Virus record (IMG/VR): IMGVR_UViG_3300031707_000071
Span: 1-38,307 of that record
Source of the DNA: a virus
Direction: 5' to 3' (one strand)
Length of the DNA: 38,307 bases
Shown: piece by piece, positions 1-38,307 of the stretch
Numbering within the stretch: position 1 is the first letter of the stretch
How the letters are laid out: each line of letters begins with the position of its first letter
Made by a program: the position numbers and the translations under genes
Notes under the pieces: model-generated
Database searches by the model: none
Told to the model about the DNA's origin: nothing
What the model saw: only the letters and a program-made list of their open reading frames with translations

Positions 1-279
1 TATTCACATTGGCAGTTAGGCAAGGGTAATATTCCAATTAATTCTAAATATAGTTTATTGGTTGAATCATTACCAATTGAAGTATTTTTAACGGATGAAG
101 GGTATTGTGCAGTTTATGAACCATTAGCAGAATTAGATTATGGCAACTCACAAGAAATAGCAATATCTAATCTCTGGTTAAAATTGGAAGAATATTATGA
201 CTCCTTGCTTGAAAGAGAGGGAAAATTATCTATGGCTTTGCAGTCTGAGTTAGATCATATAAAAAAGTTTATGGGGTAA
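1..279 (+). CDS. HicB-like small protein, 5' end cut by the window edge
   Basis: The reading frame is open from base 1 to the TAA at 277-279. The core, with EGYCAVYEPL followed by the helix SNLWLKLEEYYDSLLERE, resembles the beta-beta-alpha partial RNase-H fold of HicB-type antitoxins. No HicA-like toxin gene is adjacent, so an orphan HicB-like protein is the most I can say. The first 26 bases are unique to this end; the copy at 38196 supplies a proper ATG and reads MEKNNIPINSK before joining the same frame. If the molecule is circular, the true protein is therefore about 87 residues. An internal TTG at 58 is an unlikely start. Function is inferred from fold resemblance only. Confidence 0.6.
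   Translation, partial: YSHWQLGKGNIPINSKYSLLVESLPIEVFLTDEGYCAVYEPLAELDYGNSQEIAISNLWLKLEEYYDSLLEREGKLSMALQSELDHIKKFMG
27..127. repeat. Left copy of 101-bp terminal direct repeat
   Basis: Bases 27-127 are identical to 38207-38307, the last bases of the window. Upstream of the match the two copies differ: GGCAAGGG here and GAGAAGAA there. An exact overlap at contig ends is the usual signature of a circular or terminally redundant phage genome in an assembly. The extra non-matching 26 bases at the left end could be a strain variant, an integration junction or an assembly tip. Confidence 0.9.
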
Positions 280-286
280 AGCATGT

Positions 287-306
287 CATTGCTAAGCACA
301 GCAATG
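287..306 (+). terminator. Hairpin after gene 1, possible weak terminator
   Basis: CATTGCT (287-293) pairs perfectly with AGCAATG (300-306) around a 6-nt loop, 7 nt after the stop of the HicB-like gene. The following bases, TTTATTA, are only moderately U-rich. Termination is plausible but not certain. Confidence 0.4.
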
Positions 307-335
307 TTTATTACAAAGATGTAACTCAAATCTCC

Positions 336-369
336 ACCATACTCATTTTGAACGCAAAGTGAGTGTGGT
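336..369 (+). ncRNA. 15-bp hairpin with AACG loop
   Basis: Bases 336-350 pair with 355-369 over 15 bp around the 4-nt loop AACG. Two of the pairs are G-U wobbles when the plus strand is transcribed; on the minus strand they would be A-C mismatches, so the structure is better as a plus-strand RNA. It lies in a gene-free stretch and lacks a run of T downstream, so I do not call it a terminator. Confidence 0.5.
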
Positions 370-495
370 TGTACTAATTTTGTTGCAATAATATATCAGA
401 AATGATATTTCGATGCTACGAAAAGTACAATCTATTATGATTTGATTATTAACATTTACTATCAAAAACTATCAAGTTTTTTTGTGATAGATATT

Positions 496-512
496 ATGAT
501 TATGATAATCAT
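496..512. promoter_or_regulatory. 17-nt perfect palindrome, operator candidate
   Basis: ATGATTAT and ATAATCAT flank a central G at 504, giving two perfect 8-bp half sites. It lies 39 bp upstream of the TATAAT at 551, which suits an activator or repressor dimer. The protein that would bind it is unknown. Confidence 0.4.
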
Positions 513-550
513 CGGCGGCTTATTGGCATTTTATCGGCTGATTAATGGTG

Positions 551-556
551 TATAAT
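551..556 (+). promoter_or_regulatory. Candidate -10 box of the structured RNA
   Basis: A perfect TATAAT lies just before the structured region. The nearest -35-like hexamer, TTGGCA at 523-528, is 22 bp away, too far for a standard sigma-70 promoter, so it may need an activator. The expected start of transcription is near 563. Confidence 0.45.
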
Positions 557-562
557 ATATTT

Positions 563-1050
563 AGTCATGAGCAGGTGATGGCGCGCGCGGCTTGGCATGA
601 CCGCGAATCACTGCGAAAGTGTGATTCTGAATCCTCCGCTCATCGATGAGTGAGTGACAGGATTCACTTGGCGCATCGCCTCAGTACCGCTGGCTTCATG
701 CCAGCGAAGGCGATTGAGGATAGTGTAACCTCTAATGGGCTTGTAGTGATAATGGGAGCATGCCACTTTTGCAAGGTGCGAGGTAAGAGTTCGACTCTCT
801 TCAAGTCCACTATGGTGTGCGGCGTGAAAGGAACACGTGGACTAACTGGCTACAGCCACAAGTCGCAGGCGCATCCGAAAGGAATGTCTTGCGATCCAGT
901 TTATAAGATATGTGGTAAATCCGGTGCAATTCCTGACACACCATATGACTGGAGCGGAGATAAGTGAATAAAGGGAACTAACATCTCCGTCATGGTAAAC
1001 CCTAATACCTGCCAGTCAACAACACCGCTCGAAAGGGCGGTGTTTGCGTT
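563..1050 (+). ncRNA. Large structured RNA candidate containing a tRNA-Ala
   Basis: The region is packed with strong helices in order: 586-590/601-605; 605-611/621-627; 629-635/659-665 enclosing the CTCAT-CG-ATGAG hairpin at 639-650; 675-681/708-714 enclosing a 7-bp helix 688-694/700-706; the tRNA at 737-809; a 9-bp closing helix 811-819/937-945; 946-952/1012-1018 enclosing 955-961/983-989; and an 8-bp hairpin 1021-1028/1037-1044 that could end the RNA. Most are perfectly paired, which is far more than expected for coding DNA. The one long open frame inside (650-967) looks accidental. Large ornate phage RNAs such as GOLLD and ROOL are known to lie beside tRNA genes; whether this belongs to one of them cannot be told without a covariance search. 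Exact ends are uncertain. Confidence 0.65.
737..809 (+). tRNA. tRNA-Ala (anticodon UGC)
   Basis: A complete 73-nt cloverleaf can be laid out. The acceptor GGGCTTG (737-743) pairs with CAAGTCC (802-808), with one G-U, and A809 is the discriminator. The D arm is 746-761 with loop TAATGGGA. The anticodon loop TTTGCAA (768-774) gives anticodon TGC. The variable loop is 5 nt. The T arm AAGAG/CTCTT has the canonical loop TTCGACT (790-796). CCA is not encoded. The D stem (GTGA/GCAT) is weak and pair 27-43 is C-C, so the molecule has diverged from host tRNAs. It sits inside a larger structured RNA, which suggests co-transcription and processing. Confidence 0.8.
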
Positions 1051-1178
1051 AGACAACCCCCCTCTAATTTCAACGATTTAGGCGTGAGATTTGGCACAGG
1101 AGGCGTTTAGAACATATATCTTAGGAATTATGTCTTAGAATATAATTTCTGCCAATTTTAGGCGTATTTTATTTTCTA

Positions 1179-1397
1179 TCAATCCACAAATATTACCGGC
1201 AACCTCTTCTCTCTGGTCATAATGTAAACTGGTTTCAGGGGATTGCTCGGTGTGCAGGCATAGAATACCCGCATCACGATTTTATCGCCTTCCTGTCTGG
1301 CATACCAATTACCCGCCGTACAGGTATAGGTTAGAGTTGCCGCAGTCATTGCAAACATCATTAAAATCAGAATCCCGATTAAAATTATCTTTTTCAT
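1179..1397 (-). CDS. Small secreted or membrane-anchored protein
   Basis: The 72-residue protein begins MKKIILIGILILMMFAMTAA, a lysine pair followed by a hydrophobic stretch to about residue 20: a signal peptide or a single N-terminal membrane segment. The rest is short, with two cysteines, and not recognised. A good ribosome site (GAGAGGTG) lies a few bases before the ATG at 1397. It is the last gene of the leftward cluster with the repressor, so a role in superinfection exclusion or in altering the lysogen is possible, but that is inference. A perfect palindrome at 1431-1456 lies just upstream. Confidence 0.7.
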   Translation of the reverse strand: MKKIILIGILILMMFAMTAATLTYTCTAGNWYARQEGDKIVMRVFYACTPSNPLKPVYIMTREKRLPVIFVD

Positions 1398-1430
1398 TTT
1401 TCACCTCTCTTATCATATATTAGCACTTTT

Positions 1431-1456
1431 TAATAATTTGTATATACAAATTATTA
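1431..1456. promoter_or_regulatory. 26-bp perfect palindrome
   Basis: TAATAATTTG and CAAATTATTA flank TATATA, so all 26 bases are self-complementary. It lies 34 bp upstream of the start of the leftward membrane-protein gene and 3 bp past the stop of the gene before it. No T-run follows on either strand, so a dimer operator is a better guess than a terminator. Confidence 0.5.
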
Positions 1457-1459
1457 GGG

Positions 1460-1654
1460 TTATAATTTATTATGTATAGTGCCACTTGGCTTTTTAATCA
1501 GTTCAGTACCGTTGACGCAAGTACTATTATCGAAACCATAATCTTGTGAATTTTTGGACTGCCTTGCGAGCAGTCCGTTTATAAATTCCACCAGTAGCCG
1601 TCTTTGATACTGGGTCAGTTTATTCCACTTTTTTAATGCTATTATTTCCATCAT
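1460..1654 (-). CDS. Small helical protein of unknown function in the immunity cluster
   Basis: I place the start at the ATG at 1654, which has GGGAG 11 bp upstream; an in-frame TTG at 1672 would bury that site inside the gene. This gives 64 residues and a 35-bp overlap with the end of the repressor gene, so the two are probably translationally coupled. The N-terminal half (LTQYQRRLLVEFINGLLARQ) looks like an amphipathic helix pair; the rest is polar. I do not recognise the family. Its position directly after the repressor suggests an accessory immunity function. Confidence 0.6.
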   Translation of the reverse strand: MMEIIALKKWNKLTQYQRRLLVEFINGLLARQSKNSQDYGFDNSTCVNGTELIKKPSGTIHNKL

Positions 1655-1997
1655 CGATTTTATATCTCCCAATTAAGAAATCCAGATAATCCAGCACCAA
1701 CTTTTTTTTATCGTCTGGGAGCATTGCGTATTTGAAATTAACCTCTTCCAATGTGGGGTCACCCTTTTCCTCTCTTGGCGGCAAATAACCCACTTTTCGC
1801 ATAATAAAATCCGGCGGCACTTTGAAGACCCTGGATAGTTGCATTACTGTTTGAGGAGCTGGACGAATTTGACCGTTTATGAGCAGACTTATCCCCGCCC
1901 TGCTTATTCCAGTAGCTCGTACCAAATCGGCTTGTCTCCATCCCAACCGCATCAATTCATCATTTAACCATTGTGCAAATTCTGTCATATTGAGCAT
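1620..1997 (-). CDS. XRE-family phage repressor (CI/Cro-type HTH)
   Basis: The 125-residue protein has a helix-turn-helix at about residues 20-42 (RQADLVRATGISRAGISLLI), followed by the usual third and fourth helices (PAPQTVMQLSRVFKVPPDFI). It lacks the serine-lysine peptidase domain of large CI repressors, so it is of the short type; the C-terminal helices (residues 85-115) may dimerise. The ATG at 1997 has TTGGAG upstream. It diverges from the rightward early promoter at 2069-2096 and probably controls it through sites in the 2000-2110 gap. The -10 for this gene may be TACAAT on the minus strand near 2028-2033; this is weak evidence. Confidence 0.85.
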   Translation of the reverse strand: MLNMTEFAQWLNDELMRLGWRQADLVRATGISRAGISLLINGQIRPAPQTVMQLSRVFKVPPDFIMRKVGYLPPREEKGDPTLEEVNFKYAMLPDDKKKLVLDYLDFLIGRYKIDDGNNSIKKVE

Positions 1998-2059
1998 ACT
2001 TTACTCCAAATCTTAATAATTGTAGTTAGCCAATGCGTTAAGTTGATTACCACTCCACA

Positions 2060-2104
2060 AATTGGTACTTGACAAACTATATAAACGGCATATACTAATT
2101 GGTA
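2060..2104 (+). promoter_or_regulatory. Early rightward promoter with candidate operators
   Basis: TTGACA (2069-2074) and TATACT (2091-2096), 16 bp apart, form a near-consensus sigma-70 promoter facing the early genes. The 8-mer AATTGGTA occurs at 2060-2067 and again at 2097-2104, bracketing the promoter with a 37-bp offset. The second copy sits in ACTAATTGGTAGT, which has inverted ACTA/TAGT arms. These are good candidates for repressor or ribbon-helix-helix binding sites. Confidence 0.7.
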
Positions 2105-2138
2105 GTGAACATAATGTTAAGTAAATAACGGAGGTTTT

Positions 2139-2348
2139 ATGGCACAAATCTTACTCAACTTAGAACCAGAACTAAAAGCGAAACTGCAGGCGAAAGCGAA
2201 GGCAGCCAACCGCACCATGACATCACAGATTATCCATATCATCGAGCGCGATTTAATCACCGTGGAAATACCAACCATTAGCGGCGTAATTGTGGACGGA
2301 AAGGTGAAATGGTTTGACACACCAGAAGGCATCGAGCAGTCAAGATAA
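2139..2348 (+). CDS. Ribbon-helix-helix (Arc-like) regulator
   Basis: The 69-residue protein starts with a beta strand (AQILLNLEPEL) and two helices (residues 12-22 and 27-38, TMTSQIIHIIERDL), the pattern of Arc/MetJ-type DNA-binding proteins. The C-terminal tail (residues 45-69) is extra and unrecognised. It is the first gene of the rightward transcript, 42 bp after the -10 box, with a ribosome site (CGGAGG) before the ATG. By position it may play the Cro role opposite the leftward XRE repressor; the AATTGGTA repeats around the promoter could be its sites. Confidence 0.75.
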   Translation: MAQILLNLEPELKAKLQAKAKAANRTMTSQIIHIIERDLITVEIPTISGVIVDGKVKWFDTPEGIEQSR

Positions 2349-2362
2349 ATCAGGAGGATTAC

Positions 2363-2593
2363 ATGAAACCCAATAAGAAACTCATCATGGTACAGCACGC
2401 GGATGGTAAGCGCGAGTACATCTGCCCGAAATGTGATGCCGAAATGAAGCATGTCGAAACTGGTAGGATCGGTTTTTGCGGCGAGTATGAAGATAGTATC
2501 AGGGAATTTCTGACATGTCCTGAGTGCGGTATGCGGCAAGAATATCCCAAACTGCCGACCTGCGCTTTCAGAAGTCTTGGAACGGTGGGGTAA
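2363..2593 (+). CDS. Small zinc-ribbon protein
   Basis: Two CPxC knuckles, CPKC at about residue 21 and CPEC at about residue 52, define a treble-clef or zinc-ribbon fold in 76 residues. A lone cysteine (PTCAF) lies near the C terminus. The gene has a strong CAGGAGG site 5 bp before its ATG and is followed directly by the next gene (TAA, then ATG). Such miniproteins are common in phage early regions and may bind nucleic acid or host proteins; no specific function can be assigned. Confidence 0.7.
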   Translation: MKPNKKLIMVQHADGKREYICPKCDAEMKHVETGRIGFCGEYEDSIREFLTCPECGMRQEYPKLPTCAFRSLGTVG

Positions 2594-2860
2594 ATGGTCG
2601 GCGCAACTGTTTACATCGGGGGATTGCCATACAGGGTCATCATTATGGGTCATAAAAGCCGCTCGGTAAAAAGGGTACTGGCGGTTAATTTCAAGCCATT
2701 CACTGAATATTGCAATGGCGGGCAACCGTCCACTCACTCCAGCGACTACGGCTATGTCTCTAAGCGACAACTGACCGACCTGCGGTCTACTCAAATTTCG
2801 GAGGGTATCAAATTCCACGCTTCAAGAATAGCAGAAATACCCACCGGAGTAACCAAATGA
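2594..2860 (+). CDS. Hypothetical early protein, beta-rich
   Basis: The 88-residue protein begins with VGATVYIGGLPYRVIIMG, a pattern of short beta strands and glycine turns as in small barrel domains; the middle is polar and rich in Ser, Tyr and Gly. The ATG follows the previous stop immediately, with GGTGGGG just upstream as ribosome site, so the two genes are coupled. The family is not recognised. A larger open frame on the opposite strand covering this gene has no ribosome site and is a shadow. Confidence 0.6.
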   Translation: MVGATVYIGGLPYRVIIMGHKSRSVKRVLAVNFKPFTEYCNGGQPSTHSSDYGYVSKRQLTDLRSTQISEGIKFHASRIAEIPTGVTK

Positions 2861-3111
2861 AAGATAAATGCAATTTAAATGCAGATGAAATGAATGACGA
2901 ACCCAATCCCAGACAACAACCGTTAGTTGGATACACCCGCGAAAGGGTTATTGATGCAGAAGACCATGCCCGCTATGCGCTGAAATTTTTGGAAGAGATT
3001 GTTTATCACCGCATTACACCGGAAGAAATTATCAGGAACGCGGCTATCGGAATAACAGAAGTACACAAGATTTTGGATGAACTGGCAAATGCCAAATTGG
3101 CAGGAAAGTAA
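2857..3111 (+). CDS. Hypothetical early protein, helical
   Basis: The start overlaps the preceding stop as ATGA. The 84-residue product has a polar, Asn-rich N terminus (residues 1-25) and then three predicted helices from RERVIDAEDHARYALKFLEEIV to the end. The last part (ITPEEIIRNAAIGITEVHKILDEL) reads like a helix-turn-helix-like unit but lacks a clear recognition-helix signature. It precedes the ERF recombinase gene by 23 bp. Function unknown. Confidence 0.55.
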   Translation: MKDKCNLNADEMNDEPNPRQQPLVGYTRERVIDAEDHARYALKFLEEIVYHRITPEEIIRNAAIGITEVHKILDELANAKLAGK

Positions 3112-3134
3112 TCAGAAAAACAGGAGGTAAGGAA

Positions 3135-3773
3135 ATGAACACATCACCATCAATCAAATTATTAGCAGTCGCCTTGAAAAAGGCGCAATCGGAAATGGGG
3201 GGGGTTGAAATGAATCAGACCAACCCATTTTACAAGAGCCGTTATGCGGACTTGGGCGCGGTTATCGAAGCATCCAAGAAGGCATTAACCGCTAATGGGT
3301 TTTCTGTTAGCCAACCGACCGTGACAAATGAATTTGGCGTTGGTATCACAACGATCCTTATGCATGAATCCGGGGAGTTTATCGAAAGCACAATCACACT
3401 GCCAATCACAGATACCAAAAATGTCGCCCAGGAAGCGGGCAAAATCGTGACTTATCTACGCCGATATTCGCTGGCATCCATCCTCAATCTTTATAGTGAT
3501 GAAGATACGGATGGAGAAGGAAAAAAGTCAGAACAGAAATCCACCCCCAAAGCGCAACTAAAAGCCGATGGTTTAATGACTTTGGAAGAAGCCAAAAACG
3601 TAGTGGGTGGAAATGACAACAAAAAATACGGCGTATGCACTGCAGAAGAGCTGGCTGGAAAACTTATCGGGATAACTAAAGCACTCAATGATAAGAAAAC
3701 ACCGGATGATAAACGGGATGAGTTGATCTGGAAGATGGAAGCCATCAAAATAATACAGGCATCGCGGAAATAG
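3135..3773 (+). CDS. erf: ERF-family single-strand annealing protein
   Basis: The protein carries the ERF core. NPFYKSRYADLGAVIEASKK at about residues 30-49 and IVTYLRRYSLASILNL at about 104-119, followed by the acidic SDEDTDG, match the conserved blocks of this family. ERF proteins form rings on single-stranded DNA and anneal complementary strands in phage recombination and repair. The C-terminal part (residues 130-212) is Lys-rich and variable, as usual, and may contact host SSB or DNA. Length (212 residues) is normal. Ribosome site CAGGAGG precedes the ATG. No exonuclease partner is adjacent; the PD-(D/E)XK protein at 10083 is the nearest nuclease candidate besides the HNH enzyme. Confidence 0.9.
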   Translation: MNTSPSIKLLAVALKKAQSEMGGVEMNQTNPFYKSRYADLGAVIEASKKALTANGFSVSQPTVTNEFGVGITTILMHESGEFIESTITLPITDTKNVAQEAGKIVTYLRRYSLASILNLYSDEDTDGEGKKSEQKSTPKAQLKADGLMTLEEAKNVVGGNDNKKYGVCTAEELAGKLIGITKALNDKKTPDDKRDELIWKMEAIKIIQASRK

Positions 3774-3788
3774 TCTTCTCCTTCAAAC

Positions 3789-3834
3789 GGGCGGGGTTTT
3801 ACGACTGCTCTCCTTCAGCCGGTTTTCCCCGCCC
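3789..3834 (+). other. GC-rich hairpin after the ERF gene
   Basis: GGGCGGGG (3789-3796) pairs perfectly with CCCCGCCC (3827-3834) around a 30-nt loop, 15 bp after the ERF stop. It is followed by an A-rich stretch rather than T, so it is not a classical terminator; it may stabilise or process the early mRNA. Confidence 0.45.
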
Positions 3835-3865
3835 AAAATAAAAATAATGTGGTGGAGGTAATGGA

Positions 3866-4126
3866 ATGGATACGATAGAAAAGTTGCAAAGTGTTCTACT
3901 GACAATTGATGAGACTGAAATAATCATTGAGGCATTAAAACATTGGGCTGATAGCGCAAAGAGCGAATCAATGTTTACTGGATTAATGCTTGCCGCGCTG
4001 GCTCATAAGGAAGGCGATTCCCTTGAGGAATCCAAAGACATGAGAGATAAACTCGAAAAGGCGGGCATAGATATAGAAAAGGAACGCCAAAGGAAAATCT
4101 ATCCAATACTCGCAAAATTGGTTTAG
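3866..4126 (+). CDS. Hypothetical early protein, all-helical
   Basis: This 86-residue protein looks entirely alpha-helical, with a hydrophobic first helix pair (LLTIDETEIIIEALKHWA) and a charged C-terminal half rich in Lys and Glu. It has a strong GGAGGT site; the same leader, GGAGGTAATGGA, precedes the next gene at 4138, so the two share near-identical translation signals. No family recognised. Confidence 0.6.
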   Translation: MDTIEKLQSVLLTIDETEIIIEALKHWADSAKSESMFTGLMLAALAHKEGDSLEESKDMRDKLEKAGIDIEKERQRKIYPILAKLV

Positions 4127-4137
4127 GAGGTAATGGA

Positions 4138-4533
4138 ATGGGTGATTTTGAAAAGATTGAGGTTGAGGGCGATTTATTTATCCCGTTTGAGTGGTTAGAT
4201 AAAACACCCGGCGGTTCTAATCTTGGGCGTGCCGAATTTTCCGTTTGTATTAAATACAAACGCGGAAAAGTGTCTGAATATTTTGTTTATCCCGAACAAC
4301 AAAGAAACATGAATATTTTCTGGCATTGGCAAGGCAAACGCGATGATTTAACTATTTCCTCTTACGATGGGTTGGAAGACGCCAAGGTTTGGATGTTCTA
4401 TTATTGTAAGACACACAAAACCCAATCATTTAGATTATATGTACCGCCAAATGCTAAATATTTGCACCTATCCTATAACGGACTGGATTTTACAAAAACA
4501 GACTGGGGTAGAAAATCGGAGAGGATGAAATGA
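4138..4533 (+). CDS. Hypothetical early protein rich in aromatic residues
   Basis: The 131-residue product is unusually rich in Trp, Tyr and Phe (for example MNIFWHWQGKRDD and VWMFYYCKTH) and has alternating strands typical of a small alpha/beta fold. It starts 11 bp after the previous gene with the same ribosome site. Function unknown. It overlaps the start of the next small membrane-protein gene by 4 bp (ATGA). Confidence 0.6.
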   Translation: MGDFEKIEVEGDLFIPFEWLDKTPGGSNLGRAEFSVCIKYKRGKVSEYFVYPEQQRNMNIFWHWQGKRDDLTISSYDGLEDAKVWMFYYCKTHKTQSFRLYVPPNAKYLHLSYNGLDFTKTDWGRKSERMK

Positions 4534-4673
4534 ACGAACTTTTTATCTTACTAATCATCGGCGTTATCTGTGTGGCTGGCTTAGGCATCGTTTTTATAAA
4601 AGCCTACGATGAAGAAATGCGCGGGGTTGAGGAAATAATCAAGCACGCGGGTGATGATAATGACATGCTTTGA
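4530..4673 (+). CDS. 47-residue single-span membrane protein
   Basis: The frame from ATG 4530 (overlapping the prior stop as ATGA) encodes 47 residues, with one hydrophobic segment at about residues 4-24 (LFILLIIGVICVAGLGIVFI) followed by a charged cytoplasmic-type tail. GAGGAT just upstream can serve as ribosome site. The coupling and the clear membrane span make it likely real. Small early membrane proteins of phages can alter host envelope functions, but no specific role is visible. Confidence 0.6.
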   Translation: MNELFILLIIGVICVAGLGIVFIKAYDEEMRGVEEIIKHAGDDNDML

Positions 4674-4884
4674 TAAACACAACTTGCCGGATCGGATTAT
4701 CTTTTCTTATGCCGGCAAATTTCTTGCTGACAACGACAATATTGACAACTTATCAGATGCCGCATTTAACAAAACTTTTTCAAATTGTGTCATGCATACA
4801 AAAATCAAGAATTATTATCCCAGAGTTCGCGCAGCCATTGTGATTCTTTGGGAAGAGAAACAAAAACAGATGGGGTTATTATGA
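4654..4884 (+). CDS. Hypothetical early protein
   Basis: The frame has GTG at 4651 and ATGs at 4654 and 4660, so the start is uncertain; all overlap the end of the membrane-protein gene. The product (about 76 residues) reads FDKHNLPDRIIFSYAGKFLA, then a helical region ending VRAAIVILWEEKQKQ. It looks like a small helical protein of unknown family. Its stop overlaps the next ATG, in keeping with a tight operon. Confidence 0.5.
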   Translation: MIMTCFDKHNLPDRIIFSYAGKFLADNDNIDNLSDAAFNKTFSNCVMHTKIKNYYPRVRAAIVILWEEKQKQMGLL

Positions 4885-5066
4885 CTAACTTTGATATTAC
4901 CAATTTGCAAGTCCGCAAAGTCATTACGCCAGATGGGGTAGGAGAATTTGAATTCCTGGTGGCTGGCGAGCCGGATAAGGTGCTTATCAAAATCCGGTTG
5001 AATGGCAGGAAGATAGCCGATTACAAAAAGTATGACATAAGTGAATTGCAGGAGGTGGAGAAATGA
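4881..5066 (+). CDS. Hypothetical small beta-rich protein
   Basis: I choose the ATG at 4881, which overlaps the preceding stop as ATGA; an upstream in-frame ATG at 4785 would run far into the previous gene. The 61 residues form several short beta strands (VRKVITPDGVGEFEFLVAG, then KVLIKIRLNGRKIADY). No family is recognised. The gene ends in a GGAGGTGGAG stretch that acts as ribosome site for the next one. Confidence 0.55.
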   Translation: MTNFDITNLQVRKVITPDGVGEFEFLVAGEPDKVLIKIRLNGRKIADYKKYDISELQEVEK

Positions 5067-5470
5067 GCAACGTATTCGGCACAAGTATTATTCTTACCAA
5101 AGAATTACTTGTAAATAGCCCAGAGTGTGAACAATATGCAGATAGACAACTATATCAGCAGATTACAGAGGGTTTGTATGAAAACTGGTTAGATAAACCA
5201 GTGGCGTTTATGTTAAAGAGTAACACTCAAAATTCAGACATGATGGATGGGATTGAAAAAACGATAACCGCAAGAGCAATAGATATAACTTACAAGCAAA
5301 TTTATATTCCAATCTATTCATCCTCTCAAATGCCAAACGATGTGTATGAGTGTTCATGGTGTGGCGGATATACAAAAAATGATATGAGAGGCCATTGTTG
5401 CGCTTGTGGTGCGCCGAGAAGTAAAGAATCATTTGAAAATGCTGGAAGCGAATTACAGGAGGAGAAATGA
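5063..5470 (+). CDS. Protein with C-terminal zinc ribbon
   Basis: The 135-residue product has an alpha/beta N-terminal part of unknown type and a C-terminal zinc ribbon: ECSWCGG at about residues 95-101 and CCACGAPR at about 112-119. Zinc ribbons of this kind occur in many small phage early proteins and probably mediate nucleic-acid or protein binding. Start overlaps the previous stop (ATGA) with a very strong GGAGGTGGAG site. Confidence 0.65.
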   Translation: MSNVFGTSIILTKELLVNSPECEQYADRQLYQQITEGLYENWLDKPVAFMLKSNTQNSDMMDGIEKTITARAIDITYKQIYIPIYSSSQMPNDVYECSWCGGYTKNDMRGHCCACGAPRSKESFENAGSELQEEK

Positions 5471-5838
5471 CCCGCTTCACTTCCGATGAACTGAATGCCC
5501 GTGTCCTGCAGGTCATCACAGACGCCCGCCCTACGATTGACAGGCGCATCAGCAGAGCGGCAATCTCAATACAGATTTATGAGCATTTTGATACTTCAAC
5601 GGATAGGAAAATCAGGGATGCGATAACCGAACTGTGCATCCAGGGGCATCCCATTTGTGCTACATCAGATATACAGGGCTATTATCTTGCCAGCAATTAT
5701 CAGGAAGCCGAACAGTGCATCGCCGAATTGCGCTCCCGCTCAGAGGTCTATAACCAAAAGATAGAGGGCATCAAGCGCGGATTACTGAATCAACCGAAAC
5801 CTGAAATGCGGGAAGCGGTGCAGATGAGGATGATATGA
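5467..5838 (+). CDS. Winged-helix DNA-binding protein
   Basis: Residues 28-75 read as a winged helix. Helices ISRAAISIQIYEHF and DRKIRDAITELCIQGHPI are followed by the wing ATSDIQGYYLASNYQEAE, a pattern common in phage proteins found near replication genes. A C-terminal helix with YNQKIEGIKRGLL follows. It may bind the origin or early operators; the exact role is unknown. The gene overlaps both neighbours by 4 bp. Confidence 0.7.
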   Translation: MTRFTSDELNARVLQVITDARPTIDRRISRAAISIQIYEHFDTSTDRKIRDAITELCIQGHPICATSDIQGYYLASNYQEAEQCIAELRSRSEVYNQKIEGIKRGLLNQPKPEMREAVQMRMI

Positions 5839-6002
5839 GCGAAAAAGTGATTTGTGATTATTGCGGCGAAGAAACTGATGATTACAAAATAACAAAACTC
5901 GATGAAAAGATTTGCCAATCATGTCTGGAAAAAGAGGTTGATTTTTATTGGCAAAACATGGACACACCTTATGACTATGGTTATGACGGCGATGGATGGT
6001 AA
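5835..6002 (+). CDS. 55-residue zinc-finger protein
   Basis: The frame from ATG 5835 (ATGA overlap with the previous gene) encodes 55 residues with CDYCG at about residue 7 and CQSC at about residue 27, a small zinc knuckle pair, and an acidic aromatic tail. The short length and coupling fit a phage early miniprotein. No function can be given. Confidence 0.6.
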   Translation: MSEKVICDYCGEETDDYKITKLDEKICQSCLEKEVDFYWQNMDTPYDYGYDGDGW

Positions 6003-6004
6003 AG

Positions 6005-6100
6005 ATGATTGAACAACTCGCTTGGCATAAATATCCTGACGAAAAACCAAAATTAGATTCATACATAAATGAGGCAAAAGATGAAGATACCAATAAATAA
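6005..6100 (+). CDS. Possible 31-residue protein
   Basis: The ATG at 6005, 2 bp after the previous stop, opens a 31-codon frame (MIEQLAWHKYPDEKPKLDSY) that overlaps the next gene by 20 bp. Its position in the coupled array and the ribosome-like GGATGG upstream support it; its length is too small for any family call. It could be chance. Confidence 0.35.
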   Translation: MIEQLAWHKYPDEKPKLDSYINEAKDEDTNK

Positions 6101-6284
6101 AGCAAAAGAAATACTTAATCAGTTTGAGCTTGACCAAGTGATTATTTTTGGTTGGGAAGGAAAATCTGGCATTGTGCAAACAGCAACTTATGGAAAAACA
6201 AAAGACGATTGTAGTATGGCGAAAAATGGAGTAAATAAAATTATGAAGTTATGGGGGTTAGAAAAGATAAATAAATGTCAATAA
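6081..6284 (+). CDS. Hypothetical phage protein (67 residues)
   Basis: Start chosen at the ATG at 6081, which has GAGG 7 bp upstream; an in-frame ATG at 6069 lies before that site. The product has an alpha/beta pattern with ELDQVIIFGWEGKSGIVQTA followed by TYGKTKDDCSMAKNGVNKIM. The TYGKT-DC element recurs, to my knowledge, in small proteins of many phages, whose role is not established. It overlaps the HNH gene by 10 bp. Confidence 0.6.
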   Translation: MKIPINKAKEILNQFELDQVIIFGWEGKSGIVQTATYGKTKDDCSMAKNGVNKIMKLWGLEKINKCQ

Positions 6285-6589
6285 CCCAGTCCACAATAGG
6301 CATCCTGCTCAAAGACCAATCCGGCGCCTGTTGGAAATGTGGGCGATCCATACCGCCGTTTGAAGTCCACCATGCCGTATATTCCAGAGATATGCATTTT
6401 CAGAAATACCTGGACATGGCGGAGAATTTGATTTTAGTATGCCCGTATTGTCATGCAAATCATGGGGCTTTAGCTAATTTCCCCACTCGTAAAAAGGTAT
6501 GGCAATGGAAGGTAGAACACGGATATGAAATCAAGGCTTGGCATGAAAAACTGGACATGCTGATAAAAGATAACCTGGATGGAGAATAA
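6275..6589 (+). CDS. HNH endonuclease
   Basis: The 104-residue protein shows a complete HNH/treble-clef signature: a CWKCG knuckle (residues 19-23), the metal-binding HH pair in EVHHAVY (30-36), Asn in ENLILVC (50-56), and CPYCHANHG (56-64) with the second cysteine pair and final His. It is small and free-standing. Near a replication protein rather than beside terminase, it may serve recombination, replication or host DNA attack rather than packaging. Its stop overlaps the next start as TAATGG. Confidence 0.8.
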   Translation: MSITQSTIGILLKDQSGACWKCGRSIPPFEVHHAVYSRDMHFQKYLDMAENLILVCPYCHANHGALANFPTRKKVWQWKVEHGYEIKAWHEKLDMLIKDNLDGE

Positions 6590-7344
6590 TGGCTCGTGGT
6601 AGATTTATCGAAAAAAAGATTTGCATTGATAAGACAGTAAATGACCTTAGCTGTTTTGAATCCATGCTTGGGTTCACATGGCTAATAGCACACCTTGACT
6701 GCGAGGGTAGAACTTATGGCGATCCGGCTGTGGTTAGGTCATTTGTATTTCCCCGGCGCAACGATATTTCAATAGAACAGATGGAAAGTTTTATTAAAGA
6801 ATGGCATGATGCTGGATTGATTGTCTGGTATGAAGTTGACGGGGATAAATATATTTACTTCCCAAAATTCAAAAATTATCAAGTTGGATTGAATCCAGAA
6901 AGAGAAGCAAAGTCAGTAATACCTACTCATGAGCGGGTCAGGAATAAATCAGGAGTAGGTCAAGAGCAAATCCCTGTTAACGTTAAGGTTAAGGGTAAAG
7001 TGTTAAGTGATAAGGGTGAAGTTGAAGTTAAGGGCGAAAAACACGACAACAACCCGCAAAATCAACTTCTAAAAACATTCTCTGAGCATACAAAGCTGGA
7101 TTATGGCGCTGACGCTGAAAAGATAGCATTAGAACTAATACAAAAAGGCGTTATCCAGTCCGACATTGTCAATGCGATCAATTTCCTGAATAGTAAACCT
7201 GAATATAAATGCGTGTCTTTTAAGTCAATTCGTGCGCCTGCATTAATCGAAATGGAACGCAGGAAAAATAGTAAAAAGAAATCTGATCCAGAAGATCACC
7301 GCCGTTATCTCAAAGGCGAATATGGCGAATTTGGAAATCATTAG
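6589..7344 (+). CDS. Replication initiator / DnaD-like replisome protein
   Basis: The N-terminal 100 residues (MARGRFIEKKICIDKTVNDL, then SFVFPRRNDISIEQMESFIKEWHDAGLIVWYEVDGDKYIYFPKF) match the winged-helix domain of phage replisome organizers, which bind the origin. A linker rich in Lys and Val follows (residues 110-150). The C-terminal part (KVIALELIQKGVI-like helices to about residue 225) resembles a DnaD-type helical domain that engages the host helicase loader. No helicase gene is seen in the window, so the phage likely recruits the host replisome. The origin may lie inside this gene, but no iterons are obvious. Confidence 0.65.
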   Translation: MARGRFIEKKICIDKTVNDLSCFESMLGFTWLIAHLDCEGRTYGDPAVVRSFVFPRRNDISIEQMESFIKEWHDAGLIVWYEVDGDKYIYFPKFKNYQVGLNPEREAKSVIPTHERVRNKSGVGQEQIPVNVKVKGKVLSDKGEVEVKGEKHDNNPQNQLLKTFSEHTKLDYGADAEKIALELIQKGVIQSDIVNAINFLNSKPEYKCVSFKSIRAPALIEMERRKNSKKKSDPEDHRRYLKGEYGEFGNH

Positions 7345-7354
7345 GAGGCAGGAA

Positions 7355-7693
7355 ATGAAAATAATTTATATTGCAGGTAAATATTTTGGTAAGGCAGACC
7401 ATGACATTCTCGTCAATATCCAAGTTGCCCGAAATGAAGCCGAATTTGTTTGGTCGCAAGGCGGGTGTGCATTATGTCCTCACCTCAATTCGGCATGGAT
7501 GAGTGGATTGTGTCCAGAAAAAAACTTTTTAGAGGGTGATCTGGAATTGATAAAACGCTGTGATGCGATTTATACCTGCTGGAATTGGCAAGATAGTAAA
7601 GGAGCAACGGCGGAGGTACAACTGGCGCATGAACTTGGGATTCCGGTGTTACATAATCGCGTGGATGTAATGAAATATTTGGAATCTAAATGA
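7355..7693 (+). CDS. Nucleoside 2-deoxyribosyltransferase-like protein
   Basis: Start at ATG 7355, which has GGAGGC 6 bp upstream. The 112-residue product is a Rossmann-like fold. It shows MKIIYIAGKY at the N terminus, a helix with NIQVARNEAEFVW, then GDLELIKRCDAIYTCWNW at 61-78 and SKGATAEVQLAHELGIPV, where Glu87 sits at the position of the catalytic glutamate in this superfamily. Relatives include DUF4406 proteins found in phages. It may cleave nucleoside or nucleotide N-glycosidic bonds and so affect nucleotide pools or base modification; activity is inferred. Confidence 0.75.
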   Translation: MKIIYIAGKYFGKADHDILVNIQVARNEAEFVWSQGGCALCPHLNSAWMSGLCPEKNFLEGDLELIKRCDAIYTCWNWQDSKGATAEVQLAHELGIPVLHNRVDVMKYLESK

Positions 7694-7974
7694 CCCCCTC
7701 CTACGATTATGACAAATGCGTGGAAATGGTCTGTTATCTGCTCGGCAAGGCGGTCGAGTATTCACGCGGAGAAGGCATGTCCGATTATGTCAGCCCGGAT
7801 GACAACTGGACATTCAACCAGGAGGTGTCGGAATGTCAGAATTTTGTGAGGGGCGCCATGTTTGAATTTTACTGTGATCTATTGGGCGCAGGTGAGTATT
7901 CAATAAGTGCAATCCGGGACTATTCGCAGGTTGAACTGGACTGGTGGCAGCCAAAACTAATAGGAGTGGTGTGA
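7690..7974 (+). CDS. Hypothetical acidic protein
   Basis: The 94-residue protein overlaps its neighbours by 4 bp on both sides. It is acidic and helical with aromatic residues (YDYDKCVEMVCYLLGKAVEY and VELDWWQPKL) and shows no motif that I recognise. Its position between the deoxyribosyltransferase-like protein and the methyltransferase may be a hint of a shared DNA-modification or anti-restriction role, but nothing in the sequence proves this. Confidence 0.55.
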   Translation: MTPSYDYDKCVEMVCYLLGKAVEYSRGEGMSDYVSPDDNWTFNQEVSECQNFVRGAMFEFYCDLLGAGEYSISAIRDYSQVELDWWQPKLIGVV

Positions 7975-8804
7975 GCGAAGTCAAATTAATACTCGGCGAC
8001 TGTCTCGAAGTGATGAAGTCTATCCCTGATAAATCGGTGGATGCTGTGATAACTGACCCGCCATACGGGATAGGGATTGCAGAATGGGATTTCGTTGATG
8101 TTAAAAGCATTGTTCTTGAATGTAATCGTATAACGAAAGATTATTTTTGCTTTTTTGGTCAATTCCCCTATGTTTTGGAATGGGTTAATAATTCACAAAA
8201 ATCATTTAATTTTAGAGAATCTATTGCTTGGGTGAAAAGGTTGGTCGGTGTTGGTTTTAACTTATCGCGCGGGAAAGAGGAAATATTTATTTATGGAAAA
8301 TCGCATGATAAGTTTTATCAAGTAAAAGGTAAATATGAGGATGTAAAAGTACCTGGAATTCTTTTCGATATTTCTACTATTGATGGAATAAAAAGGCATT
8401 TATCTGATATGCGGCACGAAATGAAAACGGGGAAAAAAGGAATAATCAGTCAGACGGATTCTCAATTTTGTAGATATAAAGATTGTCCAGGGAGAGAGCG
8501 TTCCCCTGAACTTGTGAACTATACAAATGTATGGTCATTTTTACCACCCTCGAGATTAAATGCTGGCAGAAAAGAATTTAATCATCTAACTGAAAAACCA
8601 GTTGAGGTTATGAAGCGACTTATTGAAATGACGACATTGCCAGAAATGATGGTACTTGACCCCTTCATGGGTTCAGGCACAACCGGCGTGGCTTGCGTGC
8701 AGACTGGAAGGAACTTTATCGGCATAGAGATTGACCCGAAATACTTTGCTATTGCCGAAAAGAGAATCAAGGACGCTCAGCAACAAATGAGGTTGGAATT
8801 ATGA
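7971..8804 (+). CDS. DNA methyltransferase, beta class (N4-C or N6-A)
   Basis: I choose the GTG at 7971 (AGGAG 4 bp upstream, overlapping the previous stop as GTGA); from there the protein reads VSEVKLILGDCLEVMKSIPD, the typical beginning of this family. The catalytic motif IV TDPPYGIG lies at residues 28-35 and the SAM-binding motif I LDPFMGSGTTG at 229-239, then IGIEIDPKYF. That order is the beta arrangement of exocyclic amino methyltransferases. No restriction endonuclease gene adjoins, so it is an orphan enzyme, probably shielding phage DNA from host restriction. Recognition sequence unknown. The middle (residues 140-195) is the target-recognition region. Confidence 0.9.
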   Translation: MSEVKLILGDCLEVMKSIPDKSVDAVITDPPYGIGIAEWDFVDVKSIVLECNRITKDYFCFFGQFPYVLEWVNNSQKSFNFRESIAWVKRLVGVGFNLSRGKEEIFIYGKSHDKFYQVKGKYEDVKVPGILFDISTIDGIKRHLSDMRHEMKTGKKGIISQTDSQFCRYKDCPGRERSPELVNYTNVWSFLPPSRLNAGRKEFNHLTEKPVEVMKRLIEMTTLPEMMVLDPFMGSGTTGVACVQTGRNFIGIEIDPKYFAIAEKRIKDAQQQMRLEL

Positions 8805-9088
8805 ATAGTGTAAGCATTGAGATATTACCTGAGGAAGTAATTAAAGGCATGACACCCAACAGGTATTTGACAAGCCGTTATGGATTGTTGTATCGCCAAA
8901 TTGACGCGGCGCTTGCCAAAGAGGGCTGGATCAGAATTGCAGATTTTATTGATTTCAGGACAGCGCACAATATTTACCAGTCTGTCAGAAAACACTATAA
9001 GGGCAAGACGATTAGGTTCTACAAATATAACGGGGATGGCGAAATCGAACCGCAGATATTTATCAGGACGCGAAAGGAGCAGAAATGA
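8801..9088 (+). CDS. Hypothetical early protein, possible winged helix
   Basis: The 95-residue protein overlaps the methyltransferase stop (ATGA). The centre (YRQIDAALAKEGWIRIADFIDFRTAHNIYQSVRK) looks like two or three helices followed by strands KGKTIRFYKYNG and PQIFIRTRK, which would suit a winged-helix fold, but no definite signature is present. Function unknown. Confidence 0.55.
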   Translation: MNSVSIEILPEEVIKGMTPNRYLTSRYGLLYRQIDAALAKEGWIRIADFIDFRTAHNIYQSVRKHYKGKTIRFYKYNGDGEIEPQIFIRTRKEQK

Positions 9089-9303
9089 CTGACTATGATA
9101 CGGGTGATACGGATAATGCGATAGTGTGGTGTCCTTATTGTGGTCAAACTTATTATGTTAGGTTGGGTCATAATTGCGCCCAAGGTTATATGTTTGGCAC
9201 ATGGAATCCACAAAGTGTCTCTATTCTCATGCCAGAGATAATTCAACGTCTGGACATAATAATCGAGTTGCTTAATAAAATTGCAAGAGAGGAGCAGGAA
9301 TGA
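9085..9303 (+). CDS. Small protein with N-terminal zinc knuckle
   Basis: The 72 residues include WCPYCGQ at about residues 15-21 and a second Cys with nearby His (GHNC), enough for one zinc site. A C-terminal amphipathic helix (EIIQRLDIIIELLNKIAREEQ) may drive oligomerisation. The start overlaps the previous stop; AAAGGAG precedes it. One of about ten zinc-binding miniproteins in this early region. Confidence 0.6.
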   Translation: MTDYDTGDTDNAIVWCPYCGQTYYVRLGHNCAQGYMFGTWNPQSVSILMPEIIQRLDIIIELLNKIAREEQE

Positions 9304-9719
9304 CAGAACTAAAATCATTGCCCAAATGTCCACTTTGTGGAGGTGAACCAGATGAAACTGCTAATAATGTATTCGCTTGGGGCAAATTAGTACCAACTTT
9401 TACCTGTAAAGATAATAGATGTGCCATGTCAAGAACTGATTTTACAGAAAAAGAATGGTGTTCCCGTCCTCTCGAATCCGCCCTCGAAGCGCAGATGGCA
9501 GAGTTGGAATTAAAGGCTGCCACTTTTGAAATGGATGCAGATTGGGCAGAGGCGGGAATAAAAGATATGCAATTCCGTCTGAAAGAGGCGGTGGAGGAGA
9601 TTGAAATAAAAGTATCGAAACCAAGTAGTGGTGGAATTGGTTGGTTTGGAGCAATTCGTATTGAGGATATTCTTGATATTTTTCAACACCACTTTCCCGA
9701 ATTGGAGAAGAAGAAATGA
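9300..9719 (+). CDS. Lar-like zinc-ribbon protein
   Basis: The N terminus reads LPKCPLCGGEPDE (residues 6-18), with CKDNRC at about 36-41. This CPxCGGxP start followed by a second Cys pair is typical of the Lar family of phage restriction-alleviation proteins and related small zinc ribbons. A coiled-coil-like helix (residues 55-100) and a short C-terminal domain make it longer than usual Lar (139 residues), so a direct anti-restriction function is only a suggestion. Start overlaps the prior stop (ATGA) with GGAGCAGGA upstream. Confidence 0.55.
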   Translation: MTELKSLPKCPLCGGEPDETANNVFAWGKLVPTFTCKDNRCAMSRTDFTEKEWCSRPLESALEAQMAELELKAATFEMDADWAEAGIKDMQFRLKEAVEEIEIKVSKPSSGGIGWFGAIRIEDILDIFQHHFPELEKKK

Positions 9720-10051
9720 GAAAACGCAAATGGATTTATATCCAGAAGCCGCAAGATTATTGCATTGAATGTAATCTTTGCGGTGGAACCAATATCGAGT
9801 GGTCAGAATATGAACACATGATTTGGTGTTACGACTGCAAAAAAGATGTATCAGGAACTGGCGGGGTATTTGATGGTCCAATCTCATTAGGAGCATCAAG
9901 GTTGCTTGGAATGAACTTCGACCGCATTGAATTAAAAACTGGTCAACGTCTTTATATGACAAGGTGGGGCGGGAGATGGAAAAATAAATTTATTTATTGC
10001 CACAGAAAACCCAAGCCGGAATATGACCCACAATACCTGGAAGCAAAATGA
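9716..10051 (+). CDS. Zinc-binding phage protein of unknown function
   Basis: The 111-residue protein has CIECNLCGG at about residues 16-24 and WCYDCKKD at about 37-44, forming a zinc ribbon, followed by GTGGVFDGPISLGASRLLG, a Gly-rich block. From memory, similar proteins are widespread in phages, but no function is established. Tight coupling with the preceding gene (ATGA) and a site GGAGAAG support the start. Confidence 0.65.
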   Translation: MRKRKWIYIQKPQDYCIECNLCGGTNIEWSEYEHMIWCYDCKKDVSGTGGVFDGPISLGASRLLGMNFDRIELKTGQRLYMTRWGGRWKNKFIYCHRKPKPEYDPQYLEAK

Positions 10052-10082
10052 AACCCATAGTGAAATAGAGAGAGGATAAGTA

Positions 10083-10403
10083 ATGACCCTCAATGACCTC
10101 TTTGCTGCAGAGTTAACAAACAATAGCATCCAATTTGAACGCGAATATAAGCCGATACCAGGTAGAAGATTTGCTTATGACTTTTTTATCGGCTCATTAA
10201 ATAGGGATATGCCATTGCTCATAGAATTACAGGGCGGGATCTGGATGAAGCGGGCAGGTCATAATACAGGAAAAGGCATCCAGCGTGATTGTTTAAAACT
10301 GAACCTGGCAACGCTGAATGAATATGCGGTTATGCACTTCACCACGCAGGACGTTGAGGACGGCACAGCCATTAATTTAGTGATGAAATATTTGGAAAAA
10401 TGA
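10083..10403 (+). CDS. PD-(D/E)XK nuclease, possible Holliday junction resolvase
   Basis: The 106-residue protein shows the small-nuclease core. E20 lies in FEREYKP. D33 lies in RRFAYDFFI, and the ExQ pair (48-50) in LLIELQGGIW. GHNTGKGIQRDCLKLNLATL is followed by the strand YAVMHFT. This matches phage PD-(D/E)XK enzymes of the Vsr/DUF559 type, in which D and ExQ/ExE bind Mg. In a phage with an ERF annealing protein, a junction-resolving or end-processing role is likely. A 31-bp gap before it contains AGAGAGGAT as ribosome site. Confidence 0.75.
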   Translation: MTLNDLFAAELTNNSIQFEREYKPIPGRRFAYDFFIGSLNRDMPLLIELQGGIWMKRAGHNTGKGIQRDCLKLNLATLNEYAVMHFTTQDVEDGTAINLVMKYLEK

Positions 10404-10404
10404 A

Positions 10405-10644
10405 ATGAACATAGTACATTTAAAAGCCTCCCATCCAGACTATAAAAAATTTGAGTTGGTGCAAACACTATTGTGCTTGGCAACCAACCCGCACATGTCT
10501 ATTGGGATAGATAATGATATTCCAGAAGTAGAAATGAAAGCAATAAAAAAGATGATAGAAGATGATATGGGAGAAATGATAAATAATTACCAATTTCTGC
10601 CACCTAATATCGCAAAAGTTATAAATGAAATGGAGGAAAAATGA
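10405..10644 (+). CDS. Hypothetical helical protein
   Basis: This 79-residue protein follows the nuclease by 1 bp. It begins MNIVHLKASHPDYKKFELVQ and is mostly alpha-helical, rich in Met, Glu and Lys (VEMKAIKKMIEDDMGEMINN). No family recognised. The ribosome site is weak (GGAAAAA), so translation probably depends on coupling to the nuclease gene. Confidence 0.5.
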   Translation: MNIVHLKASHPDYKKFELVQTLLCLATNPHMSIGIDNDIPEVEMKAIKKMIEDDMGEMINNYQFLPPNIAKVINEMEEK

Positions 10645-10850
10645 TAACCTGTAAATATTGTGGCGTCATGACAAATGATAATGAGCATGAAAAGACTTGT
10701 CATTCTATACCTCATGTCTGCGAGACGTGTAAATGGTGTTGGTGGCAGGATGATACCTTCGATTCCTGTGATAATAAGAAATCGCCTGTTGATTGGATTA
10801 ATAGAAATAAACATAAAGGCTTTGGTTGTAACTTTTGGGGGGCAAAATGA
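10641..10850 (+). CDS. Cysteine-rich zinc-binding miniprotein
   Basis: Sixty-nine residues contain seven or more cysteines: CKYC near the start, then CETCKWC, and single Cys residues towards the end, with paired His. Two zinc sites are likely. The WCWW run is unusual. It starts in an ATGA overlap after GGAGGAAAA, the ribosome site repeated before several genes of this stretch. Function unknown. Confidence 0.6.
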   Translation: MITCKYCGVMTNDNEHEKTCHSIPHVCETCKWCWWQDDTFDSCDNKKSPVDWINRNKHKGFGCNFWGAK

Positions 10851-11032
10851 GCGTATCAAACAAGATATATAAACAGGCGTTCTCTACATTAGCAGATGCT
10901 GAAAAGAAAATCCGTATATTGGAAGATGAAAATAAAAAATTACGCGACTTGAATGCAAGACTCAATAAACAATTATCGAGTTTTATGGAATATTATGCCA
11001 CTGGAGAAAATAAGTCAACGGAGGAAAAATGA
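10847..11032 (+). CDS. Coiled-coil protein
   Basis: ATG at 10847 overlaps the previous stop and follows GGGGGGC. The 61-residue product is largely one heptad-repeat helix (residues 12-45: TLADAEKKIRILEDENKK, then LRDLNARLNKQL), so it should form a dimeric coiled coil. Possible adaptor or inhibitor; no family can be named. Confidence 0.6.
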   Translation: MSVSNKIYKQAFSTLADAEKKIRILEDENKKLRDLNARLNKQLSSFMEYYATGENKSTEEK

Positions 11033-11364
11033 TACCAGATGAGAGATTGAAAGCGTTTGCAGAGTATGAAAAGGGCATTCTTGATGATTGGGAATTATTA
11101 GATGTCGCAAATGAAGTATTGCCAGATATGGCAACCGAACTCCAGACTTCCCGCCAGACCATCAAGCGATTAGTGGAGGATGGGGAGAGATTGGCAAACA
11201 AATATATAACGCTAAGAAATAATTGCCCTGATATGTTGGTTGAGGAAGCAAGAGAATGTATCAGTAATACAAATGCGGCTATTCTCATTCAATGCTTAGC
11301 AGATATGGATAATGTTATTGATCAACACATCGCTTTGATGAAGGAATTGGAGGAAAAGAAATGA
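11029..11364 (+). CDS. Hypothetical helical early protein
   Basis: The 111-residue protein is helical throughout, with an N-terminal domain (LKAFAEYEKGILDDWELLDV) and a coiled-coil-like centre (TSRQTIKRLVEDGERLAN). It resembles the many Ea22-like helical early proteins of phages in general character only. Overlap with neighbours by 4 bp and GGAGGAAAA upstream support the start. Confidence 0.55.
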   Translation: MIPDERLKAFAEYEKGILDDWELLDVANEVLPDMATELQTSRQTIKRLVEDGERLANKYITLRNNCPDMLVEEARECISNTNAAILIQCLADMDNVIDQHIALMKELEEKK

Positions 11365-11726
11365 ATGGAATGACTGTCCTAACTAACACCGAGATAGACC
11401 GCAAGTGTGCGGAATTGATGGGTTGGAAAAAGGGAGAGAAATACCTTGTCAATAATGACGGGGGCGGGGTTTTGTTGATTACCGGCGAAACTCGTGCTGA
11501 AACTTGGCATCCCTCTACTGACCTCAACCAAGCGTGGCAGGTGGTGGATAGACTCGCAGAGAGTGGGTGGTATCTTATGTTGTACGGAACAGAAGGTATT
11601 TATACGGCATATTTTCGCAAGCCAGATAAAGATATGGTCATTCGAGAATCGGCCATGTCAAAGCCAACAAAAGATGTTAACCGCGCCATCTGTCTTGCCG
11701 CATTACAAGCATGGGAGGAAAAATGA
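11361..11726 (+). CDS. Phage ABA-sandwich domain protein
   Basis: The 121-residue protein reads EIDRKCAELMGWKKGE at residues 10-25, then a STDLNQAWQVVDRL block, a beta hairpin with YTAYFRKPD, and a C-terminal NRAICLAALQAWEEK. This order is that of the phage ABA-sandwich (BC1872-type) domain found in many phage and prophage proteins of unknown function. Start overlaps the preceding stop. Confidence 0.65.
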   Translation: MNGMTVLTNTEIDRKCAELMGWKKGEKYLVNNDGGGVLLITGETRAETWHPSTDLNQAWQVVDRLAESGWYLMLYGTEGIYTAYFRKPDKDMVIRESAMSKPTKDVNRAICLAALQAWEEK

Positions 11727-11920
11727 TACCAATTGTATGTCCAAATTGTAATTCTCAAATAGGTGTTACTCTTCTATGTGGTTCAACTGGTAGTAATAAA
11801 CATCAATATGTTTGTAGAAAATGTGGGCATGTTTGGTCGGTTGAATTTACAAAATCGGATAAATATGGTTTTGAAAAGAATGAAAGAAATGTGCACATCT
11901 CTTTCTGGGAGGAAAAATGA
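11723..11920 (+). CDS. Small zinc-ribbon protein
   Basis: ATG at 11723 follows GGAGGAAAA and overlaps the preceding stop. The 65 residues hold CPNCNS at about 6-11 and CRKCGHVW at about 34-41, a zinc ribbon similar to those of transcription-factor or translation-related proteins. The tail is polar. It could bind RNA or RNA polymerase; there is no direct evidence. Confidence 0.6.
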   Translation: MIPIVCPNCNSQIGVTLLCGSTGSNKHQYVCRKCGHVWSVEFTKSDKYGFEKNERNVHISFWEEK

Positions 11921-12312
11921 CATCCCCCCGCGCTAAAAAGTTGGCCAAAAAATATTTCAAGTGGTGGACAAATTGGCTTGGATTGCGATCTGGAAAGATT
12001 GATTTATGCTTTGTGGATTACATCAAAGAAAATATAGCGGGTAGTGGCGCAACTTATATCAATCCAGATGTAGTGGGTAAATGTTGGACTGATTGGCGTT
12101 ATCAAGAAACGACTATCCAGTTATCAATGCATAAACTTCGTAAATTAGATAAGAAAAATATTGAAAAGTGTATTGTCCATGAACTTATGCATGTCTTCCT
12201 CAATGAAATGCGTGAACAAGGATATGACAATAAAAGTATTGACCATGAAGAACATGTGGCAACACAGTTACAAAAAGCGTTTATGTGGGTAAGGGAGGGG
12301 GCGAAGGAATAA
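11917..12312 (+). CDS. HELMH zinc metalloprotease-like protein
   Basis: The 131-residue protein has the zincin motif HELMH at residues 88-92 (CIVHELMHVFLNE), with a possible third ligand in SIDHEEHVAT (residues 108-115). That is the layout of small SprT- or ImmA-like metallopeptidases. ImmA-type proteases cleave repressors in some mobile elements, which would be of interest here because the window holds an XRE repressor; but this gene lies 10 kb away in the early operon, so the target is open. The start overlaps the zinc-ribbon stop and follows GGAGGAAAA. Confidence 0.7.
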   Translation: MTSPRAKKLAKKYFKWWTNWLGLRSGKIDLCFVDYIKENIAGSGATYINPDVVGKCWTDWRYQETTIQLSMHKLRKLDKKNIEKCIVHELMHVFLNEMREQGYDNKSIDHEEHVATQLQKAFMWVREGAKE

Positions 12313-12512
12313 TGTCCGAAACCCAAGCCGCGTATCTTCCCGATAATTCCCTGACGATCGATCAATTAAAAATGATTGATGGATTTTTAGATATTATCAG
12401 GCAACACGGTGGATTTGGGATCATTAACATCGAGGTAAAAAGTGGTAGGGTGAAATTCATCAACCTTGAAAAGCTAAGTGTAAAAGCGACGGGAGGTGAT
12501 CAAGAGAAATAA
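12312..12512 (+). CDS. DUF2292/YezD-like small protein
   Basis: Start at ATG 12312, overlapping the protease stop as TAATG. The 66-residue product carries FLDIIRQHGGFGIINIEVKS followed by GRVKFINLEKLSVK, the helix plus two-strand pattern of YezD (DUF2292) proteins, whose role is unknown. It is the last gene of the early region; a promoter and a terminator follow. Confidence 0.55.
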   Translation: MSETQAAYLPDNSLTIDQLKMIDGFLDIIRQHGGFGIINIEVKSGRVKFINLEKLSVKATGGDQEK

Positions 12513-12517
12513 AATGA

Positions 12518-12526
12518 TGTTATAAT
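12518..12526 (+). promoter_or_regulatory. Extended -10 promoter before the lysis genes
   Basis: TGTTATAAT is a perfect extended -10 (TGn-TATAAT). No good -35 hexamer is at the right distance, as is normal for extended -10 promoters. The start of transcription would be near 12533, giving a leader of about 70 nt before the terminator at 12570-12606. Confidence 0.6.
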
Positions 12527-12569
12527 GAATAAACAACTGAATATTGATTTTAGCCCGCAGAGGCATGAT

Positions 12570-12606
12570 CCCGGGGCGTTCACAAGATGAACGCTTCGGG
12601 TTTTTT
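12570..12606 (+). terminator. Strong intrinsic terminator in the lysis leader
   Basis: CCCG (12570-12573) pairs with CGGG (12597-12600) outside GCGTTCA/TGAACGC (12576-12582/12588-12594), followed by six T. It stands between the promoter at 12518 and the holin gene, so reading into the lysis genes requires antitermination or reflects a short leader RNA. The T-run continues into GTTTAACGA, also present after the capsid-gene terminator. Confidence 0.8.
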
Positions 12607-12628
12607 GTTTAACGAAAGGAGTTTGTTT

Positions 12629-12979
12629 ATGTGGTGGAAAGAATTTCTGAGTTTGTTTGTTGAAAAAGTTTTACTGGCATTTGCGCCGCTCCTAGCTTCC
12701 CTGGCTGTTGCTTGGCTACTGACCAAAGTGCGCCAAGCGTGGATGGAGTTCAAAAGCTTGCACGGTGGTGAGGCATGGATACTTGAAGAAATTGCCCTGG
12801 TTGCTGTGAAAGCGGCTGAACAGGCGAATCTTTCCGGTCAGATTGAAGATAAAAAAGATTATGCCGTGGCTGTGGCAATGGAATGGCTGAAAGCGCGTGG
12901 ATTGAAAATTGATTTATCAGTTATCGACGCGGCTATTGAAGCAGCCGTCTTTGACGAATTCAATAAACCGGCAAAATAA
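12629..12979 (+). CDS. Phage holin, LLH family
   Basis: I choose ATG 12629, with AAAGGAG 7 bp before; an earlier in-frame ATG at 12587 lies in the terminator stem. The 116-residue protein has one membrane span at about residues 8-31 (LFVEKVLLAFAPLLASLAVA), then a conserved helical part with WILEEIALVAVKAAEQANLSG and a C-terminal helix with VIDAAIEAAV, as in LLH-family holins. Holins open the membrane at the end of infection so that the lysozyme encoded next can reach the wall. Confidence 0.85.
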   Translation: MWWKEFLSLFVEKVLLAFAPLLASLAVAWLLTKVRQAWMEFKSLHGGEAWILEEIALVAVKAAEQANLSGQIEDKKDYAVAVAMEWLKARGLKIDLSVIDAAIEAAVFDEFNKPAK

Positions 12980-12993
12980 TTATCCCCGGGTGT

Positions 12994-13061
12994 GGATGGG
13001 GCGGAACTTATTAATAGGTGTGTTCGGACACCCTCCTTGTTCGAGCCGCGCCGCCCCATCC
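12994..13061 (+). ncRNA. Structured intergenic RNA between holin and lysozyme
   Basis: GGATGGGGCGG (12994-13004) pairs perfectly over 11 bp with CCGCCCCATCC (13051-13061). Inside lies a second hairpin, GGTGT (13017-13021) with ACACC (13028-13032). The block GGGGCG-AACTTAT is shared with the capsid-gene leader at 20494-20507. There is no T-run after it. A control element for lysozyme expression or an RNA-processing site is plausible. Confidence 0.6.
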
Positions 13062-13076
13062 TTTGAAAGGTGAATA

Positions 13077-13913
13077 ATGAATGATTTAACTTTTGGTATT
13101 GATATCAGTGTCTGGCAGACCAATGACGCTGCTAATCCTACCTATCTATTCGACCCTGTAGTCGCCAAAGAAAAGGGAGTGCAGTTTGCGTTTATCCGCG
13201 CATCTATTGGTAGCCTGAAGGATAATGCGGTGGATAAGTTTGCGCCGAAATTCGCAACTGCCAAATTACCGCATGGTTTTTATCATTTTCTGCGTTCGGA
13301 CGTGTCGTACATTACTCAAGCCGACAGGTATCTGGAGACTATCAAGGCTTTTGATTATCAACTCCCGCCTGTTTGTGATGTCGAACAGGTTGGGCTTGGG
13401 TTGGATATAGTCAAAATGTGGTGCGGCCGCGTGGCTTCAAAATTAGGAAAAAAGCCAATTATCTATACCTCGCCTGGATTCTGGAATAATTTGATTGGCG
13501 TGGATAAGGCACTATGGGCGCTCGAATATGATTACTGGGTAGCGCACTACATGAAATTAACCTATCCGGTTTATGACATTCCTGATGCCGTTAGAAATGC
13601 GGTGGGCTATCCTATTCAACTAAAACCTTGGAACTTGAATAACAAATTGTGGAAATTCTGGCAATTCTGTGCGGCTGGGGATGGGGAATTCTACGGTGGG
13701 GACTATGCCAAGCATACCGATAAAACTTCATTGGATATGGATGTTTATAACGGTTCACTGGTGCAATTCAATAAAGAGTTTGCTATTACAGACATGCCGG
13801 ATGTGCCGGTTAATCCCTCCGAACTAGATGAACCAATAATCATTGATAGTCTAACGACTAATAAAATATTGAAACTTGAGGAATGGGCGCGTGGCATTGG
13901 ATATAAGGGATGA
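13077..13913 (+). CDS. Endolysin, GH25 lysozyme
   Basis: The catalytic domain spans about residues 5-225: FGIDISVWQ with the family's N-terminal Asp, FAFIRASIG, HGFYHFLRSD, the acidic pair in PVCDVEQ, KPIIYTSPGFW, and WKFWQFC near the end. That is a complete GH25 muramidase, cutting the MurNAc-GlcNAc bond of peptidoglycan. The C-terminal 50 residues (after ITDMPDVPVNPSELDEP) form a short linker and a helical tail of unknown type, ending ARGIGYKG. No signal peptide is present, so export depends on the holin just upstream. Confidence 0.92.
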   Translation: MNDLTFGIDISVWQTNDAANPTYLFDPVVAKEKGVQFAFIRASIGSLKDNAVDKFAPKFATAKLPHGFYHFLRSDVSYITQADRYLETIKAFDYQLPPVCDVEQVGLGLDIVKMWCGRVASKLGKKPIIYTSPGFWNNLIGVDKALWALEYDYWVAHYMKLTYPVYDIPDAVRNAVGYPIQLKPWNLNNKLWKFWQFCAAGDGEFYGGDYAKHTDKTSLDMDVYNGSLVQFNKEFAITDMPDVPVNPSELDEPIIIDSLTTNKILKLEEWARGIGYKG

Positions 13914-14182
13914 AACATTCAGTTGAGGTTTTTTCTATGAATGATAAGTTTGGTTCTGAATGGGAAGTAACTCCATGCCCATTCAAATTTATGGGGAAAA
14001 AGATTGAAATTAATGTTTTTGGTATGGAAATAGGAACGCCTTATAAAATTCATTGGAATGATGAGGATTTAATATTTATAAGACCAAACCAATCGGATGA
14101 TGTAAATGTTTATAAATTGAGCCCCGGACGAGATTCAAACTCGCCTATGAACGCCTACGAAAGCATTGGATACAAGGGATGA
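13910..14182 (+). CDS. Hypothetical beta-rich protein
   Basis: It overlaps the lysozyme stop (ATGA). The 90 residues begin MKHSVEVFSMNDKFGSEWEV and are beta-rich, with a polar C terminus ending ESIGYKG. The lysozyme ends GIGYKG, and the DNA around both ends (GCATTGGATA-AAGGGATGA) is alike, so this gene may have arrived by a duplication or recombination event at the end of the lysozyme gene. Function unknown. Confidence 0.55.
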   Translation: MKHSVEVFSMNDKFGSEWEVTPCPFKFMGKKIEINVFGMEIGTPYKIHWNDEDLIFIRPNQSDDVNVYKLSPGRDSNSPMNAYESIGYKG

Positions 14183-14355
14183 CAGACGATATTCACGTTT
14201 ACCCACTGAATGATAAAAAATTTCACAAATTAGAGGGCACTAACTGTGAGTGTGAACCGCGCATTGAGATTGAGGGCGCAAGTCTAATAATTATTCACAA
14301 TGCTTATGACCATAGAGAAATTATGGAAGTGATAAATGAAAAGAAAATGTCCTGA
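14179..14355 (+). CDS. 58-residue hypothetical protein
   Basis: The ATG at 14179 again overlaps the preceding stop. The product starts MTDDIHVYPLNDKKFHKLEG and contains CECEPRIEIEG and a hydrophobic strand LIIIHNAYDHRE. Proteins with this DDIHVYP-xN-D-HxxxG-xCxC layout occur, to my memory, in many phages, with no known function. It overlaps the next gene by 20 bp. Confidence 0.6.
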   Translation: MTDDIHVYPLNDKKFHKLEGTNCECEPRIEIEGASLIIIHNAYDHREIMEVINEKKMS

Positions 14356-14545
14356 ATGTGAAATGATAATCGAATTTGAAAAAGTAATTCTTCCCGAAGA
14401 ATTCATTGTTAAAGATGAAAAAGTTATTTGCAACGTGGAATTACTTCGATGCCCTGCGTGTGGCACTGAATTTGAAGATATGAATTCAGAAAATGATCCA
14501 TACGATCAGGCCTATAAAGAATATGATAGGCGCAAGTCGATATGA
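14336..14545 (+). CDS. Small zinc-binding protein
   Basis: The 69-residue product has CPECEM near the start and CPACGTEFED at about residues 40-49, a zinc ribbon like that of YgiT/MqsA-type N-terminal domains, but no HTH follows, so a toxin-antitoxin role is not supported. The tail is acidic and tyrosine-rich. It ends in an ATGA overlap with the next gene. Confidence 0.6.
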   Translation: MKRKCPECEMIIEFEKVILPEEFIVKDEKVICNVELLRCPACGTEFEDMNSENDPYDQAYKEYDRRKSI

Positions 14546-14856
14546 CCCGTTTTGAAATTACCGTTCATGGCAATCACAAAACTTGGGGCTTTGAGTTTGA
14601 TATGCCCTACATGTATTTGGATGATTGGCTTGATGATGGACTGGATGTAACGGAGATATTAGCTTCATATCCCGCAGAAAATCAAGATAATGGCAGATGT
14701 CTTTGGGATTATTCGCACCTTATTGAGAATACCGAGCCGTATTGCTTTCGCTCCGGCGAATGCGAAGAAGTAACAACCGGCGTGATTATCCCTCCGGCGT
14801 GGTGGGCTTCGGAATTGGCGAAGGATGATGTAGAGGAATTTGAATGTCAGAATTGA
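14542..14856 (+). CDS. Hypothetical acidic protein
   Basis: The 104 residues begin with a strand-rich domain (FEITVHGNHKTWGFEFDMP) and become strongly acidic (YLDDWLDDGLDVTEIL). Trp and Cys are frequent. No motif recognised. It precedes the small coiled-coil gene that in turn precedes terminase, and overlaps it by 13 bp. Confidence 0.5.
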   Translation: MTRFEITVHGNHKTWGFEFDMPYMYLDDWLDDGLDVTEILASYPAENQDNGRCLWDYSHLIENTEPYCFRSGECEEVTTGVIIPPAWWASELAKDDVEEFECQN

Positions 14857-15071
14857 ATGCGCTCAATCTATCGCCGCATGAAGTTGTGGCTATGGATTAT
14901 GGCGCAAAACAGGATTTGCTTTTGGCAATCGCCGGACGGGTATTGGAACTGAAGCAGGAATTTATATCTGTGAGTGGCAGGTATGCGGAAATCAAGGCAG
15001 AGTTGGACGCGCTGAAGCATGTGTCCAGTGTGATTCAGTCGGAATTAAAGGCAACACAATCAATGGGATAA
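14844..15071 (+). CDS. Coiled-coil protein upstream of terminase
   Basis: Seventy-five residues, almost entirely helical from residue 24 on (LLLAIAGRVLELKQEF, then YAEIKAELDALKHVSSVIQSEL), with heptad spacing. Its end abuts the terminase small subunit (1 bp gap), so it may be a packaging accessory, but this is inference from position. Confidence 0.55.
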   Translation: MSELNALNLSPHEVVAMDYGAKQDLLLAIAGRVLELKQEFISVSGRYAEIKAELDALKHVSSVIQSELKATQSMG

Positions 15072-15072
15072 C

Positions 15073-15552
15073 ATGGCATTACGAAAGAAACAAAAGGCGT
15101 TTGTAGAATATTACTTGCAATCTTGGAATGCTACCCAGGCGGCTAAAGATGCGGGATATTCTGAACGTTCTGCTAAGTCAATAGGTGCAGAAAACCTCAC
15201 CAAACCTGACATTCAAGCAGAAATTCAGCGCCGATTAGATGAAATCTGTATGACTTCCGATGAGGTTTTATCATCTCTTGCAGAAATCGGGCGCACTTCT
15301 ATTGAAGACATTATGGATATTGATGAATCAGGACATTTATCTTTTAACTTCAAACGTGCTAAAGATGAAAGGAAACTAAGCCTTATCAAGTCAATCATTC
15401 CAACTCAATATGGCACAAAAGTCGAATTACATGACCGTATGAAAGCACTTGAATTGATTGGTAAACATCACGGATTATTTACGGACAGGATCGATTTAAC
15501 AAGTGGTGGCAAGATTATCCATGCGGTAGGTTTCGATATAGATAAGGTCTAA
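15073..15552 (+). CDS. Terminase small subunit
   Basis: The N-terminal helix-turn-helix (KKQKAFVEYYLQSWNATQAA, then KDAGYSERSAKSIGAENLTKP) is that of the Terminase_2 family, which binds the packaging site on phage DNA. It is followed by an oligomerisation region (residues 70-125) and a C-terminal tail (to 159) that contacts the large subunit. Length is normal. The large subunit gene starts 2 bp after its stop. Confidence 0.9.
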   Translation: MALRKKQKAFVEYYLQSWNATQAAKDAGYSERSAKSIGAENLTKPDIQAEIQRRLDEICMTSDEVLSSLAEIGRTSIEDIMDIDESGHLSFNFKRAKDERKLSLIKSIIPTQYGTKVELHDRMKALELIGKHHGLFTDRIDLTSGGKIIHAVGFDIDKV

Positions 15553-15554
15553 AT

Positions 15555-16796
15555 GTGTATGTCATTAAATCAGACCTTTCTAATTCAGAATATACACCCA
15601 GAGGCGCGGATAGCGAAATTATTTATTCACATGACCCGGAGGTTATTATTGTTGGCCCAAGCGAAACCGGCAAAACGCTTGCCGCCTGTTGGAAATTGCA
15701 TACTATGATGACCAAATACGCGGGCGCACAAGCGGCTATAGTCCGCAAAACCTACAAATCGATGCCGGGATCAGTCTTGCAGACATTTGGAAAAGTTATC
15801 GAAGGTGCGCCGATTGAGATATATGGCGGTGAAAGACCAGAAAAGTATTTATATCCCAATGGCTCAATCATTTGGGTAGGCGGCATGGATAATCCCGATA
15901 AGGTTTTATCATCTGAGCGTGATGTAATTTATGTTAATCAAGCGGAAGAGTTATTAGAAGCAGAATGGGAAACGCTGACAACCCGTGTTACCGGACGCGC
16001 TGGCAATATGCCCTACTCACAATTATTTGGGGATTGTAACCCTGCTGGATCACAACACTGGATCAGACGTAGAGCGAAGGAAGGCAAACTAAAACTTCTC
16101 TATTCACGGCATCAGGACAACCCGACACTATATACAGACGACGGCGTATTAACGGTGCGGGGTGAACGTACTATGCAGACACTACAGGCATTGAGCGGCG
16201 TTAGATATAAACGATTATTCTTGGGCGAATGGGCAACCGCCGAAGGCGCGGTTTATGACATGTTCAATCATAACGATCATGTCAAAGTCCGCAACCCGCG
16301 CGAATTTAAATCTTTCGGCATGGCGATAGATGAAGGTTATACCAATCCGGCGGTTATCCTGTTCATTGGAACTGATACAGATGGGCGTTTACATGTATTC
16401 AGGGAATGGTATAAGCGCGGACAATTGCAATCGGCCGTAATTACTCAGGTGCGCCGCTGGTATGTGCGCAAGTGGGTTAATAAAATAGTGGTGGACGAAG
16501 CCGCCGCCGGATTAATAGCTGACCTCAGAAATAATAATTTGCCAGCCATTGGTCAGAAGGGGCGTGTGCTGGATGGTATCGCGCGCGTGCAGAACCTGTT
16601 GAAAATACAAGGGGATGGATTACCGCGTCTGACCGTTGACCCGTCCTGCATAAATACTATTAATGAATTTGAATCGTATGTTTGGAAACCTGAAAAAGAT
16701 GAACCAATCAAAGAGAATGACCATGCTATGGATGGTGTCAGATATTATACATTTGGAATGGGTATGCCAACCGGCGTTGATTTAGTGGGATGGTAA
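15555..16796 (+). CDS. terL: Terminase large subunit
   Basis: The ATPase domain has Walker A GPSETGKT (residues 34-41), the Walker B region VIYVNQAEE (124-132) and a coupling-like segment LFGDCNPAG (158-166). The RNase H-like nuclease shows AIDEGYTNP (257-265), VVDEAAAGL (312-320) and a late Asp in ENDHAMDGVRY, so both engines of the packaging motor look intact. It belongs to the Terminase_3/6 group. The start is a GTG at 15555; the out-of-frame ATG at 15553 is not used. At 413 residues it is on the short side for the family. Confidence 0.92.
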   Translation: MYVIKSDLSNSEYTPRGADSEIIYSHDPEVIIVGPSETGKTLAACWKLHTMMTKYAGAQAAIVRKTYKSMPGSVLQTFGKVIEGAPIEIYGGERPEKYLYPNGSIIWVGGMDNPDKVLSSERDVIYVNQAEELLEAEWETLTTRVTGRAGNMPYSQLFGDCNPAGSQHWIRRRAKEGKLKLLYSRHQDNPTLYTDDGVLTVRGERTMQTLQALSGVRYKRLFLGEWATAEGAVYDMFNHNDHVKVRNPREFKSFGMAIDEGYTNPAVILFIGTDTDGRLHVFREWYKRGQLQSAVITQVRRWYVRKWVNKIVVDEAAAGLIADLRNNNLPAIGQKGRVLDGIARVQNLLKIQGDGLPRLTVDPSCINTINEFESYVWKPEKDEPIKENDHAMDGVRYYTFGMGMPTGVDLVGW

Positions 16797-16808
16797 AAAG
16801 GTGAAACT

Positions 16809-18311
16809 ATGGGAATAATTGATAATATTGCAAATAGACTTGGCTACGCAAAATACTCCAGTAATATGCGCGCCCCTGCCATATTCGGGCGTATGGCGGA
16901 AGCGAACCAGTTTAACATTCCTTCAGGTAAACTATCCCAAACGCAGGCCGAACTCTATCAGCGTATCTCATGGGTGAATATTGCCGTATCGAATGTGGCC
17001 AAATTGGCATCCACTGTCAAGTTTGAGGTCAAATCCATTGAAGGTGAAAAACTAACACAGATTGATAATCACCCCTTTGAACAGTTATTACGTAAACCGA
17101 ACCCACTCCAATCACGCTTTGAATTTCTGGAAACAACTTACGCATTCAGGAAACTGACCGGTAACGCTTATTGGTGGTTGAATAAGACCAGCGAAAAAGT
17201 AGCACCCGCTGAAATATGGACCGTATCCCCGCATCAAATAAAGCCCGTGCCGGACAAGAACCTGTTTATCAAGGGCTATTTATATGACCCGGGCGATGGT
17301 TCTGAAATGCCACTGGAGGCGTGGGAGGTTGTGCATTTCAAGGAATTTCATCCTAATAATCCATTTGTCGGTTTATCTCCTATTGAATCCATTGCGGCAC
17401 AAGCGGTCGGTGATATGAAGGCAACTGAATGGAATGCTAAATTTTTTGGCGAATCTAATGCGCGCCTGCCTGGCATCTTGTCATTTGCCGATCCGATTGA
17501 AGACGGCGAATGGGAAAAGTTAAGAAATGAAGCGAAGGAAAAGTCTAAAACGCGCGACCTGATGTTTTTGAGAAATACCGGCGCTGGCGGTATTAATTTT
17601 GTCTCGACTGGCATCACCCAGAAGGATATGGAATTCTTGGCTGGCAGGGCATTTACTAAAGAGGAAATATTTGGATTATTCGCACCTGGATTGGCTTCTA
17701 TATTAGCCATCAATGCAACCGAAGCCAACGCCAAAACTGGGGAGAATACACTAATCTCGAAGGCCGTATATCCAATGCAGGTATCAATGGCGGAAAAAAT
17801 CACCTCTGAAATTTTGCCATTGTATGGAGAAAACCTGGTCGGTGAATTTGAAGATATTAGACCAAAAGACCGCGAATTGCAATTGCGCGAGGAAGAGGTA
17901 TTCTCAAAGACCCACACGGTCAACGAAATCCGTATGAAATACTACGGGGATAATCCAATAACAGACGAGCGCGGGAATTTATTACTGGTTGAATTAAAAC
18001 CCGTTGCATCTGAGATGCCAGAGCCGCTTGATGAAGAACCAGCAGATGACAACTTCCAGAAGGACATGAAAGCCTACAAGCGCAAGGCGGTCAATTGTCT
18101 CAATAAAAAACAGCCGCTTGATTTCACTTTCGAGAGTGAGACGATAGACAAAATTCAGTTAGGGCGCATCAAGAATAAATTAATTGCTTGCAAGAGTAAA
18201 GAGGATATCGCCGCCATATTTGAGAGCGAGAAGAACCAGCACGTACCCAGCGGAATGGATGATTTGATAGCCGAACTGAAAAATGTATCCGAGAAATTGA
18301 CAACCGTATGA
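16809..18311 (+). CDS. Portal protein, HK97 family
   Basis: The 500-residue protein shows the typical order: LYQRISWVNIAVSNVAKLAS and HPFEQLLRKPNPLQSRFEFL near the N terminus, TGNAYWWLNK with the following P-AEIWTVSPHQIKPV, EVVHFKEFHPNNPFVGLSPI in the middle, and AKTGENTLISKAVYPM at about residue 315. Twelve copies form the ring at one capsid vertex through which DNA enters. The C-terminal 90 residues are a Lys-rich extension also seen in phages with a fused gp7-type neighbour. The start follows AAAAGGTG. Confidence 0.92.
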   Translation: MGIIDNIANRLGYAKYSSNMRAPAIFGRMAEANQFNIPSGKLSQTQAELYQRISWVNIAVSNVAKLASTVKFEVKSIEGEKLTQIDNHPFEQLLRKPNPLQSRFEFLETTYAFRKLTGNAYWWLNKTSEKVAPAEIWTVSPHQIKPVPDKNLFIKGYLYDPGDGSEMPLEAWEVVHFKEFHPNNPFVGLSPIESIAAQAVGDMKATEWNAKFFGESNARLPGILSFADPIEDGEWEKLRNEAKEKSKTRDLMFLRNTGAGGINFVSTGITQKDMEFLAGRAFTKEEIFGLFAPGLASILAINATEANAKTGENTLISKAVYPMQVSMAEKITSEILPLYGENLVGEFEDIRPKDRELQLREEEVFSKTHTVNEIRMKYYGDNPITDERGNLLLVELKPVASEMPEPLDEEPADDNFQKDMKAYKRKAVNCLNKKQPLDFTFESETIDKIQLGRIKNKLIACKSKEDIAAIFESEKNQHVPSGMDDLIAELKNVSEKLTTV

Positions 18312-19120
18312 ATGAATTTGTAATTACTGAAACGCAAAAATTAATCATTTCTATTTTGGATGGGATAAATGGCAACCTGCTGCCGGATGAACTAAAGACG
18401 CGCGATAAGGGCGAACCTGGGCGCGTGCGTAAAATGCTGTACGAAAAGAAACTGGCACGGATCATCAGCCAGCGCTTCAAGAAACAAAAAGAGAAAATTG
18501 CATTTTGGCTATCCATGCATTATCCAGAACGCAGTAAGGTTATAACTAAAACACCCCCGCCCCCATTGCCGGATGATTTATTTGAGGATGACGAATCAGA
18601 AGCGGAGATCCAAAAGTTGTTCACTACTGCATATCTGCATGGAATAAATTTATTTGAGGACACTACATTTTTTGGACTTGATTATTCCATATTCAATGAA
18701 AAGGCGCTTGTTTGGGCGCATAAGAATACACTGAATTTAGTCAAGGATATTGATGAAACGACACGCAAAACAATTCGCGCAGCTATTGGCAGTTTTGTAG
18801 AAACGCCAGGTATGACAATCGGAGATGTAGTAGGTCAACTGCCGATGGATTATAGCCGTGGGTTTACGGTGGCAGTAACAGAAATCACGCGCACTTATGG
18901 TCAAGCCAATCTTGAAGCTGGGCTGGAACTGAAAAAAGAATTTCCAGATATAAGAATAGTGAAACAATGGTTCACGGATAATGATGATAGGGTATGTCCT
19001 GAATGCGGCCCGTTACACGGGGTAGAAGTTGAGGTTGGCGAAGACTTCCCGGGCGGATATGACGCGCCACCCGTACACCCAAATTGCCGATGCGCGATAT
19101 TTACAAGGACGCGGATATGA
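18308..19120 (+). CDS. Head morphogenesis protein (SPP1 gp7 / Mu gpF domain)
   Basis: The C-terminal domain (about residues 170-270) reads FTVAVTEITRTYGQANLEAG, then WFTDNDDRVCPECGPLHGVE and a final APPVHPNCRCAIF. This R-T-E, D-R-VC-C-x-G and HPNCRC signature defines the phage Mu gpF/SPP1 gp7 family, minor head proteins that join portal and head and can enter the capsid. It overlaps the portal stop by 4 bp. At 270 residues the length is usual. Confidence 0.88.
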   Translation: MNEFVITETQKLIISILDGINGNLLPDELKTRDKGEPGRVRKMLYEKKLARIISQRFKKQKEKIAFWLSMHYPERSKVITKTPPPPLPDDLFEDDESEAEIQKLFTTAYLHGINLFEDTTFFGLDYSIFNEKALVWAHKNTLNLVKDIDETTRKTIRAAIGSFVETPGMTIGDVVGQLPMDYSRGFTVAVTEITRTYGQANLEAGLELKKEFPDIRIVKQWFTDNDDRVCPECGPLHGVEVEVGEDFPGGYDAPPVHPNCRCAIFTRTRI

Positions 19121-19581
19121 GCGATCCCCTTGAAATAAAAATCGAAGGCGCGGATAAAATCGTGGCCGGATTGACCAAATTTCCAGACGAGATTCAAAAG
19201 AATTTCAAACAGGCCGGACAAGAAGCCGCTGAAGAAATTTATACATCTAAAGGATTAGCCAGTTATCCCGCAAAGACAGCAGCCAATGCACCCCCCACGC
19301 CTTATTATATTCGCGGAACTGGCACACAATATAAAAGTCGCAATGCTGGCAATTCAGAAGATTATAAAAACCAGTTCTATGCGAAATCAGTTACAGGTGG
19401 AACTTTGATAGGTAACCGCGCCTCCTATGCCAAATACCTTGCGGATGAAAAACTACAGGCACGCGTGATGGATAGAATCGGCTGGCGCAAACTGATTGAA
19501 GTTGCTAAAGAGAAATTGGATATTATCACCGGTATTTTCAATCGCTGGGCACAACACACGATTGATAAATTGGGCCTATAA
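19117..19581 (+). CDS. HK97 gp10-like head-tail or tail-completion protein
   Basis: I choose the ATG at 19117 (overlapping the previous stop) over in-frame codons inside the gp7-type gene. The 154 residues begin DPLEIKIEGADKIVAGLTKF and have a variable centre. They end with GNRASYAKYLADEKLQARVM, GWRKLIEVAKEKL, the pattern near the C terminus of HK97 gp10-type proteins, which connect the head and tail. Its place before the capsid gene, instead of after it, is unusual; the identification is therefore tentative. Confidence 0.55.
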   Translation: MSDPLEIKIEGADKIVAGLTKFPDEIQKNFKQAGQEAAEEIYTSKGLASYPAKTAANAPPTPYYIRGTGTQYKSRNAGNSEDYKNQFYAKSVTGGTLIGNRASYAKYLADEKLQARVMDRIGWRKLIEVAKEKLDIITGIFNRWAQHTIDKLGL

Positions 19582-19676
19582 TGAAAAATGAATTTAGTTC
19601 ATTCTTGACACTTTTGTATAGCCTATGCAAGCAATTTATTTCATGGTATGAGCGAGAGATAAAAAAAGCGGTATAA
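19581..19676 (+). CDS. Possible 31-residue coupled protein
   Basis: The frame from ATG 19581 overlaps the previous stop by one base (TAATG) and gives 31 residues (MKNEFSSFLTLLYSLCKQFI, then a charged tail). It could be an amphipathic membrane-active peptide. Evidence is limited to coupling and the amphipathic pattern. Confidence 0.35.
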   Translation: MKNEFSSFLTLLYSLCKQFISWYEREIKKAV

Positions 19677-19698
19677 TTTAATTGGTAAATAAATATAC

Positions 19699-19818
19699 AT
19701 GACTAAAATCCTTGATTATATTGGATGGGCGGTATTGATAATATTTATTCTTATTATTGTGATAGTATTTATATCTGGTCTTGCACTTTGGATAGTGAAA
19801 TTTGGAGTTATAAAATGA
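19699..19818 (+). CDS. 39-residue single-span membrane protein
   Basis: ATG at 19699 starts a 39-residue peptide that is hydrophobic almost throughout (YIGWAVLIIFILIIVIVFIS from residue 7 on), with an intact stop overlapping the next ATG as ATGA. The clean hydrophobic segment and coupling favour a real small membrane protein. It sits among structural genes, which is unusual; a holin-like or exclusion role is possible but unproven. Confidence 0.5.
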   Translation: MTKILDYIGWAVLIIFILIIVIVFISGLALWIVKFGVIK

Positions 19819-20042
19819 ACGATATAAGAATCGAAATTGACGGCACTCCCCAAGATGATAGATGGAATCCTATTAATTATATGGGGGATCAAGAATATGC
19901 GCGAATTGACGATGAAGTAATGAAAATAGTTTCTGTAAAAGATATTCTTCACAATGGCAGACCCGCCAAAGAATTGACCTTGTCGCGTTATCCACACAAG
20001 CCAGGAACTGAATGTAAAAATATTATTCAGGCGGATGAATGA
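19815..20042 (+). CDS. Hypothetical small protein in the head region
   Basis: Start placed at ATG 19815 because it overlaps the membrane-protein stop; an in-frame upstream ATG at 19725 lies inside that gene. The 75 residues read MNDIRIEIDGTPQDDRWNPI, then ARIDDEVMKIVSVKDILHNG and TLSRYPHKPGTECK. Short strands and no clear family. It also overlaps the next start by 4 bp. Confidence 0.5.
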   Translation: MNDIRIEIDGTPQDDRWNPINYMGDQEYARIDDEVMKIVSVKDILHNGRPAKELTLSRYPHKPGTECKNIIQADE

Positions 20043-20257
20043 AGAAAATCATTGACGGTCGAGAGTTTGAATATTTTGACGATGTTAAATTTTATAAAGG
20101 ACTTCCTATTAGATCGGTTAGTTTTATAAATAATGAAACTGATATAATTGCCGAGGTCATAACTGAAAAACCAATGGAATTCTGGACTAAGAAAATAAAA
20201 CATATCCTTACATTAAATGAATATAATAATTCTGGTATTAAATTCCCCGTGGTTTAA
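20039..20257 (+). CDS. Hypothetical small protein in the head region
   Basis: Seventy-two residues, beginning MKKIIDGREFEYFDDVKFYK and with strands GLPIRSVSFINNETDIIAEV. It has an alternating beta pattern and AT-rich codon use compared with the flanking head genes, as do the other members of this small-gene island. Function unknown. Confidence 0.5.
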   Translation: MKKIIDGREFEYFDDVKFYKGLPIRSVSFINNETDIIAEVITEKPMEFWTKKIKHILTLNEYNNSGIKFPVV

Positions 20258-20277
20258 ATGATAATTCAGGCGGATAA

Positions 20278-20451
20278 ATGATCGAATGGATTAAAGGTTT
20301 CATATTTAGAAAAAGATTTATAAAGATTATTCAGACGGGCGATTTTGACGATTTTATAAATAATTTGCCAACAGAACACATTGAGGCGATGTCTAAAATA
20401 AAACCAGACGCAACCATTGCAATTAGTATAAATGACAACCAACCGAAATAA
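20278..20451 (+). CDS. 57-residue hypothetical protein
   Basis: ATG 20278 follows GGCGGAT and gives 57 residues: a basic amphipathic N-terminal helix (MIEWIKGFIFRKRFIKII) and an acidic middle (GDFDDFINNLPTEHIEAM). It closes the small-gene island just before the promoter at 20457. No family recognised. Confidence 0.5.
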   Translation: MIEWIKGFIFRKRFIKIIQTGDFDDFINNLPTEHIEAMSKIKPDATIAISINDNQPK

Positions 20452-20456
20452 ATTAA

Positions 20457-20465
20457 TGATATAAT
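20457..20465 (+). promoter_or_regulatory. Extended -10 promoter before the capsid gene
   Basis: TGATATAAT is a perfect extended -10 box, matching the arrangement before the lysis genes. Transcription should start near 20472, giving a leader of about 87 nt to the terminator at 20522-20558. No clear -35 is present. Confidence 0.6.
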
Positions 20466-20493
20466 GTAATCACATCGCGTCACGTTTTTAGAC

Positions 20494-20558
20494 GGGGCGC
20501 AACTTATAAAGTGGGACTAATGCCACACTTTCGGAGAAATCCGGCGGTGTGGCTTTTT
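20494..20558 (+). promoter_or_regulatory. Capsid-gene leader with competing hairpins and terminator
   Basis: The terminator is GCCACAC (20522-20528) with GTGTGGC (20547-20553), containing a small CGGA-GAAA-TCCG hairpin, then five T (20554-20558). An earlier segment AAAGTG (20508-20513) can pair perfectly with CACTTT (20526-20531), which would break the terminator stem. Two mutually exclusive structures in front of a promoter-proximal gene are the hallmark of attenuators and riboswitches. The ligand or trigger is not known. Confidence 0.6.
20522..20558 (+). terminator. Intrinsic terminator before the capsid gene
   Basis: A 7-bp GC-rich stem (20522-20528/20547-20553), an inner 4-bp GNRA hairpin and a T-run meet the usual pattern. 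It is followed by GTTTAACGA and the capsid ribosome site. Through-reading or release by the upstream AAAGTG segment is needed for capsid expression from the promoter at 20457. Confidence 0.75.
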
Positions 20559-20574
20559 GTTTAACGAGGTGAAC

Positions 20575-23037
20575 ATGCCATACATTAAAGTTCCAAAAGA
20601 CGGCAAGATTTGTGTCTATAAAAAAGATGAGGAAGGTCAGGCAGTGGGAGATACACTTGGCTGCCATGACAGCATACGGGAAGCGGATGATCAGATAGCC
20701 GCGTTGTATGCAAGTGAAAATAAAAAATCCATGAGTCTTGATGAACAGACACGATTAATTCGAGATCTGGTCAATGATAAATTGGTTCCTAAAAAACCAA
20801 TGGCGATTGAGTCGGATTTTTGGGTACAAGAAATTTATGTCGATTATGTGATTGTTTGTGAAGAGGGAAGATATTACAAAATTCCTTATTCTATTGTTGA
20901 CGAACAAATTAATTTGGGTGAATGGACAGAGGTTGAAAAGGATTGGAAGCCAAAAACAAAAAGTCTTTGGAAATTAGAGCGCTCGGAATCCATTAAGGCC
21001 GTTGGCGATTGCGAACTTGAAATATTGGGCGTTCCTTATGGCAGTCTAACCAATAAGGATTCAGATGATGAATTTTTTACGTCCAACACGAGGCTATGGC
21101 AGGAGAAATTTCCTACCCCATTAATTGTTTATCAGCACGGATACCAGAAGGATGAAGTAACTGGCAAACCGCAGCCCATCAAAGACCCGCCAGTCGTTGG
21201 CGAAGTTAAAAGTTACAGGACTGATGACAAAGGCGTATGGTGGCGAGTTGTTCTGGATAAGACCAGTGAATATTTTAGTCAGTTATGGGAATCCGCCAAG
21301 TCTGGATTATTAAGAGCATCCAGCCAGGCAATTACTTCACTGGTGCGCACTAAACCGGACGGAGAAATTACTAATTGGCCAGTAGTTGAGATTAGTTTAC
21401 TGGATCGGCTGATGCCCGCGAATAAAGACGCCGTGGCACTACCGGTTATGAAATTGCGTTATGAACAGGCTGGCAAGAAATGGCCTGTTGAAATTGAAAA
21501 TGCGAATGAAGACCCAATAGTTGACGAGGCCGGTGAGGATAAGTCAAAGGGCGGAATAAGCATTACACAAGAAAAGGAAAAAATAAAAATGGAACCAAAA
21601 GAAGTTACTGATATTGTTCAAAGTGCCCTTAAAGCACATGATGAACAGTTGGCTGATGAAGCCAAAAAGAAAGCTGATGCCGAAGCTGCGATTAAAGCTG
21701 CTTCTGATAAGGCTATTGAAGTTGCCAAAGCCGAATGGGAAAAAGAAGCCGCGAAATCTCGCAGGCTGCCAGTCAGTGCGCCGGAAGTTATGAAATTTAA
21801 CAAGATCGGCAAGTACGATCACATCCCGCCCGAAGATTTGGCACTGGGCATTGCGGTCCTGAAATCACAGGGTAAACATGTGGCAAATGAAGCCCTGCAA
21901 TCTTGCGCAGTGCGCTTTACGGATGCCGATAAACCCAAAAATTTTGAAGAAGCCAAAACCATCAATGATATTAAGATGGCGATGGGCGAAGCCGGTATTG
22001 CCATGAAGACTGATGAGATCATGCAGCAAGACCTCGGCTCTTATGGCGATGACTGGGTGGCTGCTGGATACTCTCCCGCGTTATGGGAAAAAATCCGCGC
22101 TGAAACACCGGTACTGAGCATGATCCCGCAGGAAGAAATTCCACGAGGTTATGAGAGCATGAAGTACCTGCTCGAATCAACCGATCCCGTCTTCTATAAA
22201 GTGGCAGAAGTAACCGATGAGGATACAACCTATAAAATCCCCATCCCGACTGTAACAAGCTCGAAAGTTGGCACAACCAGCCAGAGTTTGACACTGGCAA
22301 AAATGGGTGCACGAGTAAGCTATACCGGAGAACTGAATGAGGATTCCCTCATTCCGATTGCCTCGCAAATCCCCGCGCAAATTGTCGCGGCTGGAAAAGA
22401 ATACTTGGAACATGTGATTGTTGACGGTGATACCACAGCCACGCAATATTTGAATATCAATGATCTTGGTGGAACTCCCGCTGGAACTGAAGCCTTCCTA
22501 TTGATTGATGGCTTGCGCCACTTGGCACTATATACCAATACCGCCAACAAACGCGCCGGTGGTGCATTGTCTGATGAAGATTACCTCGAAACAGCCAAAA
22601 TGCTGGGCGTTGCCGGAATCAATGCGGACATTACTAAGTGCGGTTTTATCATTGACAAGAGCGTATATTGGAAGTCTCTTGCATTAGCCACTGTCAAAAC
22701 CAAAGATGTTTGGGAAGGTGCAACCCTTGCTGGTGGGCAATTAACTGGAATGTGGGGATTCCCCTTGATCGTATCAAACCAGATGTGCTTCGTGTCAGCA
22801 GCCAGACTGTCTAACTCGGACGGCTGGGTAAATCAGGATACCACAACCGTTAACCTGTACGGTTCAATTCTGGCTGTGCGTTGGGACCAGTGGAAATTTG
22901 GCTGGAAGCGGCGCATGACATTAGAAACAACCCGTGTCCCACGCGCTGACTATACCGAAATCGTCGCTCTGATGCGCTTTGGTCTGGTCTATCGAGATAC
23001 CGAAGCTGCTGCGCTGTCCTATGGAATCACGGTCTAA
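20575..23037 (+). CDS. Fused prohead protease-scaffold-major capsid protein
   Basis: The ATG at 20575 has a CGAGGTG ribosome site. Residues 1-50 form a small domain (VPKDGKICVYKKDEEG, CHDSIREADDQIAALYASEN) and 80-125 another common before phage proteases. Residues 140-300 fit an S78-type prohead protease: catalytic-type His in VYQHGY (about 188), Ser in LRASSQAI (about 249-250) and VEISLLDRLMPANKDAVALP. Residues 340-395 are a charged coiled coil, the scaffold or delta domain. From about 480 (MQQDLGSYGDDWVAAGYSPA) to 820 lies an HK97-fold capsid domain. The precursor should process itself; the mature shell protein probably begins between 400 and 485. Such fusions are known but not common. Confidence 0.88.
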   Translation: MPYIKVPKDGKICVYKKDEEGQAVGDTLGCHDSIREADDQIAALYASENKKSMSLDEQTRLIRDLVNDKLVPKKPMAIESDFWVQEIYVDYVIVCEEGRYYKIPYSIVDEQINLGEWTEVEKDWKPKTKSLWKLERSESIKAVGDCELEILGVPYGSLTNKDSDDEFFTSNTRLWQEKFPTPLIVYQHGYQKDEVTGKPQPIKDPPVVGEVKSYRTDDKGVWWRVVLDKTSEYFSQLWESAKSGLLRASSQAITSLVRTKPDGEITNWPVVEISLLDRLMPANKDAVALPVMKLRYEQAGKKWPVEIENANEDPIVDEAGEDKSKGGISITQEKEKIKMEPKEVTDIVQSALKAHDEQLADEAKKKADAEAAIKAASDKAIEVAKAEWEKEAAKSRRLPVSAPEVMKFNKIGKYDHIPPEDLALGIAVLKSQGKHVANEALQSCAVRFTDADKPKNFEEAKTINDIKMAMGEAGIAMKTDEIMQQDLGSYGDDWVAAGYSPALWEKIRAETPVLSMIPQEEIPRGYESMKYLLESTDPVFYKVAEVTDEDTTYKIPIPTVTSSKVGTTSQSLTLAKMGARVSYTGELNEDSLIPIASQIPAQIVAAGKEYLEHVIVDGDTTATQYLNINDLGGTPAGTEAFLLIDGLRHLALYTNTANKRAGGALSDEDYLETAKMLGVAGINADITKCGFIIDKSVYWKSLALATVKTKDVWEGATLAGGQLTGMWGFPLIVSNQMCFVSAARLSNSDGWVNQDTTTVNLYGSILAVRWDQWKFGWKRRMTLETTRVPRADYTEIVALMRFGLVYRDTEAAALSYGITV

Positions 23038-23048
23038 GAGGTGATGAT

Positions 23049-23999
23049 ATGTATAACCTTAAAAAAGGCGTGGCAAAGTTGACAGACCTGAGAGATGGTA
23101 TGTCAGCAGTCGGTTTGGGCGTGGGTAATGTTTACTACGTCATCAAAACAACGGAAGCGTTTTATCCAACATTCGTTGAAGACCACGAAGTGCAATATCG
23201 GGATGGGAGTTCATCCATCCACAATACGATACAGTCGGGATTGGATGCCTGTGTGGCAAACAGAAATGATTATGTGATAATCAATCCAAGTCAGACGGAT
23301 TATGATATTACGGCCGCTCTTACCTTGTCTAAAAAGGCAGTTCATTTGATTTGCCCTGCTGGATTAGGTAATAGAGTTGGCTCAACCGCTGCTTGCCGAA
23401 TCCACTGCCATTCATTCGATGGGGCTGTTTTAGAAATAAGCGATTCGAGCATTGAGGTTGCAGGTCTATATTTAAAAAGTTATGCAAAACAAACAATCCT
23501 GAAACTAAAAACCAATGCGTATGCCCCGAACATTCACAACAACAACTTTATATTTGCCCCTGCAAGCACAGACTCACTACCTGTTATTACTAATGTTTGT
23601 GCTGGCGACACACTGTATGATGGGGGTTCATGGGGTTCAATAGAAAGCAACTGGTTCGTTAATAGTGCAGGTGCCGCCACTATCCCCATTCTGATTAATA
23701 TTCATGGGAATGCAAAAGACTGCCGATTTAAATACAATGAATTCACTATTAGTGATACCACCACTGTAACCGTCGGTATTTACAATAACGGTATTGCAGG
23801 TACGGCAGATTTCAATACATTCCGCTCTGGAGTGGGGTGTGATTGGACTCACTGTATTTCCCTTCATGCTTCAGGTTCAGCTATTGGCAATAGGGCAACC
23901 TGTGCCGATAGTCAAATTGTTACTGGAGGAACTGCAACTCTTAGTTTCTCAGATAATATGAATGGAGCAAGCGGGGGAGCAGTTGATGACGAGACTTAA
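23049..23999 (+). CDS. Beta-helix structural protein, possible head decoration
   Basis: Three hundred and sixteen residues with the rhythm of a right-handed beta helix. IHNTIQSGLDACVANRNDYV at about 57-76 is the usual entry, with repeated short strands and Asn ladders (KTNAYAPNIHNNNFIFAPA; FKYNEFTISD; DFNTFRSGVGC) after it. Pectate-lyase-like helices in phages act as tail spikes, fibres or capsid decorations. Being directly after the capsid gene, with a GAGGTGATG site, a head fibre or decoration is more likely here than a tail spike. No catalytic residues identified. Confidence 0.65.
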   Translation: MYNLKKGVAKLTDLRDGMSAVGLGVGNVYYVIKTTEAFYPTFVEDHEVQYRDGSSSIHNTIQSGLDACVANRNDYVIINPSQTDYDITAALTLSKKAVHLICPAGLGNRVGSTAACRIHCHSFDGAVLEISDSSIEVAGLYLKSYAKQTILKLKTNAYAPNIHNNNFIFAPASTDSLPVITNVCAGDTLYDGGSWGSIESNWFVNSAGAATIPILINIHGNAKDCRFKYNEFTISDTTTVTVGIYNNGIAGTADFNTFRSGVGCDWTHCISLHASGSAIGNRATCADSQIVTGGTATLSFSDNMNGASGGAVDDET

Positions 24000-24015
24000 A
24001 TAAATTTAGACTTAT

Positions 24016-24041
24016 GAGAGCGGGTAATTCAACCCGCTCTC
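24016..24041 (+). other. Perfect 10-bp hairpin between head genes
   Basis: GAGAGCGGGT (24016-24025) pairs without mismatch with ACCCGCTCTC (24032-24041) around AATTCA, 16 bp after the beta-helix stop. It is followed by AAAAGG, the ribosome site of the next gene, not by T. An mRNA stabiliser or processing site between abundant structural products is likely. Confidence 0.55.
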
Positions 24042-24052
24042 AAAAGGTATCT

Positions 24053-24430
24053 ATGAAAATAAAAGAATACCGTTTATATGGCGCTGTAAATGCTTCGGGG
24101 GATGGAACTTTCAAAAGTGAAACGTCGGTCTTTGGATTGCTCTATGCCGTCCAGTGGATTGACGGGACTTTAGCGGATAACAATACCGCTGTACTATCAA
24201 GCATTAACTCTGAAGGCGCTGAAACCCTGTTGACTTTGGGCGCGGGTGAAGGGGATGCGGACGTTAAATATTATCCACGCGCTTTGGCTTGTGATAATGC
24301 CGCGACCGCCTTAACTGGCTTAGCTGGCGGAGATCGTGTTTGCCCTGTTGTGTTTGGGAAACTACAACTGGTAATAGCAGCGGGCGGAGTATCAACATCC
24401 GGCGGATGTATCTGCTACGTTTTGGAGTAA
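24053..24430 (+). CDS. Small structural protein, probably head-associated
   Basis: I choose ATG 24053 since an earlier in-frame ATG at 24014 lies in the hairpin. The 125 residues (KEYRLYGAVNASGDGTFKSE, then VFGLLYAVQWIDGTL, PVVFGKLQLVIAAGG, ending SGGCICYVLE) are almost wholly beta. Similar short beta proteins occur behind capsid genes in other phages, from memory; a decoration or joining function is inferred from context. Confidence 0.6.
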   Translation: MKIKEYRLYGAVNASGDGTFKSETSVFGLLYAVQWIDGTLADNNTAVLSSINSEGAETLLTLGAGEGDADVKYYPRALACDNAATALTGLAGGDRVCPVVFGKLQLVIAAGGVSTSGGCICYVLE

Positions 24431-24441
24431 AGGAGTAATAC

Positions 24442-24810
24442 ATGGCTAAATTTTTAAGTGATGCGGCAATTGACGGTGGCTTGAACTATCTTGCCACTGC
24501 TACGGAAATAACGATATGTAACGCAGAACCAACCGACTATACCAAAGCTCACACAACCTATATGCTGGTTGCTCACGTTGTGGCTGGTGGCGACTTTGCG
24601 ATTGCGAACGATTCGAATGGCAGGAAGGTAACTTCGGCTGAACATTTGGCAGTTGCAGTGACTAACCCGGGTACGGCTATATATGTAGCCCTGACCATTA
24701 CCGGTACAACTACGTTGGTTGGTTACACAACCTGCACTTCCAAAATTTTAGGCGCTGGCGATTCGGTCAATATTCCCGCTTTCAAATTAAATGTTCAAGA
24801 CCCAACCTAA
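24442..24810 (+). CDS. Hypothetical structural protein
   Basis: The 122-residue protein starts MAKFLSDAAIDGGLNYLATA and continues with beta strands rich in Thr and Ala (TYMLVAHVVAGGDFAIAN; YVALTITGTTTLVGY). It has a good ribosome site (AAAGGAG) and ends directly at the next ATG. The style is that of a virion protein. Specific role unknown. Confidence 0.6.
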   Translation: MAKFLSDAAIDGGLNYLATATEITICNAEPTDYTKAHTTYMLVAHVVAGGDFAIANDSNGRKVTSAEHLAVAVTNPGTAIYVALTITGTTTLVGYTTCTSKILGAGDSVNIPAFKLNVQDPT

Positions 24811-26058
24811 ATGACCCAATACGGCGTGCCTTCGGCTGATGCCTCTAATACAGGCTGGACTACTGCTGATTTATTCAGCAAGGTTGATGATATTCCGGTA
24901 GTTGATACGGATTATATTATCTCGACTGGCTCTGGTTCATCCTGTAAATTAGGGACGCTAAAAACAACTGCTGGTGGCGCTTTAGTAGACCCCGTGGCAA
25001 GCGGCAACCATGTTATTCATGTCAGGGCAAAACGGGTCAGCACTGCTGGAACATTAGTGGTAGCCCTTCTTGAAGGTGCAACGCAAAGATGCACCACTAC
25101 TTTAACTCTAACGACAAGTCTTGCAAATTATACCTATACCTTGTCAGCTGAAGAGGCAAACGCCATTACTGATTACACCAATCTTTATATAACCCTGACG
25201 GGCGGTGTCAGTGGCACGAAATATGAGTATGTAACCGACATCTCGCTTTATATCCCTGAAACTGCTACTCTGGTTATTGCCGATTTGGCGCAAGCACAAC
25301 CACTGGACGCGATAAGTACCATGACCCAAATTCATGCGTTGGCAGTAGCGGACATGGCACAAATAAGTCCACTGGATGAAATTACAACCATGACCCAGCT
25401 TCACGCGCTCGCGGTAGCAGACTTTGCACAAGCGCAAGTTTTGGATGAACCAGTATTGACTTATCTTGCGCTATTGGAAATACAAGACATAACTCAGGCT
25501 CAAGTTTTGGATGAACCCATATTGACCTATCTGACCAATCTTGAGGTGCAGGATTTAGAACAGGCACAAACTCTTGATGAACTGATAATAGCGATCAGCA
25601 TTACTTTGGTAATTGATGATTTGACACAGTTGCAGGCATTAGATGATGTGGGGATAACACAGATTCATGCTCTGTCAGTTCAGGATATAGCGCAAATTCA
25701 AGCGCTTGATGCACCTTCGCTCACGGGCATTATGGCGCTTGCCATAGATGATTTAACTCAGATTCAAACTATGGATGATGTGGCAATCACCAGACTTTTA
25801 ACACTGGTCATTGAAGATTTACAGCAATCTCAGACGTTGGACGATATGTCGCTGACAGGTATTTTGGCTTTGACGATTGAGGACTTAGTACAGTCGCAAG
25901 CGTTAGACCATATTGTTTGGATAACGCCCTTAGACCTTATGGTACAGGATTTGACACAAGCCTCATTTATTGAGAATTTGACAATCACAACCGTTGAGGG
26001 AAATCTCTTTGATTTGGTTTTTGATGGAATAAATAACGGAATAAACGAATTGGGCTAA
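24811..26058 (+). CDS. Virion protein with eleven 22-residue repeats
   Basis: Residues 1-150 form a beta-sandwich-like domain (GWTTADLFSKVDD, then HVIHVRAKRVSTAGTLVVAL). From about 154 to 394 the sequence repeats every 22 residues (23 in the first two): the unit is L-x-V-x-D-L-x-Q-x-Q-x-L-D-D-x-x-I-T, and the D-[LIMF]-x-Q cores lie at 158, 181, 204, 226, 248, 270, 292, 314, 336, 358 and 380. Regular hydrophobic spacing suggests a beta-solenoid or fibre. Related 22- to 23-residue repeats are found in phage structural proteins. It starts right after the previous stop. A head fibre or whisker is the most likely role. Repeat number may vary between strains. Confidence 0.7.
   Translation: MTQYGVPSADASNTGWTTADLFSKVDDIPVVDTDYIISTGSGSSCKLGTLKTTAGGALVDPVASGNHVIHVRAKRVSTAGTLVVALLEGATQRCTTTLTLTTSLANYTYTLSAEEANAITDYTNLYITLTGGVSGTKYEYVTDISLYIPETATLVIADLAQAQPLDAISTMTQIHALAVADMAQISPLDEITTMTQLHALAVADFAQAQVLDEPVLTYLALLEIQDITQAQVLDEPILTYLTNLEVQDLEQAQTLDELIIAISITLVIDDLTQLQALDDVGITQIHALSVQDIAQIQALDAPSLTGIMALAIDDLTQIQTMDDVAITRLLTLVIEDLQQSQTLDDMSLTGILALTIEDLVQSQALDHIVWITPLDLMVQDLTQASFIENLTITTVEGNLFDLVFDGINNGINELG
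25270..25992 (+). repeat. Eleven-unit 66-bp coding repeat
   Basis: The DNA coding for the repeated part of the virion protein has a 66-bp period. Codons differ between units, so the repeat is old rather than a recent expansion; a few pairs, for example around 25430-25530 (GTTTTGGATGAACC twice), are almost identical and could allow slippage. Confidence 0.7.
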
Positions 26059-26063
26059 TTAAG

Positions 26064-26594
26064 ATGATATATAAATTCAAAGTGGTATATAAGAAACTTG
26101 GGATTGGCACTGCACCTTCATCCGCGCCGGTTTGTACGGTAGTGGATTCATCTGATAATGTGCTGATAAACGCACAAGCCGCAATTGCCTTAACAAATTT
26201 GACGGGGGTTTACCTTTATTCCTATACGGGCGCGGCGGGGCTTGACCTTGTGGGTTTATTTCACACCACGGATGCCACAATGGACTACCAGGATTTATAT
26301 TCTTATACCTCTGATTTGATCACCACAAATGTCGATGCAAAAATATCTACCCGAGCAACTCTTGGGGTGGGTGCGGTTGAATGGATTTATAACGTAAAAA
26401 ATAATTTGGGTGCAAATTTAGCCGATGTAACGGTTTGGGTATCAGATGGGATTGGCGGAACGAATATTCTTGCCAGCGGCCTCACCGATGCTTATGGCAA
26501 TATAACATTTTATTTGGATGCGGGTACGGTTTACGTCTGGTGTCATAAATCAGGTATTAATTTCTCCAATCCTGACACGGAGGTGGTGGCATGA
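26064..26594 (+). CDS. Ig-like/carboxypeptidase-regulatory-like structural protein
   Basis: The 176-residue product has an N-terminal beta part (FKVVYKKLGIGTAPSSAPV, GVYLYSYTG) and a C-terminal beta-sandwich (VEWIYNVKNNLGANLADVTV, LTDAYGNITFYLDAGTVYVW), the typical fold of carboxypeptidase regulatory-like domains. These often decorate phage capsids or tails. It overlaps the next gene by 4 bp. Confidence 0.6.
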   Translation: MIYKFKVVYKKLGIGTAPSSAPVCTVVDSSDNVLINAQAAIALTNLTGVYLYSYTGAAGLDLVGLFHTTDATMDYQDLYSYTSDLITTNVDAKISTRATLGVGAVEWIYNVKNNLGANLADVTVWVSDGIGGTNILASGLTDAYGNITFYLDAGTVYVWCHKSGINFSNPDTEVVA

Positions 26595-27217
26595 CGAGCG
26601 GATCGGGAATCGGAACAATAGCAAGTGGCATCACAAACGGATATGCAACACTGGCGGAAGTAAAGGCCTATGTCAATACGGATGCAATTGATGCGGGTGA
26701 TGATGCCGTAATTGAGGACATGATCGAAATGGCCAGTCGATTAATTGACGCTGAAACCCACCGCACATTCTACGCGCGCACGGAGACCCGCTATTTTGAT
26801 TACACCTCCGAGCGCGGCTTGATGCTGGATGACGACCTGCTGACTATTTCAACGTCTGGATTAAAGAACGGAGACAGTACAGTTATCACAACTGCTGACT
26901 ATAAACTTTTTCCACTCAATTTAAATCAGAAAAGCGAAATCAGACTTTTACAATCATCCTCAATTTATTGGGACACGGACGGCTACAGTAATACTGAAGG
27001 TGTTATATCCGTGGCTGGCACGTGGGGCTATTCAGCAACCGCGCCGGATAACATCAAACACGCCTGTATCTCGATTGTCATTTCTGCCTATCACCGGCGC
27101 TATGGCGAAGGCGTGGAAGGTGTTGCTACTATAACCGCTGCCGGGGTTGTCGTTACACCTAAGGATATTCCTGCCGATGCCTGGGGAATTATCAAGAGTT
27201 ACAGGAAACGATTATGA
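26591..27217 (+). CDS. Head-tail connector protein (gp6-like)
   Basis: Residues 18-60 read YATLAEVKAYVNTDAIDAGD, then DAVIEDMIEMASRLIDAETH, the helical core of gp6-type (head-tail connector) proteins, which bind beneath the portal. The strand-rich middle and C-terminal helix (ISIVISAYHRRYG) agree with the family. Length 208 residues is usual. It lies directly before the tail-completion candidate. Confidence 0.75.
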   Translation: MTSGSGIGTIASGITNGYATLAEVKAYVNTDAIDAGDDAVIEDMIEMASRLIDAETHRTFYARTETRYFDYTSERGLMLDDDLLTISTSGLKNGDSTVITTADYKLFPLNLNQKSEIRLLQSSSIYWDTDGYSNTEGVISVAGTWGYSATAPDNIKHACISIVISAYHRRYGEGVEGVATITAAGVVVTPKDIPADAWGIIKSYRKRL

Positions 27218-27657
27218 CTCTCGCGATCACAACGATAACCAATTCAATAGCGGCATTATCTGTATCTGGCTTGACCATCAAAGACATTGACGAAATCCCG
27301 CAGGGATTATCAGACCGAGATTGTCCGATATTAACACCCGATCCGGATAATTTCATCACTGGATTTAAAGCAAAAGCGGATAGTTTAGATAAGACCAGAT
27401 GGACTGTAACTTACACGCTGAATTACATCTTGTTATATGCGGCAGTTGGCAGTGGACGCACAACGGTGATGGAAAAGTTTAGCGGCATGGTTAGCAAGGC
27501 ATTTGCGTTTATTGATGCGGTGGCGGCGGCCTTGACTTTAACCGGATCGGTGGATTGGGAGCCTGGCGTTGTGGATAAGTTCGACATTGTAACCATCGGA
27601 GAGAATAGCTTTCATTCCTGCCATGTTTCTATTGAGATAACGGAGTTTATTAATTGA
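27214..27657 (+). CDS. Tail completion / minor tail protein
   Basis: The 147-residue protein (MTLAITTITNSIAALSVSGL, then IDEIPQGLSDRDCPILTP and WTVTYTLNYILLYAAVGSGR) has the size and alpha/beta pattern of the tail terminator proteins found before tail-tube genes. It overlaps the connector by 4 bp. Function assigned mainly from gene order. Confidence 0.6.
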   Translation: MTLAITTITNSIAALSVSGLTIKDIDEIPQGLSDRDCPILTPDPDNFITGFKAKADSLDKTRWTVTYTLNYILLYAAVGSGRTTVMEKFSGMVSKAFAFIDAVAAALTLTGSVDWEPGVVDKFDIVTIGENSFHSCHVSIEITEFIN

Positions 27658-27666
27658 GGTGATTTT

Positions 27667-28446
27667 ATGAGCACTGGACGCACATTAAAAAGATTTTCTC
27701 GTGTCTATATTAATGGATATGACCTGAGCGGATATACCCGCGAGATTGGACCGCTGGGCTGGACCTATCCAGAAGTAGAACAAGTGGCATTGATGGATAG
27801 TGTAAAGGGTGCATTAACTGATACGCCTGAAATATCCATCGGAACACTTAATGGACTATTTGATAACACAGCCACAAGTGGTATTCATGCGGTGCTGAGT
27901 GGCGCGGATGCTTCGAGGGACGTACTTATCGCGCTTGGAATTCGAGCCGCACCCGCTCAAGGCGATCCGGCTTTTATGGGTATGTTTAATCAGGCTGGCT
28001 ATGGCATCGCGCCTTCGGGTGGCGATATTGCACTAACTATCCCATTTGGGAAAATCAGTCCAGCCGAGGGATTGCTATATGAGAAACCCTGGGGCGTGTT
28101 ATTGCATGAGAACACGGAAGAAGATGATGCGAATTCAGCCGCTGGACTTGATGATGACAGGCGGGCGGCAGAGACTTCATTGGGCGGATTCTTGATGTAT
28201 CACATCCTGGCAGTTACAGGTACAGGAACGGTAACCATTTCGATTGATGATGCCTCAACCAATAGCGGCGGTTCATTCGGTGCATTATCCGGTGCAACAA
28301 CCGCAGCGATAGCGCATACTGCCGTGCCATGTGCTGGCATTATCCAACTTGGGGTAACCGCTACGGTAAAACGTTATCTGCGTTGGCAAATGGCACTGTC
28401 AACTATAACCGCGTGTACTTTTGTACTCGGATTTGTTAGGGCATAA
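27667..28446 (+). CDS. Tail tube protein candidate 1
   Basis: The 259-residue product begins GRTLKRFSRVYINGYDLSG and contains GLFDNTATSGIHAVLSGADA, typical of major tail tube proteins that stack as hexamers. The C-terminal half (DDRRAAETSLGGFLMYHILA) fits the same fold. A ribosome site GAGGTG precedes it. The neighbour at 28463 is a clear paralogue, sharing TY-EVE---MD--KGAL--TP. Which of them is the main tube subunit is uncertain. Confidence 0.7.
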   Translation: MSTGRTLKRFSRVYINGYDLSGYTREIGPLGWTYPEVEQVALMDSVKGALTDTPEISIGTLNGLFDNTATSGIHAVLSGADASRDVLIALGIRAAPAQGDPAFMGMFNQAGYGIAPSGGDIALTIPFGKISPAEGLLYEKPWGVLLHENTEEDDANSAAGLDDDRRAAETSLGGFLMYHILAVTGTGTVTISIDDASTNSGGSFGALSGATTAAIAHTAVPCAGIIQLGVTATVKRYLRWQMALSTITACTFVLGFVRA

Positions 28447-28462
28447 ACGAAAGGAATAAAAA

Positions 28463-28927
28463 ATGGGTGTTCAAACTGGTCGAACTGTAAGTAGATTTAC
28501 AGAATTTTGGTTTTCAGACGGGACAATGCGCGAATTGCCCGTTGATAGCATCAATGGCGTGGGTTTGACTTACGCGGAAGTCGAATTGACCGCTTTTATG
28601 GATGCGATTAAAGGCGCATTACTTGAAACGCCGGATTGTCAGATTGATATAACAGGTCCCTTTGATTCAACCGCAAATAGTGCACATGCCGTATTAAGTG
28701 CGGCATGCGGAGTAATGACCCCGCGCTCGCTGGATGTAAAAGTGGGCATTCGACAATCGTACTACGAGGGTGAACCACAATTTGGTATCACTGCATCGTC
28801 TACCAGCGGTTTTATTTGTTCGTCTTATATTGCGGATGTGGCTGCCGGTAAATACAGCGCGAAATTCCGCATGTATCCAGGTTCGTCTGCTCCCGCATGG
28901 GGAACAGGCAGTGAGGCCGCCTCGTGA
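28463..28927 (+). CDS. Tail tube protein candidate 2 (paralogue)
   Basis: The 154-residue protein starts MGVQTGRTVSRFTEFWFSDG, and residues 30-75 (VGLTYAEVELTAFMDAIKGA, then ITGPFDSTANSAHAVLSAAC) line up with the same part of the preceding gene. It is over 100 residues shorter, lacking the C-terminal half. A tandem duplication followed by divergence explains it; perhaps one forms the tube and the other a tail-end cap. Ribosome site CGAAAGGAAT. Confidence 0.65.
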   Translation: MGVQTGRTVSRFTEFWFSDGTMRELPVDSINGVGLTYAEVELTAFMDAIKGALLETPDCQIDITGPFDSTANSAHAVLSAACGVMTPRSLDVKVGIRQSYYEGEPQFGITASSTSGFICSSYIADVAAGKYSAKFRMYPGSSAPAWGTGSEAAS

Positions 28928-29226
28928 GTAAATTAATTCATTCGCCAGTTGAGAAATTTCCGGGTGATGTAACCCTGTTTGATCCTGTACCTTATCCGAC
29001 ATTAATTGCATGGGAGAAGGCTATTGAGATTGAAGGCAGTGTTGAAGATTTAGAGAAACAACTGGCAATGTTCGGCGGTGTAAGAGCAATGGTTGAAAAA
29101 TGGGATATTCCCGACTTTGATATTGACAATCCAGTCTCTACCCCTCGAACATCCGTACTGAATTTATTAGCATGGCTTGTCACCGAAATTGGCAAAGTAA
29201 TTAATGGAGAACCTGACCCAAACTGA
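28924..29226 (+). CDS. Tail assembly chaperone G-like, frameshift donor
   Basis: Start GTG at 28924, overlapping the previous stop (GTGA). The 100-residue product (MSKLIHSPVEKFPGDVTLFD, PTLIAWEKAIEIEG, then a helix ending NLLAWLVTEIGKVINGEPDPN) has the size and position of gpG-type chaperones, which coat the tape measure before tail assembly. The last codons CCA AAC precede TGA and form the slippery site C-CCA-AAC, so part of the ribosomes should shift and continue into the frame of 29223-29483. Confidence 0.75.
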   Translation: MSKLIHSPVEKFPGDVTLFDPVPYPTLIAWEKAIEIEGSVEDLEKQLAMFGGVRAMVEKWDIPDFDIDNPVSTPRTSVLNLLAWLVTEIGKVINGEPDPN

Positions 29227-29267
29227 TAGCCGCCCGTGTTTTCGATTATTGCGAGAATGACGGGCGG
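29217..29267 (+). promoter_or_regulatory. Programmed -1 ribosomal frameshift signal
   Basis: The heptamer CCCAAAC (29217-29223) has the X-XXY-YYZ form in the correct frame (C CCA AAC). The zero-frame TGA follows at 29224. Six bases later a perfect 8-bp stem, CCGCCCGT (29230-29237) with ACGGGCGG (29260-29267), could stall ribosomes. All three classic elements lie exactly at the overlap of the two chaperone frames. Confidence 0.85.
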
Positions 29268-29483
29268 AAGCCAATCGAATTACAAACTGGTCAGTATATT
29301 GACAGATTTGGAGTGCAGGCAGTATTTGGCAGGCCTTTATTCTTGCATGAGATGAAGGAAATAATTATAGCGGAAAATATCGAAGCGGCATACAAGACGC
29401 GGGCGGCGTCTGGTAATTGGGCTGAATGGTCGAAAAAAAATCCTGGAATGGCGGAGATATTGAGCAAGGCGGCACATGGCTAA
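29223..29483 (+). CDS. Tail assembly chaperone T-like extension (made by -1 frameshift)
   Basis: The frame -1 to the previous gene is open from the slippery site to TAA 29481-29483: 86 residues beginning LIAARVFDYCENDGRKPIEL and ending EILSKAAHG. No suitable start codon with a ribosome site exists, so it is most likely made only as a fusion with the 100-residue G-like protein (total about 186 residues), as gpGT of lambda. The fusion is expected to bridge tape measure and tail tube. It overlaps the tape-measure start by 8 bp. Confidence 0.85.
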   Translation: MIAARVFDYCENDGRKPIELQTGQYIDRFGVQAVFGRPLFLHEMKEIIIAENIEAAYKTRAASGNWAEWSKKNPGMAEILSKAAHG

Positions 29484-30858
29484 TATAGAAATCAAAATTA
29501 ACACTATTGTTGACAAGGCCATAGCGGATATTAAAAAGGCCGCTGGCGCTGTTGACAATCTTGGTGACTCAGCAAAAAAATCCAGTCAGGGCGCAATTGA
29601 TTTCTCCAGCGCCATGATTGGTTTAAATCAGGCTTTAGAAGTTGCTAATAAAGTCATGCAAGCCGTCAAAATGGTGCATGATGAAACCGTTGGCGTATTT
29701 ATCAGTTATGCCGCGCAAGTTCGGGATATGTCACGGGCTACGGGGGAGAGTGCTGAACAATCCAGCCGCATGATTCAAATAGCCGATGATGTGGGGGTCA
29801 GTTACGACAAATTAAAAGTATCCCTACAAATGGCCGCGCGTCAGGGAATAGACACATCGGTTGAATCCCTGAAAGTATTATCAGATGAATATTTAACTCT
29901 TGCGCCAGGAACAGAACGGATGCAATTCCTGTTGGAGAAATTCGGCCGTTCTGGCGCTGATATGGGTAAGCTCATGGAGATGGGCGCGAGAGGGATTGAC
30001 AAATTAAATAATAGTATTGAAAGTGGATTAATTCTGACCCCAGAAATACTGAAACAAGCAAAAACGCATGAAATTCTGGTTGATGTGCTGGAAGATGAAA
30101 TCGCGGCACAAAAGGTACTGGCAGGTATAACCATAGGGGGAATTGAGGATAGCGCATTATTAAATCGTGCTGTTCAAGAACGAATGCAGACCATGATGGA
30201 AGAGGAAGCCGTTACACAACAACGTAATTTAACTGACCAGGAACGAAAGACTTTTATTTTACAAAATGAAGAGGCTGTCAGGCGACAAATTCTTGCGGAA
30301 ATAGATTCAAAAATAGCGACTGAAAATACCGCCGGGGCTGTTGCCGGATTAGCCGCCGCAGAACAGGCCGCTGTAGGCGCACTTGATGAACTAAGTGCCG
30401 CTCAAAAAGGATTGGAGGCTGCACAAAAAGGTTGGCTTGCAACTACTGCTAATGAGGTAGCATCCGCGCTGGGTACTCTTGGTGTTAAAGGACAGGCATA
30501 CAAGGACGCACTGGTTGTAATTGATGAGGTTATGGGGACGCAGAAAGTAGCCGAGCAGGCACATAAAGACGCGATCAAAGAAATTACCGATCAGTATAAA
30601 AAGACTGGTGATATTGAAGGCTTCAGAACTGCATTGGCTGGATTAAAAGATAATGAACTTCCACAAACAACAGATGCGCTTGAGGCGGCCCGCAAAAAAG
30701 CAGCGGATTTAAACACACAATTGGAAAATTTGCGCATACAGGCTGCAAAGCCGATTGTATTAAATGTCGTATGGAATGTTACCGGAAGTGCGCCTGCCGG
30801 AACAGGCGGTTCTTTGTCTGATATACGACCCGAGGGTCAACCAGCGGGTGGACCATGA
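29476..30858 (+). CDS. Tape measure protein
   Basis: Four hundred and sixty residues, mostly helical and Ala-rich. A typical N-terminal stretch (IDFSSAMIGLNQALEVANKV, YAAQVRDMSRATGESAEQSS, then QIADDVGVSYDKLKVSLQMA) matches phage tape-measure proteins, which set tail length and enter the host with the DNA. The extent of coiled coil (residues 220-410) would give a short tail of roughly 70 nm by the usual 0.15 nm per residue. No muralytic domain is seen. The C terminus is Gly/Pro-rich. Confidence 0.85.
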   Translation: MANIEIKINTIVDKAIADIKKAAGAVDNLGDSAKKSSQGAIDFSSAMIGLNQALEVANKVMQAVKMVHDETVGVFISYAAQVRDMSRATGESAEQSSRMIQIADDVGVSYDKLKVSLQMAARQGIDTSVESLKVLSDEYLTLAPGTERMQFLLEKFGRSGADMGKLMEMGARGIDKLNNSIESGLILTPEILKQAKTHEILVDVLEDEIAAQKVLAGITIGGIEDSALLNRAVQERMQTMMEEEAVTQQRNLTDQERKTFILQNEEAVRRQILAEIDSKIATENTAGAVAGLAAAEQAAVGALDELSAAQKGLEAAQKGWLATTANEVASALGTLGVKGQAYKDALVVIDEVMGTQKVAEQAHKDAIKEITDQYKKTGDIEGFRTALAGLKDNELPQTTDALEAARKKAADLNTQLENLRIQAAKPIVLNVVWNVTGSAPAGTGGSLSDIRPEGQPAGGP

Positions 30859-33017
30859 ATCTAAAACTTTATACCTATAATACACACGCCATAAATGATA
30901 CGACCAATTACAGCGGTTTTATTTCCGGTGATATAAAACTGCAAGGGGATAGCCGCACCCTTTTAGTTAATCGTTCTGGCCGCCGCCCTGTTCACGCCGC
31001 CAAAGTTTTATCTGGTTATGAAATGAAGATAACCATCGAAATGAAGGGAACGGTATCCTCTCAGATTGATACATTAAAAACCTGGTTTGATGTAGAGGAT
31101 GAAACCCCGCGCAAATTAATTTGCAAAGACACGGCTAACTCCGATAAGCAATGGTATCGAATGGCAACCACCGCTGATATGCCGAGATTCAAATCGAAAG
31201 ATTCCATCGAAATCATCCTGTCAGTTGCCGATCCAGTCTGGCAATCCGAATCAGAAAATACTGACCCGTGGACTATCACGGCTTCCGGTCAGACCAATGT
31301 TGTGGCAGTCGGTGGTAACGTCTTCGCGCGCCCGCGTTTTGTGATCACGCCAACGGCAGCGGCTGGTTCTCGCTATGCTTACCGGCAATTATGGACGTGG
31401 CGTAATCCAAACTCTGTTGCCATGCTCAATGAAGGGTTAAATATCGTTAATACCGTTTGGAATACCGCCGCACTTGTGGCATTGGCCGCTATTCATGTCA
31501 CTATTAATGATGGCGATGGGATTACCGCTGGAGATGCCACTATTACTTATGATGGTGAGGTGGGTACATTTCCAACTTCCGGCATGGCCTATATGGGTAC
31601 AGAACAATTTAGTTATACCGGAAAATCATCCACTGAATTAACCGGATGCACAAGGGGTATCAATGGCACGACCGCCGTCACCCATGCTAACGATGTGGTT
31701 ATCTATTCCTCGAAAATACAAGCAGATGGGGATGATGTGCGCGTTTTTCTTGATGGGGTAGAAACTAATCGTTGGTTGCAGGACATGAATACTGCCAATA
31801 CAAAAATATGGGTTGTACTTGATTTCCAACCAGGTATCAGCTTAACACTTAATACAGCATTAATTGACACTGGCGCTGTTGGCACGATCACAATTAAAAA
31901 TACAAAATCAAACGAAACGGCAATAAAAAAATTTCCCCCCTCCGGCGTGGTGGCAATTGAAAATGAATTATTTACCTATACCGGGGTGAATATTAAGGAT
32001 TTCAAACTGACTAATTGTACGCGCGCGGTTAAGGGAACTGCCGCAGCTGCACATGCCACGTTGACCGCAATTTATTGGATCGAACATGAAATATATGTTT
32101 ATTACAGCAATCAGACAGCTGAAACGCCGGTTACAGATGATACGCATAAACCGATTTTTGACCTGACCAGTACCAATACAAGCCATGTTTATACCTCATT
32201 TTGGGATACGACCGGATTACGCGCCGGATCCTGGATGCCATCCCTGGTTAAAACGGCTAATACTAAGGACCCCGATAATAAATCTGATTATTACACCGGC
32301 AATAACTTGGCTTTGGCCGATCCTGCCACTGAAATGGGCGCGGTCATGTATGCATGGTTATCTGGCGCTGTCTGGAAGCCGGAAAATGCGGTCATTGAAT
32401 GGAATTTGTATACACCGGCGACATTAACCGAAATTACCGCCACGGGTCAAAAATATCGGGCTGGCACAAACTGGCCGACGGGCGCAAAATTCCTTAAGTC
32501 AGTTAATGGCATAAACTGGACAACGGTCTGGACAGAAGCTACGCCCGCAGCCGCGGCTGGCTGGGAAGCGCTTACTGCTCACTCGGCTGTATCAATCGGT
32601 TCTGGTTACCCGTATGTCAAATTCTCATTCAGTGGTTCGATTGGCGCAACAGCCAGTAATTACGCGGCTTTAGAAGTTGAAGCGGCGACCATGACCCTGG
32701 CCAGTGCGACTATTCCTCAATGTATTTTTACACCCGCCGAGGAAGCCTGTTATTTCATCGATGCCAAGATCACCAATAATACTTCCGGGGAATGGATACG
32801 GGTTACCACATCCATGCTATTAAGTACCGCCCTGACCATTGACTGCGAAAATAAAAAAGTCTATACCGCCGATAATACGCCCGTGGGAAAAATCGAATGG
32901 TCGAGTAACCGCAAAGACTGGCTTAATTTGTCGCCCTTAAATAATACCCTGCAATTTGACGACACTGGTTCGGTCGGTTTAACGTGTCCTGTCTGGTGGA
33001 GAGATAGAAATTCATGA
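30855..33017 (+). CDS. Distal tail (Dit)-like protein with inserted repeat modules
   Basis: The first 130 residues (NYSGFISGDIKLQGDSRTLL, GYEMKITIEMKGTV, IEIILSVADPVW) and the last 80 (AKITNNTSGEWIRVTTSMLL, KIEWSSNRKDWLNL) resemble the two ends of Dit proteins that form the ring at the tail tip. Between them are two related modules, residues 239-284 (FPTSGMAYMGTEQFSYTGKS, then LTGCTRGINGTTA) and 360-407 (FPPSGVVAIENELFTYTGVN, then LTNCTRAVKGTAA), and a jelly-roll-like region around 520-660. Inserted modules are likely carbohydrate-binding, so it may also attach to host surfaces. It overlaps both neighbours by 4 bp. Confidence 0.7.
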   Translation: MNLKLYTYNTHAINDTTNYSGFISGDIKLQGDSRTLLVNRSGRRPVHAAKVLSGYEMKITIEMKGTVSSQIDTLKTWFDVEDETPRKLICKDTANSDKQWYRMATTADMPRFKSKDSIEIILSVADPVWQSESENTDPWTITASGQTNVVAVGGNVFARPRFVITPTAAAGSRYAYRQLWTWRNPNSVAMLNEGLNIVNTVWNTAALVALAAIHVTINDGDGITAGDATITYDGEVGTFPTSGMAYMGTEQFSYTGKSSTELTGCTRGINGTTAVTHANDVVIYSSKIQADGDDVRVFLDGVETNRWLQDMNTANTKIWVVLDFQPGISLTLNTALIDTGAVGTITIKNTKSNETAIKKFPPSGVVAIENELFTYTGVNIKDFKLTNCTRAVKGTAAAAHATLTAIYWIEHEIYVYYSNQTAETPVTDDTHKPIFDLTSTNTSHVYTSFWDTTGLRAGSWMPSLVKTANTKDPDNKSDYYTGNNLALADPATEMGAVMYAWLSGAVWKPENAVIEWNLYTPATLTEITATGQKYRAGTNWPTGAKFLKSVNGINWTTVWTEATPAAAAGWEALTAHSAVSIGSGYPYVKFSFSGSIGATASNYAALEVEAATMTLASATIPQCIFTPAEEACYFIDAKITNNTSGEWIRVTTSMLLSTALTIDCENKKVYTADNTPVGKIEWSSNRKDWLNLSPLNNTLQFDDTGSVGLTCPVWWRDRNS

Positions 33018-34549
33018 ACTGGCTTGATGTTATTGCCCCGATAACGGGAGATGGAAATAATACTGGATGGGTGGGCTACACCGGACGTATCCTTGTGCCT
33101 GCTGCCGATATTTCCAATACGGGGATGGAATATTTACGGGCAACCTGGTATGCCTCAAGTTCGGCAGGATTTTATATTACGAAAGCCTATGTCGGACATG
33201 CGGCTGATTCAGGGGATGCCTATGACTTTGAAACAACTCCAATTCAAATGTTTTTTGGTGGCAATGCTTATGCCAATATAGGCGCGGCAGACAATATCGT
33301 TTCTGATGAAATTTCATTCACAATCACCGCTGGAAAAAATCTTATTTTCTCATTCTATGTTGAAGCTGGCAAAGAAGCTACTGACGATATACGCAGACAA
33401 AGCTCCAAAACTGGATGGATGGCATACTTTAAGATAGGTGACGATGCCGCCACGGTAGACGCCACGGGATATGGCACTGAATTAACAGATGTCGCTTTGG
33501 GCATATTTAAAATCGAGGCTTGTAATTATCCATCCTCAGAAGGTAGCCGCATCAGTTTATTTAATCATCATGGGCAGTGGTTGACAGAAATAAATGCCAC
33601 ATTCAACCGTGGTTATAAGCTCAATGAATTTGGCGTTGGCACTTTCACCATGTCCACGCAGGACCCAAAATGCCGTGAAGATTATCTCCAGTTTGGCAAT
33701 TTCGTTTTGGTTGAACATGACAAACTGCCGGTATGGGGCGGAATGATTGATACACCCAGACAATGGGGGGTTGGTTCGGTTACTTCAACTGCTTATAGCG
33801 GTGAATATATCCTGACAACCATGATAACCGATAGAACCAGTACGAATAAAGGTGCATGGGGCGTGATTTATCAAAATCTGGTTGAGGAAACATTCAATAA
33901 CGATATTGGCGGGATAATAAAAATTGGTTCGATATTTGGCGGTGGAAAATCAATTCAGCATGTTTATCACTTTGCAAATATTTATGAGGAAGTGGTCAAA
34001 CTTTCAAAGGATAGTGGTAATGACTGGGAATTTATACCTTCGATTGATACAAATGGCAGGCTTTACTTCACAGCCAACTGGTATGAGAAACGGGGAATGC
34101 TCAAACAATATACGTTGTATGAGGACTTTAATATAAAACTATCCAGCCGATTATTACAAGAGCAGGGGCGCATTGCAAATCAATTGAGAATCTATGGGGA
34201 GGGTGCAAATTGGCAAACCCGATCAGTCGCCAAACGACATGACAAAGAAAGTATTGGAAAATATGGAGCGCGCTTTTTGGCACAAGCCAAAGAAGGGGAT
34301 GACCTTAATGCCAATGCTGACCAGTTGATTAAAGATTTTGCCTATCCGCGCAAAACCTATGACATAGCCGCGATTGATATTGATGATACCTATTACCAAT
34401 GTCGGATTGGGGATAAATTACCAATCTCCTGCCATAGCGTCGGATTTAGCGGGTCTGGTTTTGGTTCAACCGCAACCGTAAGAATATTACAAATGGCTTA
34501 TGACGAAGAAAATAACGGCTTGAAATTGGTAGCCGACGAGGTTCGATAA
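33014..34549 (+). CDS. Tail hub/baseplate (Tal-like) protein
   Basis: The 511-residue protein starts with a beta-sandwich (residues 1-175) and continues with a typical tail-hub core: LNEFGVGTFTMSTQDPKCRE, LQFGNFVLVEHDKLPVWGGM and later IANQLRIYGEGANW and CRIGDKLPI, as in gp27-like or siphophage Tal proteins. No peptidase motif was found. The partner at 30855 and the fibre candidate after it fit a tail tip module. It ends with TAATG overlap. Confidence 0.7.
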   Translation: MNWLDVIAPITGDGNNTGWVGYTGRILVPAADISNTGMEYLRATWYASSSAGFYITKAYVGHAADSGDAYDFETTPIQMFFGGNAYANIGAADNIVSDEISFTITAGKNLIFSFYVEAGKEATDDIRRQSSKTGWMAYFKIGDDAATVDATGYGTELTDVALGIFKIEACNYPSSEGSRISLFNHHGQWLTEINATFNRGYKLNEFGVGTFTMSTQDPKCREDYLQFGNFVLVEHDKLPVWGGMIDTPRQWGVGSVTSTAYSGEYILTTMITDRTSTNKGAWGVIYQNLVEETFNNDIGGIIKIGSIFGGGKSIQHVYHFANIYEEVVKLSKDSGNDWEFIPSIDTNGRLYFTANWYEKRGMLKQYTLYEDFNIKLSSRLLQEQGRIANQLRIYGEGANWQTRSVAKRHDKESIGKYGARFLAQAKEGDDLNANADQLIKDFAYPRKTYDIAAIDIDDTYYQCRIGDKLPISCHSVGFSGSGFGSTATVRILQMAYDEENNGLKLVADEVR

Positions 34550-35952
34550 TGCCCGGAACAGATTTAATTGAAGGCAACTATAAACAGATAATTCTCGGTC
34601 TTCTGGCACGCGTAAAGCATTTGGAAGAAGCCGAAGTTCACGGCTCTGAAGCCGCTGATTCTTTTGACAGTCTGGGTGATATGCGGGCGGGTAGATTTCT
34701 GGCACTATCTTCCGGTCAAGAGCCGGAGGATGCCGATGCTTGCGGCGTTGTCATGGATGCTGACGGACATGTATTCGGCGATGATTCCTACAATCATTAT
34801 GGGGTTAATCTCGGCATATTTCAGTTTGGATTTAGCGCAACAACGGGTAAGGGCGTTCTGTGCAACGGAAATATTACCTTAGATATTGACGGCATTACTG
34901 GCACTGACCTGCTCAAATGGATGGTCAAACAGACCGCTACTAACAGCACCAATATCCGCACGGGTAAACTGGGCATGGCACTGGCAGAGGGTGGAGCAGT
35001 CCCACAATGGGAAATGTCGCTGGAATCTCCCGCAGGTGATGCGGTTACTATTGTCAATGGCGATTTTGCCACTGGCGATTTAACGGGCTGGACTAAAACC
35101 ACCGAAACCAACGGGGCGTGGGATGTTATCTCATATTTTGATAACTATGTAGGGAGGTTTTATAGGTTTAATGAAACTGGCAGTCCCATTAACTGTGTTG
35201 GTGTTTTGACAAGCGACAGAATAACTGATATTACGGCGGGTTTAAATTATCTATTCGGGTTTAGAGTTCAATGTTTTAAAGCTCTTGCAATTCCGAATGT
35301 TGCATGGGCGACCGTCAAAATTGAACTCAAATGGTATGACCATGCTTCAGCGGGCAATCTGCTTAGAACGGACGTTGTCTATACTGGACAACCAGTTTCA
35401 TGGACAACACAATCACTGGCAGTTCAAGCCCCAACAGGCGCATTATCCTATACCATAGTTGCCACCCTGCCAAGTACGGCACTGCAAAGTGATTACTTTG
35501 GATTATTTTACATTGACGACTTCGCCATGTCCGAAATCACAGTCAATCAAAAGATATGGCTGGAAGACGCGGGAGTCGGACTAAAAAACTCACTCGGAGT
35601 AAGTGGACTTCTTGATTGGGGAACATACACGCCGACACTTACAAATGGCGCAAATGTGGATGCAAGTACGGCTTATCTATGCCAATACTTCCGAGTTGGC
35701 AATATGGTTACCGTAAGTGGACAAATGGATATTAATACTAACTCAACAGGCGCTTCGGCTATAAGCATGACGCCACCAATCGCCTCGGCATTTACAAATA
35801 CAATTCAAGGAGGCGGAACAGGATGTACGTCATTAAAGGATAGCGGGAGACTATCGCCCAACGTAGCCAGTGGCGGAATTGAAATGTATTGGACGGCAAT
35901 TACTACGTCCAATACTGTATGGCGTTTTATATATTCATACTTGATTGTGTAA
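34549..35952 (+). CDS. Tail fibre / receptor-binding protein candidate
   Basis: Residues 1-30 have a helix (LIEGNYKQIILGLLARVKHL) suited to trimer formation. Residues 150-330 form a carbohydrate-binding-like sandwich (VNGDFATGDLTGWTKTTETN, FYIDDFAMSEITV). The C-terminal part (TYTPTLTNGANVDASTAYLC, FRVGNMVTVSGQMDIN) matches the tip domain of many phage fibres that binds the receptor. It is the last large tail gene. Host range is probably decided here. Confidence 0.7.
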   Translation: MPGTDLIEGNYKQIILGLLARVKHLEEAEVHGSEAADSFDSLGDMRAGRFLALSSGQEPEDADACGVVMDADGHVFGDDSYNHYGVNLGIFQFGFSATTGKGVLCNGNITLDIDGITGTDLLKWMVKQTATNSTNIRTGKLGMALAEGGAVPQWEMSLESPAGDAVTIVNGDFATGDLTGWTKTTETNGAWDVISYFDNYVGRFYRFNETGSPINCVGVLTSDRITDITAGLNYLFGFRVQCFKALAIPNVAWATVKIELKWYDHASAGNLLRTDVVYTGQPVSWTTQSLAVQAPTGALSYTIVATLPSTALQSDYFGLFYIDDFAMSEITVNQKIWLEDAGVGLKNSLGVSGLLDWGTYTPTLTNGANVDASTAYLCQYFRVGNMVTVSGQMDINTNSTGASAISMTPPIASAFTNTIQGGGTGCTSLKDSGRLSPNVASGGIEMYWTAITTSNTVWRFIYSYLIV

Positions 35953-36011
35953 TGACTGGCAGAAAAATGACAAGTAAGTTTTGTGGACAATTGAAGGAAA
36001 CGAGGTAACAC

Positions 36012-36257
36012 ATGGCAATAACTGCACCGCTTGTAAACGCAAAGGTTGAGGATCATTTCACAAAACACGCAGATGTTTATGACCCCCTAATTAAAAAGCA
36101 TGAAATATTATTACTTGGAGAAGGTGGCGATAACGGTATTTGCAAAGATGTAAACGAAATCAAAAATGGATTTAAGACTATTAAAAGCGTGGGCGTTGGA
36201 ATTATCATTGTTGTGGGGGCTGATCTCGCAACCAGATTAATGAGCATCGTAAAGTGA
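36012..36257 (+). CDS. XhlA/holin-like membrane protein
   Basis: Eighty-one residues: a polar coiled-coil half (residues 15-55, YDPLIKKHEILLLGEGGDNG) and one membrane span near the C terminus (SVGVGIIIVVGADLAT, about 59-74). This is the topology of XhlA-type hemolysin/holin helpers. It has GAGGTAACAC before its start. A second holin-type protein far from the first (12629) suggests two lysis modules or another membrane role. Confidence 0.55.
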   Translation: MAITAPLVNAKVEDHFTKHADVYDPLIKKHEILLLGEGGDNGICKDVNEIKNGFKTIKSVGVGIIIVVGADLATRLMSIVK

Positions 36258-36313
36258 CTGGCGCGGATTGCGGAAATGTCGTAATCTGGAATAGATGAGT
36301 AAATCGGAGGTAT

Positions 36314-37177
36314 ATGAGTAAGCGCACCTTAATTGCAATCAGCGCTGATAAACACTCCGGTTCCTCACTTGGATTAATTAATGGCACATTTGAATTGCAA
36401 GATGGCGGTTCATACACACCCAGCCCCCTGCAGAAAATTATCTGGAAACAATATGAGGAATGTTTGGACTTCATTAAATTGGAGCGCAAAAATTCCCGCC
36501 TGATTTGGATTGAGAATGGCGATCCCTGTGAGGGGATACACCATCAATCAACCCAACTTGTAAGCGCAAGGGTCGATGAACATGAGCAAATAGCAAGCGA
36601 CATTCTGGATTACTCATTTCAAAAAGTCGGCATGACAAAAGGCGACCTAGCTTACATGACAGCCGGTACAGATGAACACGGCGGGAATGGATCTCAATCA
36701 GAGAACAGGTTGGCAGAAGATTTTAATTATTTTATCCCACAATATTCTAAAGAATCTAAAAAGCCGAACCGTTATACATGGGATAGATTGTTACTCAAAA
36801 TAAACGGCGTTCTTCTGGATATTGCGCATCATGGCGGGTCGGTTGGCAAGCGGGCATGGACTTCTGAAAACGGAATGCGAAATCTTATCAAGTCGTTTTA
36901 CTTGCAAAGTCTTGAAGACAAAACGGAATTACCGCGTTATTGGGTTCGCTCACATCTGCATCAATATGTTTATTCTGGCATCTATTCCGGCAAGCACGGC
37001 AGCATTGAAGGATTTGTAACACCCTCATTCCAATTCAAAACCGGCTATGCTTACAAGTTTGCCGGTCATCAATTATCAGATATAGGTATGCTGATTATCG
37101 GAATTGAAGAGGATGGGCATTGCTGGCATAAGTGTATCATGGCAAATTACCAGCAAGACAAAATACAGGTGATTTAA
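36314..37177 (+). CDS. Calcineurin-type metallophosphoesterase
   Basis: The 287-residue protein carries all metal-binding blocks in order: SADKHSG (Asp12, His14), ENGDPCEG (Asp70), AGTDEHGG (117-124), IAHHGGSVG (170-178) and RSHLHQY (212-218). These give a complete dinuclear centre of the calcineurin-like superfamily. Substrates may be nucleotides, nucleic-acid ends or cyclic signals; the late position after tail genes is odd for DNA repair, and a counter-defence role against nucleotide signals can be imagined but is not shown. Ribosome site CGGAGGT. Confidence 0.8.
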   Translation: MSKRTLIAISADKHSGSSLGLINGTFELQDGGSYTPSPLQKIIWKQYEECLDFIKLERKNSRLIWIENGDPCEGIHHQSTQLVSARVDEHEQIASDILDYSFQKVGMTKGDLAYMTAGTDEHGGNGSQSENRLAEDFNYFIPQYSKESKKPNRYTWDRLLLKINGVLLDIAHHGGSVGKRAWTSENGMRNLIKSFYLQSLEDKTELPRYWVRSHLHQYVYSGIYSGKHGSIEGFVTPSFQFKTGYAYKFAGHQLSDIGMLIIGIEEDGHCWHKCIMANYQQDKIQVI

Positions 37178-37398
37178 TGGAAATAAACCGAAACGATTTA
37201 CTTAATGATTTATTAAAGACACTTCCTCCACAATTAAAACCGGACGAGGTAACCGCGCAAATGGTCAGCAAAGCGTCCGGTTATAGCATCAATGGCGCAA
37301 GGGTATTTTTAGACCGGCAAGTAGCCAGTGGATTACTGGAAAAACATGAGGCGATGAACGGCGGACAAATGATAATGGCATATCGAAAGAAAGGATAA
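37177..37398 (+). CDS. Winged-helix protein
   Basis: Start at ATG 37177, overlapping the phosphoesterase stop (TAATG). The 73-residue product (NRNDLLNDLLKTLPPQLKPD, VTAQMVSKASGYSINGARVF, then VASGLLEKHEA) reads as a small HTH/winged helix with the recognition helix at about 36-48. It could regulate late genes or the structured RNA downstream; no target is known. Confidence 0.6.
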   Translation: MEINRNDLLNDLLKTLPPQLKPDEVTAQMVSKASGYSINGARVFLDRQVASGLLEKHEAMNGGQMIMAYRKKG

Positions 37399-37403
37399 AT
37401 AAA

Positions 37404-37955
37404 ATGATATTCGGTAAATATTATTCAGCGGAGGGGATTTATGAGATTGGTGGCAAATTCTTAAAACCACGATGGTTTGCCAATCTCACCAAGATTGATG
37501 TAATGGAAGCCAAAACCCTAATCGAAACGGGTTATGATGCTTCACCAGCCAAGCGAAGCAAAACTATCTTATTGGCTGGCATTGCACAGTGGGAGCGAGT
37601 ATTACATGGCGGTTTTGGGGATTGGTATGCTATGGCTGCATTACATTGTTATGATAGTACCGTGAACGCAGGCACTTGCCCGGAATGGGCTGGGGCTTTC
37701 TTGTCATCAAATAACTTTGTGATTCACGAATATGCTCCCACCAAAATCGTTTACATGCGCCCTGAAGCGGACTTGTATATGTACTTCAAGGATTCACCAG
37801 AGCCGGTTGTAGTTCCTCCAGTGGTAGTTCCTCCAGTTGTTACGCCCCCGATTGAAGAACCAGGCGGCACTACTGGTGGTACTACTGGTGGTATCACAAT
37901 TCCTGCCAGCATTGACATCCATATTTACGATCACAGTAAACCGAAGGTGTGGTAA
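37404..37955 (+). CDS. Protein with Pro/Val and Gly/Thr-rich linker, unknown function
   Basis: Residues 1-125 form a globular domain of unknown family (YYSAEGIYEIGGKFLKPRWF, ILLAGIAQWERVLHGG). A low-complexity linker follows (VVVPPVVVPPVVTPPI, then GGTTGGTTGG at 131-160). The C terminus ends in a short strand (IPASIDIHIYDHSKPKVW). Such a layout suits a secreted or virion-attached protein. The linker DNA contains short direct repeats (GTAGTTCCTCCAGT twice; GGTACTACT) prone to slippage. It is the last gene before the noncoding right end. Confidence 0.55.
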   Translation: MIFGKYYSAEGIYEIGGKFLKPRWFANLTKIDVMEAKTLIETGYDASPAKRSKTILLAGIAQWERVLHGGFGDWYAMAALHCYDSTVNAGTCPEWAGAFLSSNNFVIHEYAPTKIVYMRPEADLYMYFKDSPEPVVVPPVVVPPVVTPPIEEPGGTTGGTTGGITIPASIDIHIYDHSKPKVW

Positions 37956-37970
37956 AATAATATCAGAGTA

Positions 37971-38052
37971 ACGACAGATTTGAACAATAGAAGGCGGACT
38001 TTCGGGTCAGCAACAGATTAGAGTCTGCGGGATCCTTCGTTCAGAATGTCGT
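37971..38052 (+). ncRNA. Nested stem structure, RNA candidate
   Basis: Four helices nest perfectly: ACGACA (37971-37976) with TGTCGT (38047-38052); TGAAC (37981-37985) with GTTCA (38039-38043); GAAGG (37990-37994) with CCTTC (38034-38038); and CGGACT (37995-38000) with AGTCTG (38022-38027, one G-U). The result is one long arm with internal loops, closed by a 21-nt loop. No open frame fits. It resembles a folded small RNA or the leader of one. Confidence 0.6.
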
Positions 38053-38064
38053 AATTTTATCATT

Positions 38065-38110
38065 ATAAGAGGGCATACATAGGGTTAATCCGATTGTTAC
38101 TCCCTCTTAT
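38065..38110 (+). ncRNA. 9-bp hairpin, second arm of right-end RNA
   Basis: ATAAGAGGG (38065-38073) pairs with CCCTCTTAT (38102-38110) over 9 bp, with a 28-nt loop. It follows the nested arm by 12 nt and is followed at once by another strong hairpin, so the three may be one molecule. Confidence 0.55.
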
Positions 38111-38112
38111 CT

Positions 38113-38168
38113 GACCGCTCCTGTAAAGTGTACTCGGGTTCATACTCGACAGCGATACAGGGGCGGTC
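38113..38168 (+). terminator. 13-bp hairpin, late terminator or third RNA arm
   Basis: GACCGCTCCTGTA (38113-38125) pairs with TACAGGGGCGGTC (38156-38168) over 13 bp, the only imperfect pair being a U-G that needs plus-strand transcription. The 30-nt loop contains ACTCG twice. The bases after it, TTGATTT, are partly U-rich, so it may end late transcripts or the structured RNA. Confidence 0.55.
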
Positions 38169-38176
38169 TTGATTTA

Positions 38177-38185
38177 TGATATAAT
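38177..38185 (+). promoter_or_regulatory. Extended -10 promoter of the HicB-like gene
   Basis: TGATATAAT, identical to the extended -10 in front of the capsid leader, stands only 10 bp before the ATG at 38196. Transcription would start at about 38192, so the mRNA would be almost leaderless. No ribosome site is seen, consistent with that. Confidence 0.55.
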
Positions 38186-38195
38186 AAATAATATC

Positions 38196-38307
38196 ATGGA
38201 GAAGAATAATATTCCAATTAATTCTAAATATAGTTTATTGGTTGAATCATTACCAATTGAAGTATTTTTAACGGATGAAGGGTATTGTGCAGTTTATGAA
38301 CCATTAG
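38196..38307 (+). CDS. HicB-like protein, start of the gene (cut at the right edge)
   Basis: ATG at 38196 begins MEKNNIPINSKYSLLVESLP and runs to the window end in the frame that continues at base 128 of the left end. It is the natural 5' end of the gene seen at 1-279. The context (extended -10, no ribosome site) suggests a leaderless message. See the left copy for the fold. Confidence 0.7.
   Translation, partial: MEKNNIPINSKYSLLVESLPIEVFLTDEGYCAVYEPL
38207..38307. repeat. Right copy of 101-bp terminal direct repeat
   Basis: Identical to 27-127. The repeat ends exactly at the window end and starts 11 bp into the HicB-like gene, so joining the ends gives one intact gene of about 87 codons. 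Confidence 0.9.

Follow-up and report, generated by a model that had tools for sequence, protein, structure and literature searches.

A structured region around a tRNA-Ala, in the longest stretch of a phage genome without genes, is a candidate noncoding RNA with a GOLLD-like plan

The stretch of DNA analysed here (the window) is the complete 38,307-base IMG/VR record IMGVR_UViG_3300031707_000071. Because positions 27-127 recur exactly at 38207-38307, the genome most probably closes into a circle of about 38.2 kb, and the record would then begin with 26 stray bases ahead of this 101-base overlap. The gene content is that of a phage and includes genes for terminase, portal and head proteins, a holin, an endolysin, an Erf-like annealing protein, a DNA methyltransferase and a CI-like repressor, and no integrase was seen among the approximately 40 phage proteins scanned. 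Positions 280-1178 hold no accepted gene and form the largest gene-free region of the phage genome. Both a ribbon-helix-helix gene and the repressor gene adjoin this region, the latter an immunity-like HTH_3 gene on the minus strand (1620-1997), in agreement with a preliminary description of this DNA that had placed a large structured RNA beside a phage immunity region. A perfect, operator-like 26-base palindrome (1431-1456) lies near the repressor gene and upstream of the minus-strand gene at 1179-1397.

Within the gene-free region, the preliminary description had recognised a complete tRNA-Ala with anticodon UGC, and both ARAGORN and the Rfam tRNA model (RF00005, 45.1 bits) call this tRNA at 737-810 on the plus strand. 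The G3:U70 pair is the main alanine identity element of tRNA, and the acceptor stem, which is intact, carries this pair together with A73 when read from the sequence; cloverleaf and UGC anticodon likewise agree with an alanine tRNA of the RF00005 family. CCA is not encoded, and ARAGORN finds no other tRNA in the window. BLASTN shows the tRNA body to be about 76% identical to tRNA-Ala genes of phage tRNA arrays, among them those of Rhizobium phage RHph_TM30, which has the same anticodon, and Pseudomonas phage Pyxpy01. In those arrays, however, the tRNA-Ala gene stands among other tRNAs and genes, and the sequences that flank it have no similarity to the flanks in the window.

The 488 nucleotides from 563 to 1050 fold with a predicted free energy of -182 kcal/mol (z -4.1 on the plus strand and -3.8 on the minus strand) and, on both strands, rank at the top of 77 tiled 488-nt genome windows for structure (z about -4.3). 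This excess of structure does not come from the tRNA, since the two flanks without it give a z of -4.9 on the plus strand and the tRNA alone gives -0.9. On the 5' side, the plus-strand domain 563-736 folded alone forms hairpins at 605-627, 628-666, 675-714 and 716-732 with helix probabilities of 0.83-0.99, except for 675-681/708-714 (0.56); its z is -3.3 on the plus and -3.5 on the minus strand, so that the plus strand is not favoured. The 3' domain, also on the plus strand, has two parts. The first (811-945, z -2.8, helix probabilities 0.58-0.98) is closed by a 9-bp helix 811-819/937-945 (probability 0.98), inside which lie hairpins 822-838 and 862-895 and the nested helices 839-841/931-933, 845-849/921-925 and 855-860/911-916. 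The second (946-1018, helix probabilities 0.91-0.98, z -4.0 on the plus versus -2.2 on the minus strand) consists of a 7-bp helix 946-952/1012-1018 around hairpins 954-990 and 994-1009, whose loops may touch through a possible AGGG (972-975)/CCCU (1000-1003) contact picked out by eye. With the terminator-like hairpin that follows it, the 3' part reaches a z of -5.0 on the plus versus -2.9 on the minus strand. Thus the 9-bp closing helix, the nested helices and the upstream hairpins of the preliminary description are all present. Its further statement that nearly every segment takes part in a strong helix is right for the domains when each is folded by itself, but not for 563-1050 folded in one piece, where many 5' helices drop to probabilities of 0.3-0.6 and rival each other and the arms of the tRNA; because of these competitors the detailed 5' structure given above is tentative.

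The boundary 563-1050 of the preliminary description does enclose structured sequence, but the structured region is larger: a domain at 303-495 had been missed, and it folds even more significantly. In this AT-rich, plus-strand domain a closing helix of 14 bp (303-316/482-495), three of its pairs being G-U, surrounds internal branches. The segment 300-500 has a z of -7.5 on the plus versus -3.8 on the minus strand, and in a genome-wide scan of 200-nt segments the lowest z, -8.4, was found on the plus strand at 301-500. No Rfam family reaches its cut-off in this domain, which could stand as an RNA of its own or could be the real 5' domain of the tRNA-bearing RNA. When 280-1050 is folded jointly, a 12-bp long-range helix with one bulge (285-297/590-601 on the plus strand, spanning 285-601; probability 0.92-0.97) ties the two together with a gain of about 10 kcal/mol. 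Since 9-13% of shuffles pair as well, this duplex is not significant, and for that reason we do not claim that 303-495 and 563-1050 form one RNA. A rough estimate for 284-1050 (20 shuffles per strand, mixed base composition) gives a z of -9.2 on the plus versus -5.1 on the minus strand, and the unit may span about 285-1050, joined by a helix that is itself not significant.

The ends of a transcript can be placed only approximately. The start at 563 in the preliminary description probably reflects the TATAAT at 551-556 on the plus strand, which we read as a candidate -10 box; it has no good -35 and was not picked up by the promoter scan, which scored no promoter just before 563. Between the 303-495 domain and 563 the scan picked up no terminator on the plus strand and a single weak promoter match, at 482-509. 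At the other end, positions 1021-1050 on the plus strand hold a terminator-like 10-bp hairpin (1021-1044) with a GAAA loop and a weak U tract, which a simple terminator scan did not flag; near-identical counterparts of this hairpin scored in three bacterial genomes. By prediction, transcription of the structured region is likely. The preliminary description had taken the product to be RNA and not protein, naming protein-like conservation of the frame 650-967 as the finding that would speak against it. That frame has a codon score of -0.03, where the 20 larger phage genes score +0.08 to +0.23; it yielded no protein relatives and runs through the tRNA, and a protein-coding gene at 650-967 was therefore rejected. 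That a real tRNA lies within a significantly structured noncoding region is, in sum, well supported.

We compared the region with all 4227 Rfam families (cmscan at E<=10 on 400-1200 and E<=3 on the whole window). The novelty put forward in the preliminary description would be lost to a match with an already described family, and on 400-1200 no family other than tRNA was credible at E<=10. Matches to RNAI, FMN and STnc410 lie far below their cut-offs and are put down to chance. The preliminary description had also suggested a divergent member of the GOLLD or ROOL class, and nothing of the kind is detectable with the Rfam models: GOLLD (RF02032) matched neither in the two cmscan runs (E<=10 for 400-1200, E<=3 for the window) nor in a dedicated family search, although its model does work on a bacterial genome from the class to which Micromonospora belongs (L271), where it scores 144.5 bits, just below the Rfam cut-off of 150. 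The same two runs gave no match to ROOL. A group II intron was rejected, as group-II-D1D4-1 (RF01998) has no match in the window. A tmRNA, which would share the alanine identity pair G3:U70 and the large structured RNA, was rejected as well, because the cloverleaf is complete with its anticodon arm, its halves are contiguous and ARAGORN reports no tmRNA.

GOLLD RNAs have a variable 5' region and a conserved 3' region, with a linker that sometimes carries tRNAs; they assemble into a multimeric cage, and their expression rises at lysis (PMC12286853). In L271 a tRNA (1568-1640, typed by ARAGORN as SeC, TCA) lies in the linker of a GOLLD RNA (1501-1953). An embedded tRNA is therefore not unprecedented, and the rarity that the preliminary description had ascribed to an intact tRNA within a large ornate RNA has to be given up. 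The RNA in the window and GOLLD both occur in phages or prophages and share the order 5' part, tRNA-capable linker and 3' multi-helix part; here the tRNA at 737-810 sits between structured 563-736 and structured 811-1018. Compared by eye, both 3' parts have a closing helix of 9-10 bp followed by a helix around two hairpins. They differ in that the GOLLD model has 416 positions whereas the 3' part in the window, at about 235 nt, has little over half that length, and GOLLD consensus motifs (e.g. GUAAUCUCA) are not seen in the window RNA. ROOL, too, is a large ornate phage or prophage RNA, and it is often found near tRNA islands (PMC12286853), whereas the phage in the window has only one tRNA.

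No relative of the RNA came from BLASTN, from covariance models, from five scans of viral contigs for sequence patterns or from about 780 bacterial genomes; these searches used exact words, BLASTN and single-sequence models, by which diverged relatives could be missed. Among phage and plasmid records BLASTN returned only tRNA similarity or chance matches to the region, and the tRNA is the only portion of it with relatives. Exact and stem-relaxed DNA patterns gave 1, 0, 61 and 55 matches in viral contigs, all of which failed when checked with a covariance model, with BLASTN or for tRNAs. Covariance models, each built from one sequence, 811-1050 (R1) or 303-495 (R2), gave no convincing match in about 2.4 Mb and about 2.0 Mb of loci, respectively. 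In 47 records and 780 genomes of two phyla, chosen as a guess at the host, R1 gave three weak genome matches that consist of terminator hairpins only. Neighbours reached in viral contigs through the Erf, terminase and tail genes were relatives that lack the RNA, or there were none; phage relatives with 57-66% terminase identity had no RNA match in contigs that are mostly incomplete. The closest relative (L039/G001, 21 kb, 98% terminase identity) does not cover the RNA region, and in genome contigs the terminase family is represented by six distant prophage-like loci with no clear host. With no sequence relative found, the predicted RNA is best regarded as an orphan, a promising candidate that falls short of a proven new class.

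The explanation that we tentatively favour, and to which we would give somewhat less than an even chance, is that of a phage structured noncoding RNA with two domains and a tRNA linker that would work like a tRNA-bearing GOLLD without being a detectable member of that class. It draws on the tRNA itself, the significant folding of its two flanks, the lack of a coding signal and the GOLLD precedent. A plus-strand transcript would run through the largest gene-free region of the circular genome, from a structured domain at the 5' end (563-736, or perhaps beginning near 285) through the tRNA linker (737-810) to the compact 3' domain (811-1018), with the hairpin at 1021-1044 behind it. The two domains would fold as a stable scaffold, perhaps a self-assembling one, and the linker tRNA might be displayed or enclosed, or else excised by RNase P and 3' processing enzymes and then given its CCA. 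We infer each of these steps, namely the single transcript, its expression in the lytic phase, assembly and the fate of the tRNA, and GOLLD-like working is a leading guess only, because the likeness was judged by eye and the 3' part is so much shorter than the GOLLD model. Against this explanation we count the missing relatives, the Rfam result outside the tRNA, the strand-neutral folding of 563-736, the lack of a scored promoter before 563 and the weak U tract of the terminator.

The main rival holds that this is an ordinary phage tRNA-Ala gene from whose transcript the tRNA is excised; the structured leader and trailer would be left over after protecting or pacing the precursor and would have no role as a large RNA. 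The likeness of the tRNA body to array genes, the existence of relatives for the tRNA part alone and the intact acceptor stem all speak for such a gene, but both flanks are long and significantly folded, the 3' trailer, about 240 nt long and closed by a helix of its own, far exceeds what a trailer needs, and there is no second tRNA in the window; we consider it somewhat unlikely. It is a rather less probable proposition that 285-1050 represents a new phage RNA class of about 765 nt, unrelated to GOLLD and ROOL, in which a scaffold with one alanine tRNA in its linker has evolved independently.

How far the unit extends bears on a third alternative, according to which an AT-rich structured RNA at about 303-495 is followed by a separate tRNA-bearing transcript, 563-1050. 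The upstream domain is closed on its own, the TATAAT lies in between and the joining helix is not significant, all as might be expected of two RNAs; the intervening plus strand, however, offers only the weak promoter match and no terminator, and the joint fold is better by its 10 kcal/mol, and we judge two RNAs to be quite unlikely. Strand preference bears in turn on the idea that the locus acts at the level of DNA, for instance as an origin of replication, a partition site or an operator, with inverted repeats that mimic RNA helices and a tRNA gene inside. Such an element would agree with the equal folding of 563-736 on both strands and with a place in the longest stretch without genes that the circular genome has, beside repressor and ribbon-helix-helix genes. 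It is nevertheless improbable, since 303-495 and the 3' part both favour the plus strand, the helix that closes 303-495 includes G-U pairs, and the helices are nested and multi-branched where simple palindromes or iterons would be looked for.

The tRNAs in GOLLD linkers are among the few hints as to the cargo or function of the hollow cages into which GOLLD and ROOL RNAs assemble (PMC12286853). tRNAs inside giant phage RNAs are already known, and the folds here stand without homologue support. An unrelated phage RNA built on the same plan would suggest that tRNA carriage belongs to the function and that the tRNA is not a passenger; an RNA of about 490 nt would also offer a smaller working model.

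Two other parts of the genome deserve mention. At 7322-8804 a nucleoside 2-deoxyribosyltransferase-like (DUF4406) gene lies close to a DNA methyltransferase gene, perhaps for DNA modification. In addition, a DUF3800-VII RNA (RF02967) is found on the plus strand at 37970-38058 with a score of 39.1 bits, which exceeds the gathering score, and behind it come two strong hairpins, at 38065-38110 and at 38113-38168, immediately ahead of a small ORF across the circle junction.

What the first reader, a model, noticed from the sequence alone, without database searches (positions are those of the whole stretch)
37971..38168. Second structured RNA between the late genes and the genome junction
Three strong elements in a row (a four-helix nested arm, a 9-bp hairpin and a 13-bp hairpin with a U-G pair that fits only plus-strand RNA) fill a gene-free 240 bp. 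The nested arm is far beyond what a terminator needs. It could be a small RNA, a packaging-RNA-like element or a long regulatory leader.
Basis: seen in the sequence. Interest (0 to 1): 0.7.

Follow-up and report, generated by a model that had tools for sequence, protein, structure and literature searches.

The report
Phage-borne DUF3800-VII RNA without its nuclease
The structure is a member of a catalogued but unexplained small-RNA family that normally sits beside a gene for a predicted RNase HII-like nuclease; this phage carries the RNA but not the nuclease, so it may use the RNA to control or trick a nuclease made by its host.

Summary
37956-38195 folds far better than shuffles (z -6.0 on plus, -4.4 on minus). 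The first element (37970-38058) is not anonymous: it matches Rfam RF02967, DUF3800-VII RNA, at 39.1 bits (cut-off 36.2). It is a divergent but covariation-supported member. Its nearest relative, in a phage with unrelated proteins, differs by compensatory changes in the helices. The two hairpins 3' of it match no Rfam family and look like a late-operon terminator region.

Elsewhere this RNA is usually a free-standing transcript with its own promoter. It abuts the 3' end of a DUF3800 gene, nearly always on the opposite strand (22 of 24 viral cases). Several modules sit beside phage repressors or integrases. The DUF3800 protein is predicted to have an RNase HII fold (Z 12.3), with the motif YIDEAG. 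The window phage has no DUF3800 gene, and neither do the other two orphan phage contigs in the sequence held.

Most likely it is a small RNA that acts in trans on a DUF3800 nuclease of the host or a resident prophage, like pseudo-ToxI or Racr RNAs. The identity is well supported. The mechanism is inference (about 0.4). Packaging RNA is disfavoured.

The parts
37970..38058 (+). DUF3800-VII RNA (Rfam RF02967), divergent orphan copy
   Evidence: cmscan 39.1 bits, cut-off 36.2, full-length 1-90/90; model R3 built from three other members finds 37968-38060 with E 0.016, second only to L105 in 43.7 kb
37971..38052 (+). Outer helix 37971-37976 / 38047-38052 (ACGACA/UGUCGU)
   Evidence: two double compensatory changes relative to L105 (A-U to G-C, C-G to U-A)
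37980..38044 (+). Middle helix 37980-37985 / 38039-38044 with AAUA bulge 37986-37989 on the 5' side
   Evidence: pairs kept in L105; lower pairs covary across the family
37990..38038 (+). Inner helix 37990-37993/4 with 38034/5-38038 (GAAGG/CCUUC) closing a three-way junction
   Evidence: same pairs in L105 and L084, changed pairs kept in L251
37994..38011 (+). Junction hairpin 1 (GC-G-GACU UUCG GGUC-A-GC)
   Evidence: family hairpin, 4 of 6 pairs with two-sided changes; one G-A mismatch shared only with L105 among the seven aligned copies
38014..38027 (+). Junction hairpin 2 (CAGA...UCUG)
   Evidence: two double compensatory changes relative to L105
38027..38036 (+). Conserved core GCGGGAUCCU
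   Evidence: matches L105 and L251 exactly and L084 apart from one base
37950..37958 (+). Promoter-like extended -10 (TGGTAAAAT) 11 nt before the RNA
   Evidence: consensus match 9 of 12 with TG; similar -10 boxes precede many family members
38065..38110 (+). 9-bp hairpin, no known family
   Evidence: z -2.57; no Rfam match to E 10
38113..38168 (+). 13-bp stem with nested 6-bp stem, followed by UUGAUUUAU; probable terminator-type end of the late operon or of the RNA
   Evidence: z -6.20; no Rfam match; standard terminator scan negative, as it allows loops of only 3-8 nt

Best explanation
37970-38058 encodes an ~89-nt DUF3800-VII RNA, probably transcribed from its own weak promoter at the end of the late genes. 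In its usual setting this RNA is made beside a DUF3800 protein, predicted to be an RNase HII-like nuclease, and the pair travels as an accessory module of temperate phages and plasmids. I infer that the protein binds the RNA and that the RNA directs or restrains the nuclease. This phage lacks the nuclease, so the RNA most likely acts in trans: it occupies a DUF3800 nuclease supplied by the host or a resident prophage and thereby blocks or redirects it, as pseudo-ToxI and Racr RNAs do to their targets. Shown: family identity, covariation, the normal gene partner, absence of the partner here, predicted nuclease fold. Inferred: expression, protein binding, inhibition, benefit to the phage. The identity alone I hold at about 0.9; the confidence given is for identity plus mechanism.
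For: Rfam match above the curated cut-off. Reciprocal match by a model built from other members, two of them DUF3800-linked; a model from window plus L105 ranks canonical L084 first in its contig, E 0.0016. Window against L105: 4 two-sided and 3 one-sided pair-preserving changes; against L084 and L251: 11 and 15 two-sided. Family covariation: 14 of 20 pairs changed on both sides, 83 cells against 28 in shuffles. 22 of 50 viral contigs with DUF3800 relatives hold the RNA above cut-off, with 22 of 24 hits on the opposite strand at the gene's 3' side. No DUF3800 in the window genome or in the L084 and L105 records. L105's proteins show no similarity to the window's although the RNAs are 86% alike by column, so the RNA moves between, or is selected in, unrelated phages. 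DUF3800 model: RNase HII fold, Z 12.3. Modules lie beside S24 repressors and integrases, and one beside a PD-T7-4 defence gene. Precedents: PMC3475682, PMC10651486.
Against: The score is only 2.9 bits over the cut-off. The model from 26 mostly DUF3800-linked copies does not see the window (2.6 bits). The window and L105 lack the GCGC internal-loop motif of most paired copies, so binding to a standard DUF3800 protein is not assured. No host is known and no expression data exist. Nothing here shows that DUF3800-VII modules are antiviral.
Confidence: 0.4

Rival explanations
1. Relic: the phage once carried a complete DUF3800-RNA module, lost the gene, and the RNA lingers without function.
For: No DUF3800 gene in the genome; the GCGC motif is lost.
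Against: Helices keep pairing through compensatory changes and the junction core is intact; the same subtype occurs without DUF3800 in an unrelated phage, which decay would not predict.
Confidence: 0.2
2. The RNA works with a different protein, of phage or host, unrelated to DUF3800 nucleases.
For: Orphan subtype lacks the GCGC motif of most paired copies; L084, L105 and the window have no DUF3800 in the sequence held.
Against: DUF3800-paired copies L322 and L324 also lack the GCGC motif, and I saw no other gene shared next to the orphans.
Confidence: 0.17
3. The whole 240 bp is the 3' end of the late operon: terminators and a stabilising 3' structure, with the RF02967 match of no consequence.
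For: It follows the last late gene by 14 nt on the same strand; the strong 38113-38168 stem is followed by UUGAUUUAU.
Against: It does not account for a full-length family match, the conserved junction core or the compensatory changes. It may well be right for the two 3' hairpins alone.
Confidence: 0.1
4. Regulatory leader of the small gene starting at 38196 across the contig join.
For: Gene-free leader-like spacing upstream of an ORF.
Against: An extended -10 (TGATATAAT, 38177-38185) lies after all the structures, just before the ATG (read from the sequence); DUF3800-VII RNAs elsewhere are convergent to their neighbour, not leaders.
Confidence: 0.06
5. Packaging RNA analogous to phi29 pRNA.
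For: In L105 and L084 the RNA lies about 1.0 kb and 3.2 kb upstream of the large terminase gene (in L084 the gene was identified by similarity to the window's).
Against: In the window it is about 22 kb from the terminase; relatives with the same terminase gave no match; most copies sit with DUF3800, several in the lysogeny region.
Confidence: 0.03

Closest known systems
DUF3800-VII RNA (Rfam RF02967)
   Same: Full-length covariance-model match above cut-off; same outer, middle and inner helices, two junction hairpins and GGGAUCC core.
   Different: Near the cut-off; lacks the GCGC motif; one G-A mismatch in hairpin 1; no DUF3800 gene in the genome.
Pseudo-ToxI RNA of phage PhiTE (PMC3475682)
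   Same: Phage-borne non-coding copy of an RNA that normally accompanies a nuclease gene, without the nuclease.
   Different: ToxI is a tandem 36-nt pseudoknot antitoxin with a tested effect; this RNA is single-copy, has no known sequence relation, and its partner's role is unknown.
RNA anti-CRISPRs, Racr (PMC10651486)
   Same: Solitary viral copy of an RNA whose protein partner the virus lacks.
   Different: Racrs mimic CRISPR repeats; this RNA belongs to a family with no reported link to CRISPR repeats.
RNase HII (DUF3800 partner protein)
   Same: Predicted fold, Z 12.3 over 169 residues, and a YIDEAG motif like the RNase HII DEAG active-site motif (motif recalled, not tested).
   Different: About 12% identity; activity untested; the protein is absent from this phage.

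Membership tests
DUF3800-VII RNA (RF02967) | Covariance-model score at or above the curated gathering score | tested here: met
   39.1 against 36.2 bits, model 1-90/90
DUF3800-VII RNA (RF02967) | Consensus helices kept through compensatory change | tested here: met
   24 of 29 consensus pairs form in the window; double changes relative to each of six other members
DUF3800-VII RNA (RF02967) | Recognised by models built from other members | tested here: inconclusive
   Model R3 finds it (E 0.016); model R1 from 26 members does not (2.6 bits)
DUF3800-VII RNA (RF02967) | GCGC internal-loop motif seen in most paired copies (common, not strictly defining) | tested here: not met
   Absent in window and L105; also absent in DUF3800-linked L322 and L324, so membership does not hang on it
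DUF3800-RNA module | Adjacent DUF3800 gene | tested here: not met
   PF12686 gives no candidate anywhere in the window genome; hence filed as an orphan RNA, not a module
Packaging RNA (pRNA-like) | Conserved with the packaging module | tested here: not met
   No match in 50 records with related terminases, most of them fragments but including three of 35-43 kb
Pseudo-ToxI / Racr type RNA decoy | Experimentally shown inhibition of a host RNA-protein system | not testable with these tools
   Needs a phage and host experiment
Intrinsic terminator (38113-38168) | G+C-rich stem with short loop and U tract | tested here: inconclusive
   Strong stem with UUGAUUUAU after it, but no match in the scan, which allows loops of only 3-8 nt

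The most novel reading that the evidence does not exclude
Orphan DUF3800-VII RNAs in phages are RNA anti-defence factors: decoys or antidotes against RNase HII-like DUF3800 nucleases carried by competing prophages, plasmids and hosts. This would be another RNA-mimicry counter-defence besides pseudo-ToxI and Racrs.
Probability: 0.28. Interest if true: 0.8.

Novelty: new member of a known kind. Interest (0 to 1): 0.45.

Why it matters
I found no paper in the held library that assigns a function to DUF3800-associated RNAs. The comparative data here give a testable frame: the partner is predicted to be an RNase HII-like nuclease, the RNA is an independent transcript convergent with its gene, several modules sit in prophage accessory slots, and some phages carry the RNA alone. 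If the orphan RNA blocks the nuclease, it would help explain the family and add a case of RNA-based counter-defence.

Tried and rejected
The protein upstream (37404-37955) has no relatives in viral contigs or phage records and no Pfam, PHROG or PADLOC match. Degenerate DNA patterns for the core gave only L084 and L105 as true viral members; the genome matches to the pattern looked like chance on a helix check, and 18 of their genomes searched whole gave no match. BLASTN in phages and plasmids gave only weak hits that look like chance. Chloroflexota search, 400 genomes: none, but with shallow scoring. A first 25-sequence alignment (A5) mixed strands and was discarded. Close relative G001 ends at the equivalent of window 35971, so conservation of the two 3' hairpins could not be tested. 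A k-turn reading of the AAUA bulge was dropped because GA pairs with UC. The paper I recall as the original description of these RNAs (Weinberg 2017) was not held.

Full report
What is there. The gene-free stretch between the stop codon at 37955 and the ATG at 38196 folds much better than chance: -81.4 kcal/mol against -53.4 +/- 4.7 for shuffles on the plus strand (z -5.99), and z -4.41 on the minus strand. The contig is circular: bases 27-127 repeat 38207-38307 exactly, while the first 26 bases do not fit. The 'junction' is therefore most likely a cut made by assembly, not a genome end.

Identity of the first element. Rfam release 15 places 37970-38058 in RF02967, DUF3800-VII RNA, at 39.1 bits (gathering score 36.2), matched end to end. 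The margin is small, so I tested it. A model built only from L084, L316 and L251, the last two lying beside a DUF3800 gene, ranks L105 first (E 0.00085) and window 37968-38060 second (E 0.016) in 43.7 kb; the next hit has E 3.3. A model from window plus L105 ranks L084, a 72.4-bit family member, first in its contig with E 0.0016. A broader model of 26 copies, whose predicted structure lacks the inner helix, does not recognise the window. The window is thus a member, but a divergent one.

Structure. Against L105, the nearest relative, 4 pairs change on both sides and 3 on one side with pairing kept, and every mismatched consensus pair in L105 is also mismatched in the window. Against L084 and L251 there are 11 and 15 two-sided changes. 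Across 26 copies, 93.7% of cells pair, and 83 cells have two-sided changes against 28 +/- 4 in shuffles; slid controls pair at 35-45%. The supported fold is an outer, middle and inner helix closing a three-way junction with two hairpins and the unpaired core GGGAUC. Comparative evidence favours the junction.

What the family normally goes with. An actinobacterial genome has the RNA 59 nt after a DUF3800 gene. A Cupriavidus plasmid, a Rhizobium plasmid and Rhizobium phage RHph_TM3_3_3 have it beyond the 3' end of a DUF3800 gene or gene remnant, on the opposite strand. Of 50 viral contigs with DUF3800 relatives, 22 hold the RNA above cut-off. In 22 of the 24 contigs with any match the RNA is on the opposite strand on the gene's 3' side, mostly within 13-180 nt. 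Clean -10 boxes lie 5-10 nt before many of these RNAs, for example TATAAT in L260, L316 and L321, so it looks like an independent transcript. In the window an extended -10, TGGTAAAAT, lies 11 nt before the RNA. Neighbouring genes in several contigs are S24 repressors or integrases, and in one contig a PD-T7-4 defence gene. This is a usual slot for prophage accessory and defence cargo (general knowledge).

The partner protein. AlphaFold2 on 12 viral DUF3800 proteins gives a confident model (pLDDT 88.9, pTM 0.90). Its best solved matches are RNase HII structures, VIA Z 12.3 over 169 residues, Foldseek E 1.6e-4. Invariant D10, E11, E121 and D198, and the motif YIDEAG, resemble an RNase HII active site (recalled knowledge). 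An RNase H fold with a catalytic rearrangement was already reported for a Cas12a2-linked DUF3800 protein, together with the remark that DUF3800 is associated with putative ncRNAs (PMC10910872). I found no convincing PADLOC model for the protein.

Why the window is special. Its whole genome has no DUF3800 gene, nor have the L105 and L084 records. L105 and the window share the RNA (86% mean column identity) but no detectable protein similarity. L084 is a weaker orphan because its contig starts 288 nt before the RNA. The RNA gave no match in 50 records with related terminases, most of them fragments but three of 35-43 kb. It therefore behaves as accessory cargo, not as part of the packaging machine.

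Mechanism. Best reading, about 0.4: a trans-acting RNA that engages a DUF3800 nuclease in the host and blocks or redirects it. The precedents are pseudo-ToxI of PhiTE (PMC3475682) and Racrs (PMC10651486). Steps shown: family, fold, normal partner, absence of the partner, predicted nuclease fold. Steps inferred: transcription, binding, inhibition. The main rivals are a relic (0.2) and a different protein partner (0.17).

The 3' hairpins. 38065-38110 and 38113-38168 match no Rfam family, and no held relative covers them. The second is followed by UUGAUUUAU and then an extended -10 (TGATATAAT, 38177-38185) before the next ATG, which suits a terminator region followed by a new promoter. I do not count them as part of the RNA.

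Limits. The paper I recall as the original description of the family was not readable here. Bacterial searches scored few candidates per genome, so the spread of the family is underestimated. No expression data or host are known.

Noticed in passing
window 1-26 and 38181-38307: The ends overlap by 101 identical bases, but the first 26 bases of the contig disagree with the matching place at the other end; a likely assembly tip or a variant.
   Followed up: partly
L271 2805-2886, L273 2800-2882, L304, L305, L312 (minus strand), L335-L337: Candidate DUF3800-linked RNAs, most missed or scored below cut-off by Rfam (L335 is above it), found by model R1 or weakly by Rfam; several have a longer insertion (115-137 nt). 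Possibly a sister subfamily.
   Followed up: no
L264 1084-1884: A PD-T7-4 anti-phage defence protein (E 3.4e-79) is encoded directly upstream of a DUF3800 gene with DUF3800-VII RNA in a prophage.
   Followed up: no
L322 and L324: DUF3800-linked DUF3800-VII RNAs that lack the GCGC motif and have a short outer stem with a U-rich tail.
   Followed up: no
L251 1645-3093: The gene after the actinobacterial DUF3800-RNA pair encodes an AAA ATPase weakly like the MADS defence component mad8.
   Followed up: no
L263 2483-3217 (Mycobacterium phage Mask): A DUF3800-like gene in the immunity region, near a repressor and an integrase, annotated hypothetical, with no detectable DUF3800-VII RNA.
   Followed up: no
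window 737-810 and 7944-8804: A tRNA-Ala (TGC) and an N6/N4 DNA methyltransferase gene carried by the phage.
   Followed up: no
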